A DNA stretch of 64,000 bases, taken from positions 62,001-126,000 of the forward strand of contig NZ_CANLDB010000001.1 in the NCBI RefSeq assembly GCF_947489365.1. The letters are read 5' to 3'. Under the pieces are notes generated by a model. It searched no databases, had not been told where the DNA came from, and saw only the letters and a list, made by a program, of their open reading frames with translations. Made by a program: the position numbers and the translations under genes. Shown one piece after another: positions 1-64,000 of this stretch (position 1 is its first letter; each line of letters opens with the position of its first letter). This stretch comes from an uncultured Nocardioides sp. GTDB taxonomy: Bacteria > Actinomycetota > Actinomycetes > Propionibacteriales > Nocardioidaceae.

Positions 1-324
1 GTCGATCTCCCGCACGGCCCGGCCGCCCGTCACCCAGGCCCACGGCGCGACGACGAGGGGGAGCCCGCACATCAGGCCGCCGCCGAGCGCGACGATGCCG
101 AGCACCATCGCCGTCGTCGCCGACGGGTGCTTCGGTGGCAGGGGGTGCCCCGGGGCGAACCCCGGCCCGGGGGGACCGGGGTACGCCGGTGGGCCGAAGC
201 CCGGCTGCTGGAAGGGCTGCTGGTACGGCACCTGCTCGTACGGCGACTGCGGGTACGGCCTGGTCCGCCGGTCGTCCTTGGCCAGGGTCGGCCGGTCGTC
301 GGGCGGTGGCTGCGAGTCGTTCAC
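1..324 (-). CDS. Pro-rich membrane protein, N-terminal part (DUF4190-like), truncated by the window edge
   Basis: Minus-strand frame from GTG at 324 gives VNDSQPPPDDRP... followed by a Pro/Gly/Tyr-rich stretch and hydrophobic segments; neighbour of a similar protein. Confidence 0.55.
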   Translation of the reverse strand, partial: MNDSQPPPDDRPTLAKDDRRTRPYPQSPYEQVPYQQPFQQPGFGPPAYPGPPGPGFAPGHPLPPKHPSATTAMVLGIVALGGGLMCGLPLVVAPWAWVTGGRAVREID

Positions 325-355
325 GGGGACGTCCTCCTCGGGTGCGGGACCGGGC

Positions 356-829
356 TCACGGGCTCGCGACCCAGTAGACGAGCGCCGCCACCAGGAGGGC
401 CAGCACCGCGGACCCCAGGGACCCGAGCACGAGGCCGGCGACCGCGGCCCCGCGGCCGGTGAGGGCACCGCCGGAGGCGTCGATCTCCCGGACCACGCGG
501 CGTCCGGTGAGGACCGCGACGGGCGCGGCGAGCAGCGGCACGTAGCAGAGGACCCCGCCGGCGAGGCCGATGACGCCCAGGGTGAGGGCGACCGACGCCG
601 AGGGGTGCTGCACCGGGACGGCGGCGGGCGTCGACAACGGCCCGCGGTGCGGTCCGGCCGGGAACGGCGGGTACGACAGCGGCAGCGGGGAGCCGTCCAC
701 GGCGCCCCAGGGGTAGCTCTCGTACGGCGACGGGCCGGACGACGGCGCCGGCTCGTCCCGGGCCCGGTCCGACCGGCGGTCGGACGCGTCGAGCTCACGC
801 CACCGCTCGGAGGGGTCCAGGTCGCTCAC
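356..829 (-). CDS. Small Pro-rich membrane protein (DUF4190-like)
   Basis: In-frame part of ORF 356..2833: VSDLDPSERWRELDAS...VALTLGVIGLAGGVLCYVPLLAAPVAVLTGRRVVREIDASGGALTGRGAAVAGLVLGSLGSAVLALLVAALVYW. Confidence 0.7.
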   Translation of the reverse strand: MSDLDPSERWRELDASDRRSDRARDEPAPSSGPSPYESYPWGAVDGSPLPLSYPPFPAGPHRGPLSTPAAVPVQHPSASVALTLGVIGLAGGVLCYVPLLAAPVAVLTGRRVVREIDASGGALTGRGAAVAGLVLGSLGSAVLALLVAALVYWVASP

Positions 830-1884
830 GTCGGGGAGTGTGCCTCCTCGGCGGCGGGCGAAACCTCCCACGCGTCCACCTCGGCGAGCAGGCGGGTGCG
901 CAGGTCGTCGGGCATGCGGGCGGCGCGGATGGACATGCGTCCCAGCTCGGCGAGGGTGGCGTCGTCGAGGTCGTGGGCGGCGCGCATCGTGGCGTACTGC
1001 GCCGCGAGGCGGGACCCGAACAGCAGGGGGTCGTCGGCCCCGAGCGCGACGGTCGCCCCGGCGGCCAGCAGCTGCGGCAGGGGCACCGTCCCGAGGTCCG
1101 GGTAGACCCCCAGCGCCACGTTCGACGTGGGGCAGACCTCGAAGGCCACCCCGGCGGACACGGCGCGGTCCAGCAGCGCGGGGTCCTCGGTGGCCCGGAC
1201 CCCGTGGCCGAGGCGGTCGGCGTGGAGCTCGTCGAGGCAGGTGCGCACCGAGGCCGGTCCGAGCAGCTCGCCGCCGTGGGGCAGCAGGGCCAGCCCGGCG
1301 CGCTCCGCGATGGCGAAGGCGCGGGAGAAGTCGGAGGTGCTGCCGCGGCGCTCGTCGTTCGACAGGCCGAAGCCGACGACGCCCTGCCCGGCGTACGCCG
1401 CCGCGAGGCGCGCCAGCGTCCGCGCGTCGAGGGGGTGACGGGTGCGGTTGGCGGCGATGACGACGGCGACCGGGAGGCCGGTGGCGGCGGTGGTGTCGGC
1501 CGCGGCGTCGAGCACCAGGTCGGTGAACGCGGTGATCCCGCCGAAGCGGGCGGCGTACCCGCTCGGGTCGACCTGGATCTCCAGCCAGCGCCCGCCGTCG
1601 GCGACGTCGTCCTCGGCCGCCTCCCGGACCAGCCGGCGGACGTCGTCGGGGGTGCGCAGCACCGACCGCGCCACGTCGTAGAGGCGCTGGAAGCGGAACC
1701 AGCCCTTCTCGTCGGCCGCCGACAGCTGCGGGGGCCACGCGGAGACGAGCGAGTCCGGCAGGTGGATCCCGTCGCGCGCCGCCAGCTCGAGCAGGGTGCC
1801 GTGCCGCATCGACCCGGTGAAGTGCAGGTGGAGGTGGGCCTTGGGCAGCGTGTCGAGCCGGCGGCGCGGCGGGCTGTCGGTCAC
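826..1884 (-). CDS. Adenosine deaminase family protein
   Basis: LPKAHLHLHFTGSMR, LPHGGELLGP, DRLGHGVRATEDP, LGADDPLLF motifs. Confidence 0.92.
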   Translation of the reverse strand: MTDSPPRRRLDTLPKAHLHLHFTGSMRHGTLLELAARDGIHLPDSLVSAWPPQLSAADEKGWFRFQRLYDVARSVLRTPDDVRRLVREAAEDDVADGGRWLEIQVDPSGYAARFGGITAFTDLVLDAAADTTAATGLPVAVVIAANRTRHPLDARTLARLAAAYAGQGVVGFGLSNDERRGSTSDFSRAFAIAERAGLALLPHGGELLGPASVRTCLDELHADRLGHGVRATEDPALLDRAVSAGVAFEVCPTSNVALGVYPDLGTVPLPQLLAAGATVALGADDPLLFGSRLAAQYATMRAAHDLDDATLAELGRMSIRAARMPDDLRTRLLAEVDAWEVSPAAEEAHSPT

Positions 1885-1893
1885 GGGCTCGAC

Positions 1894-3177
1894 TCAGCCC
1901 GCCAGCTTCTCGGCCGCCGCGAGCCGGGCGCAGACGCAGAAGGCCTCCATCGCCTCGACGACCGACGGCAGCGACGGGAAGGTGGGGGCGAGGCGGATGT
2001 TGCGGTCCTCGGGGTCCCGGCCGTACGGAAAGGCCGAGCCGGCGGGGGTCAGGGCGACGCCGGCGTCCTTCGCCAGGGCGATGACGCGGCTCGCGGTGCC
2101 GGGCAGGACGTCGACGCTGACGAAGTAGCCGCCGAGGGGGCGGGTCCACTCCGCGATGCCCAGCCCGCCGAGCTGCTCGCCGAGCACGCGGTCGACCTCG
2201 GCGAACTTCGGCGCCACCAGGTCGCGGTGCTTCGCCATGTGGTCGCGGACGCCCTGCGCGGAGCCGAACAGCTGCGCGTGGCGCAGGTGGTTGACCTTGT
2301 CGGGCCCGATGGCGCCCTGGCCGAGGTGGTGCAGGTACCACTCGACGGTCGCGGGGGAGCCGGCGAGGAAGCCGACCCCGGCGCCCGCCCAGCTGATCTT
2401 CGAGGTCGAGGCGAACATCACGACCCGCTCGGGGTTGCCGGCCGCGGCCGCCGCGGCGAGGAGGTCGGCGCTGGCGACCTCGTCGTCGGTGAGGTGGTGC
2501 AGGGCGTAGGCGTTGTCCCACAGCACGGTGAAGTCGGGCGCGGCGGTCGGCATCGCGGCGAGCCGGTCGGCCGTCGCCTGGGAGACGACGGTGCCCGTCG
2601 GGTTCGCGTACGTCGGGACCACCCACATGCCCTTCACGGACGGGTCGTCGGCGACGAGCCGCTCGACGACGTCCATGTCGGGGCCCTCGTCGGTCTGGGG
2701 GACGGCGACCATGTCGATGCCGAACCAGTCCAGGAGGGTGAAGTGGCGGTCGTAGCCGGGGGAGGGGCACAGGAAGGTGACGCGCTCCTCGCGTCCCCAG
2801 GGGCGCTCGCTGGTCGGGCCGCCCTTGATCCACAGGTCGGCGAGGACCTCGCGCATCAGGACCAGGCTCGAGTTGCCCGAGGCGACGAGCTGCGCGGTCG
2901 GGACGCCGAGCAGCTCCGCGAAGATGGAGCGCAGGTCGGCGAGGCCGGCCAGCCCGCCGTAGTTGCGGACGTCCGTGCCGGACGAGTCCTTCGTGGCGCT
3001 CGGCAGGCCCAGCAGGCCGTCGGCGAGGTCGAGCTGCTCCGGCGCGGGCTTGCCGCGCGTGAGGTCGAGGGACAGTCCCTTCGCGGCGAGGGCGTCGTAC
3101 GCCGCGCGGGCGTCGTCACGGAAGGCGGCGAGCGCCTCGGGGGAGCGGTCGGTGAGGGCGGGGGTCTCGGCGGTCAC
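1894..3177 (-). CDS. Class I/II (MocR-like/AspAT) aminotransferase
   Basis: GTG start at 3177; VPTYANPTGTVVSQ, FASTSKISWAGAGVGF (PLP lysine region). Confidence 0.88.
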   Translation of the reverse strand: MTAETPALTDRSPEALAAFRDDARAAYDALAAKGLSLDLTRGKPAPEQLDLADGLLGLPSATKDSSGTDVRNYGGLAGLADLRSIFAELLGVPTAQLVASGNSSLVLMREVLADLWIKGGPTSERPWGREERVTFLCPSPGYDRHFTLLDWFGIDMVAVPQTDEGPDMDVVERLVADDPSVKGMWVVPTYANPTGTVVSQATADRLAAMPTAAPDFTVLWDNAYALHHLTDDEVASADLLAAAAAAGNPERVVMFASTSKISWAGAGVGFLAGSPATVEWYLHHLGQGAIGPDKVNHLRHAQLFGSAQGVRDHMAKHRDLVAPKFAEVDRVLGEQLGGLGIAEWTRPLGGYFVSVDVLPGTASRVIALAKDAGVALTPAGSAFPYGRDPEDRNIRLAPTFPSLPSVVEAMEAFCVCARLAAAEKLAG

Positions 3178-3208
3178 GGGCCCATCGTCGCACCGTCGCC
3201 GAGGCCGG

Positions 3209-3238
3209 TTCGACTTGGTCCGAGCGCCCCCGTACAGT
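3209..3238 (+). promoter_or_regulatory. Candidate sigma70-type promoter for tRNA-Trp/secE/nusG
   Basis: TTCGAC - 18 bp - TACAGT. Confidence 0.5.
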
Positions 3239-3296
3239 AAGGGTTTGGTGTCCGAGGGACGGGGATGCAGCGCGCTGCGAACCCCCCAGGACCCGG

Positions 3297-3369
3297 AGGG
3301 CACTAGCTCAACTGGCAGAGCATCGGTCTCCAAAACCGAAGGTTGGGGGTTCAAGTCCCTCGTGCCCTG
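3297..3369 (+). tRNA. tRNA-Trp (CCA)
   Basis: AGGGCAC...TCTCCAAAACC...GGTTCAAGTCCCTCGTGCCCTG; acceptor AGGGCAC/GTGCCCT pairs; upstream of secE. Confidence 0.95.
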
Positions 3370-3401
3370 CGACACGACGACGAAGCGGAAGGTGGACGAG
3401 C

Positions 3402-3662
3402 GTGGCCGACAGCAGCGCAGTGCGCAGCTCCCGGGACGACTCGCGCGGTGACGGCCCCGGAGGCAAGCGCACCGACCCGATCACCTTCCTGAAGCAGGTC
3501 GTCGCCGAGCTCCGCAAGGTGGTGTGGCCGACCCAGCAGCAGCTGGTCACCTACTTCATCGTGGTGATGGTCTTCGTGCTCTTCATGATCGCGTTGGTCT
3601 CGGTGCTGGACCTCGCCTTCGGGCAGCTGGTCTTCGAGATCTTCGCGCGCGACGGCTCCTAG
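3402..3662 (+). CDS. secE: Preprotein translocase subunit SecE
   Basis: [50 protein letters not shown]; adjacent nusG. Confidence 0.97.
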
Positions 3663-3727
3663 CCGCCCCCGCACCCACACCACCGGGGCCAGGCCCCACA
3701 CCCGATCAGATCCGAGGTAGCACAGCC

Positions 3728-4594
3728 GTGTCCGAGCAGTACGACGCAGACGTCGAGACCGACGAGTCCGAGGCCGACGAGGCCGAGGCCCAGGTCATCA
3801 CGGACCCCGAGAGCCCGGACGGCGCCGAGTCGACCACCATCGTGGAGCCGATCGAGCCGCTGGAGCCCCTTGAGGACGTCGAGACCGAGACCGTCGAGGA
3901 CGCCGTCGGCGGTGACTCCGACGACGACTCCGACGACGAGGAGGCCGGTCCCGAGGACCCCCTCGAGGCCTTCCGCCGCGAGCTGTGGGCCAAGCCCGGT
4001 GACTGGTTCGTCGTGCACACCTACTCCGGCATGGAGAACAGGGTCCGCGCGAACCTCGAGAACCGGATCATCTCCCTCAACATGGAGGAGCTGATCCACG
4101 AGATCGTCGTGCCGACCGAGACGGTCGCCGAGATCAAGAACGGCCAGCGCAAGATGGTCCGCCGCACGGTGCTCCCCGGCTACGTCCTGGTCCGCATGGA
4201 CCTGACCGACGAGTCCTGGTCCGCCGTCCGCCACACCCCGTCCGTGACGGGCTTCGTGGGCCACAGCCACCAGCCGGTGCCGCTGAGCATGAGCGAGGTC
4301 GAGAACATGCTCGCCCCCGCCGTCCTCGCCGCCGCCGAGTCCGAGGCCGCCGCCGCGGGTCAGGGCTCCGGCTCGGGCTCGGGTGGCTCCGCCACGACCG
4401 CGCGCAAGCCGGCCATCGAGGTCGCCGACTTCGACGTCCAGGACTCCGTCATGGTCGTCGACGGCCCGTTCGCCACGCTCCACGCGACGATCACCGAGAT
4501 CAACGCGGAGTCGCAGCGGGTCAAGGCGCTCGTCGAGATCTTCGGCCGGGAGACCCCGGTCGAGCTGAGCTTCAACCAGATTCAAAAGGTCTGA
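3728..4594 (+). CDS. nusG: Transcription termination/antitermination protein NusG
   Basis: GTG start; acidic N-terminal extension then [70 protein letters not shown]. Confidence 0.97.
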
Positions 4595-4597
4595 GCG

Positions 4598-4623
4598 ACT
4601 TTCCCGAGCCTGCGAGGGAAAGT
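4598..4623 (+). terminator. Hairpin after nusG
   Basis: ACTTTCCC-gagcctgcga-GGGAAAGT perfect 8-bp stem. Confidence 0.5.
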
Positions 4624-4820
4624 TCGGCGAAGAGGTCGAGGAGCGTCGACGCAGCCAGGAGCTTGCGACGGGCTGCGTGACGCGTCTCGAGACCCGGTGA
4701 GGCGAGAAGCATCCCGGGGAATCGCCCGAAGCACAGGCGTCCGGCACCATAGGACGCTGCACGAAGGAAACCGTGGCAGGGGCACCCGCCCCGACATGAC
4801 CACACGAGAGAGAGGGCGAC

Positions 4821-5249
4821 ATGCCTAGCAAGAAGAAGGTCGCTGCGCTGGTCAAGGTGCAGCTCCAGGCCGGTGCTGCGACGCCGGCTCCGCCGGTCGG
4901 TACCGCGCTCGGTCCGCACGGCGTGAACATCATGGAGTTCTGCAAGGCGTACAACGCCCAGACGGAGTCCATGCGCGGCAACGTGATCCCCGTCGAGATC
5001 ACCATCTTCGAGGACCGTTCGTTCACGTTCGTCACGAAGACCCCGCCGGCCGCCGAGCTGATCAAGAAGGCCGCCGGTCTCGCGAAGGGCTCCAGCACGC
5101 CGCACACCGACAAGGTCGGCAAGCTGACGAAGGACCAGGTCCGCGAGATCGCGACGACCAAGCTCCCCGACCTCAACGCCAACGACGTCGAGGGCGCCAT
5201 GAAGATCGTCGAGGGGACCGCCCGCTCCATGGGCGTCACCACCGAGTGA
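4821..5249 (+). CDS. rplK: 50S ribosomal protein L11
   Basis: [38 protein letters not shown]. Confidence 0.98.
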
Positions 5250-5347
5250 TCTCCACCCCCTAGCTCCACCCCCAGCTCAGATCCGCACGACCGTGGGAGA
5301 GCCACGCGCTGGCTCACGCACCACGCCGTCCAGGAGGGACGTTTCCT

Positions 5348-6064
5348 ATGCAGCGCAGCAAGACCTACCGGGCCGCCGTCGAGACCTACGACCGCGACGC
5401 CATCCACTCGCCGTACTCCGCGATCGCGATCGCGAAGGACGTGGCCAAGAAGAAGTTCGACGAGACCGTCGACGTCGTCATGCGTCTCGGGGTCGACCCC
5501 CGCAAGGCCGACCAGATGGTCCGCGGCACGGTCAACCTGCCCCACGGCACCGGCAAGACCGCCCGCGTGCTCGTCTTCGCGAACGCCGAGAAGGCCGACG
5601 CCGCCCGTGAGGCCGGCGCCGACTTCGTCGGTGGCGACGACATGATCGAGAAGGTCAACGGCGGCTGGCTCGACTTCGACGCCGTCGTCGCGACTCCCGA
5701 CATGATGGGCAAGGTCGGTCGCCTCGGCCGCGTGCTCGGCCCCCGCGGCCTCATGCCGAACCCGAAGACCGGCACCGTGACCCCCGACGTCGCGAAGGCC
5801 GTGTCCGACATCAAGGGCGGCAAGATCGAGTTCCGGGTCGACCGCCACTCGAACCTGCACTTCATCATCGGCAAGGCGTCGTTCGACCAGGCCCAGCTGG
5901 CCGAGAACTACGCCGCCGCCCTCGAGGAGGTGCTGCGGCTCAAGCCGGCCAGCTCCAAGGGCCGCTACATCCGCAAGATCACGGTGTCGACGACCATGGG
6001 CCCCGGCGTCCAGGTCGACCCGAACCGCACCAAGGACGTGGCGTCGGCCGACGAGACCGACTGA
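5348..6064 (+). CDS. rplA: 50S ribosomal protein L1
   Basis: [40 protein letters not shown]. Confidence 0.98.
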
Positions 6065-6127
6065 CCCTCACCTCCCGCACGTCGTACGACGGCCCGCCCC
6101 GACCCCGTGGCGGGCCGTTCGTCGTCC

Positions 6128-6662
6128 TGACAGCGTCGGAGATCGACGTGCGAGGCCGGCCACGGCCGAGCCACGAGATCCGGTGAGGGGCGGGGCCGGC
6201 GTTCGTGGCGCGGGGTCTCGTGGCTCCTCGCCAGGGCTCGGAGCGCCTCGACCTCCGGGGGTGGGGAGATCGAGGTGCGAGGCCGGCCACGGCCGAGCCA
6301 CCAGATCCGGTGAGGGGCGGGGCCGGCGTTCGTGGCTCGGGGTCTCGTGGCTCCTCGCCGGGGCTCGGAGCGCCTCGACCTCCGGGGGCTGCGGAGATCG
6401 AGGTGCGAGGCCGGCCACGGCCGAGCCACGAGATCCGGCGAGGGCCGTTCGTCGTCGCGGGTTCTGCCGGTGGTCTCGACGACACGGACCCGCCGGCGCG
6501 GGTCTGCTGCTCGACCGGCGGTGGGGCTGGGCGTTCGTGGCGCGGGGTCTCGTGGCTCCTCGCCGGGGCTCGGAGCGCCTCGACCTCCGGGGGTTGCGGA
6601 GATGGAGGTGCGGGGCCGGCCGCGGCCGAGCCACGAGATCCGGCGAGCGACGTTCGTCAATG
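6128..6662. repeat. Intergenic repeat block: about 120-bp imperfect-palindrome repeats (family B) with an embedded family A element
   Basis: Repeated GAGATCGAGGTGCGAGGCCGGCCACGGCCGAGCCACGAGATCCGG ... GGGGTCTCGTGGCTCCTCGCCGGGGCTCGGAGCGCCTCGACCTCCGGGGG. Confidence 0.9.
6467..6521. repeat. Family A palindromic element, copy 1
   Basis: ccggtggtctcgacgacacggacccgccggcgcgggtctgctgctcgaccggcgg. Confidence 0.85.
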
Positions 6663-6672
6663 CGGCTGTCCC

Positions 6673-6727
6673 ACGGTGGTCTCGACGACGCGGACCCGCC
6701 GGCGCGGGTCTGCTGCCCGACCAGCGG
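6673..6727. repeat. Family A palindromic element, copy 2
   Basis: cggtggtctcgacgacgcggacccgccggcgcgggtctgctgcccgaccagcgg. Confidence 0.85.
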
Positions 6728-6746
6728 AGCTGGGGGACCGTCCGAT

Positions 6747-6776
6747 TTGGCCCGCCCCGCACCACGCCCGTACTGT
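6747..6776 (+). promoter_or_regulatory. Candidate promoter for rplJ-rplL
   Basis: TTGGCC - 18 bp - TACTGT. Confidence 0.6.
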
Positions 6777-6784
6777 TGTCCGCT

Positions 6785-6925
6785 GTAGCCGAAGACCGCC
6801 GGTCGGCCGCCCCGCGAGGGGAGGCCCGAAGGCCCCGGGAGACCGGGCGACCCGCGCAGGTGACACCGAGTGAGTGGCGCTCCGCGCCGTACGCCCTGTG
6901 CACCTGCACGGGGCGTTCTGCATTC
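6785..6925 (+). promoter_or_regulatory. Ribosomal protein L10 leader RNA (approximate bounds)
   Basis: Position directly 5' of rplJ; gccgaagaccgccggtcggc... and CGCCCTGTGCACCTGCACGGGGCGTTCTGCATTCT terminal hairpin typical of actinobacterial L10 leaders. Confidence 0.75.
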
Positions 6926-7008
6926 TCACGGGTCCTCCGCCGGGCGGGACGCGGCCGGGTACGGGCAGCCGCCCGCACCTCACGCACCGACCACGACGAA
7001 GGAGACCC

Positions 7009-7671
7009 ATGGCGCGAGCTGACAAGGACGCCGCGGTCGCCGAGATCACCGACTCGTTCACCAACGCCTCCGGCGCTGTGCTGACCGAGTACCGGGGTCT
7101 CGACGTCAAGCAGCTGCAGGATCTGCGCCGCGCGCTGGGCGACAACGCCAGCTACGCGGTCGTGAAGAACACCCTCGCCAAGATCGCCGCCAACCGCGCG
7201 GGGATCCAGGGGTTCGACGACCTCCTCACCGGCCCGACCGCCATCGCCTTCATCAGCGGTGACGTCGTCGAGGCCGCCAAGGGCCTGCGCGACTTCGCGA
7301 AGGCCAACCCGGCCCTCGTGATCAAGGGCGGGATCCTGGACGGCAACCCCGTGGACGCTGCCGAGGTGGCCAAGCTGGCCGACCTCGAGTCCCGCGAGGT
7401 GCTCCTGGGCAAGATGGCCGGCGCGATGCTGGCCTCGCTGTCCCAGGCCGTCTACCTGCTCAACGCCCCGATCTCCCAGATGGCCCGGCTCGCCGGGGCG
7501 CTGGAGGCGAAGGCGACCGAGGACCCGTCGGTCCTCGCGGGCGGAGCCGGTACGCCGGCCGAGGAGCCCGCCGAGCAGCCCGCCGAGGAGCCGGCCGCCG
7601 AGGCGACCAGCGACGACAGCGACAGCAGCAGCGACGACAGCGACACCGGGGCCGAGTCCACCGAGGCCTGA
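7009..7671 (+). CDS. rplJ: 50S ribosomal protein L10 with acidic Ser/Glu-rich C-terminal tail
   Basis: [43 protein letters not shown]; tail [38 protein letters not shown]. Confidence 0.97.
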
Positions 7672-7718
7672 GCACCACCCCCACCCACACCACGCACCAC
7701 CCACGGAAGGAAGCCACC

Positions 7719-8105
7719 ATGGCCAAGCTCTCCACCGCAGACCTCCTCGACTCCTTCAAGGAGATGACCCTTCTCGAGCTCAGCGAGTTCGTGAAGGAGT
7801 TCGAGGAGACCTTCGGCGTCACCGCCGCCGCTCCGGTCGCCGCCGCCCCCGCCGCCGGCGCTCCCGCCGCCGGCGCCGAGGCCGCTGCCGAGCAGGACGA
7901 GTTCGACGTCGTCCTCGAGGCCGCCGGTGACAAGAAGATCAACGTCATCAAGGAGGTGCGCGCCCTGACCTCCCTCGGCCTGAAGGAGGCCAAGGACCTC
8001 GTCGAGTCGGCCCCCAAGCCGATCCTCGAGAAGGTCGCGAAGGACGTCGCCGAGAAGGCCAAGGAGTCCCTCGAGGGCGCCGGCGCCACCGTCACCCTCA
8101 AGTGA
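7719..8105 (+). CDS. rplL: 50S ribosomal protein L7/L12
   Basis: [43 protein letters not shown]. Confidence 0.98.
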
Positions 8106-8142
8106 CGCACGCCGGCCACGGCCGGCACTGACACACCGCGCA

Positions 8143-8177
8143 CGAGGGCGGTCACCCCATCGGGGTGACCGCCCTCG
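8143..8177 (+). terminator. Intrinsic-like terminator hairpin after rplL
   Basis: CGAGGGCGGTCACCCC-atc-GGGGTGACCGCCCTCG perfect 16-bp stem. Confidence 0.85.
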
Positions 8178-8275
8178 TCGTGCGTCCGGACCACGTGAGC
8201 GCCCGGGCGCACGTCGCGTCGATGCTCGTGACGCACGTCACGGATCACGGCTCGGCCTCACTCGGTGACTGCCTG

Positions 8276-8305
8276 TTTACTCACTGGTAACCCGACCACT
8301 AGCAT
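8276..8305 (+). promoter_or_regulatory. Candidate mce promoter with TTAC-N6-GTAA palindrome over the -35 region
   Basis: TTTACT - 18 bp - TAGCAT; TTACTCACTGGTAA at 8277-8290. Confidence 0.45.
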
Positions 8306-8428
8306 TCACCGGCGGACCAGGGTGAGACGGACGTAACCTTGCGCCGTTCGTCACGTTGAAGCATCGGCCGGTTCGGGGGTCCCGGGGATGTCGACCGGGA
8401 CGACGACGCGCACAGAGAGGGGGACCGG

Positions 8429-9379
8429 ATGGGTGTCGAGATCGCAGTCGAGGGACTGACGAAGTCGTTCGGCAAGCAGCTGATCTGGGGTGACGTCACC
8501 CTGACGATCCCCGCCGGCGAGATCTGCGTGATGCTCGGTCCCTCCGGGACGGGCAAGTCCGTGTTCCTCAAGGCCCTCATCGGCCTGCTGAAGCCCGACC
8601 GGGGCTCCATCGTCATCGAGGGCACCGACATCGCGACCTGCAAGGAGCGCGACCTCTACGAGATCCGCAAGCTCTTCGGCGTCCTGTTCCAGGACGGCGC
8701 GATGTTCGGGTCCATGAACCTGTACGACAACGTCGCCTTCCCGCTGCGCGAGCACACGAAGAAGACCGAGTCCGAGGTCCGCGACGTCGTCATGGAGAAG
8801 ATGGACCTCGTCGGCCTGCTCGGCTCCGAGGACAAGCTCCCCGGCGAGATCTCCGGCGGCATGCGCAAGCGCGCCGGCCTGGCCCGCGCGCTGGTGCTGG
8901 ACCCCGAGATCGTGCTCTTCGACGAGCCGGACTCCGGGCTCGACCCGGTCCGCACCGCGTTCCTCAACCAGCTCATCGTCGACCTGAACGCGCAGATCGA
9001 CGCGACGTTCCTCATCGTCACCCACGACATCAACACCGCCCGGACGGTCCCGGACAACATCGGCCTGCTCTACCACAAGCACCTCGCCATGTTCGGGCCC
9101 CGCGAGATGCTGCTGAGCTCCGAGGAGCCGGTGGTCCGGCAGTTCCTGAACGCCCAGCGCGTCGGCCCGATCGGCATGTCCGAGGAGAAGGACGCCGACG
9201 AGCTGGAGGCCGAGAAGGACCAGGAGCTCCCGCCCCTGCCTCCCATCCCGCTCCAGATCGAGCCCTCCAACGGCATCCCGCGGCGGAGCCAGCGCGAGCC
9301 CGGGGGCTGGTGCCGTGACAACGGCATCACGCCGCCGCCCGGGTCGTTCGAGGACGAGAACGCAGCGGTGGGGGCCTGA
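8429..9379 (+). CDS. ABC transporter ATP-binding protein (MlaF/Mkl-like), Mce system
   Basis: GPSGTGKSVFLKALIGLL, ISGGMRKRAGLARALVLDPEIVLFDEPDSGLDPVRT; followed by two YrbE permeases. Confidence 0.93.
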   Translation: MGVEIAVEGLTKSFGKQLIWGDVTLTIPAGEICVMLGPSGTGKSVFLKALIGLLKPDRGSIVIEGTDIATCKERDLYEIRKLFGVLFQDGAMFGSMNLYDNVAFPLREHTKKTESEVRDVVMEKMDLVGLLGSEDKLPGEISGGMRKRAGLARALVLDPEIVLFDEPDSGLDPVRTAFLNQLIVDLNAQIDATFLIVTHDINTARTVPDNIGLLYHKHLAMFGPREMLLSSEEPVVRQFLNAQRVGPIGMSEEKDADELEAEKDQELPPLPPIPLQIEPSNGIPRRSQREPGGWCRDNGITPPPGSFEDENAAVGA

Positions 9380-9381
9380 GG

Positions 9382-10167
9382 GTGGCGAGCAGCCTCAACT
9401 CCAAGGTCCTCGCCCCGATCGGCACCGCGGGCGGGCTCTTCGCCTTCGGCCTGGACGTCGGGCGCCAGCTGTTCCGGCGACCCTTCCAGTTCCGTGAGTT
9501 CCTCACGCAGGCGTGGTTCATCGCGTCCGTGACGATCATCCCCACGGCTCTCGTGGCGATCCCGTTCGGCGCGGTCATCTCGCTGCAGATCGGCAGCCTG
9601 ATCCAGCAGTTCGGTGCACAGTCGTTCACGGGGTCGGCCTCGGTGCTCGCCGTCGTCCGCAACGCAGGCCCCATCGCCACCGCCCTGCTGATCTCCGGCG
9701 CCGCCGGCTCCGCGATCGCCGCGGACCTCGGCGCGCGGAAGATCCGCGAGGAGCTCGACGCGATGATGGTGCTGGGCATCGACCCCATCCAGCGACTCGT
9801 GGTGCCCCGCGTGCTGGCCTGCATGCTGATCGCCGTCTTCCTCAACGGCCTGGTCAGCGTCGTCGGCGTGGCCGGCGGCTACGTCTTCAACGTCATCCTC
9901 CAGGGCGGCACGCCCGGCGCCTACCTGGCGAGCTTCACCGCGCTCGCCCAGCTCGCCGACGTGTGGCAGGGGATGATCAAGGCCCTCATCTTCGGCCTCA
10001 TCGCGGCGATCGTGGCCTGCTACATGGGCATGAACGCCGGTGGTGGCCCGAAGGGCGTCGGTGACGCGGTGAACCAGTCCGTCGTCATCACCTTCATGCT
10101 CCTGTTCGTCGTCAACTTCTCCATGAGCGCCATCTACTTCCAGCTCGTTCCACCGAAGACGGGCTAG
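9382..10167 (+). CDS. MlaE/YrbE-family ABC permease (YrbEA-like)
   Basis: GAQSFTGSASVLAVVRNAGPIATALLISGAAGSAIAADLGARKIREELDAMMVLGIDPIQRLVVPRVLA. Confidence 0.93.
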   Translation: MASSLNSKVLAPIGTAGGLFAFGLDVGRQLFRRPFQFREFLTQAWFIASVTIIPTALVAIPFGAVISLQIGSLIQQFGAQSFTGSASVLAVVRNAGPIATALLISGAAGSAIAADLGARKIREELDAMMVLGIDPIQRLVVPRVLACMLIAVFLNGLVSVVGVAGGYVFNVILQGGTPGAYLASFTALAQLADVWQGMIKALIFGLIAAIVACYMGMNAGGGPKGVGDAVNQSVVITFMLLFVVNFSMSAIYFQLVPPKTG

Positions 10168-10172
10168 CGGCC

Positions 10173-11000
10173 GTGGCGACGTTCAAGCAGACGGCGACCG
10201 CGCCGCTCCGCAAGCTGGAGGGCCTCGGTTCCGAGCTCTCCTTCTACCTGCGCGCGCTCGCGTGGACCCCTCGCACGATCAGCCGCTACAAGAAGGAGAT
10301 CCTGCGGATCCTCGCCGAGGTCACCCTCGGCTCGGGTGCGCTGGCGGTCATCGGCGGCACGGTCGGCGTCATCACCGCGCTGTCGTTCTTCACCGGCACG
10401 GAGGTCGGCCTCCAGGGGTTCGCCGCCCTCGACCAGATCGGGACGGCGGCGTTCTCCGGCTTCGTCTCGGCGTACATCAACACCCGTGAGATCGCTCCGC
10501 TCGTGGCGGGCATCGCGCTCGCGGCGACGGTCGGCTGCGGCTTCACCGCCCAGCTCGGCGCCATGCGGATCTCCGAGGAGGTCGACGCCCTCGAGGTGAT
10601 GGCGATCCCCTCGCTGCCGTTCCTCGTCACCACCCGCATCATCGGCGGGCTCATCGCGATCGTGCCGCTGTACGTCGTCGGCCTGCTGTCGTCGTACTTC
10701 GCGACGAGGCTGACCGTGACGCAGTTCTTCGGGCAGTCGGTCGGCACCTACGACTACTACTTCAACCAGTTCCTGCCACCACAGGACGTGCTCTGGTCCT
10801 TCGGCAAGGTGCTCATCTTCGCCGTCGCCGTGATCCTCATCCACTGCTACCACGGCTACAACGCCACGGGCGGTCCCGCCGGCGTGGGGACCGCGGTGGG
10901 GTACGCCGTCCGCACCAGCATCGTGACCATCAACGTGCTCGACCTGTTCCTGTCGATGGCGATCTGGGGCACCAACACGACCGTCAGGCTGGCGGGCTGA
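10173..11000 (+). CDS. MlaE/YrbE-family ABC permease (YrbEB-like)
   Basis: FTAQLGAMRISEEVDALEVMAIPSLPFLVTTRIIGGLIAIVPLYVVGL. Confidence 0.93.
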   Translation: MATFKQTATAPLRKLEGLGSELSFYLRALAWTPRTISRYKKEILRILAEVTLGSGALAVIGGTVGVITALSFFTGTEVGLQGFAALDQIGTAAFSGFVSAYINTREIAPLVAGIALAATVGCGFTAQLGAMRISEEVDALEVMAIPSLPFLVTTRIIGGLIAIVPLYVVGLLSSYFATRLTVTQFFGQSVGTYDYYFNQFLPPQDVLWSFGKVLIFAVAVILIHCYHGYNATGGPAGVGTAVGYAVRTSIVTINVLDLFLSMAIWGTNTTVRLAG

Positions 11001-12349
11001 TGAACATCCTGCGCGCGCACAAGACCCTCGGGGTCCTGTTCCTGGTGATGCTCGTGACGGGCGTCTACCTGACCTACGCGATCTTCACCCAGCGCTTCAC
11101 CGACTTCCAGGAGGTGAAGCTGGAGACCTCGAAGATCGGGCTCCAGCTGCCCGACCGGGCCGACGTGAAGATCCGCGGCATGATCGTCGGCGAGGTCCGC
11201 GGCATCGACACCACGACGGACGGCGCCGAGCTCACCCTCGGCATCCTCCCCGACAAGATCGACGAGATCCCGGCCGACGTCACGGGTTCGATCATCCCCA
11301 AGACCCTCTTCGGGCAGAAGGAGGTCGAGCTGATCCCCCCTGACGGAACCGTCGACGACGGCCCGTCGCTGGCGGCGGGCGACGTCATCGAGCGCACCGA
11401 GGTCGCGACCGAGGTGGAGCGGGTGCTGTCCGACCTGCAGCCGCTGCTCACCGCCGTGCGCCCGGGCGACCTCAACATGACCCTCAACGCGCTGGTCGTC
11501 GCGCTCGAGGGACGGGGCGACCGGCTCGGCGACAACATCGAGCGCCTCAACTCCTACCTGGGCAAGCTCAACCCCGAGCTGCCCGCCCTCATGGAGGACC
11601 TGCGCCTGACCGCCGAGGTCTCGGACGTCTACAACGACGTCATCCCCGAGCTGAGCAGCATCCTGCGCAACACCGTCACCACGTTCACCACGCTCGAGGG
11701 ACGCGAGGACCGGCTCCAGGCCCTGCTGGGCGACCTGTCCCGCTTCTCGGACACCGCGCGGGTCTTCCTCGACGAGAACGGCGACAACCTCATCCGGGTC
11801 GGCGAGCTCGGCGAGCAGCAGCTGGCGGTCCTCGCCCGCTACTCGCCCGAGTACCCCTGCCTGCTGGGCGGCCTGGTCAACGCCGGCGCCGACCAGGGCG
11901 AGGCGTTCCGCGACTTCACGCTGCACATCAACCTCGAGCTGCTGCCGCAGCAGCCCCGGGCCTACACCCCGAACGAGGTGCCGCAGCTCGGCGCGGACAA
12001 CGCCCCCTTCTGCGGGGAGCTGCCGAACCCGTCGTACACCCAGCAGAACCGGTTCACGGACATCCCCGACTTCGACGACGGCGTGGACGACTCGACCCTG
12101 CGCAGCGGCACCGCCGAGCGCGTCGCCCCCGGCCGTGCCGCGTCGGGCGGTACGTCGACCGCCGCGCCGAGCGCCGACGAGCTGTCCGGCACCGGGCCGA
12201 CCCCGTCGTACGTCGGGACCTCGCAGGAGGCCGAGATGCTCCGCAGCATGATGGCGCCCGCCCTCGGCACCAGCGCGGAGGACGTCCCCGACCTGGGCGT
12301 CGTCCTGCTCGGCCCCATGGCCCGCGGTGCGGAGGTGGAGCTGCGATGA
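11000..12349 (+). CDS. MCE family protein (position A)
   Basis: N-terminal TM, GLQLPDRADVKIRGMIVGEVRGIDTTTDGAELTLGI Mce domain; first of six collinear mce genes. Confidence 0.9.
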   Translation: MNILRAHKTLGVLFLVMLVTGVYLTYAIFTQRFTDFQEVKLETSKIGLQLPDRADVKIRGMIVGEVRGIDTTTDGAELTLGILPDKIDEIPADVTGSIIPKTLFGQKEVELIPPDGTVDDGPSLAAGDVIERTEVATEVERVLSDLQPLLTAVRPGDLNMTLNALVVALEGRGDRLGDNIERLNSYLGKLNPELPALMEDLRLTAEVSDVYNDVIPELSSILRNTVTTFTTLEGREDRLQALLGDLSRFSDTARVFLDENGDNLIRVGELGEQQLAVLARYSPEYPCLLGGLVNAGADQGEAFRDFTLHINLELLPQQPRAYTPNEVPQLGADNAPFCGELPNPSYTQQNRFTDIPDFDDGVDDSTLRSGTAERVAPGRAASGGTSTAAPSADELSGTGPTPSYVGTSQEAEMLRSMMAPALGTSAEDVPDLGVVLLGPMARGAEVELR

Positions 12350-13424
12350 GGAACCGCGAGCTGATCCTCGCCGGCGTCAAGCTGGTCATCTTCATCGTCG
12401 TGACGTCGCTGGCCACCAGCCTGCTCGTCATCACCATCGGCAACCTGACCTTCGGCGCGCAACGGGAGTACAAGGCGGACTTCACCGACGCCACCGGCGT
12501 GGTCAAGGGCGACGACGTCCGCGTCGCCGGGGTGAAGGTGGGCGTGGTCAAGGACGTCCAGGTCGTCGACGAGACCGACCGGGCGCGCGTGACCTTCACC
12601 GTCGCGGAGACCACGGCGGTCACCGGGGCCACCAACGTCGAGATCCGCTACCGCAACCTCGTCGGCCAGCGCTACCTCTCTCTGAGCCAGGGCATCGGGA
12701 GCACCGACCGGCTCCCGGTCGGCGACGTGATCGGTGAGGACCGGACCTCGCCCGCCCTCGACCTCACGGTGCTGTTCAACGGCTTCAAGCCGCTGTTCCG
12801 CGCCCTCAGCCCGGCCGAGCTGAACCAGCTCTCCGGCGAGATCATCCAGGTCTTCCAGGGCGAGGCCGGCACGGTCGAGTCGCTCCTGGCCAGCACGGCC
12901 TCGGTCACCACGGACCTCGCGAACCGTGACCAGCTCATCGGCGACCTCATCACCAACCTCAACCAGGTCCTGACCACGGTCAGCGACCGCGACGAGGAGC
13001 TGTCGGACCTGATCATCAACTTCCGACGCCTGGTCTCGGGGCTGCGCGACGACCGTGAGCCGCTGCTGGCGTCGCTCGACGGCATCTCCGAGCTGTCGGT
13101 CGAGACCGCGGACCTCGTCTCGGGCGTCCGCCCGCCGCTGGTGGAGGACATCCGTGAGATCCGACGCCTCGCCGGCAACCTGGACCGCCCCCGCGACACC
13201 GCCGAGATCGACCGCTCCCTGAGCGTGCTGCCGATCAAGCTCCGGAAGATCGGGCGCACCGCGGTCTACGGGTCGTACTTCAACTTCTACCTCTGCAACT
13301 TCCAGGGACGTCTCGACATCTCCGCCCTGCCGAAGCCGATCCGCGACCTGCTGGGCCTCGGCAACAACGTGCAGCTCGAGTACCCGCTGCCCGGCACCGA
13401 CCTGGGACCGAGGTGTGACCTCGG

Positions 13425-13428
<4 letters not shown>
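12346..13428 (+). CDS. MCE family protein (position B)
   Basis: YKADFTDATGVVKGDDVRVAGVKVGVVKDVQV; 4-bp overlaps with both neighbours. Confidence 0.92.
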
Positions 13429-14476
<1,048 letters not shown>

Positions 14477-14480
<4 letters not shown>

Positions 14481-15667
14481 GGTACCTCGCCGGGCTGGGC
14501 CGCTTCGTCGTGCCGGTCATCATCCTCGCGCTCGTCGCCGGCGCGGCCGTGCTGATGTTCCGCACGCCCGACCGCACCGAGATCACCGCCTACTTCCCGC
14601 GCACCATCTCGATCTTCGAGGGCAGCGACGTCCGCGTCCTCGGCGTGCCGGTCGGCAAGGTCGAGACGGTGGAGCCGGAGGGCACCCGGGTGAAGGTGCA
14701 GATGTACGTCGACGAGGAGGGCGTCCAGGTCCCCGAGGACGCCGGCGCGGTCATCATCGCCCCGTCCGTGGTCGGCGACCGCTACGTGCAGCTGACCCCC
14801 GCCTTCACCGAGGGCGACACGGCGATGGCGTCCGGGACGGTGCTCGACGAGGACCGCACCGAGGTGCCCCTGGAGCTGGACCAGATCTACGACGGCCTGA
14901 ACGACCTGAGCGTCGCGCTCGGTCCGGAGGGGGCCAACTCGAACGGCGCGCTGTCCGACCTGCTGACCCAGACGGCTCGCAACTTCGGCGGCCAGGGGGA
15001 GCGGTTCAACCAGACCGTCACCGACCTGGGGGCCCTGACCCAGACGCTGGACAACAACAAGGAGAACCTGTTCGACAGCGTCGACAACATCGACGGCTTC
15101 GTGCAGACCCTGGCCGACAACGACCAGACCGTCCGGGACTTCTCCGACTCCCTCGCCGACGTCTCCGACCTGCTGGCCGACGAGCGGGAGGACCTCGCGG
15201 AGGCCCTCGACAACCTGGGCACGGCGACGACCGCGGTGTCCCGGTTCGTCCGGAACAACCGCTCCCAGCTCGGCCGCAACATTCGTGGCCTGCGCGACGT
15301 CACCCAGATCCTGGTCGACCGTCGCGTCGAGCTGGACGAGGTCCTGCGGACCGCTCCCATCGCGCTGAACAACCTCGGCGGCACCTACAACCGTGACGCC
15401 GGCACCCTCGACACCCGGGCCAACCTGCAGAACGGTCTGGAGGACCTGATCAAGGACCCGGCGAACGCGATCTGCAGCCTCGCCAACCTGGAGGGCCCGG
15501 ACTCGGTGGATCGCTGCAAGGACCTGCTCGGCCCGATCATCCCCGAGCTGCCGGCGGCGCGGACGGCGCCGCTGGGTCAGGGCGGCGCGGCGCGAGGTCT
15601 GACGACGCTCGCCGAGCGCGAGACCTCCGACCCGACCCTCGGCGGTCTCGTGGAGGTGACCCGGTGA
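14477..15667 (+). CDS. MCE family protein (position D)
   Basis: ITAYFPRTISIFEGSDVRVLGVPVGKVETVEPEGTRVKVQMYVDE. Confidence 0.92.
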
Positions 15668-17310
15668 CGCGACGGACGACACGGCGGACGACACGGCGGC
15701 CCTCCCGCCTGCGCGCCCTCGTGCTGGCCCTGGCCGGCATGCTCCTGCTGAGCTCCTGCGACTTCAGCATCTACTCGATCCCGCTGCCCGGTGGCCCCGA
15801 CACCGGCGACGACCCGATCACGGTCACGGCCGAGTTCCGGGACGTCATGGACCTGGTGCCGCAGACCAACGTCAAGGTGGACGACGTCGACGTCGGGCGC
15901 ATCACCGACATCACCACCCGCGACTACCGCGCGTTCGTGACGATGGAGCTGCAGGGTGACCTGGACCTCCCGACATCGACGTTCGCCCGCATCCGCCAGA
16001 CCAGCCTGCTCGGGGAGAAGTTCGTGTCGCTGGAGCCGCCGGCCGGCAGCGAGAACACCGTCTCGGGCGACGTCCTCGAGTCCGGCGACGAGATCCCGAT
16101 CGAGCAGACGGGCCGCAACCCCGAGGTCGAGGAGGTCTTCGGCGCGCTCAGCCTGCTGCTGAACGGCGGCGGCATCGGCCAGCTCGAGGTGATCACCAAC
16201 GAGCTGAACCAGGCACTCGGGGGGCGCGAGCCCGAGCTGCGCTCGGCCCTGCGCCGGCTCAACCGGTTCGCGACGGTCGCCGACGAGAACTCCGACGACA
16301 TCATCGACGCCATCGACTCGCTCAACGAGCTGTCGAAGTCGGCCAACGCCCAGACGGACACCATCAACCTGGCGCTCGACGAGATCCCCTCGGCCACGCT
16401 GTCGCTGGACCGCCAGCGCGACGACCTGGTTGAGGCCCTCACCTCGCTGGACGAGCTGAGCGACGTCGGCGTCCAGGTCATCCGTGACTCGAAGCAGGGC
16501 ACGATCCGCTCGCTGGAGCTGCTGGAGCCGGTGCTGCGCGAGCTGGCGAACGCCGACGACGACTTGGCGTTCTCGATCCAGACCTTCCTCACCTTCCCGT
16601 TCGTCGACGAGACGGTCGGCCGCGACCCGCAGGTCGCGCGCTCGATCGAGATCGGCGACTACGTCAACCTCGACATCCAGCTCGACCTCAAGCTCGGGAG
16701 CGCGGGTGACCTCATCGACGTCGTCTGCGACGAGATCGACTCGCTCGTGCTGAAGCGACTGATCGAGAGCGGGCTCCCTCTGGACCAGGTCCGCGAGCTG
16801 ATCAATGCGATCTGCGACAGCGGTGCGGTGGACGCGATCCAGGACTGCCTCGACGACCTCGGCACCGGGCAGCCCACGCTCGAGGAGATCCTCAGCTGCG
16901 TGGGTGACGTCGGAGCCGAGATCCCCGACCTCATCCAGTGCGACATCCTCGGTTCCATCTTCCCCGGCCTCTGCGACGAGGACGGCGGCGGTGGCGGCGG
17001 AGGAGGTGGAGGCGGCGGCCTTCCCCTCGATCCGACCGAACCACTCCTCCCTGACCTGCCAGGGCTCCCCGGCGGGGGCGGCGGCGGTTCCGGCGGCGGC
17101 GGCAACGGCGGTGGCGGCGGCCTCCTCGGTGAGGACGGCCTCGGCGGTCTCCTGCCGCGCGCGGCCCCGATGTCACCCGTGTACGGCGGCGAGCTGGCCG
17201 ACGACTGGGTCGACATGGCCGACCTCGCCCGGGCCTACGACGCGGACCTGACCGGCCTGCTGGTCCCCGGCGTCACCCGTGCCGCGCTCCCCGGAGGTGG
17301 ATCCCGGTGA
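15664..17310 (+). CDS. MCE family lipoprotein (position E, LprK-like)
   Basis: Lipobox LLLSSC near N-terminus; VTAEFRDVMDLVPQTNVKVDDVDVGRITDI; poly-Gly C-terminal region. Confidence 0.92.
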   Translation: MTRRTTRRTTRRPSRLRALVLALAGMLLLSSCDFSIYSIPLPGGPDTGDDPITVTAEFRDVMDLVPQTNVKVDDVDVGRITDITTRDYRAFVTMELQGDLDLPTSTFARIRQTSLLGEKFVSLEPPAGSENTVSGDVLESGDEIPIEQTGRNPEVEEVFGALSLLLNGGGIGQLEVITNELNQALGGREPELRSALRRLNRFATVADENSDDIIDAIDSLNELSKSANAQTDTINLALDEIPSATLSLDRQRDDLVEALTSLDELSDVGVQVIRDSKQGTIRSLELLEPVLRELANADDDLAFSIQTFLTFPFVDETVGRDPQVARSIEIGDYVNLDIQLDLKLGSAGDLIDVVCDEIDSLVLKRLIESGLPLDQVRELINAICDSGAVDAIQDCLDDLGTGQPTLEEILSCVGDVGAEIPDLIQCDILGSIFPGLCDEDGGGGGGGGGGGGLPLDPTEPLLPDLPGLPGGGGGGSGGGGNGGGGGLLGEDGLGGLLPRAAPMSPVYGGELADDWVDMADLARAYDADLTGLLVPGVTRAALPGGGSR

Positions 17311-18629
17311 TCACCCGTCGTACCAAGCTGCAGCTGCTCGTCTTCGCGATCATCACCCTGCTCGGCGTCAGCTTCGTCGGCGCCCGCTACGCCCAGCTCG
17401 ACCGGCTCGTCGTGGACCGCAGCTACAACGTGACGGTCGACCTCGCCGACTCGGGCGGGTCGTTCACCGGCAGTCTCGTGGCCTACCGCGGCGTCAAGAT
17501 CGGCCAGGTCGGGGAGCTGACTCTCACCGAGCGCGGCGTGGAGGCGGAGCTCGTCATCGAGGACACCTACGACGACATCCCGGCGGACACGACCGCGGTC
17601 GTGGGCAACAGGTCGGCGCTGGGTGAGCAGTACATCGAGCTCCAGCCCCAGACGGACGAGGAGCCCTTCCTCGCCGACGGGGACGTCATCCCCGAGGAGC
17701 GGACGTCGACCCCGCTGCCGGTCGAGACCCTGCTGTCGAACGTCTCCACCACCGTGGGCTCGGTCGACGACGACGACCTGCGGACCGTGGTCAGCGAGCT
17801 CGGCGACGCCTTCGCCGGCACCGGCCCGGACCTGCAGCAGATCATCGACACCGGCAACTCGTTCATCGAGACCGCCGACGACAACTTCGCGACCACGGCG
17901 AACCTCATCGAGAACGCCAACACCGTGCTGTCGACGCAGCTGGACAACCAGGAGAACATCCGGTCCTTCGCCACCGACCTCAGCCTGTTCTCGGGGACCC
18001 TGGCAGGAGCGGACGACGACCTCCGCCGCGTCATCGACACCGGCGGCGCGACCGCCAACCAGCTGCGGACCTTCCTCGAGGACAACGACGTCGCGCTCGG
18101 GCGGCTGCTCGACAACCTGGTCACGACGGGCGAGATCGTCGTCCGCCGGCTGCCGAACATCCAGCAGTTCCTCGTGCTCTACCCCTACGTCGTGTCCGGC
18201 AGCTTCACCGTGGTCACCCAGGACCCCCGGGACGGCCTGAAGGACGCCCACTTCGGGCTCGTGCTCACGTCGGAGCCGCAGTTCTGCACCCAGGGCTACA
18301 AGCTGGCCGACCGTCCCATCACCAGCCCGTTCCCCCCGACCGAGCGGCAGCGGGACCCGCAGACCGAGCGCGGCGACATCCCGATGGAGCAGGACGCCCG
18401 CTGCACCCTGTCGCCCGAGCAGGGCAACGTGCGCGGGCAGCAGAACAACCCGCCGCGGATCGTGCCCTGGGACTCCCGCCCGACGGTGGCGTCGTACGAC
18501 CGCGACTCGGGACGGGTCCGCTGGGGCTCGCAGGTGGGCGAGGAGCCGACCTCCAGCCGCGCGCCCGAGGCGCTCGGCGACAACGCCTGGTCGTGGCTGC
18601 TGATGCACCCGCTGACCAGCACGGAGTGA
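17307..18629 (+). CDS. MCE family protein (position F)
   Basis: YNVTVDLADSGGSFTGSLVAYRGVKIGQVGELTLTERGVEAELVIED. Confidence 0.92.
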   Translation: MITRRTKLQLLVFAIITLLGVSFVGARYAQLDRLVVDRSYNVTVDLADSGGSFTGSLVAYRGVKIGQVGELTLTERGVEAELVIEDTYDDIPADTTAVVGNRSALGEQYIELQPQTDEEPFLADGDVIPEERTSTPLPVETLLSNVSTTVGSVDDDDLRTVVSELGDAFAGTGPDLQQIIDTGNSFIETADDNFATTANLIENANTVLSTQLDNQENIRSFATDLSLFSGTLAGADDDLRRVIDTGGATANQLRTFLEDNDVALGRLLDNLVTTGEIVVRRLPNIQQFLVLYPYVVSGSFTVVTQDPRDGLKDAHFGLVLTSEPQFCTQGYKLADRPITSPFPPTERQRDPQTERGDIPMEQDARCTLSPEQGNVRGQQNNPPRIVPWDSRPTVASYDRDSGRVRWGSQVGEEPTSSRAPEALGDNAWSWLLMHPLTSTE

Positions 18630-18731
18630 CCCGGCGCCCGGCCACCGGCCGAGCCGGCCGCCGCCCCGGCGAGGGGCGCGTCGTCGTCGTGCCCCGGGCG
18701 GCTAGCCTCGCCGGGACCGAGGGAAGGAGCC

Positions 18732-19487
18732 GTGGTGGCTGCAGGTGAGACCGCGTCCGGCGCGACCGCGCCGACGCGCCGCCGTACCGTGCCCGCCCGG
18801 CTGGCGAGGGCGCTGGTCGTCGTCGCCGTGGTCCTCGCGCTCCTCACGGCGGGCGTCCTCGTCTGGACCTTCACGTCCCGCTCCTGGGTGGTCGGGGACC
18901 GCGAGGTCGCCGGCGACCAGGAGCAGGTCCAGGCGCAGCGCGACGAGCTCATGGAGGTCGGGCGGCAGTTCGTGCTCCGCCTGGGGACGTACGGACCCGA
19001 CGGCCTCGACGCCGAGGGCAAGCTGACGGAGTACGGCGAGAGCGTCGGCGAGCTGCTGACCCCCGGCTTCCGCGACGGCTTCGAGCAGTCGCTCCCGCTC
19101 GTCGAGCAGCAGGTCGCCGACTCGCGGGTCTCGCGGTCCGCCGAGGTGCTCGGCACCGGCGTGGCCGAGATGAGCGAGGACGACGCCGCCGTCCTCGTCG
19201 CGGGGACGTTCACCGACTCGCTGGAGGGTGAGCCCGTGGGCCAGCCGGTCCCGCTGCGCCTGCGCGTCGAGCTCGTCCGCGTCGACGGGGAGTGGCTCGT
19301 GGACGACTTCGCCGGGGTCTCCCCGCCGGCCGAGGAGGAACAGCCGATCGACCCCGACCTCCCGATCCCGTCCCAGGAGCCCGGCGGCCAGCAGGGCCAG
19401 GACGGCCAGCAGGGCCAGGACGGCCAGCAGGGCCAGGGCGGCCAGCAGGGCGGCCAGCAGGGCGGCCAGCAGGGGGGTGGCCGGTGA
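18732..19487 (+). CDS. Mce-associated membrane protein with Gln/Gly repeat C-terminus
   Basis: Single N-terminal TM after the mce genes; C-terminal GGQQGQDGQQGQDGQQGQGGQQGGQQGGQQGGG. Confidence 0.75.
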   Translation: MVAAGETASGATAPTRRRTVPARLARALVVVAVVLALLTAGVLVWTFTSRSWVVGDREVAGDQEQVQAQRDELMEVGRQFVLRLGTYGPDGLDAEGKLTEYGESVGELLTPGFRDGFEQSLPLVEQQVADSRVSRSAEVLGTGVAEMSEDDAAVLVAGTFTDSLEGEPVGQPVPLRLRVELVRVDGEWLVDDFAGVSPPAEEEQPIDPDLPIPSQEPGGQQGQDGQQGQDGQQGQGGQQGGQQGGQQGGGR

Positions 19488-20470
19488 CCCCGAGCTGGTA
19501 CGACGTCCTCGACGTCGCTCCCGACGCCTCCACCGAGGAGATCCGCGCCGCCTGGCGGGCCTCCGTCGCCGACCTCGACCCGACCGACCGCCGCTTCGCG
19601 GTGCTGAACCGGGCGGCCAAGGTCCTGCTCGACCCCGACGCCCGCGCCGCGCACGACGCCGAGCTCGCCGAGCAGGCCGACGCCGAGGACGACCCCGAGG
19701 ACGAGCCCGGGTCCGCGGAGGCAGCGCCGGTCGTCCCGGTCCCGGTGGCCGAGAAGGCCCCGGCGACGAGGGCCCCGGCGAAGAAGACGACCGCGAAGAA
19801 GACGACGGCCAAGAAGACGACGGCCAAGAAGACGACGGCCAAGAAGGCGCCCGCCGAGAAGGCGACGGCGAAGGAGGCCCCGACCGCGAAGGCCGACGGC
19901 CCGAGCCTGGCCAAGGACTCCGACACCGCCCCCGACGCGCCCGCCGAGCACCCGGCGCAGCCGGCGCGCGACGGTCGTTCGCCGCTGTGGGTCGCCCTCG
20001 TGGCCGGCCTGGCCGCCGTCCTGCTCGCGATCGTGACGGTCGCGGCCCTCGTGGGCTCGACGTCCACCGCGCAGCTGGACGAGGACGTCACCGACGCGCA
20101 GGCGGCCGCGGAGCAGGCCATCGAGCCCGTGCTCTCGTACGACGCCACCGACCTCGAGGCCGGCCGGTCGACGGCGCTGTCGTACATGACCGAGGACTTC
20201 GGGAAGGACTACGCCGAGATCTTCGACGGCCTGATCGAGGGCAACGCCCAGGAGATCGGCGCCCAGGTGCAGGCGACGCTGCTGGCCTCGGCCGTCGTCC
20301 GGACCGATCCCGAGGTCGACCGGGTGCAGGTGCTGGTGTTCGTCGACCAGCAGACGACCAACGACCAGCTGGCGACGCCGCGCACCGACAGCAACCAGGT
20401 CACGGTGACGATGCAGCGGGTCGGCGACGAGTGGCTCGTCGACGACCTCGACACCGGTACGGCGGGCTGA
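19484..20470 (+). CDS. Mce-associated protein with N-terminal J-like domain, Lys-rich AKKTT repeats, TM and C-terminal Mce-associated domain
   Basis: GTG at 19484 overlaps the previous stop; TPSWYDVLDVAPDASTEEIRAAWRASVADLDPTDRRFAVLNRAAKVLLDPDARAAHD; AKKTTAKKTTAKKTTAKKTTAKK; TM SPLWVALVAGLAAVLLAIVTVAALVG. Confidence 0.8.
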   Translation: MTPSWYDVLDVAPDASTEEIRAAWRASVADLDPTDRRFAVLNRAAKVLLDPDARAAHDAELAEQADAEDDPEDEPGSAEAAPVVPVPVAEKAPATRAPAKKTTAKKTTAKKTTAKKTTAKKAPAEKATAKEAPTAKADGPSLAKDSDTAPDAPAEHPAQPARDGRSPLWVALVAGLAAVLLAIVTVAALVGSTSTAQLDEDVTDAQAAAEQAIEPVLSYDATDLEAGRSTALSYMTEDFGKDYAEIFDGLIEGNAQEIGAQVQATLLASAVVRTDPEVDRVQVLVFVDQQTTNDQLATPRTDSNQVTVTMQRVGDEWLVDDLDTGTAG

Positions 20471-20472
20471 CC

Positions 20473-20505
20473 GGGCGGGGGGACGGGCACTGCGCGCCCC
20501 CGCCC
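20473..20505 (+). terminator. Hairpin at the end of the mce locus
   Basis: GGGCGGGGG - 15 nt - CCCCCGCCC. Confidence 0.55.
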
Positions 20506-20581
20506 CGCGCCGCGGAGGTGCTTGACCTGGGGCCGCGTGGCGGTCATCATCGTGCAGACGTCGAGTTTCAGCGCCGCTGTC

Positions 20582-20610
20582 TTGTGGTGCTCTCGATTGC
20601 CATGTACTGT
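20582..20610 (+). promoter_or_regulatory. Candidate rpoB promoter
   Basis: TTGTGG - 17 bp - TACTGT, about 100 bp upstream of rpoB. Confidence 0.6.
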
Positions 20611-20712
20611 GACCAGTTGCGTCTGCCCTCAGATGCCTGATCGCCTGTCCGGTGGCTGATCTCGTGGTGGGCAGGGACGCACACACGTTCAGATCAATCC
20701 TGAGGACGGATC

Positions 20713-24180
<3,468 letters not shown>

Positions 24181-24273
24181 CCGGGTCCGGCGCGCACCCC
24201 CGCGGTGCGCGCCGGCCCGGCCCCACTTCCCGCTACACCACTTATCTAAGAACGACGAAGGGTTGCAGCCATC

Positions 24274-28152
<3,879 letters not shown>

Positions 28153-28176
28153 GCCCAGCACGACCCAGCACGACCA

Positions 28177-28214
28177 GACGACCCCCGTCGCCCGTCAGGG
28201 CGGCGGGGGTCGTC
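28177..28214 (+). terminator. Terminator hairpin after rpoC
   Basis: GACGACCCCCGTCGCCC-gtca-GGGCGGCGGGGGTCGTC near-perfect stem. Confidence 0.85.
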
Positions 28215-28293
28215 CGCGTCCGGGCCGTCGTGCGCGTCATCGGAGGTGATCGCTGTCTGTGAGCGACAGTGATCGCCTCCGTTGTCGTGTCTG

Positions 28294-28342
28294 GGTCTCG
28301 ACGACGCGGACTCGCTGCGCTCGCCGGCTGCTCGTCCACCGG
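28294..28342. repeat. Family A palindromic element, copy 3
   Basis: ggtctcgacgacgcggactcgctgcgctcgccggctgctcgtccaccgg. Confidence 0.85.
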
Positions 28343-28395
28343 GGCGTCGTGGACGGGCTCTCGACAGCCAGGACGGGCGGTGGTGGGGTGTGCGC

Positions 28396-28665
28396 ATGAG
28401 CGACGGGGAGCAGCAGGTGGCGGACGAGGTCGACGAGGAGGAGGTCCCGACCGACGAGGACGGCAACCAGCTCGCCCCCGACGGCGCGACCGTGGAGGAG
28501 GTCGAGGCCGACCGTGAGGAGCGGCTCGACCCCGACAACCGCCCCGACGGCGCCGAGATCGACAACACCGACCGGACCTTCAACGAGGAGACCGGCATGT
28601 TCGAGGACTCCGAGGGCGCCGACGACGCCGAGCCGGTCTACAGGACGGCCACCGAGGAGGAGTGA
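28396..28665 (+). CDS. Small acidic hypothetical protein
   Basis: MSDGEQQVADEVDEEEVPTDEDGNQLAPDGATVEEVEADREERLDPDNRPDG...; ATG start, GC3-rich codons. Confidence 0.75.
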   Translation: MSDGEQQVADEVDEEEVPTDEDGNQLAPDGATVEEVEADREERLDPDNRPDGAEIDNTDRTFNEETGMFEDSEGADDAEPVYRTATEEE

Positions 28666-28732
28666 GGAGGGCCCGGCCCGGCCCGCTCGTCGCCGAATGG
28701 GCGCCGGTTGGGGGATTTGAGAGAATCGGGAC

Positions 28733-30007
28733 GTGAGCGACGTGCTGCCCGAGACGACCGACGTGCTGGTCGTGGGCGCCGGCCCCGCGGGGTCGGCGGC
28801 CGCTGCCTGGGCGGCCCGTGCCGGCCTCGACGTGACCCTGACCGACGCGGCGACCTTCCCCCGCGACAAGACCTGCGGCGACGGGCTCACGCCCCGCGCG
28901 GTCGGTGAGCTCGAGGGCCTCGGGCTGGGGGACTGGCTGCGGGCGCGGGTCACCAGCAAGGGCCTGCGCGCCCACGGCTTCGGCCAGACGCTCCACCTGC
29001 CGTGGCCCGGCGGCACCCTCCCCGAGTGGGGCTCCGCGGTCCCGCGGACCGAGCTCGACGACCACCTGCGCACCACCGCCATCAAGGCCGGCGCCCGCGC
29101 CGTCGACGGCGTCCGCGCCCTCGACGTACGACGCGCCGGCGGCCTCGTCACGCACGTCGTGATGGACGACGGGGGCGAGACCCGCGAGGTGGCCTGCCGC
29201 CGCCTCGTCGTCGCGGACGGCGTCCGCTCTCCGCTCGGCAAGAAGCTGGGCCGCGAGTGGCACCGCGAGACCGTGTACGGCGTCGCCGGCCGCGCGTACG
29301 TCGACTCCACCCGCGCGGACGACGAGTGGATCTCGTCCCACCTCGAGCTGCGGGGCACCGAGGACGAGATCCTGTCCGGCTACGGCTGGATCTTCCCCCT
29401 CGGCGCCGCCTCCGGTCCCGACGGCACCGGCGAGGTCAACATCGGCGTCGGCACCCTCGCGACGGCGAAGCGGCCCGCCGAGGTCGCGCTGCGTCCCCTG
29501 ATGCGGCACTACGCGGACCTGCGCCGCGAGGAGTTCGGTCTCGGCAACGAGCTGCGCGCCCCGACGTCGGCGCTGCTGCCCATGGGCGGCGCCGTGTCCG
29601 GGGTCGCCGGTGCCAACTGGGCACTGATCGGGGACGCCGCCGGGTGCGTGAACCCGCTCAACGGCGAGGGCATCGACTACGGGCTGGAGGGCGGTCGCAT
29701 GGTCGCCGACCTCCTGGCCGACGACCCCTCCGGCGTCGCCGACCTCTCGCAGGCCTGGCCCGCGCTGCTGCGCGAGCACTACGGCGAGGCGTTCTCGATC
29801 GCGCGCCGGCTCGCCGGGCTCGTGACCGTGCCCCGCCTGCTCCCGGCCCTCGGCCCCGCCGGGATGCGCTCCGACCTGCTGATGACGCTGGCGCTGCGCT
29901 GGATGGGCAACCTCGTCACCGACGAGGACCGCGACCGCGCCGCCCGCGTGTGGCGCTGGGCCGGCCGCCGCTCGCTGGCGGTCGACGCCCGGCCGCCGTT
30001 CAGCTGA
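28733..30007 (+). CDS. Geranylgeranyl reductase family FAD-dependent oxidoreductase
   Basis: TDVLVVGAGPAGSAAAAWAARAGLDVTLTDAATFPRDKTCGDGLTPRAV; WALIGDAAGCVNPLNGEGIDYGLEGGRM. Confidence 0.93.
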   Translation: MSDVLPETTDVLVVGAGPAGSAAAAWAARAGLDVTLTDAATFPRDKTCGDGLTPRAVGELEGLGLGDWLRARVTSKGLRAHGFGQTLHLPWPGGTLPEWGSAVPRTELDDHLRTTAIKAGARAVDGVRALDVRRAGGLVTHVVMDDGGETREVACRRLVVADGVRSPLGKKLGREWHRETVYGVAGRAYVDSTRADDEWISSHLELRGTEDEILSGYGWIFPLGAASGPDGTGEVNIGVGTLATAKRPAEVALRPLMRHYADLRREEFGLGNELRAPTSALLPMGGAVSGVAGANWALIGDAAGCVNPLNGEGIDYGLEGGRMVADLLADDPSGVADLSQAWPALLREHYGEAFSIARRLAGLVTVPRLLPALGPAGMRSDLLMTLALRWMGNLVTDEDRDRAARVWRWAGRRSLAVDARPPFS

Positions 30008-30828
30008 TGGGCACCGGCCCGCGGCGAGGTCCGCGGGAGCCCGTCCACGACGGGGTGCTGCGGGCAGGCGACCTCGCCCTGCGCGCCTGGGGGGTCCACG
30101 TGCGGACCAGCGGGCTCGAGCACCTGCCGGTCGACGGCCCGGTGATCCTCGCCGCGAACCACGTCTCCTACCCCGACTTCGTGATGCTGCAGAAGGCCGT
30201 GCTGCCCACCGGCCGCCGGGTGCGGTTCCTCTGCCGGGCCGACATCTTCGACGTCCGCGTCGTGGGCGGCCTCATGCGCCGGATGCGACACGTCCCGGTC
30301 GACCGGGCCGCGCCCGCGGCGGCGTACCTCCAGGCGCGTCGCGCGCTGCTGGACGGCGAGACGATCGGGCTGTTCCCGGAGGCCGGCGTCTCGATGTCGT
30401 ACACCGTCCGCCCGCTGATGCGGGGTGCGGCCGCGCTGGCGATCGAGACCGGCGCGCCGCTCGTCCCCGTGTCGACGTGGGGCGGCCAGCGGCTCTGGCG
30501 GGCCCACGCCGGCCCCGACGGCCGGCGCCCCCGGCCGGACCTCCACCGCGGGCACGTCGTCGACGTGGCCGTCGGACCGCCGCTGCGCCCGGAGCCGGGG
30601 GAGGACCCCACCGCGCTGACGATCCGCCTCGGCCGCCGTCTCGCCGAGGGCCTGGCCAGCCTGTGGGACCTGCCGGAGCACCGCACGCCGCCCGGTCCGC
30701 CCGTCCCCTGGCTGCCCGCCCACCTGGGCGGCTCCGCGCCGAGTGCCGCGGCGTCGCTGGGCCGGGAGAACGTCCCGTCGGCCGCCGTCGGTGTCGCCTG
30801 GGGCCCGGGGCACGACCCCCACCGCTGA
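30007..30828 (+). CDS. 1-acyl-sn-glycerol-3-phosphate acyltransferase family (PlsC-like)
   Basis: VILAANHVSYPDF (NHxxxxD variant), LFPEAGVS motif. Confidence 0.88.
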   Translation: MGTGPRRGPREPVHDGVLRAGDLALRAWGVHVRTSGLEHLPVDGPVILAANHVSYPDFVMLQKAVLPTGRRVRFLCRADIFDVRVVGGLMRRMRHVPVDRAAPAAAYLQARRALLDGETIGLFPEAGVSMSYTVRPLMRGAAALAIETGAPLVPVSTWGGQRLWRAHAGPDGRRPRPDLHRGHVVDVAVGPPLRPEPGEDPTALTIRLGRRLAEGLASLWDLPEHRTPPGPPVPWLPAHLGGSAPSAAASLGRENVPSAAVGVAWGPGHDPHR

Positions 30829-30905
30829 GCGAAACGGCAGGTCAGGGCCCCTCCGCCCGGCGGGCCGTGGCGGCGATGTCACACAGGCGGAATTAAGGTC
30901 GAGGG

Positions 30906-31835
30906 ATGGGCGGACTCCCGAGACGACAGCGCGTGGCGGCGTACGCCGTCGTGCTGCGCACGTCCGCCGAACCCGGTGGCGCCACGCCCACCACCAGCAT
31001 CCTGCTGACGCGCCTCGCGCGACGGATCACCCCCGACGAGCTCTGGACCCTGCCCGGCGGCGGTCTCGACCACGGCGAGGACCCCCGCGACGCCGTACGC
31101 CGGGAGATCGTCGAGGAGACCGGCCTCGACGCCGAGGTGGGGGACCGGGCGCGGGTCTACTCCGCCCACCTGCCGCACGCGTGGCGCGACGGCCGCCGCG
31201 TCGACGCGCACGCCCTGCGGATCGTCTACGAGGGATGGGTCGCCCCGGACGCCCCGGCGCCGCGGGTGCTGGAGCGGGACGGCTCCACGATGGACGCCGC
31301 CTGGGTCCCGGTGACACGGGTGCTCGACGGCACCGTCCCGGTCGTGCCGATGGTGCTCGACGCCCTCGCCGACCACGGCCCCGCGCAGCGCCAGCGGGTC
31401 GCGGCGTACGCCGTCGTCGTGCGGGACGGCGCCGTCCTGCTGACCCGCAACTCCGTGCGCGGTCCCCACCCGGGCTCGTGGATGCTGCCCGGCGGCGGGA
31501 TCGACCACGGGGAGGACCCCCGCGCGGCCGTCGTCCGCGAGGTCGGCGAGGAGACGGGCCTGACCTGCGAGGTCGGCGCGATCCTCGACGTCTCGTCGGT
31601 CCACTTCGAGGGCACCGCCCCGACAGGGCGGCAGGAGGACTTCCACGCCGTCCAGCTCGTCTACACCGCCACCGTCACCGGCAGCGCCGGCGACGGACGC
31701 GAGCCCCACCCGACCGAGGTCGGCGGCACCACGGACGCCGCCGCCTGGGTCGCGCTGGCCGACGTCGGCAGCGCGGCGTACCCGGTGCGTCCGCTGGTCA
31801 GCGCTGCCCTGAGGGCTGTCGGCGGCCGCGCGTAG
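30906..31835 (+). CDS. Tandem (double) NUDIX hydrolase domain protein
   Basis: Two Nudix boxes: GGGLDHGEDPRDAVRREIVEETGL and GGGIDHGEDPRAAVVREVGEETGL, each preceded by QRVAAYAVV. Confidence 0.93.
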   Translation: MGGLPRRQRVAAYAVVLRTSAEPGGATPTTSILLTRLARRITPDELWTLPGGGLDHGEDPRDAVRREIVEETGLDAEVGDRARVYSAHLPHAWRDGRRVDAHALRIVYEGWVAPDAPAPRVLERDGSTMDAAWVPVTRVLDGTVPVVPMVLDALADHGPAQRQRVAAYAVVVRDGAVLLTRNSVRGPHPGSWMLPGGGIDHGEDPRAAVVREVGEETGLTCEVGAILDVSSVHFEGTAPTGRQEDFHAVQLVYTATVTGSAGDGREPHPTEVGGTTDAAAWVALADVGSAAYPVRPLVSAALRAVGGRA

Positions 31836-31844
31836 TCTCGTGGT

Positions 31845-33131
31845 GTGAGCGAGACGGTCTTCACCTACGCGGCCCCCGCCCTGAAGTTCGGCCCCGGGGC
31901 CTCCGACGAGATCTCCCACGACCTCGGCACCTTCGGTGCGAAGCGGGTGCTGCTGGTCACCGACGCGGGCGTCGCCGCCACCGGCCACCCCGCGCGGATC
32001 GCCGACCAGGTCCGGGCGGCCGGCATCGAGGTCGTCGTCTACGACCGCGCCCGGGTCGAGCCCACGGACGGCTCCCTGGCCGAGGCGGTCGCCTTCGGGC
32101 GCGACGCCGGTCCGTTCGACGCGGTCGTGGCCGTCGGGGGTGGGTCCTCGATCGACACCGCGAAGGCCGTCAACCTGCTCACCACCAACCCCGGCGAGCT
32201 CATGGACTACGTCAACGCGCCCGTCGGTGGTGGCCGTGCGCCGACCGAGAAGCTGCTGCCGCTCGTCGCCGTCCCCACCACCACCGGGACGGGCTCGGAG
32301 TCGACCACCGTCTGCATCCTCGACGTCGTCGACCAGCACGTGAAGACCGGCATCAGCCACGTCGCGCTGCGGCCCACCCTCGCGGTCGTCGACCCCGCCC
32401 TGGCGATGACGCAGCCCGCGATGGTCACTGCGGCCTCGGGGATGGACATCCTGTCCCACGCGCTGGAGAGCCTCACCGCCCGCTGGTACGCCGACCTGCC
32501 GGCCAAGCAGGCCCACGAGCGCGTCCCCTACTGCGGCGCGAACCCCGTCGCCGAGATGTGGGCCGAGCGGTCCCTGTCGCTGCTGGCCACCTCCTTCCGC
32601 GAGGCCGTCCGCGACGGCGACGACGCCCACGCCCGCGAGCAGATGTCGATGGCGGCGACCTTCGCCGGCCTCGGGTTCGGCAACGCCGGCGTCCACATCC
32701 CGCACGCCAACGCCTACCCGATCGCCGGCCGAGTCGGGCCGTTCCGGCCCGAGGGCTACCCGGGTGCGGACGCCTCCGGGAAGGGGCTCGTGCCCCACGG
32801 CATGGCCGTCGCGATGACCGTGCCCGCCGCCTTCCGGTTCACCTTCGAGGTCGACCCGCAGCGCCACCTGCGCGCCGCGCGGCTGCTCGACCCGACCGGG
32901 GCGCACGGCTCCGACGCCGACGGGCCCGAGGCGCTCCCGGCCGTCGTCACCGCGCTGATGCGCGACGTGGGGATCCCGAGCGGGCTCGCCGAGATCGGCT
33001 TCGCCGACGCCGACGTGGAGCCGATCGTGGAGGGCACGCTCAAGCAGCAGCGCCTGCTCGCCACCTCGCCCCGCGAGACCACCCCCGAGGACCTGGCGGG
33101 GATCGTGCGCGACTCCCTGGAGAACTGGTGA
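31845..33131 (+). CDS. Iron-containing alcohol dehydrogenase family, hydroxyacid-oxoacid transhydrogenase (HOT/ADHFE1-like)
   Basis: VAVGGGSSIDTAKAVNLLTTNPGELMDYVNAPVGGGRAPTEKLLPLVAVPTTTGTGSESTTVCILD. Confidence 0.85.
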   Translation: MSETVFTYAAPALKFGPGASDEISHDLGTFGAKRVLLVTDAGVAATGHPARIADQVRAAGIEVVVYDRARVEPTDGSLAEAVAFGRDAGPFDAVVAVGGGSSIDTAKAVNLLTTNPGELMDYVNAPVGGGRAPTEKLLPLVAVPTTTGTGSESTTVCILDVVDQHVKTGISHVALRPTLAVVDPALAMTQPAMVTAASGMDILSHALESLTARWYADLPAKQAHERVPYCGANPVAEMWAERSLSLLATSFREAVRDGDDAHAREQMSMAATFAGLGFGNAGVHIPHANAYPIAGRVGPFRPEGYPGADASGKGLVPHGMAVAMTVPAAFRFTFEVDPQRHLRAARLLDPTGAHGSDADGPEALPAVVTALMRDVGIPSGLAEIGFADADVEPIVEGTLKQQRLLATSPRETTPEDLAGIVRDSLENW

Positions 33132-35965
33132 CCGCCACCCTGCCCGACCGGACCACCCGCGCGGCCGCGGCCGACACGTCCGACCTCCTCGCCGCGCTGC
33201 GCCGCGCCGGGGTCACCGACGTCGACGACTCGACGCTGACGAAGGCGCTGTACTCCACCGACGCCTCCCTCTACCGGGTCGTCCCGCAGGCCGTCGCCCG
33301 GCCGCGGACCACCGACGAGCTGCTCGCCGTCGCCGAGACCGCCCGGACGCTCGGGGTGCCGGTGACGATGCGCGGCGCGGGCACCTCGATCGCCGGCAAC
33401 GCCGTCGGCCCCGGCCTCGTCGTCGACACCGCGAAGCACCTGAACCGGGTGCTCTCGGTCGACCCCGAGACGCGGTCGGCGGTCGTCGAGCCCGGCGCCG
33501 TCCACGCCACCCTGCAGCGCGCCGGCGCGCCGTACGGCCTGCGCTACGGGCCCGACCCGTCGACCCACACCCGCTGCACCATCGGCGGGATGATCGGCAA
33601 CAACGCCTGCGGCTCCCGCGCCCTGGGCTACGGGCGCACCGTCGACACGGTCCGCTCGCTCACCGCCGTCCTCGGCACGGGCGAGGTCGTGACCGCCGGC
33701 GCGGACACCCCCGCCACGGGCGTCGCGGCGGACGCGCTGACCGCGCTCGTCGGCGGCGAGCTCGAGCACGTCCGGACCCACTTCGGCCGCTTCACGCGCC
33801 AGGTCTCCGGCTACTCCCTCGAGCACCTGCTGCCCGAGAAGGGGCGCCGCCTCGACAGGTTCCTCGTCGGCTCCGAGGGCACCCTCGGGCTCGTCACGCA
33901 GGCCGAGGTCGCCCTCGTCCGCGACCCCCCGGTGCGCACCCTGGTCGTGCTCGGCTACCCGTCGATGGCGGACGCCGCGGACGCCGTACCGGCGCTCCTG
34001 GCGCACCCGCTCGTGGCGTGCGAGGGCCTCGACGCCCGCATCGTCGACTGCGTGCGACGCGCCGGCAAGGCCGTGCCCGAGCTGCCGAAGGGCGCCGGGT
34101 GGCTGTTCGCCGAGGTCACCGGCGAGACCCCCGCCGAGACCGAGGCCCTCGCCGACGCGATCACGCTGACCGCCGGGGCGCTGGAGGCGCGGACGGTCCA
34201 CGACGCCGGCGAGGCCGCCGCCCTGTGGCGCATCCGCGAGGACGGCGCCGGGCTGGCCGCCCGGTCGCTGAGCCGCCCCGCGCACTCGGGCTGGGAGGAC
34301 GCCGCCGTCCCGCCGGAGCACCTCGGCGCCTGGCTGCGCGACTTCGACGCGCTGCTGAAGGACCACGACCTCGACGGGGTGCCCTACGGCCACTTCGGCG
34401 ACGGCTGCGTGCACGTGCGCATCGACTTCACCTTCGACGAGCCCGGCCGCCGGACCTTCCGCTCGTTCCTGGAGGCCTCCGCCGACGCGCTCCGCGGCTA
34501 CGGCGGCTCGCTGTCCGGCGAGCACGGCGACGGCCGCGCCCGCTCCGAGCTGCTCGGCCGCATGTACGACGCCGACTCGATGCGCCTCTTCGCCGCGGCG
34601 AAGGCGGTCTGCGACCCCGACAACCTCCTCAACCCCGGCGTGCTGGTCGACCCGGACCCCTTCGACGGCTCGCTGCGCCCGGGCCGCCCGCGCCACCGCG
34701 AGCCGCTCCCGCTGCTGCGGCTGACGCACGACGGCGGCTCGCTGGGCACCGCCGTGAACCGCTGCACCGGCGTCGGCAAGTGCGTCGCCGGCCCCACCCC
34801 CGGCACCGTGATGTGCCCGTCGTGGCAGGCCACGCGCGACGAGAAGGACTCCACCCGCGGCCGCTCCCGCGTGCTGCAGGAGGCCGTCGACGGCACCCTC
34901 GTCGACGGGCTCGCCGACCCGGCCGTCCACGACGCGCTGGACCTCTGCCTGTCCTGCAAGGGCTGCGCGCGCGACTGCCCCACCGGCGTCGACATGGCGA
35001 CGTACAAGTCGGAGGCGCTGCACCAGACGTACGCCGGGCGGCGTCGTCCCCGCAGCCACTACACGCTCGGGCGGCTGCCGCTGTGGTCCCGCCTCGCCGC
35101 GCCGATGGCGCCGGTCGTGAACCGCGCCATGAAGGTCGGGCCGCTGGCCCGGCTGGCGAAGGCCACCGCGGGCATCGACCAGCGCCGCGACGTCCCGACG
35201 TTCGCGCCGCGGACGCTGCGCCGTACCGCTCCCCGGGCGGCGGCCGGTGCGTCGACGCCCGACGTGTGGGTCTGGGCGGACTCCTTCACCGACCACTTCC
35301 TCCCGCAGACCGCGCGGGCCGCGATCAGCGTCCTCGAGGGCGCGGGCCTCACGGTCCGCGTGATCGACGAGAAGGCCTGCTGCGGGCTCACCTGGATCAC
35401 CACCGGCCAGCTCACCCAGGCGCAGAAGATCGTGGGGCGCACCGTCGCCACCCTCGCGCCGTACGCCGACTCGGGAGCGCCGATCCTCGGTCTCGAGCCG
35501 TCCTGCCTCGCCGCGATCCGGACCGATGCCGTCGAGCTCACCGACGACCCGGCCGCGCTGCGCGTGGCCGACGCGATGGTGACCTTCGCCGAGCTCGTCA
35601 CCCGCCTCGACCTGCCGGTGCCGGACCTCTCCGGGGTCCGGGTGGTCGCGCAGCCGCACTGCCACCAGGCCAGCGTGCTCGGGTGGGCCGCCGACAAGGC
35701 GCTGCTCGAGAAGGCTGGCGCCGAGGTCACCGCCGTCGGCGGTTGCTGCGGCCTGGCCGGCAACTTCGGCGTCGAGCAGGGGCACTACGAGGTGTCGGTC
35801 GCGGTCGCGGAGACCCAGCTGCTCCCCGCCGTCCGTGAGGCGCGGGCCACCGACCCGGAGACCGTCGTCCTCGCCGACGGCATGTCGTGCCGCCTGCAGC
35901 TCGACGACCTCGCCGACGTCCCCGCGATCCACCTCGCGGAGCTCTGGCAGCGGTCGCTGCGCTGA
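33128..35965 (+). CDS. FAD-binding/4Fe-4S/CCG-domain oxidase (YdiJ/GlcD-like, candidate D-2-hydroxyacid dehydrogenase)
   Basis: GTG at 33128; TMRGAGTSIAGNAVGPGLVVD, GMIGNNACGSRALGYGRTVD, CLSCKGCARDCPTGVDMATYKSE, CCGLTW and CCGLAGNFG. Confidence 0.9.
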   Translation: MTATLPDRTTRAAAADTSDLLAALRRAGVTDVDDSTLTKALYSTDASLYRVVPQAVARPRTTDELLAVAETARTLGVPVTMRGAGTSIAGNAVGPGLVVDTAKHLNRVLSVDPETRSAVVEPGAVHATLQRAGAPYGLRYGPDPSTHTRCTIGGMIGNNACGSRALGYGRTVDTVRSLTAVLGTGEVVTAGADTPATGVAADALTALVGGELEHVRTHFGRFTRQVSGYSLEHLLPEKGRRLDRFLVGSEGTLGLVTQAEVALVRDPPVRTLVVLGYPSMADAADAVPALLAHPLVACEGLDARIVDCVRRAGKAVPELPKGAGWLFAEVTGETPAETEALADAITLTAGALEARTVHDAGEAAALWRIREDGAGLAARSLSRPAHSGWEDAAVPPEHLGAWLRDFDALLKDHDLDGVPYGHFGDGCVHVRIDFTFDEPGRRTFRSFLEASADALRGYGGSLSGEHGDGRARSELLGRMYDADSMRLFAAAKAVCDPDNLLNPGVLVDPDPFDGSLRPGRPRHREPLPLLRLTHDGGSLGTAVNRCTGVGKCVAGPTPGTVMCPSWQATRDEKDSTRGRSRVLQEAVDGTLVDGLADPAVHDALDLCLSCKGCARDCPTGVDMATYKSEALHQTYAGRRRPRSHYTLGRLPLWSRLAAPMAPVVNRAMKVGPLARLAKATAGIDQRRDVPTFAPRTLRRTAPRAAAGASTPDVWVWADSFTDHFLPQTARAAISVLEGAGLTVRVIDEKACCGLTWITTGQLTQAQKIVGRTVATLAPYADSGAPILGLEPSCLAAIRTDAVELTDDPAALRVADAMVTFAELVTRLDLPVPDLSGVRVVAQPHCHQASVLGWAADKALLEKAGAEVTAVGGCCGLAGNFGVEQGHYEVSVAVAETQLLPAVREARATDPETVVLADGMSCRLQLDDLADVPAIHLAELWQRSLR

Positions 35966-35970
35966 GGGTC

Positions 35971-36202
35971 GCCGACTCGGCACGTCTGCGCAGCCCCAGG
36001 GCGTCGAGTCGGCACGTCTGCGCAGTCCCAGGACGTCGAGTCGGCACGTCTACGCAGGCCCAGGGCGTCGAGTCGGCACGTCTGCGCAATCCCAGGGAGT
36101 TTCGAGCCTCTCCGGGTACGCAGATGTGCCGACTCGAGTCTGTCTGGGTGCGCAGACGTGCCGACTCGAGCCTGTCCGGGTGCGCAGACGTGCCGACTCG
36201 GC
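35971..36202. repeat. Family C repeat array: four direct then three inverted copies, mostly 32-bp period
   Basis: CGAGTCGGCACGTCTGCGCAG-CCCAGGGCGT copies followed by TGCGCAGACGTGCCGACTCGAG copies. Confidence 0.92.
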
Positions 36203-36223
36203 GCCGGTCGGTAGGCTCGAGAA

Positions 36224-36307
36224 GTGAACCCCCGGCACCGCCGCCTGGTGATCCCGGTGGCCCTCGTGGCGCTGCTCGTGATCGTGCTGGTGGCGGCCCT
36301 GACCTGA
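36224..36307 (+). CDS. 27-aa putative membrane micro-protein
   Basis: GTG ORF MNPRHRRLVIPVALVALLVIVLVAALT; basic N-terminus plus one TM; TAGGCT 6 nt upstream suggests leaderless expression. Confidence 0.6.
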   Translation: MNPRHRRLVIPVALVALLVIVLVAALT

Positions 36308-36338
36308 GACCCACCGACCCGGACCCGCGAGGAGCGCC

Positions 36339-37556
36339 GTGCCGACCGTGCCGTTGACCGAGGCCCTGGCCGACGTCCGCGCGGACCTGCTCGACGCCGA
36401 CGGTCTGCTGCGGGCGGTCGCGTCCGGGCGTCGCAAGGGCCTCGATGCGCCGCCGTGGCGCCGGGTCGAGCTGCGGTGGGTCGACCTCAAGGCCGGGCGG
36501 CGCCTGCAGGTGACGTCGTACGACGCCACGCAGGCGCACACCGCGAACCACGCCGTCGGCGACGAGGCCGAGCGGGCCGTGGCCGACCTGGTCGGGACGC
36601 CGTACGGGCACTGGAACCTCGAGACCGCGGTCCGCACCGTGCAGCTGCGGGTGACCAAGAGCGGCGAGGCCGCCGTCACCACGAAGCAGCGGGAGGCGGC
36701 GGTGACGCCGGACCGCAGCCACGACCGGTCGAAGTCCCGCCTGCTGCCGTACGACGACCCGGTGCTCGCCGCGCTCGGCATCACCGACGCCGAGGGGCGG
36801 GTCAAGCCCAGCCGCCAGGCCAAGCTGCGGCAGGTGGAGGAGTTCCTCCGCCTGCTCGACGCCACCCTCACCGAGGCCCTCGACGCAGGCCACCTGCGCA
36901 CCCCGACCGAGGACGCGCCGCTGCGGGTCGCGGACCTGGGCTGCGGCAACGCCTACCTGACCTTCGCGGCGGAGCGGTACCTCAGCGCCGTCCGCGGGCT
37001 CCCCGTCGCGCTGACCGGGGTCGACGTGAAGCAGCAGTCCCACGAGCACAACACCGAGCTCGCCGGGCTGCTCGACGCGCGGGCGTCGTTCGCGGTCGGG
37101 ACCATCGCCGGGGTGGAGCTCGACGAGCCCCCGGAGGTCGTCCTCGCGCTGCACGCCTGCGACACCGCCACCGACGAGGCCCTGGCCCGGGCGGTGACCT
37201 GGCAGTCGGCCGTCGTGCTCGCCGCGCCCTGCTGCCACCGCGACGTCGGTGCCCAGCTGCGGCGCGCGACGCCGCCGGCGCCGTACGGACAGCTGACCCG
37301 GCACGGGATCCTCCGCGAGCGCCTCGCCGACACGCTCACCGACGGCCTGCGTGCCTCCCTGCTGCGGGCGCTCGGGCACCGGGTGGACGTGGTGGAGTTC
37401 GTGGACCCGGCGTACACGCCCCGCAGCACGATGCTGCGCGCCGTCCGCACGGGCGTGGTCGACGACGCCGCCCGAGCCGAGCACGACGCACTGGCCGCCG
37501 ACTGGGGCGTGCGGCCGCGGCTCGCCGAGCTGCTGGGGGTGCCCGGTGGTGGTTGA
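36339..37556 (+). CDS. SAM-dependent methyltransferase
   Basis: LRVADLGCGNAYLTFAAERYLSAVRGLPVALTGVDVKQQSHEHN; VLAAPCCHRDVGAQL. Confidence 0.85.
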   Translation: MPTVPLTEALADVRADLLDADGLLRAVASGRRKGLDAPPWRRVELRWVDLKAGRRLQVTSYDATQAHTANHAVGDEAERAVADLVGTPYGHWNLETAVRTVQLRVTKSGEAAVTTKQREAAVTPDRSHDRSKSRLLPYDDPVLAALGITDAEGRVKPSRQAKLRQVEEFLRLLDATLTEALDAGHLRTPTEDAPLRVADLGCGNAYLTFAAERYLSAVRGLPVALTGVDVKQQSHEHNTELAGLLDARASFAVGTIAGVELDEPPEVVLALHACDTATDEALARAVTWQSAVVLAAPCCHRDVGAQLRRATPPAPYGQLTRHGILRERLADTLTDGLRASLLRALGHRVDVVEFVDPAYTPRSTMLRAVRTGVVDDAARAEHDALAADWGVRPRLAELLGVPGGG

Positions 37557-38595
37557 GCGGTGGCGCCTCGGGGCGCTCCTGGTCGCGATGGCCTGCTTCG
37601 TGCTCCCGTCGCTGGTGGGCCTCGGGGTCGAGGCGCGGGCCGACGACGAGCTCGAGGAGGGCTCCGAGCAGGCGGTGTCGTCGCGCGAGGAGTTCCGCTT
37701 CACCGACCCGCGCATCACGGAGTCGAGCGGGCTCGTGGTCGCCGACGGGTACTTCGTCACGACCAACGACTCCGGTGACGCGGGCCGGATCTACACCGTC
37801 GACCCGGCGACGGGCGACACCGTCGGGACCACGACGTACGCCGAGGAGGCGACCGACGTGGAGGCGCTCGCGCCCGCCGGCAACCGGGAGGTGTGGGTCG
37901 GCGACATCGGCGCCAACGCCGCCCCGCGCCGGACGGTCTCGGTGACGAAGGTGCCGTTCGGTCCGGACGACGAGACGGTCGACGTGCCGTCGTACGAGCT
38001 CGTCTACCCCGACGGCCGCTCCCGCGACGCCGAGTCGCTGCTGGTCGAGCCGGACACGGGGCGGCTGCTCGTGCTGACCAAGGAGGTCTTCGGCGGCGCG
38101 CTCTACCGCGCCCCCGTGGAGCTGTCCGAGGAGAGCCCCAACCGTCTCGAGCGCACCGGCGACCAGCGCCTCATCGGCATCGCGACCGACGCCGCCTTCT
38201 TCGACGACGGCGACCACCTGGTGGTGCGGGACTACTCCCGCGCCGTGTTCTACACCTGGCCCGACCTCGAGCAGATCGGTGAGGTCGTCCTGCCGGACCA
38301 GCCGCAGGGGGAGGCCATCGCCGTCGACGCCGACGACCGCGTCCACCTCAGCACCGAGGGCCAGGACTCGCCCGTGCTGTTCATCTCGCTGCCCGAGGAG
38401 CTCCGCGCGGCGCTGGACGCGCCGGTGCGGGGCAACGGCCCGACGATCGTCGAGACGCCGGAGGGCTTCGAGCCCCCCGAGGCGAACGACGAGCAGGGGC
38501 TCAGCCTCGGCCCCGGCCGCATCAACTGGCTGGTGGGCGGCCTGCTCGGCATCGGCGTCGTGGTCCTGCTCGTGCGGGCCCTGCGACCGCGCTGA
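37546..38595 (+). CDS. Secreted/membrane-anchored beta-propeller-like hypothetical protein
   Basis: Signal-like N-terminus, ITESSGLVVADGYFVTTNDSGDAGRIYTVDPATGDTV repeats, C-terminal TM INWLVGGLLGIGVVVLLVRALRPR. Confidence 0.75.
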   Translation: MVVERWRLGALLVAMACFVLPSLVGLGVEARADDELEEGSEQAVSSREEFRFTDPRITESSGLVVADGYFVTTNDSGDAGRIYTVDPATGDTVGTTTYAEEATDVEALAPAGNREVWVGDIGANAAPRRTVSVTKVPFGPDDETVDVPSYELVYPDGRSRDAESLLVEPDTGRLLVLTKEVFGGALYRAPVELSEESPNRLERTGDQRLIGIATDAAFFDDGDHLVVRDYSRAVFYTWPDLEQIGEVVLPDQPQGEAIAVDADDRVHLSTEGQDSPVLFISLPEELRAALDAPVRGNGPTIVETPEGFEPPEANDEQGLSLGPGRINWLVGGLLGIGVVVLLVRALRPR

Positions 38596-38601
38596 CCCCA
38601 C

Positions 38602-38646
38602 CCCGTCGAGGTCCGCCCCGTCGAGGTCTGCCCGTTCGAGGTCTGC
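38602..38646. repeat. Three 15-bp tandem repeats between convergent genes
   Basis: cccgtcgaggtccgc / cccgtcgaggtctgc / ccgttcgaggtctgc. Confidence 0.85.
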
Positions 38647-39159
38647 TCAGTCGTCGAGCACCATGAACAGCACCGACTCCTCGGAGTCGGGGAGCCACGG
38701 CGGGCGACCCCGGCCGATGGTGCGCCACCCGCCCCGCTCGTAGAGCCGGACCGCGGCGGTGTGGGCGGGGACGACGTCCAGCACCGGCAGGCGGCCCCGC
38801 TCGCGGATCCACGCCACGGCCGCGTCGAGCAGCGCACGGCCCACCCCCAGCCCGCGGAGGTCGGGGAGCACGAAGAACGACGACACCACCGCCAGACCGT
38901 CCCGGTCGCGGCCGGTCCCCTCGGTCCAGGTCCGGGCGAAGTCCTCGTCGGGCACGGACACGACCGCGACCTGGCCGACCACGACGTCGTCCACGACCGC
39001 CGAGAAGGCCGTCTCCTCGCCCGCCCGGACGACGAACTCCTCGGCCGGGAACGGCAGCGGCCAGCGGAAGGGGTAGCCCGACGTCCGCTGCTGCGCGGCG
39101 AGCACCTCGGCCAGGCGCGGGACGTCCCCGGGGACCCGGGGGCGGATGGTCGTGGTCAC
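38647..39159 (-). CDS. GNAT family N-acetyltransferase
   Basis: VSSFFVLPDLRGLGVGRALLDAAVAWIRERGRLPVLDVVPAHTAAVRLYERGGWRTIGRG. Confidence 0.9.
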   Translation of the reverse strand: MTTTIRPRVPGDVPRLAEVLAAQQRTSGYPFRWPLPFPAEEFVVRAGEETAFSAVVDDVVVGQVAVVSVPDEDFARTWTEGTGRDRDGLAVVSSFFVLPDLRGLGVGRALLDAAVAWIRERGRLPVLDVVPAHTAAVRLYERGGWRTIGRGRPPWLPDSEESVLFMVLDD

Positions 39160-39243
39160 GTCGGTCGAGGGTAGTCACGGCAGCGCACTCGCGGCGGGCG
39201 CCGTTCCCGGGACTCCGGTGCGAGGGCGTCGGATCGGGGTCGG

Positions 39244-39291
39244 GGTCTCGACGACGCGGACTCGCTGCGCTCGTCTGCTGCTCGACCAGCG
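39244..39291. repeat. Family A palindromic element, copy 4
   Basis: ggtctcgacgacgcggactcgctgcgctcgtctgctgctcgaccagcgg. Confidence 0.85.
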
Positions 39292-39366
39292 GGGGTCGCG
39301 AGCGCGCGTCGCACGGGGTGAGGACGTGCCGACTCGGCGGGCGGGGGGCTGGGTACCGTCGCGGCC

Positions 39367-40380
39367 GTGGTGCGACTGCGGAGGACCTCGCCGAGCCAGC
39401 CGGGCTGGACGCGGCTGAAGCACGGCGCGGGGTTCCGTTACCTCGACCAGCACGGCGAGCGCCTCCCCGACCCGGACGTCGAGCGGGTCAAGGCCCTCGT
39501 CATCCCGCCGGCCTGGCGGGACGTGTGGATCACCCCGCACGAGCACGGCCACCTGCAGGCGGTCGGCACGGACGACGCCGGGCGCAAGCAGTACCTCTAC
39601 CACCCGCAGTGGCGGCTGCGGCGCGACGCCGCGAAGTTCCGGCGCATGGAGGAGTTCGGTGCAGCGCTGGCCTCGGCCCGCGAGGTCGTCGTCACCGACC
39701 TCGGGCGACGCGGGATGCCGCTCGAGCGGGCCTGCGCGGCCGCCGTACGGCTGCTGGACCTGGGGTACTTCCGCATCGGCAACGACGTGTACGCCGACTC
39801 CCACGGCAGCTTCGGCCTCACCACTCTGGAGCGGCGACACGTCCGGCGGCGCCAGGACCTGCTGGTCTTCACGTTCACCGGCAAGTCCGGCGTCGACCAC
39901 CGCATCGAGATCGACGACGCCCTGGTGATCGGGGCGGTCGACGCGATGCGCCGCCGCCGCAGCGTCGAGGACCCGCGGCTGCTGGCCTACAAGCGGGACA
40001 GGTCCTGGCGCTCGATCCTCCCCGAGCTCGTCAACGACTACGTCCGCAGCACCACCGGCCTGGACGGCACCGCGAAGGACTTCCGGACCTGGCACGCCAC
40101 CGTGCTCGCCGCGGCCGCCCTCGCCGAGACCGAGGAGCCCGGCGAGACCCAGGCGTCGCGGAAGCGGGCGGTGTCGGGGGCGATGAAGGAGGTCGCGGCC
40201 TTCCTCGGCAACACCCCGACCATGGCCCGCAGCTCGTACGTCGACCCGAGGGTCGTGGCGGCGTACGAGGAGGGGCGCACCATCGCGGAGGCCACCGCGG
40301 CGAGCTACGACACCGTCGACGAGCGCCAGCTCGCCCTGGAGCGGGCGACGCTCGCGCTGCTGCGGGACGAGGACGCATGA
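39367..40380 (+). CDS. DNA topoisomerase IB
   Basis: KQYLYHPQWRLRRDAAKFRRM, GNDVYADSHGSFGLTTLERRHV, FTGKSGVDH, TGLDGTAKDFRTWHATVLAA. Confidence 0.93.
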   Translation: MVRLRRTSPSQPGWTRLKHGAGFRYLDQHGERLPDPDVERVKALVIPPAWRDVWITPHEHGHLQAVGTDDAGRKQYLYHPQWRLRRDAAKFRRMEEFGAALASAREVVVTDLGRRGMPLERACAAAVRLLDLGYFRIGNDVYADSHGSFGLTTLERRHVRRRQDLLVFTFTGKSGVDHRIEIDDALVIGAVDAMRRRRSVEDPRLLAYKRDRSWRSILPELVNDYVRSTTGLDGTAKDFRTWHATVLAAAALAETEEPGETQASRKRAVSGAMKEVAAFLGNTPTMARSSYVDPRVVAAYEEGRTIAEATAASYDTVDERQLALERATLALLRDEDA

Positions 40381-40889
40381 GGCTCACCGTCGTCCGCGGC
40401 GACATCACGGCTCAGGAGGTCGACGCGGTCGTCAACGCCGCCAACACCCGGATGCGGGGCGGGGGAGGGGTCGACGGTGCGATCCACGCCGCCGGTGGTC
40501 CGGCGGTCCTCGAGGACTGCCGACGTCGCTTCCCCGACGGCCTCGCGGTGGGCGACGCCGGCTGGACCACCGCCGGTGACATGGCGGCGACCTGGGTGAT
40601 CCACGTCGTCGGGCCAAACCACCGCGCCGGTCAGAGGGACCGCTCGCTGCTCACGTCCTGCTACGCCCGCGCCCTGGCCGTCGCCGACGAGCTCGGCGCC
40701 CGCACCGTCGCGTTCCCGCTCGTCAGCGCCGGGATCTACGGCTGGCCGCTGGACGACGCCGCGGCCGCCGCCGTGGGGACGCTCCGCGCCGCGAGCACCG
40801 CGGTCGAGAAGGCCACCCTCGTCGCGTACGACGCCTCCGCCGAGCGATCACTGCGCGCGGCCCTCGCTGCCACCCCCGGCGGGGAATAG
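40377..40889 (+). CDS. Macro domain protein (ADP-ribose/O-acetyl-ADP-ribose hydrolase family)
   Basis: VVRGDITAQEVDAVVNAANTRMRGGGGVDGAIHAAGG; TVAFPLVSAGIYGWPLDDAA. Confidence 0.95.
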   Translation: MRLTVVRGDITAQEVDAVVNAANTRMRGGGGVDGAIHAAGGPAVLEDCRRRFPDGLAVGDAGWTTAGDMAATWVIHVVGPNHRAGQRDRSLLTSCYARALAVADELGARTVAFPLVSAGIYGWPLDDAAAAAVGTLRAASTAVEKATLVAYDASAERSLRAALAATPGGE

Positions 40890-40953
40890 ACCTGGCTCCC
40901 GCGAGGTTCGGTGACATGTCAACACATCGAACCTCTCGAAGGAGCGTCATCAC

Positions 40954-42030
40954 ATGACCTCGCTGTTCGACCCGATCACGCTGGGCGCCTGGCAGCTCCC
41001 GAACCGGCTCGTCATGGCCCCGCTGACGCGCAACCGCTCCCGCGGCACCGTTCCCGGTGACCTCGCGGTCGAGTACTACGCCCAGCGCGCCACCGCCGGC
41101 CTCATCACCACCGAGGGCAGCCAGCCCAGCGCCCGCGGCCAGGGCTACCTCGACACCCCCGGCTTCCACTCCGACGAGCAGCTCGCGGGCTGGCGCCGCG
41201 TCGCCGACGCCGTGCACGCGGAGGACGGGCGCATCGTCGCCCAGCTGATGCACGCCGGTCGCATCGCGCACCCCGACAACACCGGCGGCCAGGAGATCAT
41301 CGCGCCGAGCCCGCTCGCCGCGCCCGGTGAGATGGTCACCGCCGACGGCCAGAAGCCGCACCCCGAGCCGCGTGAGCTGCGCGCCGACGAGATGGACGCC
41401 GTCGTCGCCGAGTTCGTCACCGCCGCCCGCAACGCCGTGGACGCCGGTCTCGACGGCGTCGAGGTCCACTCGGCCAACGGCTACCTGCTCCACCAGTTCC
41501 TCGCTCCCGGCGCGAACCACCGCACCGACGAGTGGGGCGGCTCCCCGGAGAACCGTGCCCGACTCTCGATCGAGGTGACCCGCGCGGTCGCCGCCGAGAT
41601 CGGCGCCGACCGCGTCGGCATCCGCATCTCGCCGGCCCACAACATCCAGGGCTGCACCGAGGAGGACCCGGCCGACGTCGAGGCGACGTACACCGCGCTC
41701 GTCTCGGGCATCGCCGACCTCGGGCTGGCTTACCTCAGCATCCTCGGCGACCCGCGCTCCGAGCTGTTCGCGCAGCTGCGTCGCGACTTCGGTGGCCCGG
41801 TGCTGGCGAACGACGGCTTCAGCACCGTCACCAGCAAGGACGACGCCCAGAAGATCCTGGACGACGACCTCGCCGACGCGGTCGTCGTCGGTCGTCCGTT
41901 CCTGGCCAACCCGGACCTCGTGAAGCGCTGGGAGATCGACGCCCCGCTGAACGAGCCCAACCCGGACACGTTCTACGGCGGCGGCGCCGAGGGGTACACG
42001 GACTACCCGTTCCTCGACGACGCCTCCTGA
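40954..42030 (+). CDS. Old yellow enzyme family alkene reductase
   Basis: NRLVMAPLTRNRSRGTVPGDLAVEYYAQRATAGLITTEGSQ; DGVEVHSANGYLLHQFLAPGANHRTDEWGGSPENRARL. Confidence 0.95.
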   Translation: MTSLFDPITLGAWQLPNRLVMAPLTRNRSRGTVPGDLAVEYYAQRATAGLITTEGSQPSARGQGYLDTPGFHSDEQLAGWRRVADAVHAEDGRIVAQLMHAGRIAHPDNTGGQEIIAPSPLAAPGEMVTADGQKPHPEPRELRADEMDAVVAEFVTAARNAVDAGLDGVEVHSANGYLLHQFLAPGANHRTDEWGGSPENRARLSIEVTRAVAAEIGADRVGIRISPAHNIQGCTEEDPADVEATYTALVSGIADLGLAYLSILGDPRSELFAQLRRDFGGPVLANDGFSTVTSKDDAQKILDDDLADAVVVGRPFLANPDLVKRWEIDAPLNEPNPDTFYGGGAEGYTDYPFLDDAS

Positions 42031-42128
42031 CCCGGGGTCGACCGGAGCCTGGGGGGGAGCTGGTCGACATCCGAGGGCCTCGCGCCCCGATCGCTCACGC
42101 GGTCGGGGCGCGAGTTGCGTCCGGGGCG

Positions 42129-42298
42129 GTGTGCGTCCACCGGTGGTCGAGGTGTGCGTCCACCGGTGGTCGAGGTGTGAGGCCGACCGCGGCCGAGCCT
42201 CGAGACCCGGTGAGAGGTCGGCGGTCGTCGTGCGGGGTCTCGTGGCTCCTCGCCGGGGCTCGGAGCACCTCGACCTCCGGTGGTCGAGAGGCGAGGGT
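42129..42298. repeat. Family B intergenic repeat (diverged copy) between convergent genes
   Basis: ccaccggtggtcgaggtgtg x2 then ggccgaccgcggccgagcctcgagacccgg...ggggtctcgtggctcctcgccggggctcggagcacctcgacctccgg. Confidence 0.85.
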
Positions 42299-43438
42299 CT
42301 ACAGCGCCGCGACCACGTGGTCGACGCAGGCGAGCAGCGCGCGGACGTCGTCCGGCTCGACCGCGGGGAACGTCGCGATGCGGAGCTGGTTGCGGTGCAG
42401 GCCGCGGTAGCCGTCGACGTCCACGACACCGTGACGGCGCAGCACCGCGGTGACGTCGGCGACCGCGACGGCGTCGTCGAGGTCGACGGTCGTGACCACC
42501 TGCGAGCGCAGGGCGGGGTCGGTCACGAACGCGGTCGCGTACGACGACGCCTCGGCCCAGGCGTGGACGATCCCCGACGACTCCGCCGTGCGCGCGACCA
42601 TCGCGTCGAGGCCGCCGGCGGCGTTCATCGCGTCGAGCTGGTGGGCGAGCAGGAACAGCGTCGCGACCGCGGGGGTGTTGAGCGTCTGGTCCTTCGCGCT
42701 GTTCGCGATCGCCGCGGACAGGTCGAGGAACGCCGGCACGTAGCGGTCGGAGGCGGTGATCTCCGCCGCGCGCTCGAGGGCAGCGGGGGAGAGGACCGCG
42801 ATCCACAGCCCGCCGTCCGAGGCGAACGACTTCTGCGGGGCGAAGTAGTAGGCGTCGACCTCACGCAGGTCGACGGGCAGGCCGCCGGCGCCGGACGTCG
42901 CGTCGACCAGCACCAGGGCGTCGTCGCCGATCCCGTCGGGGCGTCGTACGGGCAGCATCACGCCGGTCGAGGTCTCGTTGTGGGGCCAGCAGTACGCGTC
43001 GACGCCGTCCTCGGCCACCGGGGTGGAGGCCGACCCGGGGTCCGCCGGCCGCAGCGACGGCTCGGCCAGCCACGGGGCGGCGTGCACCGCGCCGGCGAAC
43101 TTCGAGGAGAACTCCCCGTGCACGAGGTGCTGGCTGCGCTCCCGCACGAGGCCGAACGCCGCGACCTCCCAGAACGCCGTCGACCCGCCGTTGCCGAGCA
43201 CCACCCGGTGACCGTCGGGGACGTCGAACAGCGCCTCGAGGCCCTCGACGACCCGGTGGACCAGCCCACGGACGGGGGCCTGCCGGTGGGAGGTGCCCAT
43301 CAGCGAGGTGCCGGTCGCGGCGAGCGCCTCGAGGGCGCCGGCGGGGATCTTGGACGGTCCCGACCCGAAGCGCCCGTCGGACGGCAGCATCCCGGCCGGG
43401 ATCTGGACCTGGACGGCGGCGTCGGGACCCTGGCTCAC
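42299..43438 (-). CDS. serC: Phosphoserine transaminase
   Basis: FGSGPSKIPAGALEAL, LMGTSHRQAPVRGLVHRVVEGL, YYFAPQKSFASDGGLW. Confidence 0.95.
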   Translation of the reverse strand: MSQGPDAAVQVQIPAGMLPSDGRFGSGPSKIPAGALEALAATGTSLMGTSHRQAPVRGLVHRVVEGLEALFDVPDGHRVVLGNGGSTAFWEVAAFGLVRERSQHLVHGEFSSKFAGAVHAAPWLAEPSLRPADPGSASTPVAEDGVDAYCWPHNETSTGVMLPVRRPDGIGDDALVLVDATSGAGGLPVDLREVDAYYFAPQKSFASDGGLWIAVLSPAALERAAEITASDRYVPAFLDLSAAIANSAKDQTLNTPAVATLFLLAHQLDAMNAAGGLDAMVARTAESSGIVHAWAEASSYATAFVTDPALRSQVVTTVDLDDAVAVADVTAVLRRHGVVDVDGYRGLHRNQLRIATFPAVEPDDVRALLACVDHVVAAL

Positions 43439-43470
43439 GCCCCCATCCTCCCAGGCGGCACGATGGAGCC

Positions 43471-43971
43471 GTGCTGGACATCCGACGGGTGACGTACGAC
43501 CACCCCGACGTCGCGAGGCTGGTCGACGAGGTGCAGCAGGAGTACGTCCGCCGCTACGGCGGGCCGGACGCCGTCCCCCTCGACGAGACGATGTTCGTCG
43601 ACGGCCTGGGCGGCTTCTTCGTGGGCTACGAGACCGCGCCCGACGGTGACGACGTCGCCGTCGCGATGGGCGGGTGGCGGGTCCGCGCCGAGGTCGTCCG
43701 GCTCGGTGCACGGAACGCCGCCGAGCTGAAGCGCATGTACGTCGCGCCCGCCGGCCGCGGTCGCGGCCACGCCCGCGCGATCCTCGCCCACGTGGAGGCC
43801 GACGCCGCCGCGAACGGCCACGACGTGCTCGTGCTGGAGACCGGGACGGCGCAGCCGGAGGCGATCGCGCTCTACCTCGCCTCCGGCTACGAGCCGGTCG
43901 CCCCGTACGGCTACTACGCCGACGAGCCCGACTGCCGCTGCTTCGCGCGGCGCCTGCGTCCCGCCGGCTGA
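43471..43971 (+). CDS. GNAT family N-acetyltransferase
   Basis: ELKRMYVAPAGRGRGHARAILAHVEADAAANGHDVLVLETGTAQPEAIALYLASGYEPV. Confidence 0.92.
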   Translation: MLDIRRVTYDHPDVARLVDEVQQEYVRRYGGPDAVPLDETMFVDGLGGFFVGYETAPDGDDVAVAMGGWRVRAEVVRLGARNAAELKRMYVAPAGRGRGHARAILAHVEADAAANGHDVLVLETGTAQPEAIALYLASGYEPVAPYGYYADEPDCRCFARRLRPAG

Positions 43972-43982
43972 GGCCCGGGCCC

Positions 43983-44873
43983 TCAGCTGACGTCGCGCCG
44001 GGCGACGACGGCGAGCGTCACCGCGGGCAGCGCGACGACGTAGACCAGCACGGTCACGAGGGCCACCGGCCCGGACAGGGTGTCGAGCACGCCGGGCGCG
44101 CCGCCCACCCCGCCGAGGGAGCCGACCAGCGACCCGGCCGCCGTGCCGGGCATGACCTCGGTGAGGGTCGCGACCTCCTCCAGCAGGGCGCCGACGCCGC
44201 GCAGCAGATTCTCCACGACGAGCGCCCACACCAGGCCGAGGCCGACCGACAGCGAGGTGCCGCGCGTGACGGTGCCGAGGGCGAACCCGAGCAGCGCCCA
44301 CATGCCCATCACGGCCAGCCCGGTCCCCACCGCGGCGGCGAGGTCGCCGAGCGCCGGCCACGTCACGGCCTGGGACTCCAGCGCGGCCACCCCGAGCGAC
44401 GCGGCGACGCCCACGGCGAGCGAGGCCGCGACGGCGGCGACCACCAGCACCGCGAGGGCGAGCAACGAGCCGCCCGCGACCGTCGTACGACGCACGCCGG
44501 AGGTGTACGCCGTCTTCCACGTGCCCCAGCCGTAGCCGCTGCCCGCGACCATCGCGCCGAGCACGAGCATCAGGGCGCCGCCGAACATCGGCATCCCCTG
44601 CACCAGGACCGATGGGACGGACGCCGGCAGGATCCCGGCCAGCAGCTCCCGGGCCGGGACGCCCTGGGCGGGTCCGAAGCCGTCGCCGGTGGTGTAGGCG
44701 AGGTAGTCGAAGACGTAGCCGAACAGCACCGACAGCAGCAGCCAGGCGCCGATCGTGACCCAGACCGCCGGCCAGCGGCGGAGCCGGAACAGCTCCGCGC
44801 GGGTGGCCCGGATCATGCCGGGAGTGCTGGTCCGCAGGGTGGCGGGGCCGGTCGTGCTCGTCGTCGCGCTCAT
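43983..44873 (-). CDS. ABC-2 type transporter permease
   Basis: Multiple hydrophobic segments; overlaps the ATPase gene 44870..45862 by 4 bp. Confidence 0.85.
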   Translation of the reverse strand: MSATTSTTGPATLRTSTPGMIRATRAELFRLRRWPAVWVTIGAWLLLSVLFGYVFDYLAYTTGDGFGPAQGVPARELLAGILPASVPSVLVQGMPMFGGALMLVLGAMVAGSGYGWGTWKTAYTSGVRRTTVAGGSLLALAVLVVAAVAASLAVGVAASLGVAALESQAVTWPALGDLAAAVGTGLAVMGMWALLGFALGTVTRGTSLSVGLGLVWALVVENLLRGVGALLEEVATLTEVMPGTAAGSLVGSLGGVGGAPGVLDTLSGPVALVTVLVYVVALPAVTLAVVARRDVS

Positions 44874-45862
44874 GCCGCGACCTCCGTCCGGGGTGTGGTC
44901 ATCTCGAAGAACACCTGCTCGAGGCTGCGCTCGACGTGCCGCACCTGGTGGACCTCCACGTCCGCCTCGACGAGCGCGCGGACCAGCGCCGGACCGCGCG
45001 CGGCCGGCAGGTCCACCTCCAGCACGGCGGGGCCCGAGGCGTCGGAGGTGTCAGGGACGTCGGGGGCGTCGGGGGCGAGGCGGACGCCGTCGTCCCCGGC
45101 GAGCCGCATGGCGACCGCCAGCGCGGCGTCGGTGGGGGTGGCCGTGACCCGCAGGACGGCGCGGCCGCGGAGCTCGTGGACCGCCCCCTCCCGCAGGAGC
45201 CGCCCGTCGGCGACGACACCGACGCGGTCGCAGATCTCCTGCACCTCGCCGAGCATGTGGCTGGACAGCAGGACGGTGCGACCCTCGGCGGCGAGCCCGA
45301 CGAGCAGGCTCCGCATGTCGGCCATGCCCGCCGGGTCGAGGCCGTTGGTGGGCTCGTCGAGGACGACGAGCTCCGGGTCGCCGAGGAGCGCGGCGGCGAC
45401 GCCGAGGCGCTGCTTCATGCCCAGCGAGTAGGCGCGGAACCGGTCCCGGGCGCGGTCGGCGAGTTCGACCCGCTCGAGCACGCCGGTGACGTCGGAGTCC
45501 GGGAGCCCGCGCAGCCGGGCCAGGGACCGGAGGTTGTCCCGACCGGAGAGGTACGGGTGGAAGCCGGGTCCCTCGATGAGGGCCCCGGCGCGGGCGGTGG
45601 CCGCCGGCGACCCGGCGGGGCGGCCGAGGACGGTGGCGGTGCCGGAGGTGGGCCGCACGAGCCCCAGGACCATGCGCAGCGTCGTGGTCTTGCCGGCACC
45701 GTTGGGCCCGAGGAAGCCGTAGATCTCCCCGCGCCGCACGGTCAGGGTGACGGCGTCGACGGCCGTGCGGTCGCCGTACGTCTTGGTCAGGGCGCGGGTC
45801 TCGACGGCGAGGTCCGCGCGGGGCGGTGCGTCGGTGCGGGGTGTGTCGGGGTGGTGGGTCAT
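44870..45862 (-). CDS. ABC transporter ATP-binding protein
   Basis: GFLGPNGAGKTTTLRMVLGLVRPTSGTATVLGRP; YSLGMKQRLGVAAALLGDPELVVLDEPTNGLDPAGM. Confidence 0.96.
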   Translation of the reverse strand: MTHHPDTPRTDAPPRADLAVETRALTKTYGDRTAVDAVTLTVRRGEIYGFLGPNGAGKTTTLRMVLGLVRPTSGTATVLGRPAGSPAATARAGALIEGPGFHPYLSGRDNLRSLARLRGLPDSDVTGVLERVELADRARDRFRAYSLGMKQRLGVAAALLGDPELVVLDEPTNGLDPAGMADMRSLLVGLAAEGRTVLLSSHMLGEVQEICDRVGVVADGRLLREGAVHELRGRAVLRVTATPTDAALAVAMRLAGDDGVRLAPDAPDVPDTSDASGPAVLEVDLPAARGPALVRALVEADVEVHQVRHVERSLEQVFFEMTTPRTEVAA

Positions 45863-46004
45863 GGCTCCACCGTGCGTCGCCGAGGCCCCGCGGGGCGTCC
45901 GCCCGGGGGAGTGGGTGGTCCGGGGCCGTCTACGCGGATCCGCGTACGCCGGGTGCGCCGTCGCGCGGAGGACGAGGACCGCAGGCGGGGCCTAGCCTCC
46001 TCCG

Positions 46005-47180
46005 GTGACCTCCCCGACCCCCGCCGCCGCGGGCGACGTACGCCCGCTGCGGCCGTGGCTCGCCGCGCTGGCGCTGCTGGTGATGGCGGGCACGGCGGGC
46101 AGCAACGCGGCCGACGGGCGCACGCGGCTCGGGCTGGCCCTGGTCCTCGCGGCCGTCGCCGTGCTGCCGGTGCTGGTGGCCTCGCGCCGGCCGGGGCCTC
46201 CGCTGGTCCTGAACGGTCTCGCGCTGGCGGCGTACCTCGGTCTCGGGCTGGCGTCGGGACCGGTCTTCCTCACCGTCTCGCTGACGACGTACGTCGTGGC
46301 GCGCGACCACCGTCCGCGGGTCTGGGCGCCGTGGGCGGCGGTCGCCCTCGTGCTCGTCGGCGTCGGCGGCGTCGTCGGCGTCGTCCGCGGGGTCCGGGAC
46401 GCGGTCTCGACGGGGTGGCCGTGGCTGGTGATGGTCGCCCTCGTGGTGGCCGCGGGGGCGCTGGCGTCCCTGACCCGGGCCCGGGCCGACGCCCGCCGCG
46501 AGCGGGCCGACCGCACCGCCGCCGAGGAGCGGCTGCGCATGGCGCAGGACCTGCACGACGGCGTCGGCCACGGCCTCGCCGTGGCGGCGATGCAGGCCGG
46601 GGTGGCGCTGCACGTCCTCGAGAGGGACCCCGCGGCGGCCCGCGCGAGCCTGGAGGCGATCCGCGACGCCAGCCGCGAGTCGCTGGACCGGCTCCGCGCC
46701 GAGCTCGACCGACTCTCCGGCCTCGGGCAGGGCGCTCCCCGGCGCCCCGAACCCGGCCTCGCGGACATCGCCGCCACCGTCGAGCGCGTACGCCGCGGCG
46801 GCCCCGAGGTGGACCTCCGCGGCGAGGCCGACGGCCGCGCCGAAGGCGTCGAGCGGCTCGTCGTCCCGCCCGAGGTCGGGGAGGCCGCCCACCGCGTCGT
46901 CCAGGAGGCGCTCACCAACGTGCTGCGCCACTCGGGCGCCCGACGGGTCGTCGTCCGGCTGGCCACCGGGGACGAGGCCCTGGTCGTCGAGGTCACCGAC
47001 GACGGTGTCGGGCCGCCGTCCGGGCCCGGCCCGACCGGCCTGGGGCTGAGCGGCCTGCGCCGCCGCGTCGGGTCCCTCGGTGGCACCCTCGAGGCGGGCG
47101 CCGGGGCGACCGGGGGCTTCCGGGTGCTCGCCCGGGTCCCGCTGGACGCCGTACCGATGACGACCGGGGAGGCCGGATGA
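46005..47180 (+). CDS. NarL-type sensor histidine kinase
   Basis: RLRMAQDLHDGVGHGLAVAAMQAGVALHVLERDP; DDGVGPPSGPGPTGLGLSGLRRRV. Confidence 0.93.
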   Translation: MTSPTPAAAGDVRPLRPWLAALALLVMAGTAGSNAADGRTRLGLALVLAAVAVLPVLVASRRPGPPLVLNGLALAAYLGLGLASGPVFLTVSLTTYVVARDHRPRVWAPWAAVALVLVGVGGVVGVVRGVRDAVSTGWPWLVMVALVVAAGALASLTRARADARRERADRTAAEERLRMAQDLHDGVGHGLAVAAMQAGVALHVLERDPAAARASLEAIRDASRESLDRLRAELDRLSGLGQGAPRRPEPGLADIAATVERVRRGGPEVDLRGEADGRAEGVERLVVPPEVGEAAHRVVQEALTNVLRHSGARRVVVRLATGDEALVVEVTDDGVGPPSGPGPTGLGLSGLRRRVGSLGGTLEAGAGATGGFRVLARVPLDAVPMTTGEAG

Positions 47181-47857
47181 GCCAGGACGCACCGGAGCGC
47201 CGCATCCGTGTGGCCGTCGTGGACGACCAGGCGCTGGTGCGGATGGGGCTCACGACCCTGTTGGGCAGCGAGCCCGACCTGGAGCTGGCGGGCGAGGCGG
47301 CCGACGGCCGGGCCGGTCTCGAGCTGGTCCGGCGCACCCGCCCGGACGTGGTGCTCTGCGACATCCGCATGCCGGTCCTCGACGGGCTCGGCCTCCTCGA
47401 GGCAGTCTCCGCGGACCCGACGCTGGCGGGGGTGCGGGTGGTGGTGCTGACGACGTTCGAGCTCGACGAGTACGTCTTCACCGCCCTGCGCCTCGGCGCC
47501 AGCGGCTTCCTGCTGAAGGACGCCGACCCCGCCCGGCTGCTCGAGGCGGTGCGGGTCGTCGCGGACGGCGGGTCCCTGCTCGCACCGACCGTGACCCGGC
47601 GGGTCATCGAGCACTTCGGCGGGACGGCGGCCGCACCGGCCGCGAGGCCGCACCCCCGGCTCGGCGACCTCACCGAGCGGGAGCGGGAGATCGCCGGCTG
47701 GGTCGCCACGGGCCGCTCGAACGCCGAGATCGCGGACGCGCTCGTGGTCAGCCCGGACACCGTGCGCACCCACGTCAGCCGGGCGATGGTCAAGCTCGGC
47801 GCCCGCGACCGCGCCCAGCTCGTGGTCTTCGCGCTCGAGTCGGGGCTCGGTACCTGA
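47177..47857 (+). CDS. LuxR/NarL-type response regulator
   Basis: RVAVVDDQALVRMGL, DVVLCDIRMPVLDG, LTEREREIAGWVATGRSNAEIADALVVSPDTVRTHVSRAMVKL. Confidence 0.96.
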   Translation: MSQDAPERRIRVAVVDDQALVRMGLTTLLGSEPDLELAGEAADGRAGLELVRRTRPDVVLCDIRMPVLDGLGLLEAVSADPTLAGVRVVVLTTFELDEYVFTALRLGASGFLLKDADPARLLEAVRVVADGGSLLAPTVTRRVIEHFGGTAAAPAARPHPRLGDLTEREREIAGWVATGRSNAEIADALVVSPDTVRTHVSRAMVKLGARDRAQLVVFALESGLGT

Positions 47858-47959
47858 CGCCGCGCCCCCGCGGACCCTCTTGAGACGACAAAGCAAAGTT
47901 CTTGAGCAAAATGCGTGTTTCCAGGACACGGCCCTCGAGGGCTTCCTACATTCCTTCAC

Positions 47960-48109
47960 ATGAGCGCGATCCACCACTCGGTCCCGACCCAGCAGGCCCT
48001 GCCCTCGCTGGTGGGGGGACAGCCGACCACCGGAGTCCGTCTCGTGCAGGCCTTCGGGCTGCTCGTGGCGGCCCTGCTGGTCGGCCTCGCCCTGATCGTC
48101 GGCGCCTGA
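47960..48109 (+). CDS. 49-aa putative membrane micro-protein
   Basis: MSAIHHSVPTQQALPSLVGGQPTTGVRLVQAFGLLVAALLVGLALIVGA; AT-rich upstream region. Confidence 0.5.
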   Translation: MSAIHHSVPTQQALPSLVGGQPTTGVRLVQAFGLLVAALLVGLALIVGA

Positions 48110-48231
48110 CCCGCACCGTCCGACCCACCGTCTGACCCACACCGCCGGACCCGTCCGCGGTCCGTCGGACACCCGGCTCCGGCCGGCCCTGCCCTCGAGC
48201 GGGCACCTCCTCCACCCCCCCGGAGCCCCCC

Positions 48232-48882
48232 GTGCTGTCACGTCGTCGCGCTGCCGCGCGCCCCCTGAGCCTCGCGTCCGTCGCCGGCTCGGCCGTCTCG
48301 TCCACCGCCACCGCGATGCTCCTCAGCGCCGCGCTGCTGTTCGCGACCGTGTGCGCGGCGGTCCTGCCCGGCACCCTGCAGGGGGCCGAGCTGGCCGCGG
48401 CCCGACCGCTCGAGCCCTACGCGGCGTACGACGGCCAGTCGACCTGCGCCCCGGCCGCGAAGCCCGGCACGAAGGTGCTGCAGAGCTGGATGGTGCGCAC
48501 GTACGGCGGCTCGAAGGGCCCGATCTCGCGGCCCTGCAGCAGCGGTGGTCAGTCGGAGCACAAGGAGGGTCGGGCGCTCGACTGGACGATGGACGCCACG
48601 AAGACCGCCGACAAGGCCGCCGTCCGCCGCTGGCTGGACGACGTGTTCGCCGCCGACGGCCAGGGTCGTCCCCACGCGAAGGCGCGGCGGATGGGGATCA
48701 TGTACATCATCTGGGACGACAAGATCTGGCGCTCGTACGACGAGTTCGCCGTCGGCGCCTACACGCCGTGCAAGCCGGTCACCGACTGCTCGAAGACCGC
48801 CCGCCACCGCGACCACGTGCACGTGTCGCTGAGCCGGGCCGGTGGTCGCGGCGACACCAGCTGGTACGCCGGCCGCGTCTGA
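48232..48882 (+). CDS. Secreted hypothetical protein (ARB_07466-like C-terminal domain)
   Basis: Hydrophobic N-terminus; SSGGQSEHKEGRALDWTMDATKTADKAAVRRWLDDVFAADGQGRPHAKARRMGIMYIIWDDKIWRSYDE; HRDHVHVSLS. Confidence 0.8.
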   Translation: MLSRRRAAARPLSLASVAGSAVSSTATAMLLSAALLFATVCAAVLPGTLQGAELAAARPLEPYAAYDGQSTCAPAAKPGTKVLQSWMVRTYGGSKGPISRPCSSGGQSEHKEGRALDWTMDATKTADKAAVRRWLDDVFAADGQGRPHAKARRMGIMYIIWDDKIWRSYDEFAVGAYTPCKPVTDCSKTARHRDHVHVSLSRAGGRGDTSWYAGRV

Positions 48883-48929
48883 GCCACCCGGACGACCCGG
48901 CCGCGGGTCGGGCGCGGGTCGGGCGCGCG

Positions 48930-49484
48930 TCAGGGGGTGAGGTCGTAGCGGACCTCGCCGGCCTCCCAGCCCTCGACGGGGTCGTCCCACCGCTGCACCC
49001 AGGTCTCGGTCTCGACGAAGCCGAGCCGCTCGAGGACGCGGCGGGAGCCGATGTTCACGGCCATGCTGCTGGCCCACACGCGGACCAGGCCGAGTGTCTC
49101 GAAGGCGTGGTCGATGAGGGCTTGGCAGCCCTCCGTCGCGAGCCCGCGACCCCACATCGCCCGGGGGAGGCGGTAGCCGAGGTGGGCCACGCCCTCCTCG
49201 CCGGGGGTGACGCCGAGGCCCCACCAGCCGGCGAAGTCGCCCTCGTCGGGTGCGCCGTCGCGGAGGAAGCCGACCCAGTAGCCCAGGCCGCGCGTCGGGT
49301 CGGAACGGAAGCCGCGCCGCTCGGTCCACTCGTCGGCGGTGTCGGCCGCGGTCGCCGGGCGCCCGGTCAGGTAGCGCATCACCTCGGGGTCGGCGTTGAG
49401 CCGCGCGAGGTGCGGGAGGTGCTCGGGGGAGGCCGGGACCAGCCGGAGCCGCTCGGTGAGCAGCTCCGGCAGGCCCGCCGTCAC
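48930..49484 (-). CDS. RimJ/RimL-like GNAT acetyltransferase
   Basis: LLTERLRLVPASPEHLPHLARLNADPEVMRYLTGRP; GRGLATEGCQALIDHAFETLGLVRVWASSMAVNIGSRRVLERLGF. Confidence 0.93.
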   Translation of the reverse strand: MTAGLPELLTERLRLVPASPEHLPHLARLNADPEVMRYLTGRPATAADTADEWTERRGFRSDPTRGLGYWVGFLRDGAPDEGDFAGWWGLGVTPGEEGVAHLGYRLPRAMWGRGLATEGCQALIDHAFETLGLVRVWASSMAVNIGSRRVLERLGFVETETWVQRWDDPVEGWEAGEVRYDLTP

Positions 49485-49485
49485 C

Positions 49486-50589
49486 TCAGGCCTCCCACCC
49501 CGCGTCCCAGCCCGGGACGTCACCGGCGGGCCGCTCGCCGTCCCCGACGTACACCGCCGAGGGCCGGATCAGGCGTCCGGTGCGCTTCTGCTCGAGGATG
49601 TGCGCCGACCAGCCGGCCGTGCGCGCGCAGGTGAACATCGAGGTGAACATGGGCGCAGGGACCTCGGCGAAGTCGAGGACGATCGCCGCCCAGAACTCGA
49701 CGTTCGTCTCCAGGACCCGGTCCGGACGCCGCTCCCGCAGCTCCGCCAGGGCGGCCTTCTCGAGCGCCTCGGCGACCTCGTAGCGCGGGGCGTCGAGCTC
49801 GCGCGCCGTACGACGGAGCACCCGGGCGCGGGGGTCCTCGGCGCGGTAGACGCGGTGGCCGAAGCCCATGAGCCGCTCGCCGCGGTCGAGGAGGTCCTTG
49901 ACGTAGGCCTCCGCGTCGCCGGACTTCTCGACGTCGCCGATCATCCCGAGCACGCGGGACGGCGCCCCTCCGTGCAGCGGGCCGGACATCGCCCCGATCG
50001 CCCCGGAGAACGCGGCGCCGACGTCCGCGCCGGTCGAGGTGATGACGCGGGCGGTGAAGGTGGAGGCGTTCATGCCGTGCTCGGCGGCCGACGACCAGTA
50101 GGCGTCGATCGCCTTGACGTGGTCGGGGTTCGCCTCGCCCTTCCAGCGGATGAGGAACTTCTCGGCGAGCGTGCCGCCCTCGTCGACCTCCGCCTGCGGG
50201 ACGACGGGCTGGTTCAGCCCGCGCGCCGACTGCGCGGCGTACGACAGGACCATGACGGCGACCCGCGACAGGTCCTCGCGGGCCTGCTCGTCGCTGATGT
50301 CGTAGGTCTGGCGGAACCCGAACGCGGGCGCGAGCATCGCGATCGCGGCCTGCACGTCCACGCGGACGTCGCCGGTGTGGACCGGGATGTTGTAGGCCTC
50401 GGCGGGAGGCAGGCCCGGGTCGTAGCTGCCGTCGATCAGCAGCCCCCAGACCTTCTCGAAGGGGACGCGCCCGACGAGCTCCTCGATGTCGACACCGCGG
50501 TAGCGCAGCGCGCCGCCCTCGCGGTCCGGCTCGGCGATGTCGGTCTCGAACGCGACCACGCCCTCGAGCCCGTGGTGGACCTCGGTCAT
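49486..50589 (-). CDS. Citrate synthase 2 (CitA-like)
   Basis: LRYRGVDIEELV, GPLHGGAPSRVL, RLMGFGHRVYRAEDPRARVLR, MFTCARTAGWSAHILEQKRTGRLIRPSAVYVG. Confidence 0.95.
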   Translation of the reverse strand: MTEVHHGLEGVVAFETDIAEPDREGGALRYRGVDIEELVGRVPFEKVWGLLIDGSYDPGLPPAEAYNIPVHTGDVRVDVQAAIAMLAPAFGFRQTYDISDEQAREDLSRVAVMVLSYAAQSARGLNQPVVPQAEVDEGGTLAEKFLIRWKGEANPDHVKAIDAYWSSAAEHGMNASTFTARVITSTGADVGAAFSGAIGAMSGPLHGGAPSRVLGMIGDVEKSGDAEAYVKDLLDRGERLMGFGHRVYRAEDPRARVLRRTARELDAPRYEVAEALEKAALAELRERRPDRVLETNVEFWAAIVLDFAEVPAPMFTSMFTCARTAGWSAHILEQKRTGRLIRPSAVYVGDGERPAGDVPGWDAGWEA

Positions 50590-50696
50590 CTGCACTCCCT
50601 CCGACCCGGCCCCAGTGCCGGGTCTGCCGTGCGCAGCCTGCCTCACCGGAGGCTCTCGCGCGAGGGATCGCCGAACGTGGCGGTAGGTTCGGCCGG

Positions 50697-51362
50697 GTGA
50701 CCCAGCCCCACCTCGGTGACCTGGCCGCCATGCGCGAGGAGTACGCCGCGAGCGGGCTCGACGAGTCCGACCTCGCCGGCGACCCCTTCGCGATGTTCGA
50801 CCGCTGGTTCGCCGAGGCCCGCGACGCCGGGCTCCACGAGCCCAACGCGATGGTGGTCGCCACCGTCTCGGCCGAGGGCCGCCCGTCCGCCCGGACGGTG
50901 CTGCTCAAGGGCGCCGACGACCTGGGCTTCCGCTTCTACACCAACAGCGAGTCCCGCAAGGGTTCCGACCTCGCCGCCGTCCCGGCCTGCTCGCTGCTCT
51001 TCCCGTGGCACCCGCTGGAGCGGCAGGTGCGCGTGGACGGCGTCGCCGAGCCGTTGGGCCGCGACGAGGTGGCGGCGTACTTCGCATCCCGCCCGCGGGG
51101 CTCCCGGCTGGGGGCGTGGGCCTCCGACCAGTCCCGGCCCGTCGCCTCCCGGGCGGAGCTGGAGGAGGCGTGGGCCGCGGCCGAGGAGCGGTTCGAGGGC
51201 TCCGACGACGTTCCCGTCCCGCCGCAGTGGGGCGGCTACCTCGTCCGCCCCTGGCGCTTCGAGTTCTGGCAGGGCCGCCGCAACCGCCTCCACGACCGCC
51301 TCGTCTACGAGCGCGACCACGTCGGCTCCACCAGCTGGACCGTCACCCGGCTGGCCCCGTAG
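50697..51362 (+). CDS. pdxH: Pyridoxamine 5'-phosphate oxidase
   Basis: NAMVVATVSAEGRPSARTVLLKGADDLGFRFYTNSESRKGSDLAAVPACSLLFPWHPLERQVRVDG; FWQGRRNRLHDRLVYER. Confidence 0.96.
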   Translation: MTQPHLGDLAAMREEYAASGLDESDLAGDPFAMFDRWFAEARDAGLHEPNAMVVATVSAEGRPSARTVLLKGADDLGFRFYTNSESRKGSDLAAVPACSLLFPWHPLERQVRVDGVAEPLGRDEVAAYFASRPRGSRLGAWASDQSRPVASRAELEEAWAAAEERFEGSDDVPVPPQWGGYLVRPWRFEFWQGRRNRLHDRLVYERDHVGSTSWTVTRLAP

Positions 51363-51370
51363 AGCTCCCG

Positions 51371-51393
51371 GGCTGCGCAGACGTGCCGACTCG
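51371..51393 (-). repeat. Family C motif, single copy
   Basis: gctgcgcagacgtgccgactcgg. Confidence 0.75.
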
Positions 51394-51413
51394 GCGTCCG
51401 CGGGAAAACTCCC

Positions 51414-51442
51414 TTGTGGACGTCGGGGCGCCGACCTACCGT
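51414..51442 (+). promoter_or_regulatory. Promoter of the candidate structured RNA/mini-ORF
   Basis: TTGTGG - 17 bp - TACCGT. Confidence 0.65.
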
Positions 51443-51448
51443 GGAGGG

Positions 51449-51680
51449 ACACGAGGAAGGAGGTGGTCCGACAGATGAGTTCTGACAGGACACGTGAGGT
51501 GGCTGCTCGCTAGCAGCTCCACCCAGGAGCGGATCGTGCGCGTGGGACCACCCACCGCGACCCGCCGCCAGCGGTGTGGCAGCAGCTGGCACTACCGGGC
51601 AGTCACCCGGCCCGCAGGCGCTCCGGCCCGTCCGACCGGAGTCCCTCGTCACCGACGAGGGGACCACGCCTGCGGGCCGT
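51449..51680 (+). ncRNA. Candidate structured RNA with embedded 12-aa ORF (approximate 5' end)
   Basis: Promoter at 51414-51442; SD AAGGAGGT; mini-ORF 51475-51513; 3' three-way junction closed by a perfect 13-bp stem CGGCCCGCAGGCG/CGCCTGCGGGCCG. Confidence 0.6.
51475..51513 (+). CDS. 12-aa mini-ORF/leader peptide MSSDRTREVAAR
   Basis: ATG 10 nt after perfect SD AAGGAGGT (51457-51464); TAG stop inside a hairpin. Confidence 0.5.
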   Translation: MSSDRTREVAAR

Positions 51681-51702
51681 TCCCGTCTCCGGGGACGACG
51701 CC

Positions 51703-53298
51703 TCAGCCCGTGCGCACCCAGGTGGCGGTGTCCGGGGAACCCGGGGTGGGGCCCGAGCAGACGACGACCTCGCCGGCCGGCGGCTCGACGGCCGAGTCGC
51801 CGCAGTTGAGGTGGCAGACCAGGTCGCCGCGGCGCAGCGTCAGCACGTCGTCGTGCGTCTCGACCGAGACCTCCCGCGGCACACCCGGCAGCACCTCGCG
51901 CCGTGCCGCCAGGGCCCGGCGGTAGAACGCGAGCGTCGAGTCCTCGTCGGCCTGCTGAGCGGCGACGGACAGCCCGGCCCACTCCTCCGGCTGCGGCAGC
52001 CACGGCTGGCTGCCCGGCGCAACGGGACCGAAGCCGTACGGCGGCTCGTCGCCCTCCCAGGGGATCGGCACGCGGCAGCCGTCCCGGCCGACCTCGCCGG
52101 TGCGGAACCACGACGGGTCGGTGCGGTCCTCGGGGGCGACGTCGACCTCGGGCAGGCCGAGCTCCTCGCCCTGGTAGAGGTACGCCGACCCGGGCAGCGC
52201 CAGCATCGTCAGCGTCGCGGCCCGCGCCCGGGCGAGACCCCGCTCCGGGGTCGCGCCGGCGGCGTACCGGGTCGCGTGGCGGACGACGTCGTGGTTCGAC
52301 AGCACCCACGTCGCGGAGGCGTCGACCCGGCCGACGGCCTCGAGGGTGTCGGTGACGACGTCCGCGAAAGACGACGCCGACCACGGCGCGAGCAGCCAGG
52401 CGAAGTTGAAGGCCTGCTGGAACTCGTCGGCCCGCACGTAGCGCGACATCGACTCGGCGTCCGGTGTCCACGCCTCGGCGACCATCATCCGGTCCCCGCC
52501 GTACGCGGCGAGGACCTCGTGCCACCGGCGGTAGACGTCGTGGACGCCGGGCTGGTCCCACATCGGCTCGTCCGCGCGGTCGCGGGCGACCATCGAGTCG
52601 TCGCGACCCGGCGCGGGCAGGTCGGGGTCGTCGTGGTCCGGCAGCCCCGCGGCCTTGATCAGCCCGTGGGCGACGTCGACCCGGAAGCCGTCGACGCCGC
52701 GGTCGAGCCAGAACCGGAGGACGTCGACGAACATGTCGCCGACCTCGGGGTGCTGCCAGTCGAGGTCGGGCTGGGTGGAGTCGAAGAGGTGCAGGTACCA
52801 CTCGGGCTGCTCCGAGCCGTCGTCCACGCGCGACCAGGCGGCGCCGCCGAAGACCGAGCGCCAGTTGTTCGGCGGCTCCGGGCTCCACGGCCGGAAGTGG
52901 TAGCGGGCGCGCTCCGGCGAGCCCGGCCCGGCGGCCACCGCGGCCCGGAACCACGCGTGCTCCGACGAGGTGTGGTTCGGGACCAGGTCGACGATCACCC
53001 TCAGCCCGAGGCCGTGCGCGGCCTCGACGAGCCGCTCGGCGTCACCGAGGTCGCCGAACAGCGGGTCGACGTCGCGGTAGTCGGCGACGTCGTACCCGTG
53101 GTCGTGCTGCGGTGAGCGGTAGAACGGGGTCAGCCACACCGCGTCGACGCCCAGGTCGGCGAGGTGGGGCAGGCGGGCCGTGATGCCCGGCAGGTCGCCC
53201 ACCCCGTCGCCGTCGGCGTCCGCGAAGCTGCGGACGTAGACCTGGTACACGGTGGCGTCGCGCCACCAGGGAGCCTGCTTGGAACGATCCAAAGACAT
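51703..53298 (-). CDS. GH13 alpha-glucosidase/oligo-1,6-glucosidase family
   Basis: WWRDATVYQVYVRSFADADGDGVGDLPGI, GVDAVWLTPFYRSPQHDHGYDVADY, GFRVDVAHGL, WVLSNHD. Confidence 0.96.
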   Translation of the reverse strand: MSLDRSKQAPWWRDATVYQVYVRSFADADGDGVGDLPGITARLPHLADLGVDAVWLTPFYRSPQHDHGYDVADYRDVDPLFGDLGDAERLVEAAHGLGLRVIVDLVPNHTSSEHAWFRAAVAAGPGSPERARYHFRPWSPEPPNNWRSVFGGAAWSRVDDGSEQPEWYLHLFDSTQPDLDWQHPEVGDMFVDVLRFWLDRGVDGFRVDVAHGLIKAAGLPDHDDPDLPAPGRDDSMVARDRADEPMWDQPGVHDVYRRWHEVLAAYGGDRMMVAEAWTPDAESMSRYVRADEFQQAFNFAWLLAPWSASSFADVVTDTLEAVGRVDASATWVLSNHDVVRHATRYAAGATPERGLARARAATLTMLALPGSAYLYQGEELGLPEVDVAPEDRTDPSWFRTGEVGRDGCRVPIPWEGDEPPYGFGPVAPGSQPWLPQPEEWAGLSVAAQQADEDSTLAFYRRALAARREVLPGVPREVSVETHDDVLTLRRGDLVCHLNCGDSAVEPPAGEVVVCSGPTPGSPDTATWVRTG

Positions 53299-53435
53299 GC
53301 TGTCGAGTCTCTCACGGTGAGCCGTGCCGTACGTCGGGGTGCGCGGGGTCGGCGCCGGCCGCCTCTGGGTCGTCCGGCGGCTGAGCCACAGGGCGATGGC
53401 GTCGCACGAACGGACGGACCGGACCGGACCGGCCC

Positions 53436-54155
53436 TCAGGTGGTCCGGGCCCAGCCGAACTGCTCGGCGTCAACAGTGATCCAGGTGTGCTCGGCGGTGC
53501 CGACCAGCGTGCCGGCGTCGTCGTACAGGCTGGCGGCGGTGCGGATCTTGCGGCCGTCCTCGCCGCGGCCCTCGCCCACGACGACGTGCTCGACGCCCGG
53601 GCGCGGCAGCGCGACCAGTGAGGCGGTCATCCGGCCGAGGACCATGGCGCGCTCGCCGATGCCCACGGCCCAGGCGCTGATGCAGTCCAGCGCCGACCAG
53701 GTCGAGGCGACGTCCGAGGTCGTCGCGTCCGCGGGGGTCCAGGTGGCGGCGACGCGTGCCCCGCCGACCGGGCCGGGGAAGATCCGCAGGCCGTCGCCCG
53801 GCGCGCGCTCGGTGCCGCAGCCGAAGCAGGTGGCGAAGCCGTGGTGCGTCAGTCCCGGGTACGACGCCTCGGCGGCGCGGGCCACGTCGGCGGGAACGCC
53901 CGCGGCCGGGCTCGGGGAGGTGTCGGCCGGCGTCGCCGACGCGACCAGCGCGCCGTCGTGGTGCAGCGAGGTGACGCCGTCCTCGGTGGCGAGGTCCAGT
54001 GGCGTGTCGAGGGGCGGCGGCCGCCGCAGGGTCACCGTCACCGGCGTCGTGTGGTCGGTGGCGGGCACGCTCGTGGCGAGCGCTCCGGCCACCCAGCCGC
54101 CGTTGCCGGAGGCGGGTGGGCCGCAGAAGCGGGCGGGCACGGTGAGGGTCGTCAC
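53436..54155 (-). CDS. Hotdog-fold thioesterase-like protein
   Basis: FCGPPASGNGGWVAGALA; CFGCGTERAPGDGLRIFPGPV; hotdog-like C-terminus; no catalytic assignment possible. Confidence 0.65.
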   Translation of the reverse strand: MTTLTVPARFCGPPASGNGGWVAGALATSVPATDHTTPVTVTLRRPPPLDTPLDLATEDGVTSLHHDGALVASATPADTSPSPAAGVPADVARAAEASYPGLTHHGFATCFGCGTERAPGDGLRIFPGPVGGARVAATWTPADATTSDVASTWSALDCISAWAVGIGERAMVLGRMTASLVALPRPGVEHVVVGEGRGEDGRKIRTAASLYDDAGTLVGTAEHTWITVDAEQFGWARTT

Positions 54156-54200
54156 CGGCCGCAGTCTGCCCGCTCCCGCGGCCGTCGCCGCACGACCCCG

Positions 54201-54617
54201 TCACCAGCTGACGGCGACGTCCAGGACCCAGGTGATGCCGAAGCGGTCGACGAGCATCCCGTACGCCGGGCTCCACTGCGATGGCCCGAACGCCTCGACG
54301 ACCTCGGCGCCGTCGGCGAGTGCCTCCCAGATCGCGGTGACCTCCTCGACGGTCTCGCCGCGCAGGGAGACGAACACGTCGCGGACGCCGCGCTCGAGCG
54401 GCTTGCTGGCGGGGGCGTCGTACGCCATGACGGTGAAGCCGTTCGGGGCGACGACCTGGCCGAAGACCACGTCCTCGGCCTCCTCGGGACGCTCGACCCG
54501 GTCGGCCTGCGCGTTGGTGACGACGTGGGCCTCCCCGCCGACGGCGGCGGCGTAGAAGGTGAGGGCCTCGCGGGCCTGGCCACGGAAGTTGAGGTGGGGG
54601 ACGACGGCGACGGACAT
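54201..54617 (-). CDS. VOC family (PhnB-like) protein
   Basis: VVPHLNFRGQAREALTFYAAAVGGEAHV; YGMLVDRFGITWVLDV. Confidence 0.92.
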   Translation of the reverse strand: MSVAVVPHLNFRGQAREALTFYAAAVGGEAHVVTNAQADRVERPEEAEDVVFGQVVAPNGFTVMAYDAPASKPLERGVRDVFVSLRGETVEEVTAIWEALADGAEVVEAFGPSQWSPAYGMLVDRFGITWVLDVAVSW

Positions 54618-54722
54618 GGCGGTGCTCCTTCGGTGAGGGGTGGGCCGGCCGCGGGCGCGACCGGCCGACCGGGCGTCGGACGACGACCGGTGGTCAGGGG
54701 TGAGGGGTGCTGTGGCGGGCCG

Positions 54723-55328
54723 CTACGGGCCCGGCGGCGCGACACGCAGCGCGGGCAGCACCACCACGTCGACGAGGTGCATGAGCTCGTCGACGTCGAT
54801 CGGACGCCGCTCGACGGCGAGCCGGAACGCGGTCATCGACGGGGTGACACGGGCGACGGTCGCGACGTCGACGTCCGCCGGCACCTCGCCGCGGGTCACG
54901 GCGCGCTCCATGAGGAGGCGCTGGGAGTCCACGAACGGACCGATGATCGCGGCGCTGGCCGCCTCGGCGAGCTCGGAGGACTGGGACAGCAGCGAGGTGA
55001 GACCCCGCATGACGCCCAGGGAACGGGCGTCCTCCTCGGGGGTCTGGGGCCGGAACAGCGCCGCGAGGTCGCCGCGCAGGGTGCCGGTGTCCGGCAGGTG
55101 GTCCAGGGTCGGTTCGTCGCCGCCCATCCGGCCGACGGCGGCGACCACGAGGTCGGCCTTCGACGGCCAGCGCCGGTAGATCGTGGCCTTGCCCGCGCCG
55201 GCCCGCCGGGCGACCTCGGCGGTGGTCAGGTCGTCATACCCGACCTGGGCGAGCAGGTCGAGCGTCGCGTCGAGGATGGCCTCGTCGCGGGAGGCGTCGC
55301 GGGGGCGGCCGCCGGTGCTCGTGCTCAT
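54723..55328 (-). CDS. TetR family transcriptional regulator
   Basis: SRDEAILDATLDLLAQVGYDDLTTAEVARRAGAGKATIYRRWPSKADLV. Confidence 0.95.
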   Translation of the reverse strand: MSTSTGGRPRDASRDEAILDATLDLLAQVGYDDLTTAEVARRAGAGKATIYRRWPSKADLVVAAVGRMGGDEPTLDHLPDTGTLRGDLAALFRPQTPEEDARSLGVMRGLTSLLSQSSELAEAASAAIIGPFVDSQRLLMERAVTRGEVPADVDVATVARVTPSMTAFRLAVERRPIDVDELMHLVDVVVLPALRVAPPGP

Positions 55329-55346
55329 GACAGAAACGATACCTGC

Positions 55347-55376
55347 CGGTTCCGATACTGACAAGTACCGGAACCG
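55347..55376. promoter_or_regulatory. Palindromic operator candidate for the adjacent TetR regulator
   Basis: CGGTTCCGATACT-gaca-AGTACCGGAACCG, one mismatch per arm. Confidence 0.7.
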
Positions 55377-55377
55377 A

Positions 55378-55944
55378 TCAGTTTTGAAATGGGCTCGGGA
55401 CGGCTTTCCCGCGGCCCGCGAAGGCCGGACCGGCGAGGAACCAGATGGCCGTGACGAGGCCGAGCAGCAGCATCGTCGACCAGTACGGGTGGGTCGAGGC
55501 CTCGTCGAGCGTGGTCGGAACCGGCTCGCCGCCGGCGGCGACCATGGCCAGGAGCGCGCCGCAGGCCAGGACGCTCGCGACGACGACGCGGGACCACTCG
55601 ACCCACAGCGCGCGGACGGCGGCGGGGGAGCCCTTCGAAGGTGAGGAGGGGGCGGGTCCGTCGGCGAAGCGGTGGGCGAAGCGGACGTCGGCCCAGCGCA
55701 CGACGCTGTGCCCGAACGCGACCGTGAACCCCAGGTAGACCGCGGCGAGGGCGTGGGCCCGGGTCGGCTCCGCCCCGCGGGCGACGTCGACGCCCACGAC
55801 GAGCAGCAGAACGACGTCCACCAGCGGGACGCAGACGAGCAGGACCGAGCTGGGGCGCCGGAGCCGAAGGACGTAGCGCGCCGTCAACCCGCCGAGCAGG
55901 AAGACCCAGAAGGCGACCTCGGCCGCCACGATCGCCGCGATCAC
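55378..55944 (-). CDS. Multi-pass membrane protein
   Basis: Several hydrophobic helices; 4-bp overlap with the TetR gene 55941..56540. Confidence 0.75.
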   Translation of the reverse strand: MIAAIVAAEVAFWVFLLGGLTARYVLRLRRPSSVLLVCVPLVDVVLLLVVGVDVARGAEPTRAHALAAVYLGFTVAFGHSVVRWADVRFAHRFADGPAPSSPSKGSPAAVRALWVEWSRVVVASVLACGALLAMVAAGGEPVPTTLDEASTHPYWSTMLLLGLVTAIWFLAGPAFAGRGKAVPSPFQN

Positions 55945-56540
55945 GAGGTCGGTCCCAGGTCGAGCAGGACCCGGCGCAGCTGGGCGCGGGCGCGGTCGGG
56001 GTCCGTGAGGCCTGGCGCGACGAGCAGCCGGAGGAAGAGTCCGTCGACCAGGGCCCCGAGGTCCTCGGCGGCGGCCTCCACGTCGAGGCCCTCGCGGGTC
56101 CGGCCCGCCGCGCGCAGGCCCTCGACGACGGAGCGGCAGAAGGACTGGACCCCGTCGAAGCTCGCCGCCGCGACCGGCTGCAGCTCCTCGTCGACGCTGG
56201 CGCGGGTGACGAACTGCAGGTGGGCGAGGAACTCCTCACGGGTGCGGTCGGTCAGGGGGAGGAGCTCACCCAGGCCCGCGAGGGCCGCCTCGAGCGGATC
56301 CTCGTGGCTGGCGCAGGCGACCCGCACCCGCTGGGTGACGGAGCGGACCAGATCCTCCATCGCGAACCGGTGGAGGTCGGCCTGCGTGGCGAAGAAGTGC
56401 CGCACCGAGCCCGTCGACAGCTGCGCCTCGGCGGCCACGTTCCGCACCGAGGCGGCCTCGAAGCCGTCGCGCCGCACGACGCTCCAGACGGCCTCGGCGA
56501 GCAGTCGTCGTCGCTCGTCCCCGTCGATCGTCCTGACCAC
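55941..56540 (-). CDS. TetR family transcriptional regulator
   Basis: RRRLLAEAVWSVVRRDGFEAASVRNVAAEAQLSTGSVRHFFATQADLHRFAM. Confidence 0.93.
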   Translation of the reverse strand: MVRTIDGDERRRLLAEAVWSVVRRDGFEAASVRNVAAEAQLSTGSVRHFFATQADLHRFAMEDLVRSVTQRVRVACASHEDPLEAALAGLGELLPLTDRTREEFLAHLQFVTRASVDEELQPVAAASFDGVQSFCRSVVEGLRAAGRTREGLDVEAAAEDLGALVDGLFLRLLVAPGLTDPDRARAQLRRVLLDLGPTS

Positions 56541-56556
56541 GGATCCAAACTAGCAC

Positions 56557-56569
56557 GACTGTGACAGTC
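56557..56569. promoter_or_regulatory. Palindromic operator candidate upstream of the TetR gene
   Basis: GACTGT-g-ACAGTC perfect palindrome overlapping the 3' end of the photolyase gene. Confidence 0.45.
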
Positions 56570-57932
56570 AGGAGCTCTTGACGGCCTCGTACCGGTCCAG
56601 CGCCTCCTTGCGCTCCTCCTTGTGGTCCACGATCGGCGGCGGGTAGCCGACCCGGTCGCGGTCGTCGGCCGACGGCTCGTGGGGGTCGGCGACGTCCGCG
56701 AGCTCGGGAACCCACCGGCGGACGTACTCGCCCTGCGGATCGAACTTCTTGCCCTGCGTCGTGGGGTTGAAGATCCGGAAGAAGGGCGAGGCGTCGGTGC
56801 CGGACCCGGCGACCCACTGCCAGCCGTGGTTGTTGGAGGCGAGGTCGCCGTCCGCGAGCAGGTCCAGGAAGTGCCGCGCGCCGTGCTGCCACTCGACGTG
56901 GAGGTCCTTGACCAGGAAGCTCGCCGTGATCATCCGGAGCCGGTTGTGCATCCAGCCGCTCTGCTTGAGCTGTCGCATCCCGGCGTCGACGATCGGGAAG
57001 CCGGTGCGGCCCTCCCGCCACGCGTCGAAGGCCTCGCCCGGCTGGGCGTAGGCCATCCGCGCGAACTCCGGTTTGTAGTAGTCCCGGGCGGTCTCCGGGC
57101 GCCGGAACAGCACGTCCGCGTAGAACTCGCGCCACGCGATCTCGGTGCGGTAGGTCGACCGGCCCTTGCCGCTGCCCTTGGCCAGGTCGGCGAGCAGCGT
57201 GCGGGGGTGGACCTCGCCGTACTTGAGGTGCGTCGACATCCGCGAGGTCTTGTCGTGGTCGGGGCGGTCCCGCTCGTCGTCGTAGTCGGCGACGTCGTCG
57301 GCGAACGCGTGCCAGCGCTTCGTGGCGGCGTCCTCGCCGGCCTCCGGGATCGTCAGGTCGGCCGGCAGGTCGACGGTGGGGACGTCCACGGTCTTCTCGA
57401 GCTCCAGCCACGAGCCCCCCGTCGGGGCGTCGTACGGCGCCTCCCAGCCGATGTCGGCCCACGCCCGGGAGAAGGGGGTGAAGACCTGGTAGGCCTTGCC
57501 CGAGCCGTTCAGCACGCTGCCGGGCGCCACGGCGTACGGCGAGCCGACGCGCACCAGCTCGATGCCGGCCTTCTCCAGCTCCGCCTCGACCCGCTCGTCG
57601 CGCTCGCGGCCGTAGGGCCCGAAGTCCTCCGCGACGAACACCCGGGTCGCGTCGACCGCCTTGGCGGCGAGGACGACCTGCCGCTCCGGCTTGCCGCGGA
57701 CGACGGACAACGACGTCCTGCGCTTCCGCAGGGAGGCGTCGAGGCTGCGCAGCGAGTCGCAGAGGTAGGCGCGGCGGGAGACACCCGACGGCCCCCACAG
57801 GGCGGGGTCGAGGACGAACAGCGGCAGGACGGGTCCCGCCTCGCTGGCCTGCAGCAGGGCCGGGTTGTCGGCCAGGCGCAGGTCGCGTCGGAACCACATG
57901 ACGGCGGGCTCGGGGCCGGACTGGGTGCTCAC
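56568..57932 (-). CDS. Deoxyribodipyrimidine photolyase/cryptochrome family
   Basis: VMWFRRDLRLADNPAL; TGFPIVDAGMRQLKQSGWMHNRLRMITASFLVKDLHVEWQ. Confidence 0.95.
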   Translation of the reverse strand: MSTQSGPEPAVMWFRRDLRLADNPALLQASEAGPVLPLFVLDPALWGPSGVSRRAYLCDSLRSLDASLRKRRTSLSVVRGKPERQVVLAAKAVDATRVFVAEDFGPYGRERDERVEAELEKAGIELVRVGSPYAVAPGSVLNGSGKAYQVFTPFSRAWADIGWEAPYDAPTGGSWLELEKTVDVPTVDLPADLTIPEAGEDAATKRWHAFADDVADYDDERDRPDHDKTSRMSTHLKYGEVHPRTLLADLAKGSGKGRSTYRTEIAWREFYADVLFRRPETARDYYKPEFARMAYAQPGEAFDAWREGRTGFPIVDAGMRQLKQSGWMHNRLRMITASFLVKDLHVEWQHGARHFLDLLADGDLASNNHGWQWVAGSGTDASPFFRIFNPTTQGKKFDPQGEYVRRWVPELADVADPHEPSADDRDRVGYPPPIVDHKEERKEALDRYEAVKSS

Positions 57933-58022
57933 CGTCCCTTCGTACCCTGCTGCCGTCCGCGGCAACAACGGCCCCGTGCGCGGGCGGTCGGCGGGGTGGA
58001 CCCGATAGGACACAATGGGGCC

Positions 58023-58709
58023 GTGAGCGACCTGATCGACACCACCGAGATGTACCTCCGGACGATCTACGAGCTCGTCGAGGAGGACATCGTCCCGCTG
58101 CGCGCCCGCATCGCCGAGCGCCTGCACCAGAGCGGGCCGACGGTGTCGCAGACGGTGGCCCGGATGGAGCGCGACGGCCTGCTGACCGTCGAGGGGGACC
58201 GCCACCTCGAGCTGACCCCCGAGGGCCGCAGGCTCGCGACGCGGGTGATGCGCAAGCACCGCCTCGCCGAGCGACTGCTCACCGACGTCATCGGCCTCGA
58301 GTGGGAGCTCGTCCACGAGGAGGCGTGCCGCTGGGAGCACGTCATGTCGGAGACCGTCGAGCGTCGCCTCCTCGAGCTGCTCGACAACCCCACCTCCTCG
58401 CCGTACGGCAACCCGATCCCGGGCCTCGACGAGCTGGGCCAGACCGCGCCCGCCGAGAGCTTCATGGAGGGCGTCCAGCCGCTGTCCAGCGCCGCCGGGG
58501 ACGACGAGTCCCGCGTCCACGTCCGCCGGATCTCCGAGGAGATGCAGAAGGACGAGCAGCTCATGTCGGCCCTCCGCCGCGTCGGCGCGCTGCCCGACAA
58601 GACCGTCGTCGTCGCCGCCACCGAGCAGGGCGTCCTCGTCGGCTCCGGCGGCGAGACCGCCGAGATCGTCCCCGAGGCCGCCGACCACATCTTCGTCAGC
58701 AAGCTCTGA
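58023..58709 (+). CDS. DtxR/IdeR family metal-dependent transcriptional regulator
   Basis: DTTEMYLRTIYELVEEDIVPLRARIAERLHQSGPTVSQTVARMERDGLL; HRLAERLLTDVIGLEWELVHEEACRWEHVMSE. Confidence 0.95.
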   Translation: MSDLIDTTEMYLRTIYELVEEDIVPLRARIAERLHQSGPTVSQTVARMERDGLLTVEGDRHLELTPEGRRLATRVMRKHRLAERLLTDVIGLEWELVHEEACRWEHVMSETVERRLLELLDNPTSSPYGNPIPGLDELGQTAPAESFMEGVQPLSSAAGDDESRVHVRRISEEMQKDEQLMSALRRVGALPDKTVVVAATEQGVLVGSGGETAEIVPEAADHIFVSKL

Positions 58710-58729
58710 CGCTGCCGCCCCACGGGCCG

Positions 58730-58803
58730 AGTCGGCACGTCTGCGCAGCTCTGAGGGGTCGAGTCGGCACGTCTGCGCAGCTCTGGGGTGTCGAGTCGGC
58801 ACA
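58730..58803. repeat. Family C array, three direct copies at 32-bp period
   Basis: cgagtcggcacgtctgcgcagctctgaggggt / cgagtcggcacgtctgcgcagctctggggtgt / cgagtcggcacatgtg. Confidence 0.9.
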
Positions 58804-58924
58804 TGTGAGCGCGCGCCGGTGTACGCCGGCCGCTCGCGGCCGACTGGCTCGCCGCATCACTCGTCGTGCAGACCAACCCTCTCGGGCCGGCCGCCTGTCG
58901 GCTCCCTCGCCGTCCCTCCCGATC

Positions 58925-58988
58925 GCCGAGTCGGCAGAAGCCGCCCTCGCTCGCCAGGGCTCGCTCGGTGCGTTTCAGCCGACTCGGC
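58925..58988. repeat. Inverted repeat pair
   Basis: GCCGAGTCGGC (58925-58935) and GCCGACTCGGC (58978-58988). Confidence 0.75.
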
Positions 58989-58990
58989 TC

Positions 58991-59205
58991 GGGTGCCACT
59001 CCACGCGGTCCGACCTCCCGCCGGGTGCCACTCGGTGCGGGCTGACCTCCCGCCGGGTGCCACTCGATGCGGTCCGACCTCCCGCCCGGTGCCACTCCAC
59101 GCGGTCCGACCTCCCGCCCGGTGCCACTCCACGCGGTCCGACCTCCCGCCCGGTGCCACTCGGTGCGGGCTGACCTCCCGCCGGGTGCCGCTCTGGGCGG
59201 TCGTC
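58991..59205. repeat. Family D tandem array: six full 32-bp units plus a partial unit
   Basis: gggtgccactccacgcggtccgacctcccgcc repeated at 58991, 59023, 59055, 59087, 59119, 59151, partial from 59183. Confidence 0.95.
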
Positions 59206-59214
59206 CGCCTCACC

Positions 59215-59264
59215 GGGTCTTGACGAGGCGGACTCGCTGCGCTCGTCGGCTGCTCGACTACCGG
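59215..59264. repeat. Family A palindromic element, copy 5
   Basis: gggtcttgacgaggcggactcgctgcgctcgtcggctgctcgactaccgg. Confidence 0.85.
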
Positions 59265-59273
59265 TAGCGGGCG

Positions 59274-60104
59274 TCAGCCGAGCAGGTCGGTGAGGAACCC
59301 GCTGCACCCCGCGTCGACGGTGTACGTCGCGAGCTCGTCGCCGCGGGTGGTGCCGCGGTTGACGATGACCACCGGGGTGCCGTTCTTCGCCGCGCGCTTC
59401 ACGAACCGCAGCCCGCTCATCACCGCGAGCGACGAGCCCGCCACGAGCAGGGCGCCGTCCGTCGCAGCCAGCGACTCGACGGCGTCGTAGCAGCGCTGCA
59501 CCCGGTCCTTCGGCACGTTCTCGCCGAAGAACACCACGTGCGGCTTGAGGATCCCGCCGCACGCCTCGCAGTCGGGGACGACGAACCCGGCGGTCTCCTC
59601 CAGCGCCACGTCGCCGTCCGGCCTGACGTCGACGTCGCGGTGCTCCTCGACCCAGCCCGGGTTGAGCACGGTCATCCGGGCGTGCAGGTCGGCGCGCGGG
59701 GACGTCGTCCGGCAGTCGAGGCAGACCACCTCGGCGATCCGGCCGTGGAGGGCCACGAGGCTGCGCGACCCGGCCTGCTCGTGCAGGCCGTCGACGTTCT
59801 GGGTGATCAGCAGCGTCGGGTCCAGCGCGGCGAGCGCGCGGTGGCCGGGGTTGGGGTCGGCGGCGCGCATCCGTCCCCACCCCACGTGGCTGCGCGCCCA
59901 GTAGCGCTGGCGGGAGGCGTGGCCGGAGACGAACTCCTGGTAGGTCATCGGCTGCCGCGCCACGGAGCCCGGGCCGCGGTAGTCGGGGATGCCCGAGTCG
60001 GTCGACAGACCGGCGCCCGTGAGGACGACCAGGGGCCGGTCGGCCAGCAGCGCCAGCGCGGCGGTGCGCCCGTCGGTCGTCGTCGTGCCGGACGAGTGGA
60101 TCAC
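59274..60104 (-). CDS. NAD-dependent protein deacylase (sirtuin)
   Basis: PLVVLTGAGLSTDSGIPDYRGPG, LITQNVDGLHEQAGS, CxxC zinc motifs, VVIVNRGTT. Confidence 0.96.
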   Translation of the reverse strand: MIHSSGTTTTDGRTAALALLADRPLVVLTGAGLSTDSGIPDYRGPGSVARQPMTYQEFVSGHASRQRYWARSHVGWGRMRAADPNPGHRALAALDPTLLITQNVDGLHEQAGSRSLVALHGRIAEVVCLDCRTTSPRADLHARMTVLNPGWVEEHRDVDVRPDGDVALEETAGFVVPDCEACGGILKPHVVFFGENVPKDRVQRCYDAVESLAATDGALLVAGSSLAVMSGLRFVKRAAKNGTPVVIVNRGTTRGDELATYTVDAGCSGFLTDLLG

Positions 60105-60370
60105 GCGCCGTAGCGGACCGCGGCCCGCGCCCTCGCCTTGGCGGCCTCGACCTCGCGGTCCTTCGGCGGGGCGACGGTCACCAGCCGGTCGAGCAGGCGC
60201 TGGGTGGTCGCGGCGATCTCGGCAACGGCCTCGTCGTACGCCGCGGCGTTCGCGGTCGACGGCTTGCTGGCCCCGCCGACCTTGCGGACGTACTGCAGCG
60301 CCGCCGCCGAGACCTCGTCCGGCGTGGCCGGCGGTGCAAAGTTGTTGAGCGGGCGGATGTTGCGGCACAT
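60101..60370 (-). CDS. DUF2277-like small protein
   Basis: MCRNIRPLNNFAPPATPDEVSAAALQYVRKVGGASKPSTANAAAYDEAVAEIAATTQRLLDRL. Confidence 0.88.
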   Translation of the reverse strand: MCRNIRPLNNFAPPATPDEVSAAALQYVRKVGGASKPSTANAAAYDEAVAEIAATTQRLLDRLVTVAPPKDREVEAAKARARAAVRYGA

Positions 60371-60452
60371 GCGGCGAGCGTACGTCGACCGGCCGGGCCC
60401 CGGCAGGCCTCCGAGGCCGAGGTGTCCCGGCCGGGGCTGGCAGGATCGGGGC

Positions 60453-61610
60453 ATGGCTGACCGCGACCTCGACCTCGTCCTGCTCGGCGCGACCGGCTTC
60501 ACCGGGGGCCTCACGGCCGACTACCTGGCCGCCCACGCCCCCGACGGGCTGCGCTGGGCGCTGGCGGGCCGCAGCGCCGACAAGCTCGCCGCCGTCCGCG
60601 ACCGGCTCGGCCTGCCCGACCTCGAGCTGGTCGTCGTCGACTCCTCGGACCCCGCGGGCCTCGCCGCCATGGCCGCCCGCACCCGCCTGGTCGTCACCAC
60701 CGTCGGGCCGTACCAGGCGTACGGCGAGCCGCTCGTCGCCGCCTGCGCGGCGGCCGGGACCGACTACTGCGACCTCACCGGCGAGCCCGAGTTCGTGGAC
60801 CGCATGTACGTCGCCCACCACGAGACCGCGGTCGCCAGCGGCGCCCGCCTCGTGCACTGCTGCGGCTTCGACTCCATCCCGCACGACCTCGGCGTGCTCC
60901 ACGCGGTGGACCGCCTGCCCGACGACCAGCCGATCACGGCGTACGGCGTGGTCCGGGCCAGCGGCACCTTCTCGGGGGGCACCTTCCACTCCGCGGTCGG
61001 CGCGTTCTCGCGGGCCGGCGAGATGCGTAAGGCGCACGCCGCCCGTCGCCAGGCCGAGCCCCGGCCGGAGGGCGGCCGCCGGTCGCGCGCGGTCGGCACC
61101 CGTCCCCGCCGCGACTCGCGCCTGGGGTTCTGGCTGCTGCCGCTGCCCACCATCGACCCCATGGTCGTCGCCAGGAGCGGCGCCGCGCTGGCGTCCTACG
61201 GCCCCGACTTCCGTTACTCCCACTACGCCGGGACGAAGACCCTGCCGTACGCCGTCGGTGGGCTGGTCGGGGCCGGGGCGGTGGGGCTGGCGGCGCAGGT
61301 GCCGCTGACGCGCAGGGCGATGCTCTCGCTCGTCAAGCAGGGCGACGGGCCCGACGAGGAGCGTCGCGCGCGCTCCCGCTTCAGCGTGGACGTCGTCGCG
61401 AGCGCCGGCGACACCACCGTCCACACCCGCGTCAGCGGGGGCGACCCCGGCTACACCGAGACCGCGAAGATGCTCGCCGAGTCCGCCCTGTGCCTGCTGG
61501 CCGACGACGTGCCGACCACGGCCGGCCAGGTCACCACGGCCCAGGCGATGGGACAGCCCCTGATCGCGCGGCTGGAGGCCGCGGGGATGCGGTTCGAGAC
61601 CGTCGCCTGA
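60453..61610 (+). CDS. Saccharopine dehydrogenase-like/trans-acting enoyl reductase family oxidoreductase
   Basis: LDLVLLGATGFTGGLTADYLAAHAPDGLRWALAGRS; TDYCDLTGEPEFVDRMYVAHHETAVASGARLVHCCGFDSIPHDLG. Confidence 0.92.
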   Translation: MADRDLDLVLLGATGFTGGLTADYLAAHAPDGLRWALAGRSADKLAAVRDRLGLPDLELVVVDSSDPAGLAAMAARTRLVVTTVGPYQAYGEPLVAACAAAGTDYCDLTGEPEFVDRMYVAHHETAVASGARLVHCCGFDSIPHDLGVLHAVDRLPDDQPITAYGVVRASGTFSGGTFHSAVGAFSRAGEMRKAHAARRQAEPRPEGGRRSRAVGTRPRRDSRLGFWLLPLPTIDPMVVARSGAALASYGPDFRYSHYAGTKTLPYAVGGLVGAGAVGLAAQVPLTRRAMLSLVKQGDGPDEERRARSRFSVDVVASAGDTTVHTRVSGGDPGYTETAKMLAESALCLLADDVPTTAGQVTTAQAMGQPLIARLEAAGMRFETVA

Positions 61611-61622
61611 GCCCCGGGGACC

Positions 61623-62110
61623 TCACCCGGCGGAGTCGAACTCCTCCTGGCTGGGGACCTCGACGTCGCTGAACTCGGCCTCCGTGAACCGGACCGGGAT
61701 CACGTCGCGCAGGGAGGGGGCGTTCTCGAAGGCGTAGGCGACCTCCACGAAGTAGCCGGCGCGGAGCCCGTCGCCCGAGGCGATCACCCGCTGCTCGGGG
61801 GCGAGACGGACCACCCCGTCGGTCGGGACCTCGACCGGGCCGTCGGGCAGGACGACGTCGATGCGTCCGTCGTCGGTGATGATCTCGACGTCCGTGAGCG
61901 CGTCGGCCTCCGTGGCCTCGTTGACCAGCGTGGCGACGAGCGTCCCGTTGACTCCCCGTCCGTGACGAGGGTGGCGTTCAGGACGTTCATGCGGTCGGAC
62001 CGGACGACGCCGACCGGCGGGTTGTCCTGGGCGTCGTCACCGGAGCAGCTCGCGAGCAGCATCGGCATCAGGGCGGCGGCGGTGACGGGGGCGAGGCGAC
62101 GGAGACGCAC
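61623..62110 (-). pseudogene. Lipoprotein gene interrupted by a single frameshift, or a sequencing error
   Basis: N-part VRLRRLAPVTAAALMPMLLASCSGDDAQDNPPVGVVRSDRMNVLNATLVTDGE ends in one frame; coherent continuation VNGTLVATLVNEATEADALTDVEIITDDG...VRLAPEQRVIASGDGLRAGYFVEVAYAF in another; switch near 61945-61956. Confidence 0.75.
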
Positions 62111-62271
62111 GGGACGACCTTCTCTCGGGCGAGGAGGCCGAGCGGCCACCGTCGCGGGACGCTACCGGCCCGGCCAAGCGGCGCGGTCCCGGCGCGGCGG
62201 TCTGCCCAGGACGACGAAGCGCCCCACCTCGCATGGGGTCGAGGTGAGGCGCGAGCCCCACCGTACGACGG

Positions 62272-62295
62272 CCGTCTGTGAGCGCTCACAGACGG
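62272..62295 (-). terminator. Perfect 24-bp palindrome downstream of tRNA-Arg, candidate terminator
   Basis: CCGTCTGTGAGC|GCTCACAGACGG. Confidence 0.6.
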
Positions 62296-62329
62296 ACGGC
62301 CACCGGACGCACGGAGGGCGCGGAGCGGG

Positions 62330-62402
62330 TGCCCCCGGCAGGAGTCGAACCTGCGACCTTTCGCTTAGGAGGCGGCTGCTCTATCCGCTGAGCTACGGGG
62401 GC
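62330..62402 (-). tRNA. tRNA-Arg (CCT)
   Basis: GCCCCCGTAGCTCAGCGGATAGAGCAGCCGCCTCCTAAGCGAAAGGTCGCAGGTTCGACTCCTGCCGGGGGCA; anticodon CCT. Confidence 0.94.
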
Positions 62403-62543
62403 CGGCGTCCGGGCGACATCCTGGCATCCGGCCCTGGTTTTTGTCCGAGCGGGCCGCCCGACGCATGATGTGGGCTGGATCCGTACTGTCGATGATCGGC
62501 GGGTCGGTCGTGATCCGGCCGACATTGACGCCCTGGAGTCCCC

Positions 62544-63713
62544 GTGAGCAAGCGCCGCGCACCCAAGCGCAAGGCCAGCCGAGCCCGCAAGCCCCGCCAG
62601 CACACCGTGGCGACGGTGATCGCGACCTCGACCCTGGGCCTCGCGCTCGCCACCGGTGTCGGTGTCACGACCGTCTACAACCACCTCAACGGCAACCTCG
62701 ACGTGATGGACGTGGCCAACCAGCTCACGGACCGCCCCGAGAAGGTGGACGTGTCCGGCCCGATGGAGCCGCTCAACATCCTCGTCATGGGCTCGGACTC
62801 CCGCGACGGCGAGGGCAACGACATCGACGGCCTGACCGGCGGCGGCCAGCGCTCCGACACCACGATGATCCTGCACGTCTCCGCCGACCGCGAGCGCGCG
62901 TTCGGCGTCAGCCTCCCGCGTGACGCGATGGTCGACCGCCCGGAGTGCACCACCGAGGACGGCGAGAAGATCCCCGGGGAGAACCCGGCGATGTTCAACA
63001 CGGCCTACGCGTACGGCGGCCCCGCGTGCACCATCCAGACCGTCGAGCAGCTCACCGGCATCCGCATCGACCACTTCGTCGACATCGACTTCGGTGGGTT
63101 CGAGTCCATGGTCGACGCCATCGACGGCGTCGAGGTCTGCATCCCGACGACCGTGGACGACCCCGCCCACGACATCTACCTCGAGGCCGGGACCCGCGAG
63201 CTCGAGGGCCGCGAGGCGCTCGCCTACGTCCGCGAGCGCTACCAGCTCTCCTCCAACTCCGACATCGGGCGCATGAAGCGTCAGCAGGCGTTCGTCGCGT
63301 CGATGGCCAACAAGCTGGTCTCCGCCGACACGCTGTCCCGCCCCGACCGGCTGGTCTCGTTCCTCAACGCGGCCACCAAGTCCGTGACGCTCGACCCCGA
63401 CCTCGACTCGGTGGGCAAGCTGAGCGACCTCGGCCTGCAGTTCCGCAACACGGGCCTGAACAAGATCCGGTTCATCACGGTGCCGATCGCGGCCTACGAG
63501 CCCGACCCGAACCGTCTGGTCTGGACCTCCGACGCCGACGCGCTGTGGGACAAGATCATCAACGACGAGCCCATCGGGGCCGACCTCAGCGAGGGCGTCA
63601 TCACCGCGGCCAAGCCGCAGGGCGGCAGCACCGGCGACGGCAGCGGTGACAAGGGCGGCGCGACCTCCGAGGAGGAGGCCGAGCAGCTCGCCGCCAACGG
63701 CCTCTGCACGTGA
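62544..63713 (+). CDS. LytR-CpsA-Psr (LCP) family protein
   Basis: LNILVMGSDSRDGEGNDIDGLTGGGQRSDTTMILHVSADRERAFGVSLPRDAMV; REALAYVRERYQLSSNSDIGRMKRQQAFVASM. Confidence 0.96.
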   Translation: MSKRRAPKRKASRARKPRQHTVATVIATSTLGLALATGVGVTTVYNHLNGNLDVMDVANQLTDRPEKVDVSGPMEPLNILVMGSDSRDGEGNDIDGLTGGGQRSDTTMILHVSADRERAFGVSLPRDAMVDRPECTTEDGEKIPGENPAMFNTAYAYGGPACTIQTVEQLTGIRIDHFVDIDFGGFESMVDAIDGVEVCIPTTVDDPAHDIYLEAGTRELEGREALAYVRERYQLSSNSDIGRMKRQQAFVASMANKLVSADTLSRPDRLVSFLNAATKSVTLDPDLDSVGKLSDLGLQFRNTGLNKIRFITVPIAAYEPDPNRLVWTSDADALWDKIINDEPIGADLSEGVITAAKPQGGSTGDGSGDKGGATSEEEAEQLAANGLCT

Positions 63714-63907
63714 CCGGTCCGGGCTCCGGCGCGGGCCCCGCGACGGAGTCCGACTGGCAGCGCCGTCGACGTCTCGCCGAGGTCTTCGGCGAGGTGCTGC
63801 CCCAGACCACCCGCGACGAGCGGGACCCGGGCGAGGACGCCCCGCGCGACGGCGGGTCGGCGGGCGACCGCTGGCTGCGCGAGCAGGTCCCGCCCCACCA
63901 CGGCTGA
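63710..63907 (+). CDS. Small hypothetical protein, overlaps the LCP gene
   Basis: VTGPGSGAGPATESDWQRRRRLAEVFGEVLPQTTRDERDPGEDAPRDGGSAGDRWLREQVPPHHG; 4-bp overlap. Confidence 0.75.
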   Translation: MTGPGSGAGPATESDWQRRRRLAEVFGEVLPQTTRDERDPGEDAPRDGGSAGDRWLREQVPPHHG

Positions 63908-63921
63908 GCGAGCCGCCCGGG

Positions 63922-63940
63922 CGACCGTCCGGGACGGTCG
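63922..63940. terminator. Hairpin between convergent genes
   Basis: CGACCGTCC-gg-gACGGTCG. Confidence 0.45.
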
Positions 63941-63952
63941 TGTCCGGGGTGG

Positions 63953-64000
63953 TCAGCCCTTGTGGCTGCCCTCCGAGGGCTGGGCCGGGCTGCCGCTGCC
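63953..64000 (-). CDS. C-terminus of an unidentified gene continuing beyond the window
   Basis: Minus-strand open frame ...GSGSPAQPSEGSHKG* ending at 63953. Confidence 0.45.
   Translation of the reverse strand, partial: GSGSPAQPSEGSHKG

Follow-up and report, generated by a model that had tools for sequence, protein, structure and literature searches.

Introduction

Ms_IGR-5 is an actinobacterial small RNA (sRNA) whose original description came from M. smegmatis, and its Rfam family, RF02471, is filed as an sRNA gene. Several described systems resemble it in part. In SgrS/SgrT, SR1/SR1P and VcdRP, as in Ms_IGR-5, a small RNA transcribed from its own promoter carries a small open reading frame (ORF). 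The peptides of these systems are functional and longer (29 aa in VcdP), whereas the ORF of Ms_IGR-5 has 12-15 codons with an apparently weak constraint on the peptide and, unlike in these dual-function sRNAs, is interlocked with the RNA fold. SprF1 of S. aureus engages ribosomes through a 5′ purine-rich segment (PMC8938821), to which the 5′ end of Ms_IGR-5 can be likened, but it is an antitoxin antisense RNA without homology to Ms_IGR-5. Leader-peptide attenuators share with Ms_IGR-5 a short ORF ending in alternative hairpins, but they control a downstream gene, of which Ms_IGR-5 has no conserved one. A search of the main text of open-access papers naming the family found no description of a coding function for Ms_IGR-5. 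What appears to be new here is that the RF02471 family is coding, with its ORF interlocked with the fold across the phylum.

Identification of Ms_IGR-5 in the window

The window, a stretch of 64,000 nt from an uncultured Nocardioides sp., contains between pdxH and a GH13 gene an element that a sequence-only reading had proposed to be a structured RNA. A sequence check found every element named in that reading in place, including the promoter, the Shine-Dalgarno sequence (SD), the mini-ORF, the hairpin at its end, the 13-bp stem and the two inner hairpins. The Rfam search with cmscan revealed that positions 51449-51685 (+) match RF02471 over the full model (1-184/184) with 93.8 bits, above the gathering score of 45. 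The RNA itself thus belongs to a known family, of which the window copy is an ordinary member, stand-alone like the filed sRNA gene. Its folding energy is -135 kcal/mol, whereas shuffled sequences average -109.7 (z = -4.97), and matches were found in 37 of 40 relatives, which together with the Rfam score bear out the structured-RNA proposal. The earlier observation is right, and understated: it missed the known family and the main conserved features, namely the reading frame and the long stretch complementary to 16S rRNA. The features of the locus are as follows.

51414-51442, + strand: promoter, with -35 TTGTGG (51414-51419), a 17-nt spacer and -10 TACCGT (51437-51442); from sequence
51450-51453, + strand: helix P1, 5′ strand CACG, pairing with 51493-51496; from 109 unique homologues
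51454-51469, + strand: 16S-tail complement AGGAAGGAGGUGGUCC, 16 nt without gaps, G-U allowed, containing the SD
51457-51464, + strand: SD AAGGAGGT; from sequence
51466-51469, + strand: helix P2, 5′ strand GUCC, pairing and covarying with GGAC at 51488-51491
51475 (ATG) to 51513 (TAG), + strand: mini-ORF MSSDRTREVAAR, 12 codons, frame conserved in homologues and hold-out set
51488-51491, + strand: helix P2, 3′ strand GGAC; from covariation
51493-51496, + strand: helix P1, 3′ strand CGUG; from covariation
51498-51506, + strand: helix P4, 5′ strand GGUGGCUGC, within ORF codons 8-11, pairing with 51599-51607
51498-51523, + strand: local hairpin with the stop codon at its loop, competing with P4; from sequence
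51509-51514, + strand: helix P5, 5′ strand GCUAGC, containing the stop codon; from the Rfam consensus and a by-eye reading across the phylum
51585-51590, + strand: helix P5, 3′ strand GCUGGC, pairing with 51509-51514; from the Rfam consensus and by eye
51599-51607, + strand: helix P4, 3′ strand GCAGUCACC, with compensatory changes, just 3′ of a conserved GAAUCC-like stretch
51608-51679, + strand: 3′ domain P6, closed by a 13-bp stem (51608-51620/51667-51679); from sequence
51621-51641 and 51643-51661, + strand: inner hairpins of P6, the first with GUCC in its loop; from sequence

The source genome carries one copy of Ms_IGR-5. Among the 40 relatives searched, it was not found in G028, G031 and G039, and under strict filters a match was present in 88 of 397 genomes across the phylum. 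We also searched the class with a motif pattern (GGAGGTGRTY, a gap, GAGGTG, eight bases, CT) that required neither a start codon nor a frame; it matched 157 of 247 genomes and 66 of 103 genera, with few matches for the control. In these 247 genomes the RNA was absent from several families with small genomes, and the families without a motif match included f11, f85, f104, f105 and f111. The absence from several lineages, many of them with small genomes, would reflect loss or divergence past the reach of the search. For comparative analysis, 119 loci were extracted, some from the genus of the window and others from as far away as different classes of the phylum; 109 unique homologues were used for the frame and P1 counts, and 117 for those of the -10 element and the local hairpin.

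The RF02471 match begins exactly at the predicted start site, seven nt past the -10 TACCGT. A [T/C]ANNNT -10 element at the same spacing from the RNA 5′ end was found in 102 of the 117 unique homologues, and TTG at the -35 position in 79. Generic sigma-70 promoter and terminator scans gave no match at the locus, both being uninformative at this G+C content. Homologues of Ms_IGR-5 are expressed, with RNA-seq support, in Streptomyces lividans (PMC8079986), S. avermitilis (PMC8780764) and M. smegmatis (PMC10454040).

Conservation of the mini-ORF and its ribosome-binding site

To assess the reading frame, we defined a canonical frame as ATG, GTG or TTG located 7-12 nt past GGAGGT, with an in-frame stop at the conserved place. 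It was present in 89 of the 109 unique homologues, whereas the same criterion gave 0 and 2 for the other two frames; the homologues are related by descent, and these counts do not represent independent events. With near-cognate starts allowed, the predicted frame was found in 104 of 109, compared with 0 and 3 for the others. The start codons among the 104 were ATG (57), TTG (22), GTG (10), CTG (6), ATC (6) and ATT (3), and the stop codons TAG (79), TGA (17) and TAA (8), the stop lying in nearly every homologue 15 nt after the start of an invariant GAGGTG. A weak near-cognate start (CTG, ATT or ATC) occurs in 15 of the 109 homologues, and five have no qualifying frame by the rules of the script. 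In loci such as L085, L090, L093, L098, L107 and L117, from other classes, the near-cognate starts ATC, ATT and CTG stand behind a very strong SD. Such starts recall the start codons discriminated by IF3.

Distances from the SD to GAGGTG fall into all three classes modulo 3, and the start changes position to match (7/10, 8/11 or 9/12 nt). Since the start moves with this distance, indels in the loop are compensated and the frame is kept. In loci L108 and L115, a shorter loop (deletion) breaks the frame of GAGGTG, and a TTG...TAG is open in the new frame.

The hypothesis had been formed on the 119 loci, and it was therefore checked on a hold-out set of 84 unique new sequences from the motif search. 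The predicted frame was open with a canonical start in 84/84, whereas each of the other frames was open in 0/84, which is the strongest result of the analysis. The mini-ORF pointed out earlier is thus conserved in both sets. The frame is preserved across many families despite differing start codons, stop codons and loop lengths, and the ORF is conserved under selection as a reading frame. We consider it almost certain that RF02471 contains a conserved translated ORF, and ribosomes probably translate Ms_IGR-5 as a step in its function. Homologues in M. abscessus and M. smegmatis carry ribosome-protected reads; the authors caution that data of this type frequently include non-coding RNAs and that the protection is partly unspecific (PMC4974804).

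The region around the SD, AGGAAGGAGGUGGUCC, can form a gapless 16-nt duplex with the 16S rRNA tail GGAUCACCUCCUUUCU, and a 16-nt complement is present in 103 of 119 homologues. Upstream of the 53 predicted genes of the window, the longest complementary run is 10 nt, and the duplex energy is -29.4 kcal/mol for Ms_IGR-5 vs. -19.0 for the best window gene, an approximate comparison as the gene starts were predicted by a simple script. Since the tail was not found in the source organism's own draft assembly, complete relatives were used, in which the presence of GGCTGGATCACCTCCTTT confirmed the 16S 3′ end. The 12-mer AGGAGGTGRTCC was considered as a unique genomic site and rejected, as it occurs at 6 sites vs. 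4 for the reversed control, and the other sites look coding. In loci L100, L107 and L114, the RNA itself contains, downstream of the ORF, segments similar to the 16S tail (GCUGGACCACCU, GGGAUCACCUCC), which could mask its own SD.

RNA fold around the ORF

The start codon sits in the loop of P2, and the SD in a bulge between P1 and P2. Across the 109 unique homologues, the first pair of P1 is an invariant C-G, the second is AU, GC, UA or CG with one mismatch, and the third is CG, UA, GC, AU or UG with zero mismatches; pairs 2 and 3 together have one mismatch in 218 cells. Contiguous pairs summed to 462, compared with 323 (sd 11.7) after the strands were re-dealt. Helix P4 occurs in compensated variants including GGUGGCUAC/GUAGCCACC, GGUGACCAU/AUGGUCACC, GGUGGCGGC/GCCGCCACC and GGUGGCUGU/ACAGCCACC. 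With a pairing-independent anchor, 382 of 468 cells of P4 were paired, vs. a maximum of 371 in 2000 re-deals; a first such anchor misplaced some sequences (e.g., L001), yet exceeded all 2000 re-deals. These results revealed an RNA structure conserved by covariation in P1 and P4. Two of the three conditions that the sequence-only reading had set for its own refutation, a lack of covariation in homologues and a lack of conservation of the mini-ORF, were checked and did not hold.

The local hairpin at 51498-51523 competes with the covarying long-range helix P4 (51498-51506/51599-51607), and local folding at the ORF end beats shuffled controls in 101 of 117 homologues. The covarying helices include the last codons of the ORF and the stop codon, which argues for the translation-dependent folding suggested earlier. 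The invariant GAGGUG could also be a second SD that parks the terminating ribosome, but P1 and P4 account for most of its invariance, and we do not propose this role. In the Rfam consensus, the SD region is paired with ORF codons, and the helices proposed here differ from it. To the description of RF02471 the present analysis adds the conserved ORF, the 16-nt complement to 16S rRNA, helix P4, and helix P1, whose bulge holds the SD.

The 3′ domain and possible regulation by base pairing

A hairpin with GUCC within its loop was found in 94 of 119 homologues, compared with 14.5 in shuffles. The loop of the first P6 hairpin (51627-51635 and its homologues) has GUCC, letters identical to those of the P2 5′ strand, and a pseudoknot between this loop and the GGAC of P2 is conceivable. 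P6 is possibly a terminator; no U-tract follows it at the locus. The conserved GUCC loop would also suit a conventional base-pairing sRNA that regulates mRNAs through exposed loops, with translation only tuning its stability, and in mycobacteria the RNA is reported to have been annotated and confirmed by Northern blot as an sRNA. Such a mode of action would leave both the conservation of the frame and the 16-nt 16S complement unexplained, and we regard it as unlikely.

Constraint on the peptide

The peptide is 12 residues long across most of the class, and 13-15 residues long in other groups. Synonymous single-step codon pairs numbered 42 vs. 32.6 expected in the 12-aa set, and 28 vs. 20.5 in the 14-aa set. 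The codon before GAG varies with helix P1 (CGT, TAC, GAA, TCG, AGC, CTG and others), and codons 10-11 vary with helix P4. Since the synonymous enrichment is modest and the codons change with the helices, the constraint on the peptide looks weak, and translation itself seems to be under tighter constraint than its product. These observations bear on the proposal that the micropeptide is the conserved product and the RNA its structured mRNA. Frame, start and stop are indeed all conserved; Ser dominates codon 3 of the 12-aa set via both TCN and AGC, and the peptides of other classes lean toward M-S-D-S-S-x-G-[TP]-[LR]-E-V-x-G-R/C, in which the Ser codons AGT, AGC, TCT and TCA interchange. However, besides the weak amino-acid constraint seen in the synonymous pairs, codons 7 and 9-11 track the helices, covariation of the stem swaps the residue at codon 7 (R, C, S, E or Y), and the length ranges from 12 to 15, and this proposal seems to us quite improbable.

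Genomic setting

In the window, the gene downstream of the RNA is convergent, as in many homologues. In several clades the flanking genes are pdxH and citrate synthase, in differing orientations, and the neighbors in other clades are unrelated, namely an MFS exporter, an aminotransferase-like protein, a DNA ligase and a gyrase-A-like protein (named by eye). As the neighbors differ in kind and orientation, Ms_IGR-5 is an independent unit. Across the homologue loci we found no conserved gene downstream in the same direction, in agreement with the "orphan unit" of the sequence-only reading. Its preference for a stand-alone sRNA or dual-function RNA over an attenuator is likewise upheld by the Rfam match, the lack of conserved neighbors and the mycobacterial ribosome footprints (PMC4974804). 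At locus L060, in another family of the order, a gene for the release-factor-like protein acVLRF1 (PF18859) lies 43 nt past the RNA, at 2750-3385 in coordinates oriented to the RNA; as a partner it was dropped, being present at this one locus only.

In the window's genus, a co-directional gene of the MFS drug-efflux type lies 3′ of the RNA in 19 loci (among L003-L028 and L061), and an ABC transporter gene often lies 5′ of it; in the source genome pdxH and GH13 take these places. Together with a layout resembling a leader peptide, these 19 loci could point to a cis-acting ribosome-mediated attenuator, in which the state of translation would choose between the ORF-end hairpin and termination by P4/P6. 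Against this stand the convergent downstream gene in the window and many homologues, the unrelated neighbors between clades and, as judged by eye, a separate palindromic promoter-like region that seems to precede the MFS gene in that genus. Cis attenuation of the MFS gene was rejected, the pattern being confined to one genus, and we consider an attenuator very doubtful for the RNA. Finally, the idea that structure alone is conserved and the ORF is coincidental, its start- and stop-like triplets being structural letters, can draw on the location of GAGGTG and the CTAG region within helices, where pairing fixes some letters, but it is scarcely credible, as the frame data already contradict it: the three stop codons replace one another, as do at least three start codons, the starts shift yet keep the frame, and the hold-out set gave 84/84 vs. 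0/84.

Proposed mechanism and significance

We favor, with about as much belief as doubt, the reading that Ms_IGR-5 is a translated, structured ribosome-binding RNA in which folding and translation are mutually exclusive and which acts in trans. Transcription would start at about 51449, and the 30S subunit would be recruited through pairing of the 16S tail with 51454-51469. This pairing would reach into the 5′ strand of P2, so that strand exchange opens the start-codon hairpin. The ribosome would translate the 12 codons (13-15 in some homologues) and stop within P4/P5. Its presence would block P1, P2, P4 and P5, and in its absence the RNA would fold. The peptide would probably be a by-product, with ribosome occupancy coupled to the RNA fold as the conserved function. 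Because a cis gene is not conserved, the output would most likely be in trans, the RNA sampling or tying up initiating ribosomes, perhaps with an action on ribosomes like that described for the unrelated SprF1 (PMC8938821). Comparison among homologues supplies the family membership, the conserved frame, the 16S complementarity, the covarying helices and the stand-alone position; beyond these we infer translation in the source organism, a two-state switch and a trans effect on translation.

A more far-reaching version, which we hold to be speculative and rather unlikely, is a phylum-wide, translation-gated sensor of free 30S subunits, which in its folded form would control ribosome supply or translation in trans. 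Here the start hairpin would open only when the full 16S tail invades it by strand exchange, and translating a throw-away peptide would unfold the effector domain. If true, it would represent a class of riboregulators with ribosome availability as the input and an output other than a cis gene. Ms_IGR-5, catalogued in mycobacteria and Streptomyces simply as an sRNA, carries a mini-ORF that is conserved in several actinobacterial classes and, if translation gates its fold, the phylum would have an unrecognized ribosome-responsive regulator.
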